From Pseudomonadota bacterium (GTDB taxonomy: Bacteria > Pseudomonadota > Alphaproteobacteria > Acetobacterales > Acetobacteraceae), in the NCBI GenBank assembly GCA_021808055.1, contig JAKBCH010000065.1, positions 1 through 9,475 on the forward strand: DNA of 9,475 bases, in the 5' to 3' direction. The notes below the pieces were generated by a model. The model worked only from the letters and a program-made list of their open reading frames with translations. It was not told the origin of the DNA and searched no databases. Made by a program: the position numbers and the translations under genes. Position 1 is the stretch's first letter. Every line of letters starts with the position of its first letter. Of the stretch, positions 1 through 9,475 are shown one piece after another.

Positions 1-78
1 GTGGGAGAAGTGATCAAACGTGTGAGGTTGATCGAACAAATGATATATGTCTGACCGGTGATGAACGGCGGTGCCAAT

Positions 79-116
79 CGTTCAATCTGCGCGCGGCCGT
101 TCAATCTGCGCGCGGC
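79..116. repeat. Perfect 19-bp tandem duplication
   Basis: The unit CGTTCAATCTGCGCGCGGC occurs at 79-97 and again at 98-116 with no spacer and no mismatch. It lies in non-coding sequence. A recent slippage duplication or a duplicated regulatory element are both possible, and nothing in the sequence decides between them. Confidence 0.85.
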
Positions 117-127
117 GGCTGTTTTGG

Positions 128-160
128 GTTGACCGAACACGAAACGTATTTTCGGTCAAC
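128..160. repeat. 10-bp perfect inverted repeat, 13-nt loop
   Basis: GTTGACCGAA at 128-137 is matched by its exact reverse complement TTCGGTCAAC at 151-160. A near copy of the left arm and its flank, GGTTGATCGAACA, lies at 26-38 and differs from 127-139 by one base. The shared element TTGAYCGAA therefore occurs three times: 28-36, 129-137, and on the minus strand 151-159. This looks more like an operator than a terminator, because neither side carries a run of T. The cognate regulator is not identifiable and may lie outside the window. Confidence 0.5.
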
Positions 161-191
161 ATTTTATGGTGAAAACCGGCCTTTTTGGGCC

Positions 192-392
192 TCAGAATCC
201 CGTTAAAAGGCTACTCCTATACCGTTGTACGGTAGCACGGGATCTGGATGATTTTACCTGTGTCCGCAAGGTCACAAGGGCCGCGAACGCCGTCAGCAAC
301 GCGAGCAGCAGAAAGGCCAAGCCCAGCGTGATCCACCGCAGCTTGACGGTGCGTTTACGAGCAACCCAACCGAATCTTCTGCAAAAGTAGTG
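192..392 (-). pseudogene. Possible gene remnant with one membrane segment
   Basis: Reading the minus strand, the frame is open from just after a TAG (plus 393-395) to a TGA (192-194), 66 codons, with no ATG, GTG or TTG start. Its middle reads as a basic stretch (ARKRTVKLRW) followed by a hydrophobic helix (ITLGLAFLLLALLTAFAALV), which looks like the N-terminal membrane anchor of a real protein. The part after the helix has no recognisable character. It starts 14 nt beyond the stop of the flavin reductase gene on the same strand. It may be the decayed N-terminus of a lost gene; chance is a real alternative. Confidence 0.25.
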
Positions 393-405
393 CTAAATGT
401 CTGGA

Positions 406-909
406 TTAATTTGCCCTTACAGCTGGTTCAAGCCGGTAATAGCGACGTTGATGATAAACCAACCCCGAAGCAGCGGGGTAGAGTTTTATGTTCTGCACAT
501 CGCAGAACATCACTTGATGCGTGCCGATTTCAACGATGTTGGATATCTGGCAATCCAGGGCAGCCGTGGCGTCCTCCAAAACCGGCGCGCCGGTTGAAAG
601 GCGCTGCCAGCCTGTCTGGGCAAAGCGTTCCGGCATGCTCATGCCGTGCTGTCCGGCAAAGATACGTGAAAGCTGCTCTCCATTAGCGTTAAGAACATTT
701 ACGCATAATGTCCCCGCTTGTCGGAATGCGCCTGCAATTCGGCTACTCTTATTCATGCACACCAAAATTGTCGCGGGCGTATCGGTTACGCTGCAAACGG
801 CAGATGCCGTGAACCCAATGTCACCATCAGGGGTTGAGGTGGTCACAATATTCACCGCAGCACCAAGCCGTGCCATGGCCTCCCGAAAATGCTGATTTTC
901 AACAATCAT
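406..909 (-). CDS. Flavin reductase, RutF/HpaC-like
   Basis: A 167-residue protein of the flavin reductase-like domain family, the small NAD(P)H:flavin oxidoreductases that feed reduced FMN or FAD to a partner monooxygenase in the cytoplasm. Visible family segments are FREAMARLGAAVNIVTT (residues 8-24), GFTASAVCSVTDTPATILVC near 32-51, a GTHQVMFCDV segment in the C-terminal third and GLVYHQRRYYRL near the end. The GAAVNIVTT and GFTASAVCSVTDTP segments are very close to E. coli RutF as I remember it, so RutF is a nearer relative than HpaC. A good Shine-Dalgarno, AGGAAGG (plus 919-925), lies 9 nt before the ATG. It is last in the minus-strand operon, 21 nt after the aldehyde dehydrogenase gene. 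The likely partner is the LuxA-like monooxygenase two genes upstream. I withhold the name rutF because the rest of the rut operon is missing. Confidence 0.9.
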   Translation of the reverse strand: MIVENQHFREAMARLGAAVNIVTTSTPDGDIGFTASAVCSVTDTPATILVCMNKSSRIAGAFRQAGTLCVNVLNANGEQLSRIFAGQHGMSMPERFAQTGWQRLSTGAPVLEDATAALDCQISNIVEIGTHQVMFCDVQNIKLYPAASGLVYHQRRYYRLEPAVRAN

Positions 910-930
910 GTTTTTATGCCTTCCTATGCT

Positions 931-2409
931 TCACCGCATCACGAACGGGTCTGGCAGCGGCGCTTCGGAGAGATTGATCCATACAGATTTCGTGCGCGTG
1001 TAATCCAGAATCACCTCAATCCCGCCCTCGCGCCCGAGCCCGCTTTCTTTGTACCCGCCAAAGGGAACCAAAGGTGAAATCACCCGATAGGTATTCACCC
1101 ACACCACTCCAGCACGGATATTGCGCGAGAGCCGATGAGCGCGAGCTAGGTCTTTTGTGAATACACCGCTCGCGAGCCCGAATTTCGAATTATTTGCCAG
1201 CACCAGGGCCTCATCCTCAGTATCGAACGCCACTATGCTCAGAACAGGTGCGAAGAACTCCTCGCACAGGCAGGGGGCCTCAAGCTTATGGCACAGCAGA
1301 ATCGTCGGGCGCAGATAAAATCCTGCGCTAAACCCCTCCGGCACGGTACCACCGGTGATCAATTCCGCTCCTTCCTCCAGGCTTGCTTTGATCAACGCCA
1401 AAGCACGATCCCGTTGCTTTACGGTAGCCAGCGGCCCCATCTGCGTATCTTGGCTAGCGGGGTTACCAATCACAATCTGTTCTGCCCTTGCTTTCAGCCT
1501 TCCCAGCAACGTTGCCAACAAAGGCCTTTGCACCAGCAAGCGCGATCCCGCCACGCAACTTTGGCCACTGGCCGCGAAAATCCCGGCGATCACGGCACTC
1601 ACCACATTGTCAACATCCGCATCTTCAAACACCAGCACAGGTGACTTCCCGCCCAGCTCGAGCGTCGTAGCAGCGAGGTTGGCCGCGGAATTGCGCACAA
1701 TATGCCGCGCCGTCTCCGGCCCCCCGGTGAAGGCGATGCGCGAAACCAGCGGATGCGTGGTCAGCGCTTGCCCACATTCCGCCCCGGTGCCGGTGATGAT
1801 GTTCACCACACCCGGCGGAAACCCGGCCTCATGCACGACGCGGGCGAATTCCAGTAAAGGTGCCGCGCCATCCTCGGCGGCTTTCAAAACCACAGTACAG
1901 CCGGCGGCCAGTGCAGGGCCTAATTTCACCGCCGCCAGAAAAAGTTGCGAGTTCCAGGGTACCATGGCCGCTACCACGCCCACTGGCTCGCGGCGCAGCG
2001 TCACGTCCATATCCGGCTTGTCCACCGGAACGGAGAAACCCATTACCTTGTCCGCCAGCCCGGCATAAAAGCGGAAATATTCGGCGATATAAGCAATCTG
2101 CCCGCTCGTCTCGCGGATGATCTTGCCCGTATCCCGCGTTTCCAGCGCCGCCAGACGTGGCGCGGCCTCTCCCAGCAAATCCCCTAACCGAAACAAAAGT
2201 TTGCCGCGCGCCGTGGCCGTCAACCCCGCCCAGGCGGGGTCGCGCAATGCCGCGTCGGCGGCATGCACGGCCCGGTCAACGTCTTGCGCGGAGGCAGAGG
2301 GCATCAACGCCCAGGGCTTGCCGGTCGCTGGGTCAAGGCTCTCAAAACACGCCGCCGCATCCTCGAATATTCCGGCAATGTAATGCTGGAAACGGGCCAA
2401 CTCAGGCAT
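931..2409 (-). CDS. NAD(P)+-dependent aldehyde dehydrogenase
   Basis: A full-length (492-residue) aldehyde dehydrogenase that should oxidise an aldehyde to the carboxylic acid in the cytoplasm. The fold is intact: PWN with Asn153, cofactor-site Lys176, an FTGG turn at 227-230, general base Glu251 in ELGGKSP, catalytic Cys285 in GQSCVAGSR, the second conserved Glu384, and the C-terminal PFGGYKESGLGREGG block at 449-463. Two usual motifs are altered: KPAE reads KAAE (176-179) and FGPV reads FAPV (386-389). These should not abolish activity but may affect cofactor handling or substrate. It resembles the broad betaine-aldehyde/hydroxymuconic-semialdehyde group, and the substrate cannot be read from sequence. 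Its ATG overlaps the end of the monooxygenase gene by 8 nt and its own Shine-Dalgarno is weak, so translation is probably coupled. Confidence 0.93.
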   Translation of the reverse strand: MPELARFQHYIAGIFEDAAACFESLDPATGKPWALMPSASAQDVDRAVHAADAALRDPAWAGLTATARGKLLFRLGDLLGEAAPRLAALETRDTGKIIRETSGQIAYIAEYFRFYAGLADKVMGFSVPVDKPDMDVTLRREPVGVVAAMVPWNSQLFLAAVKLGPALAAGCTVVLKAAEDGAAPLLEFARVVHEAGFPPGVVNIITGTGAECGQALTTHPLVSRIAFTGGPETARHIVRNSAANLAATTLELGGKSPVLVFEDADVDNVVSAVIAGIFAASGQSCVAGSRLLVQRPLLATLLGRLKARAEQIVIGNPASQDTQMGPLATVKQRDRALALIKASLEEGAELITGGTVPEGFSAGFYLRPTILLCHKLEAPCLCEEFFAPVLSIVAFDTEDEALVLANNSKFGLASGVFTKDLARAHRLSRNIRAGVVWVNTYRVISPLVPFGGYKESGLGREGGIEVILDYTRTKSVWINLSEAPLPDPFVMR

Positions 2410-3457
2410 ATTCGGGCACTTTCTGGAATTGCGGCATCACCTGCTCGATAAAGCGTGTCAGCGAGGCTTTCTTGCGTTCAAAGCTCATGCCGCTATCGAT
2501 CCATAGGCTGAACTGGTCATAGCCCAAAGCCTCATAGCTCTTCAGCCGCGCCACCACATCATCCGGCGTGCCGATGACGAGGTTTTTGCGCACTGCTTCC
2601 GGCGCATATTGCGGCATCGCCGCCATTTCTTCCGGCGTCAATTCCTCCATCATGCCTTGCGTTACCGGCTTCTTGTTCTGGAACCAGGCGCCGAAATAGC
2701 AATAGAAGCGACTCAACTCCTCCGCCCCGCGCGCGGCATCAGCTTCATCGGCAGCCACGTAGGTGTGTTGCAGCAGCATGATCTGTGGACGTTTAACCTG
2801 CGGGTTCGCTTCGCAGGCGGCGTTGAAGCGCTGCATCAGGCTTTCCACTTCCGCGTCACCGCTGGCCAGAGGCGTCACCTGCACATTGCATCCCGTCCGC
2901 ACCGCGAATTCATGCGAGTTCGGGTCCCGTGCGGCCACCCACATCGGAGGTCCACCCGGCTGCACAGGCTGCGGCACGGCACTGGTTTTCGGAAACTGCC
3001 AATATTCGCCCTGATGCTCATAATCGCCCTGGAATAGCTTTTGCACCGCGGGCACCAGCTCACGCATCCGCAAGCCTGCCTCCATCGGCGTCAGCCCAGG
3101 ATGCAGCCGCTCATATTCAAAACTGTACGCCCCTCGCGCGATCCCCAGTTCCAGCCGCCCGCCTGTGATAACATCCGTCATCGCCGTTTCGCCCGCCAGC
3201 TTGATCGGGTGCCAGAACGGCGCGATGACCGAGCTGGTGCCCAGCCGGATCTTCGTCGTCTTCGGCGCCAGATAGGCGATCTGGATGAACGGGTTCGGTG
3301 CAATGGTGAATTCCATGCCGTGATGCTCGCCGATCCAGGCGGCTTCCATCCCGCCCGCCTCGGCCATCTGCACCAGTGCCTCTAACTCGTGCAGAAGCTC
3401 GGTATGGCTTTGCCCGGGTTCCAGCCGTTCCATATGCACAAACAGCGAGAATCTCAT
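2402..3457 (-). CDS. LuxA-like flavin-dependent monooxygenase (LLM class)
   Basis: A 351-residue bacterial-luciferase-family TIM-barrel oxidoreductase, the oxygenase half of a two-component system that uses reduced flavin and O2. The N-terminal half resembles luciferase alpha: GEHHGMEF at 43-50, with Glu44-His45-His46 in the place of LuxA Glu43-His44-His45, then NPF (55-57), HPIKLAGE (83-90) and a GGRLELGIARGAY block (99-111). The position of the reactive LuxA cysteine is Ala107 here. His45 is the expected catalytic base by analogy. It is nearer to alkanal-monooxygenase-like proteins than to RutA. A Shine-Dalgarno GAGGGAG lies about 8 nt upstream of the ATG, and the gene starts 20 nt after the hydrolase stop. 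The flavin reductase two genes downstream is the obvious electron donor. The substrate is unknown; family members oxidise aldehydes, ketones, sulfonates or N-heterocycles. Confidence 0.9.
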   Translation of the reverse strand: MRFSLFVHMERLEPGQSHTELLHELEALVQMAEAGGMEAAWIGEHHGMEFTIAPNPFIQIAYLAPKTTKIRLGTSSVIAPFWHPIKLAGETAMTDVITGGRLELGIARGAYSFEYERLHPGLTPMEAGLRMRELVPAVQKLFQGDYEHQGEYWQFPKTSAVPQPVQPGGPPMWVAARDPNSHEFAVRTGCNVQVTPLASGDAEVESLMQRFNAACEANPQVKRPQIMLLQHTYVAADEADAARGAEELSRFYCYFGAWFQNKKPVTQGMMEELTPEEMAAMPQYAPEAVRKNLVIGTPDDVVARLKSYEALGYDQFSLWIDSGMSFERKKASLTRFIEQVMPQFQKVPEYA

Positions 3458-3477
3458 CGTCGTCGCTCCCTCGTAAA

Positions 3478-4299
3478 CTATTGCGCGGCTTGCAACAGCG
3501 CGGTTTCAGAAAAAAAACGGCTTAGGACTTCATTCACCAAATCTGGCGCGGCCAGGCTCATCATGTGGCGCTGACCGACAAGCGCCAAGGCCTGGCCCTC
3601 CGGGGCAGCCTCAGCCATGCGGCGGGACATTTCGGGTGACGAATTTTCGTCCTCTTCCCCGGTCAGGAACAAGGCGGGCATGGCCAGTTTCTCCAGCCGT
3701 CCTTCATGCGCGGCGTCGGACCTGGCGAACAACCCATAGGCGCGGACATAGCCTACCGGATTCACTGTCGTGAGCGAGGCGCCCACCCAGGCGGCGGTTT
3801 CCAGCAGATCCTGGGGCACCGGCACGCCGAACCAGCGGTCGATGGCGGCCTGCCGCCAGGCCAAGTCCTGCGCGCGGCCCTTCAGAGCCTCCGCCCGCGC
3901 CAGCACGGCGGCTCGCTGGGTTGGCGTGCGGCAATAAACCCCATTCATCGGCACTACAGCATTCACGCGTTCAGGATAGGTCAGCGCGAATTCCAGCGCG
4001 ATCAACGCTCCCATGGAATGGCCGACGAGGCTCACGCGCTCCAGCCCCAGCCCGTCCAGCAAGGCTAGAAGCTGCCCGGCATAATCGCCCAGATCTGGAG
4101 TGTCCGGCGGCAAAAGGCTGTTGCCATGGCCCAGCGTGTCGTAGGCGATCACATCCCAGTGCGGGGCGAAGGCGGCCATCTGGGGCGCCCAGAATCCGGC
4201 ATGCATGCCCACCCCGTGGATGAGCACCAGGGCCGGGCCGGACCCAGCGCGGCAATAGCCCGTGCCGCCCAACCGGCCGAGATGATAACTCTCAGCCAT
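3478..4299 (-). CDS. Alpha/beta hydrolase
   Basis: A 273-residue cytoplasmic alpha/beta-hydrolase-fold enzyme of normal single-domain length. The triad can be read directly: nucleophile Ser95 in GHSMG (93-97), acid Asp217 in LTGEEDENSSPE and His245 in GQRHMMSL. The oxyanion motif HGVG is at 28-31, and a YDTLGHGNS strand-turn follows at 53-61. The region 125-195, between strands 6 and 7, is the likely cap domain that sets substrate choice. The family includes esterases, C-C bond hydrolases, lactonases and the RutD type; the motifs do not distinguish these. The ATG overlaps the end of the preceding gene by 8 nt (4292-4299) and no strong Shine-Dalgarno is visible, suggesting translational coupling. 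Placed just before the monooxygenase gene, it could cleave an ester, lactone or amide formed by oxygenation. Confidence 0.9.
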   Translation of the reverse strand: MAESYHLGRLGGTGYCRAGSGPALVLIHGVGMHAGFWAPQMAAFAPHWDVIAYDTLGHGNSLLPPDTPDLGDYAGQLLALLDGLGLERVSLVGHSMGALIALEFALTYPERVNAVVPMNGVYCRTPTQRAAVLARAEALKGRAQDLAWRQAAIDRWFGVPVPQDLLETAAWVGASLTTVNPVGYVRAYGLFARSDAAHEGRLEKLAMPALFLTGEEDENSSPEMSRRMAEAAPEGQALALVGQRHMMSLAAPDLVNEVLSRFFSETALLQAAQ

Positions 4300-4879
4300 T
4301 CAAATCGCCCAGCTCGGCCAAATCTTTGTAACGGTCGCCAATCCGATGGTGCGGCCGCCCACCGATGGAGGCACCCAGCGCCACCAGAATCTCATCCTGA
4401 GCAGGGGCGTCATCGATACTGAACTGCACGGTAAGGTAATGCGAGCGCATGCCCTCATCATGCTTGTGCATCAGCGGAATCTGGATGGAGGCCCCCGGCC
4501 CACCGCGCGTGTTAGTGAAGGCAAGATAGGATTTCGCCCCCACCGCCTTGCGGTAATGATTACCAAAGCGCAGCGTATGGATCAGTGCCGAGGCATGTTC
4601 CACTTCGCCCGCGGTGCCGACGATGGCGCATTTGCCATAGCCTTCCACCGCCTCGCCCGAGCCCGCCAGGCGCAGGATCTCGGCAGTTAGAATCTGCCCC
4701 AGCTCCGGCCCGATGGCGCGGATTTCCGGAGAAAGGTCCTCCACAAAACCGCGCCCTGCCCAGGGATTGCTAAGCACAGCGGCGGCGGCGAACAGTTTGA
4801 ACGGACCAGGGGCGGCGCGCCCGCCTTCGATACGGATATCTTCGGTGAAGGTGACGAGCTTGCGCAGGGACAGCGTCAT
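4292..4879 (-). CDS. DUF1185 / 'amino acid synthesis' family protein (PF06684)
   Basis: A 195-residue protein with the hallmarks of Pfam PF06684: RKLVTF near the start, IRIEGG (15-20), a NPWAGRGFVEDLSP block (38-51), YGKCAIVGTAGEVEHASALIH (81-101, listed by its ends), a RGGPGASIQIPLMHK segment (125-139) and GGRPHHRIGD (173-182). Solved structures of the family show a variant of the Bacillus chorismate-mutase-like trimeric fold. The 'amino acid synthesis' label came from context and no reaction is established to my knowledge. The conserved His95, His101 and His138 are candidates for an active site. It is first in the minus-strand operon, with Shine-Dalgarno AAGGAG (plus 4886-4891) 6 nt from the ATG. 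The palindromic operator begins 5 bp upstream of that Shine-Dalgarno, so control is immediate. A RidA-like or hydrolytic step on the imported compound is a guess. Confidence 0.88.
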   Translation of the reverse strand: MTLSLRKLVTFTEDIRIEGGRAAPGPFKLFAAAAVLSNPWAGRGFVEDLSPEIRAIGPELGQILTAEILRLAGSGEAVEGYGKCAIVGTAGEVEHASALIHTLRFGNHYRKAVGAKSYLAFTNTRGGPGASIQIPLMHKHDEGMRSHYLTVQFSIDDAPAQDEILVALGASIGGRPHHRIGDRYKDLAELGDLNG

Positions 4880-4895
4880 GGCGGACTCCTTATTG

Positions 4896-4915
4896 TATTA
4901 TGGTATACCATAATA
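4896..4915. promoter_or_regulatory. Operator 1: perfect 20-bp palindrome
   Basis: TATTATGGTATACCATAATA is its own reverse complement. It lies between the divergent DUF1185 gene and the GntR gene and shares TTATGGTATACC with a second palindrome at 5818-5839. The GT-AT-AC core and symmetry fit GntR-family operators. It overlaps the proposed -10 of the minus-strand operon, which argues for repression by occlusion. The regulator encoded next to it is the likely ligand-responsive binder. Confidence 0.85.
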
Positions 4916-4936
4916 TTGACAGGAAGCCCGTGTAAA
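4907..4936 (-). promoter_or_regulatory. Predicted promoter of the catabolic operon
   Basis: On the minus strand TTTACA (plus 4931-4936) is followed after 18 nt by TATGGT (plus 4907-4912). The same two hexamers with the same 18-nt gap precede the import operon. Transcription would start near 4900, leaving a leader of about 20 nt that still contains the AAGGAG at 4886-4891. The -10 lies inside operator 1. TATGGT is a modest -10 match; an alternative is TTCCTG with CATAAT 17 nt on, within the same operator. Confidence 0.5.
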
Positions 4937-4974
4937 GAGGAAAGTGCACCTGCCCATCGTTTTTAACTCGGGCC

Positions 4975-5688
4975 ATGATAGAAAGAGCCAAAGGGAAACA
5001 GGTCCTGAACATGCCGGATACCCAACCAGACGCACTGCTGATCAACCGCCCCGCCAAAACTCTGCGGCAATTGACACTGGAAAAAATGCGAGAGGCAATC
5101 CTCACCCTGAAATTTCGCCCCGGAGAGCGGTTGGTGGAGCGGGCTTTATGTGAGCGTCTTGGCGTTAGCCGCTCCGTGGTACGGGAGGTATTGCGCAATC
5201 TGGAATCCGAAGGCCTGGTAGATACTATTCCTAATCATGGCCCCGCCGTGGCGGCTCCCGAGCCTGCGAAAATCGCGCAGATCTACGAGCTGCGCTCCAT
5301 GCTGGAAGCTTTGGCCGCCCGCCACTGCGCAGCTCGCGCCACGCCGGCCGACCTTGCCGCTCTACGCGCGGCTTTGGAAGAAGTACGCGAAGGCTATGCC
5401 AGCGCCGATGCCTTCGCCGTGCTGGCTGCCACCGCGAATTTCTACGAGGCGATGTTCCGCACAGCGGGGCGCCAAGTGGCGTGGGAATTGCTGGTTTCTC
5501 TGAACGGGCGCATCACCCACCTGCGCGCCCGCACCATCTCCACCTCCGGACGAGACAGGGAAGGAGTGGCCGAAATGCAGGCGATTTTGGACGCCATCGA
5601 GGTGCGGGACCCGGATGCGGCGGCAGCAGCCTCCGTAAGGCATCTGCAGAACGCCCTACAGCTAGCACTCACGCAAGACCAGCGCTGA
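4975..5688 (+). CDS. GntR-family transcriptional regulator, FCD type
   Basis: A 237-residue regulator with an N-terminal winged helix (about 30-93; the recognition region is LCERLGVSRSVVREVLRNLE) and an all-helical C-terminal FCD effector domain (about 105-232). The usual FCD metal site appears eroded: the D-x-x-F-H motif reads T-A-N-F-Y (153-157), the next His position is Met201 in AEMQAILDAI, and only His223 in RHL remains. Ligand sensing may therefore not need a metal. Two starts are possible. The ATG at 4975 has a poor ribosome site; the ATG at 5011 (giving MPDTQPD, 225 residues) has AAGGGAA and AGG upstream and may be the true one. The gene is divergent from the catabolic operon across operator 1 and is followed by the import operon with operator 2. 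It probably represses both operons and itself until the substrate or a product binds. Confidence 0.9.
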   Translation: MIERAKGKQVLNMPDTQPDALLINRPAKTLRQLTLEKMREAILTLKFRPGERLVERALCERLGVSRSVVREVLRNLESEGLVDTIPNHGPAVAAPEPAKIAQIYELRSMLEALAARHCAARATPADLAALRAALEEVREGYASADAFAVLAATANFYEAMFRTAGRQVAWELLVSLNGRITHLRARTISTSGRDREGVAEMQAILDAIEVRDPDAAAAASVRHLQNALQLALTQDQR

Positions 5689-5797
5689 ACGCCTTCTGCA
5701 GTGCACAAGAATTGGGCGTAGAGCTATTTTTGCGACTCCGGACGCACCGCTTTCGGGGTGTTGACGCTAAATAGGGCTGGAACGGACAATTTTCCCC

Positions 5798-5827
5798 TTT
5801 ACAGCGCCTTTCAAACAATCTTATGGT
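5798..5827 (+). promoter_or_regulatory. Predicted promoter of the import operon
   Basis: TTTACA (5798-5803) and TATGGT (5822-5827) are separated by 18 nt, identical in hexamers and spacing to the predicted catabolic-operon promoter. The -10 lies within operator 2. Transcription would begin near 5834, giving a leader of about 30 nt before the ATG at 5863. The repeated arrangement at two unlinked starts is the main support. TTTACA could alternatively be a binding half-site rather than a -35. Confidence 0.5.
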
Positions 5828-5839
5828 ATACCGTAAGAT
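5818..5839. promoter_or_regulatory. Operator 2: 22-bp palindrome with one mismatched pair
   Basis: The two halves around the centre at 5828/5829 pair over 11 positions except 5824 (T) against 5833 (G). The left part CTTATGGTATACC matches operator 1 over TTATGGTATACC. It ends 23 bp before the NIPSNAP start codon and overlaps the predicted -10. It lies about 920 bp from operator 1, with the regulator gene between them, so one protein probably serves both sites. Confidence 0.82.
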
Positions 5840-5862
5840 AAACATATCGAGGCTCGCACCGA

Positions 5863-6201
5863 ATGTTCTACGAGATGCGTACCTACAGGCTGAAGACCGG
5901 CACGGTTCCGGCCTATCTGAAGCTGGTCGAGGAGGAAGGCATCGCCATCCAGAGTGCGCATCTGGGCGGGCTGGCCGGCTATTTCTCCACTGAGATCGGC
6001 CCGCAGAACGAGGTCGTGCATATCTGGGCCTACCCCAGCCTGGATGAGCGCGAGCGCCGCCGCGCCGCCCTCATCCGCGATGAACGCTGGCTGGCGTTCA
6101 TTCCCAAAACCCAGGCCCTGATCGAGACGATGGAGACGAAAATCCTGCGTCCCGCGCCCTTCTCGCCGCTGCCTGGCAATCCGTTCAACAAGGAGGTCTG
6201 A
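5863..6201 (+). CDS. NIPSNAP-family protein
   Basis: A 112-residue protein of the NIPSNAP family (dimeric alpha/beta-barrel, ferredoxin-like fold). Recognisable are the opening MFYEMRTYRLKTGTVPAYL (1-19), GLAGYFSTEIGPQNEVVHIW (36-55, listed by its ends) and the segment SLDERERRRAALIRDERWLAF, which is typical of the family. There is no signal peptide, so it should be cytoplasmic. Bacterial members have no firm biochemical role; many sit beside oxygenase or degradation genes, and small alpha/beta-barrel monooxygenases share the fold. It leads the import operon directly behind operator 2. A weak GAGG lies 10 nt before the ATG. Its last codons contain the strong AAGGAGGT (6190-6197) that serves the binding-protein gene starting 2 nt after its stop, so the two are translated as a unit. 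Confidence 0.88.
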   Translation: MFYEMRTYRLKTGTVPAYLKLVEEEGIAIQSAHLGGLAGYFSTEIGPQNEVVHIWAYPSLDERERRRAALIRDERWLAFIPKTQALIETMETKILRPAPFSPLPGNPFNKEV

Positions 6202-6203
6202 AG

Positions 6204-7214
6204 ATGCGTCGCTTGGGCTTGGGTCTTTGTCTGGCATTGGGCACCGCTGCCGCGGCCCAGGCGCAGAGTAGCATGGTGTTCACAAGCTGGGGAGGCACCA
6301 CCCAGCAGGCCCAGCAGAAGGATTGGGCCGATCCGTTCTCCAAGGCCACCGGCATCAAGGTGCTGCAGGACGGGCCGACCGATTACGGCAAGTTCAAAGC
6401 CATGGTGCAGAGCGGCAATGTCTCCTGGGACGTGGTGGATGTAGAGAGCGACTTCGCCCAAGCCGCCGCCAAGGATGGACTGCTCGCCCCCATCACTCTG
6501 CCCGCCGCCGATGCGGCACAGATCGACCCGCGTTTCCTCAGCCCGGATGCCGTCGGCTCCTTCTATTATTCCTTCGTTATCGCCTACAACAAAAACAAGT
6601 TCAAAGGCGATGAACCGAAGACGATGGCGGACCTGTTCAACGTCAAGAAATTCCCCGGCAAGCGCTGCTTCTATAAATGGTCCTTCGCCGGTGTGCTGGA
6701 AGCCGCCTTGCTGGCGGACGGTGTAAAGCCAGACCAACTCTACCCGCTGAATCTCAACCGCGCCTTCAAGAAGCTCGACACGATCAAGAAAGATATTGTC
6801 TGGTGGAGCACCGGCGCGCAATCTCAGCAGCAGCTTGCATCCGGCCAATGCCCGATCAGCTTGATGTGGAACGGCCGCGTGCAAGCGTTGGAGGATTCTG
6901 GCGTGCCCGTGGCAATGAGCTGGGACGATAATCTTACCACCGGCGACATGCTGGTGATCCCGAAAGGAGCCCCCAACATGGCGGCGGCGCAGAAATTCAT
7001 CGCTTACGCTACCAGCGCCGAGGCCCAGGCCAAGTTCGCCACAGATACCGGCTATGCCCCGGTGAACAAAGGCTCCGCCGCGCTGATGGGCCCGAAAGCC
7101 CTGGCGGAACTGCCCAACGCCCATGCCGCCACGCATATCGACCTCAATATGGATTATTGGGCCGCGCATCGTGACGATATCGCCAACCGCTGGTACGCAT
7201 GGCAGACCAAATAA
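6204..7214 (+). CDS. ABC transporter periplasmic binding protein, polyamine type
   Basis: A 336-residue extracellular solute-binding protein of the PotD/PotF type, which captures the substrate in the periplasm for the permeases encoded next. A Sec signal peptide is clear: MRR, a hydrophobic core, and a cleavage site AQA at 18-20 before Gln21. The mature start VFTSWGG (25-31) and the later WNG (222-224) and TGDMLVIP (246-253) blocks are typical. By my alignment to E. coli PotD, Trp29, Trp222 and Asp248 match the ligand-contacting Trp34, Trp229 and Asp257, while PotD Trp255 is replaced by Thr246. The ligand may thus carry an amine but need not be putrescine or spermidine. Two mature-chain cysteines, Cys155 and Cys216, could form a disulfide. 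The Shine-Dalgarno AAGGAGGT is 6 nt from the ATG. The gene overlaps the first permease gene by 16 nt. Confidence 0.9.
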   Translation: MRRLGLGLCLALGTAAAAQAQSSMVFTSWGGTTQQAQQKDWADPFSKATGIKVLQDGPTDYGKFKAMVQSGNVSWDVVDVESDFAQAAAKDGLLAPITLPAADAAQIDPRFLSPDAVGSFYYSFVIAYNKNKFKGDEPKTMADLFNVKKFPGKRCFYKWSFAGVLEAALLADGVKPDQLYPLNLNRAFKKLDTIKKDIVWWSTGAQSQQQLASGQCPISLMWNGRVQALEDSGVPVAMSWDDNLTTGDMLVIPKGAPNMAAAQKFIAYATSAEAQAKFATDTGYAPVNKGSAALMGPKALAELPNAHAATHIDLNMDYWAAHRDDIANRWYAWQTK

Positions 7215-8080
7215 CCCTGACCGGGGCGGTGCAAACCGCCCCGCCTGAAAAAAAGCGCCGCCGCCCCAGGGGCTTTGCCCCGGCGGTGCCGGTTCTGGCC
7301 TTTCTGCTGCTCTGTTTCGCCCTGCCGGTTCTGGCTCTGCTGCTACGCTCCATCCTAGAGCCGCATTTCGGCCTGCAGAACTACGCCGCCCTTCTGGCCA
7401 CCGGTACCTATGCGAATGTGCTGGAAAATACGTTCCTGATTTCCTTTATCGTTACCGCCATCACCGCGTTGGTGGGGCTACCCCTGGCTTGGTTCATCAC
7501 CGTGGCGCCGCGCCGGCTGGGGCGGCTGGTGTTCGGCATCGTCATCCTCTCCATGTGGACCAACCTGCTGGCCCGCACCTATGCTTGGATGGTACTGCTG
7601 CAGGATAACGGTCCCATCAATAATTTCCTGATCTGGGCGGGTCTGATCCAGAATCCTCTGCCACTCTATGGCAGTATGGCGGGGGTGGTGATCGGCATGG
7701 TCTATATCATGCTGCCCTTCATGGTCATTTCCCTGCGCGGCCCGCTGGCTTCGCTCGATCCCTCGATGTTCCAGGCTGCCTCGCTCTGCGGCGCCTCGCG
7801 CCTGCAAAGCTTCACCCGCATCTTCCTGCCCTTGCTGCTACCGGGCCTGGCGGCGGGCGGGCTCATTATCTTCGTGATGTCGCTTGGCTATTACATCACC
7901 CCGTCTTTGCTGGGCGGCGCGCAGGACATGATGCTGGCCGAACTCATCGCCCAGCAGGTGCAAACCTTGCTCAATTGGGGCCTGGCCGGTGCCGCCTCCT
8001 TCTTACTGCTGGTGGTCACACTCGCCCTCTACGCCGTGCAGGCGCGCTATCTCGCCCCGCACAGCCAGAAAAGGAGCTGA
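7199..8080 (+). CDS. ABC transporter permease 1 (PotB/PotH-like)
   Basis: A 293-residue inner-membrane permease of the binding-protein-dependent type. After a proline- and lysine/arginine-rich cytoplasmic start (14-24) come about six membrane helices, near 27-50, 78-101, 109-131, 158-179, 212-236 and 262-282. The EAA loop that docks on the ATPase reads QAASLCGASRLQSFTRIFLP (192-211), with the conserved Gly198. The segment TNLLARTYAWMVLLQDNG (121-138) is typical of PotB-like permeases. The start lies within the last codons of the binding-protein gene in another frame, and the next gene begins 3 nt after the stop, behind the ribosome site AAGGAG (8071-8076). It should pair with permease 2 as a heterodimer. 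Confidence 0.92.
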   Translation: MADQITLTGAVQTAPPEKKRRRPRGFAPAVPVLAFLLLCFALPVLALLLRSILEPHFGLQNYAALLATGTYANVLENTFLISFIVTAITALVGLPLAWFITVAPRRLGRLVFGIVILSMWTNLLARTYAWMVLLQDNGPINNFLIWAGLIQNPLPLYGSMAGVVIGMVYIMLPFMVISLRGPLASLDPSMFQAASLCGASRLQSFTRIFLPLLLPGLAAGGLIIFVMSLGYYITPSLLGGAQDMMLAELIAQQVQTLLNWGLAGAASFLLLVVTLALYAVQARYLAPHSQKRS

Positions 8081-8083
8081 TCC

Positions 8084-8884
8084 ATGCTGCTGGATTTCTC
8101 GCAGCTCGGCTGGTTGCGCGTTGCTCTCTGCGGGGTGGCGGGGTTGGCGGTGGTGTTTCTGCTCGCCCCCCTATGCCTGCTCATCGCGCTCTCTTTCGAT
8201 AGCTCGCAATGGCTGCAATTCCCGCCCCCGGGCTGGACGCTGCAATGGTATCAGGAGGTCTTCGCCGACCCGAACTGGCTAAGCTCCTTCCTCACCTCCG
8301 TTGAGCTTGGCATCGTCGTCACATTAGCCTCGGTCCTGCTCGGCCTGCTCGCGGGCTTCGCTATAGCTCGCGGCAATTTCCCTGGACGCGAGACGATGCG
8401 CGGCTTTTTCCTGACGCCGATGATCATGCCCTCCATCGTGCTGGGCATCGCGCTCTATGCCACCTTCCTGCGACTGCATCTGGCGGGCACGTTTCTTGGC
8501 TTCGTACTGGCGCACCTGGTGCTGGCCTTACCCTTCTCTATCGTCGCCATTACCAGCGCGTTGGAACAAACGGACAAATCATTGGAAGACGCCGCCATGC
8601 TCTGCGGCGCCTCGCTATGGGAAGCGCGCATCCGTGTAATTCTTCCCGCCATCAGTCACGGCATTTTCTCCGCCGCCATCTTCTCCTTCCTCACCTCGTG
8701 GGACGAGGTGGTGGTGGCCATCTTCATGTCCAGCCCCGGCCTACAAACCTTGCCGGTACGCATGTTGGGCGAGGTGCAACAGAATCTCTCACCGGACATA
8801 GCTGTGGTGTCCTCTTTGCTCGTGCTCGGCACCATCCTGCTCATGGGGCTGGCGGCTCTTTTTAATAAGGATTCAAAGCGATGA
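8084..8884 (+). CDS. ABC transporter permease 2 (PotC/PotI-like)
   Basis: A 266-residue inner-membrane permease, the second half of the transport channel. Helices are visible near 11-38, 68-94, 107-130, 136-158, 188-212 and 240-260. The EAA loop LEDAAMLCGASLWEARIRVI (167-186) carries the conserved Gly175, and the periplasmic PPGWTLQWYQEVF (48-60) segment is typical of PotC-like proteins. Shine-Dalgarno AAGGAG lies 7 nt before the ATG. The stop overlaps the ATPase start as ATGA (8881-8884), a classic coupled junction. Confidence 0.92.
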   Translation: MLLDFSQLGWLRVALCGVAGLAVVFLLAPLCLLIALSFDSSQWLQFPPPGWTLQWYQEVFADPNWLSSFLTSVELGIVVTLASVLLGLLAGFAIARGNFPGRETMRGFFLTPMIMPSIVLGIALYATFLRLHLAGTFLGFVLAHLVLALPFSIVAITSALEQTDKSLEDAAMLCGASLWEARIRVILPAISHGIFSAAIFSFLTSWDEVVVAIFMSSPGLQTLPVRMLGEVQQNLSPDIAVVSSLLVLGTILLMGLAALFNKDSKR

Positions 8885-9475
8885 GCGGCGCCTATCTCGA
8901 ACTGCGCAATCTCCGCAAGGAATTCGGGGACTTTGTAGCCATCAATAACATTTCCCTGCGGATTGAAAAAGGCGAGTTCATCACCTTCCTCGGTCCGTCA
9001 GGCTCCGGCAAAAGCACCACACTATATGCCATTGCGGGCTTCATTGAGCCCAATGCGGGCGATGTGCTGCTTAACGGCCGCTCCCTGGTTGGGGTTTCGC
9101 CAAATCACCGCGACATTGGAATGGTCTTTCAGCGCTATACTTTATTCCCGCATCTCACCGTGGCGGAGAATATTGCTTTTCCCCTGCGCGTTCGCCGCCG
9201 CCCAAAAGCAGAAATTGACTCAAAGGTGAAGGAGATGTTGGACCTTGTGCATCTCACACCCATGCGCGACCGCAAACCCGCTCAGCTCTCCGGCGGTCAG
9301 CAGCAACGAGTCGCTCTGGCACGCGCCTTGGCTTATGATCCCCAGATTTTGCTGATGGACGAACCACTCTCCGCGCTCGACAAAAAACTCCGTGAGGACA
9401 TTCAAACAGAAATTAAACGCATCCACCTCGAAACCGGCGTGACCATCATCTACGTCACGCATGACCAGGAAGAAG
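8881..9475 (+). CDS. ABC transporter ATP-binding protein (PotA-like), cut by window end
   Basis: The first 198 residues of a PotA-type ATPase are present and the reading frame is open to the last base. All nucleotide-binding motifs are visible: Walker A GPSGSGKST (38-46), Q-loop Gln84, signature LSGGQQQ (136-142), Walker B ILLMDEP (156-162), D-loop SALD (164-167) and the switch His194 in VTHDQEE. The variable C-terminal regulatory (TOBE-type) domain expected for this subfamily lies beyond the window. A Shine-Dalgarno AAGGA (8867-8871) is 9 nt from the ATG. It completes a four-gene importer with the binding protein and two permeases and hydrolyses ATP at the cytoplasmic face. Confidence 0.95.
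   Translation, partial: MSGAYLELRNLRKEFGDFVAINNISLRIEKGEFITFLGPSGSGKSTTLYAIAGFIEPNAGDVLLNGRSLVGVSPNHRDIGMVFQRYTLFPHLTVAENIAFPLRVRRRPKAEIDSKVKEMLDLVHLTPMRDRKPAQLSGGQQQRVALARALAYDPQILLMDEPLSALDKKLREDIQTEIKRIHLETGVTIIYVTHDQEE

What the first reader, a model, noticed from the sequence alone, without database searches (positions are those of the whole stretch)
406..9475. A co-regulated import-plus-oxidation locus that looks like a Rut-style pathway for an unidentified substrate
Seen: a five-gene operon (DUF1185, alpha/beta hydrolase, LuxA-like monooxygenase, aldehyde dehydrogenase, RutF-like reductase) divergent from a GntR regulator and a NIPSNAP-led polyamine-type importer. Known: the Rut pathway joins a flavin oxygenase, a RutF reductase, a YjgF/Rid-family protein (RutC), an alpha/beta hydrolase (RutD) and a dehydrogenase to open uracil. 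Inference: this set copies that logic with different oxygenase, fold-analogue and transporter parts, so it may open or cleave another imported, possibly nitrogen-containing compound and finish with an aldehyde-to-acid step. I know of no described pathway with these components.
Basis: partly seen in the sequence, partly recalled or inferred. Interest (0 to 1): 0.75.

Follow-up and report, generated by a model that had tools for sequence, protein, structure and literature searches.

The report
Trigonelline-type import and ring-opening operon
This Acidocella locus looks like a version of the known bacterial pathway that imports and opens the ring of the plant betaine trigonelline, and its importer belongs to the same family as a published 'GABA-specific' binding protein that itself turns out to sit in a trigonelline-type gene cluster.

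Summary
The genes are as described: DUF1185, alpha/beta hydrolase, luciferase-like monooxygenase (LLM), aldehyde dehydrogenase, flavin reductase, divergent from GntR, NIPSNAP and an ABC importer. The claim of an undescribed Rut-like pathway fails: the set matches the tgn (trigonelline ring-cleavage) pathway. The LLM is 62-63% identical to Acinetobacter proteins NCBI names trigonelline monooxygenase. DUF1185 is the TgnF family. The gene string recurs in Acinetobacter, Burkholderiales, roseobacters and Sinorhizobium meliloti pSymA, the last with the same NIPSNAP and importer; S. meliloti needs pSymA to grow on trigonelline. GntR operators are conserved.

New here: the binding protein keeps all eight GABA-contact residues, yet Atu4243, published as GABA-specific, itself lies in a complete tgn cluster. 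That SBP type and TgnA-type LLM co-occur in 16 of 16 Agrobacterium genomes; the other 23 have neither. Its repressor, whose derepression was reported unknown, fits the cluster's GntR by gene count. Acidocella probably replaced the two-domain reductase by a native single-domain one. Trigonelline as substrate is inferred, not shown.

The parts
406..909 (-). single-domain flavin reductase (reduced-flavin supplier for the oxygenase); stands in for the two-domain TgnB-type reductase of other tgn clusters
   Evidence: PF01613 126 bits; RutF 194.8/254.75, HpaC 173.5/205.95 bits, both under cut-off; 27-30% to the TgnB position of L149, L059, L188; homologue in 17 of 17 genomes of the genus tested, own included
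931..2409 (-). aldehyde dehydrogenase in the TgnC position
   Evidence: PF00171 522 bits; 60% to Acinetobacter, 65% to S. meliloti cluster ALDH
2402..3457 (-). TgnA-type luciferase-like monooxygenase, oxygenase component
   Evidence: PF00296 192 bits; 62-63% to NCBI-named trigonelline monooxygenases of Acinetobacter; inside a starred TgnA-type group
3478..4299 (-). alpha/beta hydrolase in the TgnD position
   Evidence: PF00561 89.7 bits; 39-42% to Acinetobacter and S. meliloti cluster hydrolases; 46-62% to type-B hydrolases outside the genus
4292..4879 (-). DUF1185/PF06684 protein, TgnF homologue
   Evidence: PF06684 234 bits; PDB 2qtp, 3byq; 65-70% to L149, L059, L188; TgnF link from PMC7913881
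4898..4913 (.). palindromic site, likely GntR operator of the catabolic operon
   Evidence: TTATGGTATACCATAA, none in 200 shuffles; TGGTATACCA with at most 1 mismatch upstream of 102 of 111 DUF1185 genes
4975..5688 (+). GntR-FCD regulator (42% to the Acinetobacter, 50% to the Agrobacterium cluster regulator)
   Evidence: PF00392 and PF07729; identities; start codon not fixed
5821..5836 (.). second site, in front of the NIPSNAP-importer genes
   Evidence: TTATGGTATACCGTAA
5863..6201 (+). NIPSNAP protein, accessory, function unknown
   Evidence: PF07978 116 bits; in 21 of 89 related loci, mostly right after the ALDH
6204..7214 (+). periplasmic solute-binding protein of the Atu4243/Pf622 (GABA-binding) family
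   Evidence: 60% to Atu4243; the 8 GABA-contact positions kept (W29,T33,F120,Y122,W222,R225,D248,Y284)
7199..8080 (+). ABC permease 1 (PotB-like)
   Evidence: PF00528; 55% to S. meliloti pSymA cluster
8084..8884 (+). ABC permease 2 (PotC-like)
   Evidence: PF00528; 61% to S. meliloti
8881..9475 (+). ABC ATPase, first 198 residues in the window; complete (345 aa) in the contig
   Evidence: open ORF; full ORF on the contig; 69% to S. meliloti cluster ATPase

Best explanation
A tgn-type catabolic locus of an Acidocella species. GntR represses both divergent transcription units through TGGTATACCA-type operators and is released by the substrate or an intermediate (inferred). The ABC importer takes up a carboxylated N-methylpyridinium betaine, most likely trigonelline (inferred). 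The flavin reductase feeds reduced flavin to the LLM, which opens the ring. The ALDH (TgnC role) oxidises the released aldehyde. The alpha/beta hydrolase (TgnD role) splits the formamido-methylene-succinate to methylamine, formate, CO2 and succinic semialdehyde. A succinic semialdehyde dehydrogenase encoded elsewhere finishes to succinate, and DUF1185 (TgnF role) helps that last step. Shown here: gene families, close relatives and conserved order. Recalled, not shown: the ADP1 reaction scheme. Inferred: substrate and regulation.
For: LLM 62-63% to Acinetobacter proteins NCBI calls flavin-dependent trigonelline monooxygenase; JGI gives that name to homologues up to 81% identical. DUF1185 = TgnF family (PMC7913881 passages). 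DUF1185, hydrolase, LLM and ALDH found in 89 of 89 loci chosen by LLM or DUF1185 similarity, and in Acinetobacter with NCS1 permease and SSADH. In the evenly drawn class sample, 7 of the 10 other loci with LLM of 52% or more keep all four genes. S. meliloti pSymA holds the set with NIPSNAP, importer and SSADH, 7.7 kb from noeB; wild type but not the pSymA-less strain grows on trigonelline (PMC4207669 passage), and Goldmann 1991 (title only) places the genes in the pSym symbiotic region. The transporter beside the cluster is NCS1, this ABC system or a BCCT carrier in different taxa. Operator conservation.
Against: No activity is shown. The window LLM lies outside the clade (type A) of the Acinetobacter and S. 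meliloti proteins; six LLM, seven hydrolase, two ALDH and three DUF1185 positions are near-fixed differently (from which 17 distant loci were left out). Four Caballeronia species carry both types side by side. The binding protein keeps a GABA site. No SSADH is on the 10-kb contig or in the 20-kb regions of three congeners; the best in the genome is a 41% match. The best gmaS-like match in this genome is 43%, no clear sign of methylamine use. 3 of 10 class-sample loci lack the whole set. After learning that the SSADH is absent, not merely beyond the contig end, I lowered confidence from 0.73 to 0.71.
Confidence: 0.71

Rival explanations
1. Type-B clusters such as this one act on a related but different N-heteroaromatic (another N-methylpyridinium carboxylate or a neutral pyridine carboxylate), using the same chemistry.
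For: Shared type-B residues in LLM (V29,E33,I42,Y62,I70,Q315), hydrolase and ALDH across Acetobacteraceae, Aquabacterium, Caballeronia and Mesorhizobium (L056 deviates at 42 and 62); position 42 is two residues before the conserved EHH motif; both types adjacent in four Caballeronia species.
Against: In the outgroup-rooted tree type B is a grade (held as one clade: p-AU 0.053), so the differences may mark only the type-A stem. Same operator and regulator family. In those Caballeronia loci the type-A set has no reductase of its own and lies beside the type-B one, and some Burkholderiales keep an extra reductase, some also a B-like hydrolase, by the importer without a second oxygenase in the region read, as expected of shared, redundant function. 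Type-B loci L056 and L162 adjoin probable N-methylglutamate genes, fitting methylamine release.
Confidence: 0.2
2. The importer is a GABA importer merely linked to the catabolic genes because GABA and trigonelline both end at succinic semialdehyde.
For: The 8 GABA-contact positions are kept in 46 of 46 cluster SBPs; Atu4243 is reported as highly GABA-specific (PMC3907764 passage); SSADH follows the importer in several loci, e.g. L059 and L188. Aminotransferase genes lie near some clusters: class I/II on the opposite strand beyond the importer in L156, and others near NCS1-type clusters L053, L057, L060.
Against: The importer and NCS1 or BCCT carriers largely stand in for each other beside the cluster (35 SBP only, 33 NCS1 only, 13 both, 17 neither of 98 loci; 3 of the 17 have a BCCT-type gene). 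In Agrobacterium, Atu4243-type SBPs occur only with TgnA-type LLM (16 of 16; none in the other 23). No aminotransferase lies between the catabolic genes and SSADH in L056 and L059.
Confidence: 0.25
3. A Rut-type (pyrimidine) pathway.
For: RutF and RutD are among the family models matched; shared logic of flavin oxygenase, reductase and hydrolase.
Against: Both matches are far below cut-off (194.8/254.75; 90.9/238.5); no Rid-family protein in the 10 proteins scanned; the LLM groups with named trigonelline monooxygenases.
Confidence: 0.02

Closest known systems
tgn trigonelline pathway of Acinetobacter (ADP1, Perchat 2018: recalled, paper not held; compared here with A. baumannii locus L149)
   Same: TgnA, TgnC, TgnD, TgnF counterparts, divergent GntR, operator motif
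   Different: ABC importer plus NIPSNAP instead of an NCS1 permease; single-domain reductase at the operon end instead of a two-domain one between hydrolase and LLM; no SSADH on the contig; type-B residues
S. meliloti pSymA cluster (L059)
   Same: every window gene has a counterpart at 42-69%, except the reductase (30%)
   Different: importer co-directional with the catabolic genes; SSADH follows; two-domain reductase
Agrobacterium Atu4232-Atu4243 region (L188; gene names inferred by counting)
   Same: GntR, DUF1185, hydrolase, LLM, ALDH, NIPSNAP, SBP, permeases, ATPase, then SSADH
   Different: described only as a GABA importer in the papers seen; an extra amino-acid-type ABC system and Fe-ADH between GntR and DUF1185
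pyr pyridine pathway of Arthrobacter 68b (recalled)
   Same: two-component flavin ring cleavage leading to succinic semialdehyde
   Different: unsubstituted pyridine; sequences not compared here
Rut pyrimidine pathway
   Same: general logic
   Different: RutF and RutD models below cut-off; no Rid protein found

Membership tests
tgn trigonelline pathway | TgnA-type LLM oxygenase | tested here: met
   62-63% to NCBI-named Acinetobacter proteins; one starred group
tgn trigonelline pathway | flavin reductase partner encoded with it | tested here: met
   PF01613 protein 406-909
tgn trigonelline pathway | the reductase is the orthologous two-domain TgnB | tested here: not met
   167 aa against 310 aa in Acinetobacter; 27-30% to the TgnB position; hence 'variant'
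tgn trigonelline pathway | TgnC-type aldehyde dehydrogenase | tested here: met
   60-65%
tgn trigonelline pathway | TgnD-type alpha/beta hydrolase | tested here: met
   39-42%, same place next to DUF1185
tgn trigonelline pathway | TgnF (DUF1185) | tested here: met
   65-70%; name from PMC7913881
tgn trigonelline pathway | TgnE succinic semialdehyde dehydrogenase in the cluster | tested here: not met
   none on the 10,078-base contig nor in congeners L155, L156, L158; 41% homologue elsewhere; only 28 of 89 related loci have it in the stretch read, so it is not a constant part
tgn trigonelline pathway | activity on trigonelline | not testable with these tools
   needs an enzyme assay or growth test
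Rut pathway | RutF and RutD equivalogs | tested here: not met
   below NCBIfam cut-offs
Rut pathway | Rid/RutC protein (PF01042) | tested here: not met
   absent among the 10 window proteins scanned
Atu4243-type GABA-binding proteins | eight GABA-contact residues | tested here: met
   8 of 8 (residues from PMC12999171 section 7)
Atu4243-type GABA-binding proteins | binds GABA | not testable with these tools
   needs calorimetry

The most novel reading that the evidence does not exclude
The ABC importer family here, including the structurally solved 'GABA-specific' Atu4243, is really the trigonelline (pyridinium-betaine) importer of tgn operons. GABA is a mimic of the ring zwitterion held by the Arg-Asp pair, and the unknown inducer that relieves Atu4232 repression of atu4243 is trigonelline or one of its ring-opening products.
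Probability: 0.5. Interest if true: 0.72.

Novelty: new variant of a known kind. Interest (0 to 1): 0.5.

Why it matters
It gives a likely substrate class to a widespread operon that looks anonymous from sequence. It ties NIPSNAP and a GABA-type ABC importer to trigonelline catabolism. It offers a concrete, testable answer to a question reported as open for Agrobacterium (PMC3907764, passage): what switches on atu4243, and why a GABA-binding importer is normally fully repressed. If trigonelline is the true ligand, the reported role of this protein as a dedicated GABA receptor needs re-reading, and a new ligand could be tried on GABA-sensor scaffolds.

Tried and rejected
Rut membership: rejected. 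Polyamine importer: PotD and PotF models far below cut-off; nearest structures are GABA binders. The RutF-like gene as a conserved core part: rejected; among the Acetobacteraceae loci it is in L155, L156, L158 and L159, L157 has neither reductase type in the region read, and L160-L162 have the two-domain one. A second, NMT1-type importer beside congener locus L155 as the real carrier: its binding protein is found only in L155 among the loci searched. Methylamine assimilation in Acidocella as support: uninformative. Reaching A. baylyi itself through an 'Acinetobacter venetianus' plasmid record failed: its LLM is identical to that of Pantoea eucrina, so A. baumannii L149 and three NCBI-named Acinetobacter proteins stand in for ADP1. 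Type B as one clade: not supported, not clearly rejected. No structure prediction was run.

Limits of the counts: the 89 loci are the best 80 of 266 hits to one LLM plus 9 plasmid loci that I picked (L058 is a paralogous cluster; L060 and L061 share one LLM), so choice favours synteny; genes were counted per locus, and in four Caballeronia loci the type-A set itself lacks a reductase (in L132 also a hydrolase). The class sample is fairer: 7 of 10 other loci at 52% or more keep the four genes, and DUF1185 was seen in none of the 10 loci at 35-47%, some of them on short contigs. The Fisher p ignores relatedness. The background includes the upstream regions themselves. L036-L051 and L058 were left out. 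In Agrobacterium, neighbourhoods were read for 6 genomes and L140; the other pairs rest on coordinates. Of the 17 loci with neither SBP nor NCS1, some are short or end near the importer (L128, L132, L138); BCCT was sought with one query and L097 scores just under the BCCT subfamily cut-off.
Full report
What is there. It is most of a 10,078-base contig of an 81%-complete genome; the ATPase cut by the window end is complete on the contig, which ends 163 bases later. The organism is Acidocella-like: the LLM is 91% identical to one named Acidocella aminolytica. Congeneric loci L155 and L156 keep all eleven genes at 71-97% identity, and L158 keeps them at 62-86% in another order. The LLM occurs in 5 of 38 genomes of the genus, own included.

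What it is. Some close relatives of the LLM carry the JGI name 'flavin-dependent trigonelline monooxygenase, oxygenase component', and NCBI gives that name to Acinetobacter proteins P0121-P0123, which are 62-63% identical to the window LLM. [quoted passage not shown] baylyi ADP1. PMC8269262 (passages) states that trigonelline degradation begins with ring opening by TgnA/TgnB. The rest of the scheme (TgnC oxidising the aldehyde, TgnD hydrolysing to methylamine, formate, CO2 and succinic semialdehyde, TgnE oxidising it) I recall from Perchat 2018, which the library does not hold.

Neighbourhood. In A. baumannii locus L149 the order is GntR (divergent), DUF1185, hydrolase, two-domain reductase, LLM, ALDH, NCS1 permease, a 389-aa gene without a Pfam match, SSADH. 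In S. meliloti pSymA (L059) it is GntR, DUF1185, hydrolase, reductase, LLM, ALDH, NIPSNAP, SBP, two permeases, ATPase, SSADH, 7.7 kb from the nodulation gene noeB. PMC4207669 (passage) tells wild-type S. meliloti from the pSymA-less strain by growth on trigonelline, which only the wild type shows; [quoted passage not shown] Aquabacterium pTB101 (L056) shows the same NIPSNAP and importer string beside genes that include a type III glutamate-ammonia ligase; I read those, from memory, as N-methylglutamate genes, which would fit methylamine release. DUF1185, hydrolase, LLM and ALDH are all found in 89 of 89 loci, SBP in 39, NIPSNAP in 21, SSADH in 28 (selected loci; see limits). In the evenly drawn class sample (289 genomes), 7 of 10 other loci with LLM of 52% or more keep the four genes and 3 do not.

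Regulation. TTATGGTATACCNTAA sits once in each divergent promoter region. TGGTATACCA with at most one mismatch lies upstream of 102 of 111 DUF1185 genes, against 146 of 6,422 background stretches. This is the likely GntR operator; its effector is inferred.

Importer. The SBP is 60% identical to Atu4243 (4EQ7/4EUO) and to Pf622, the GABA-sensor scaffold. The eight GABA-contact residues given in PMC12999171 (section 7 read) are kept in 46 of 46 cluster SBPs (position 102 is Tyr in 44 and Phe in 2, both found in the references). Yet different carriers stand beside the cluster: SBP only in 35, NCS1 only in 33, both in 13, neither in 17 of 98 loci, and 3 of the last 17 have a BCCT-type betaine carrier right after the ALDH (L133, L135, and L097 just under the subfamily cut-off). 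That points to a betaine as cargo. Atu4243 itself lies in a complete tgn cluster: the genome whose SBP is 100% identical to 4eq7 (G530) has GntR, four other genes, then DUF1185, hydrolase, reductase, LLM, ALDH, NIPSNAP, SBP, permeases, ATPase, SSADH. Counting back from Atu4243 makes this GntR Atu4232. PMC3907764 (passage) says atu4243 is totally repressed by the atu4232 product and that derepression is unknown. Across 39 genomes of that Agrobacterium genus, Atu4243-type SBP (85% or more) and TgnA-type LLM (E at most 1e-100) occur together in 16 of 16, on one contig with gaps of 1.8-2.1 kb; the other 23 have neither, one of them a 37% SBP only. Five papers naming Atu4243 were checked and none contains 'trigonelline'. 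I had no search left to pair the two words across the library, and Planamente 2012 is only recalled, so the link may be new but I cannot claim it is unpublished. Against the betaine reading stand the intact GABA site and the reported GABA specificity; I give a GABA importer 0.25.

How this copy differs. (1) The two-domain reductase between hydrolase and LLM is missing; a 167-aa single-domain reductase sits at the operon end. All 17 genomes of the genus tested (of 38; own included) carry such a reductase, mostly 53-61% identical, and G000 has a second, 57% copy on another contig, so a native reductase was probably duplicated and recruited. L157 has the cluster with neither type in the region read, and in four Caballeronia loci two oxygenase sets share one reductase gene, so partners seem exchangeable. 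(2) The LLM belongs to a basal set (type B) with six near-fixed differences from type A. In the outgroup-rooted tree type A is a clade (100/99) and type B a grade (p-AU 0.053 for one clade). This may mean a different substrate, or only that type A changed on its stem. (3) The importer is divergent from the catabolic genes, with its own operator. (4) No SSADH is in the cluster here or in three congeners.

Verdict. Observation confirmed; interpretation partly supported. The pathway kind is known (tgn); this is a variant. The most interesting consequence is the reassignment it suggests for the Atu4243 importer family.

Noticed in passing
L188 (G530:C2:1356500-1376400): The SBP identical to the 4EQ7/4EUO 'GABA-specific' Atu4243 is inside a complete tgn cluster, and its reported repressor fits the cluster's GntR by gene count.
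   Followed up: yes
L128, L132, L138, L139: Four Caballeronia species carry type-A and type-B cassettes next to each other, divergently arranged; only the type-B one has a reductase gene.
   Followed up: partly
L081, L087, L088, L090, L092, L120, L124, L126, L127, L129-L131: Burkholderiales with a type-A cluster keep an extra reductase, and in some a type-B-like hydrolase, beside the ABC importer, without a second oxygenase in the region read.
   Followed up: no
L058 3802-9591; G530:C3:219336-219860; L108 16762-20448: Agrobacterium pAt plasmids carry a paralogous set (reductase, ALDH, LLM about 44%, hydrolase, carboxymuconolactone decarboxylase family, NIPSNAP, DUF1185) beside a proX-type betaine importer: perhaps another betaine pathway. 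Shinella L108 has a similar DUF1185, reductase and ALDH.
   Followed up: no
L052 7205-9004: In Mesorhizobium ciceri pMESCI01 the hydrolase and flavin reductase are fused in one reading frame.
   Followed up: no
L055 13337-20273: In Acidiphilium multivorum pACMV1 the LLM is interrupted by an IS110-family element and the cytosine permease by ISAcr1: a decayed copy.
   Followed up: no
L060: A plasmid record labelled Acinetobacter venetianus encodes an LLM identical to that of Pantoea eucrina; possible mislabelling or transfer.
   Followed up: no
L155 12650-16749: Downstream of the cluster in one congener: an NMT1-type ABC importer and two DUF1989 genes.
   Followed up: partly
window 79-116: A 19-base sequence (cgttcaatctgcgcgcggc) stands twice head to tail near the contig end (79-97, 98-116).
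   Followed up: no
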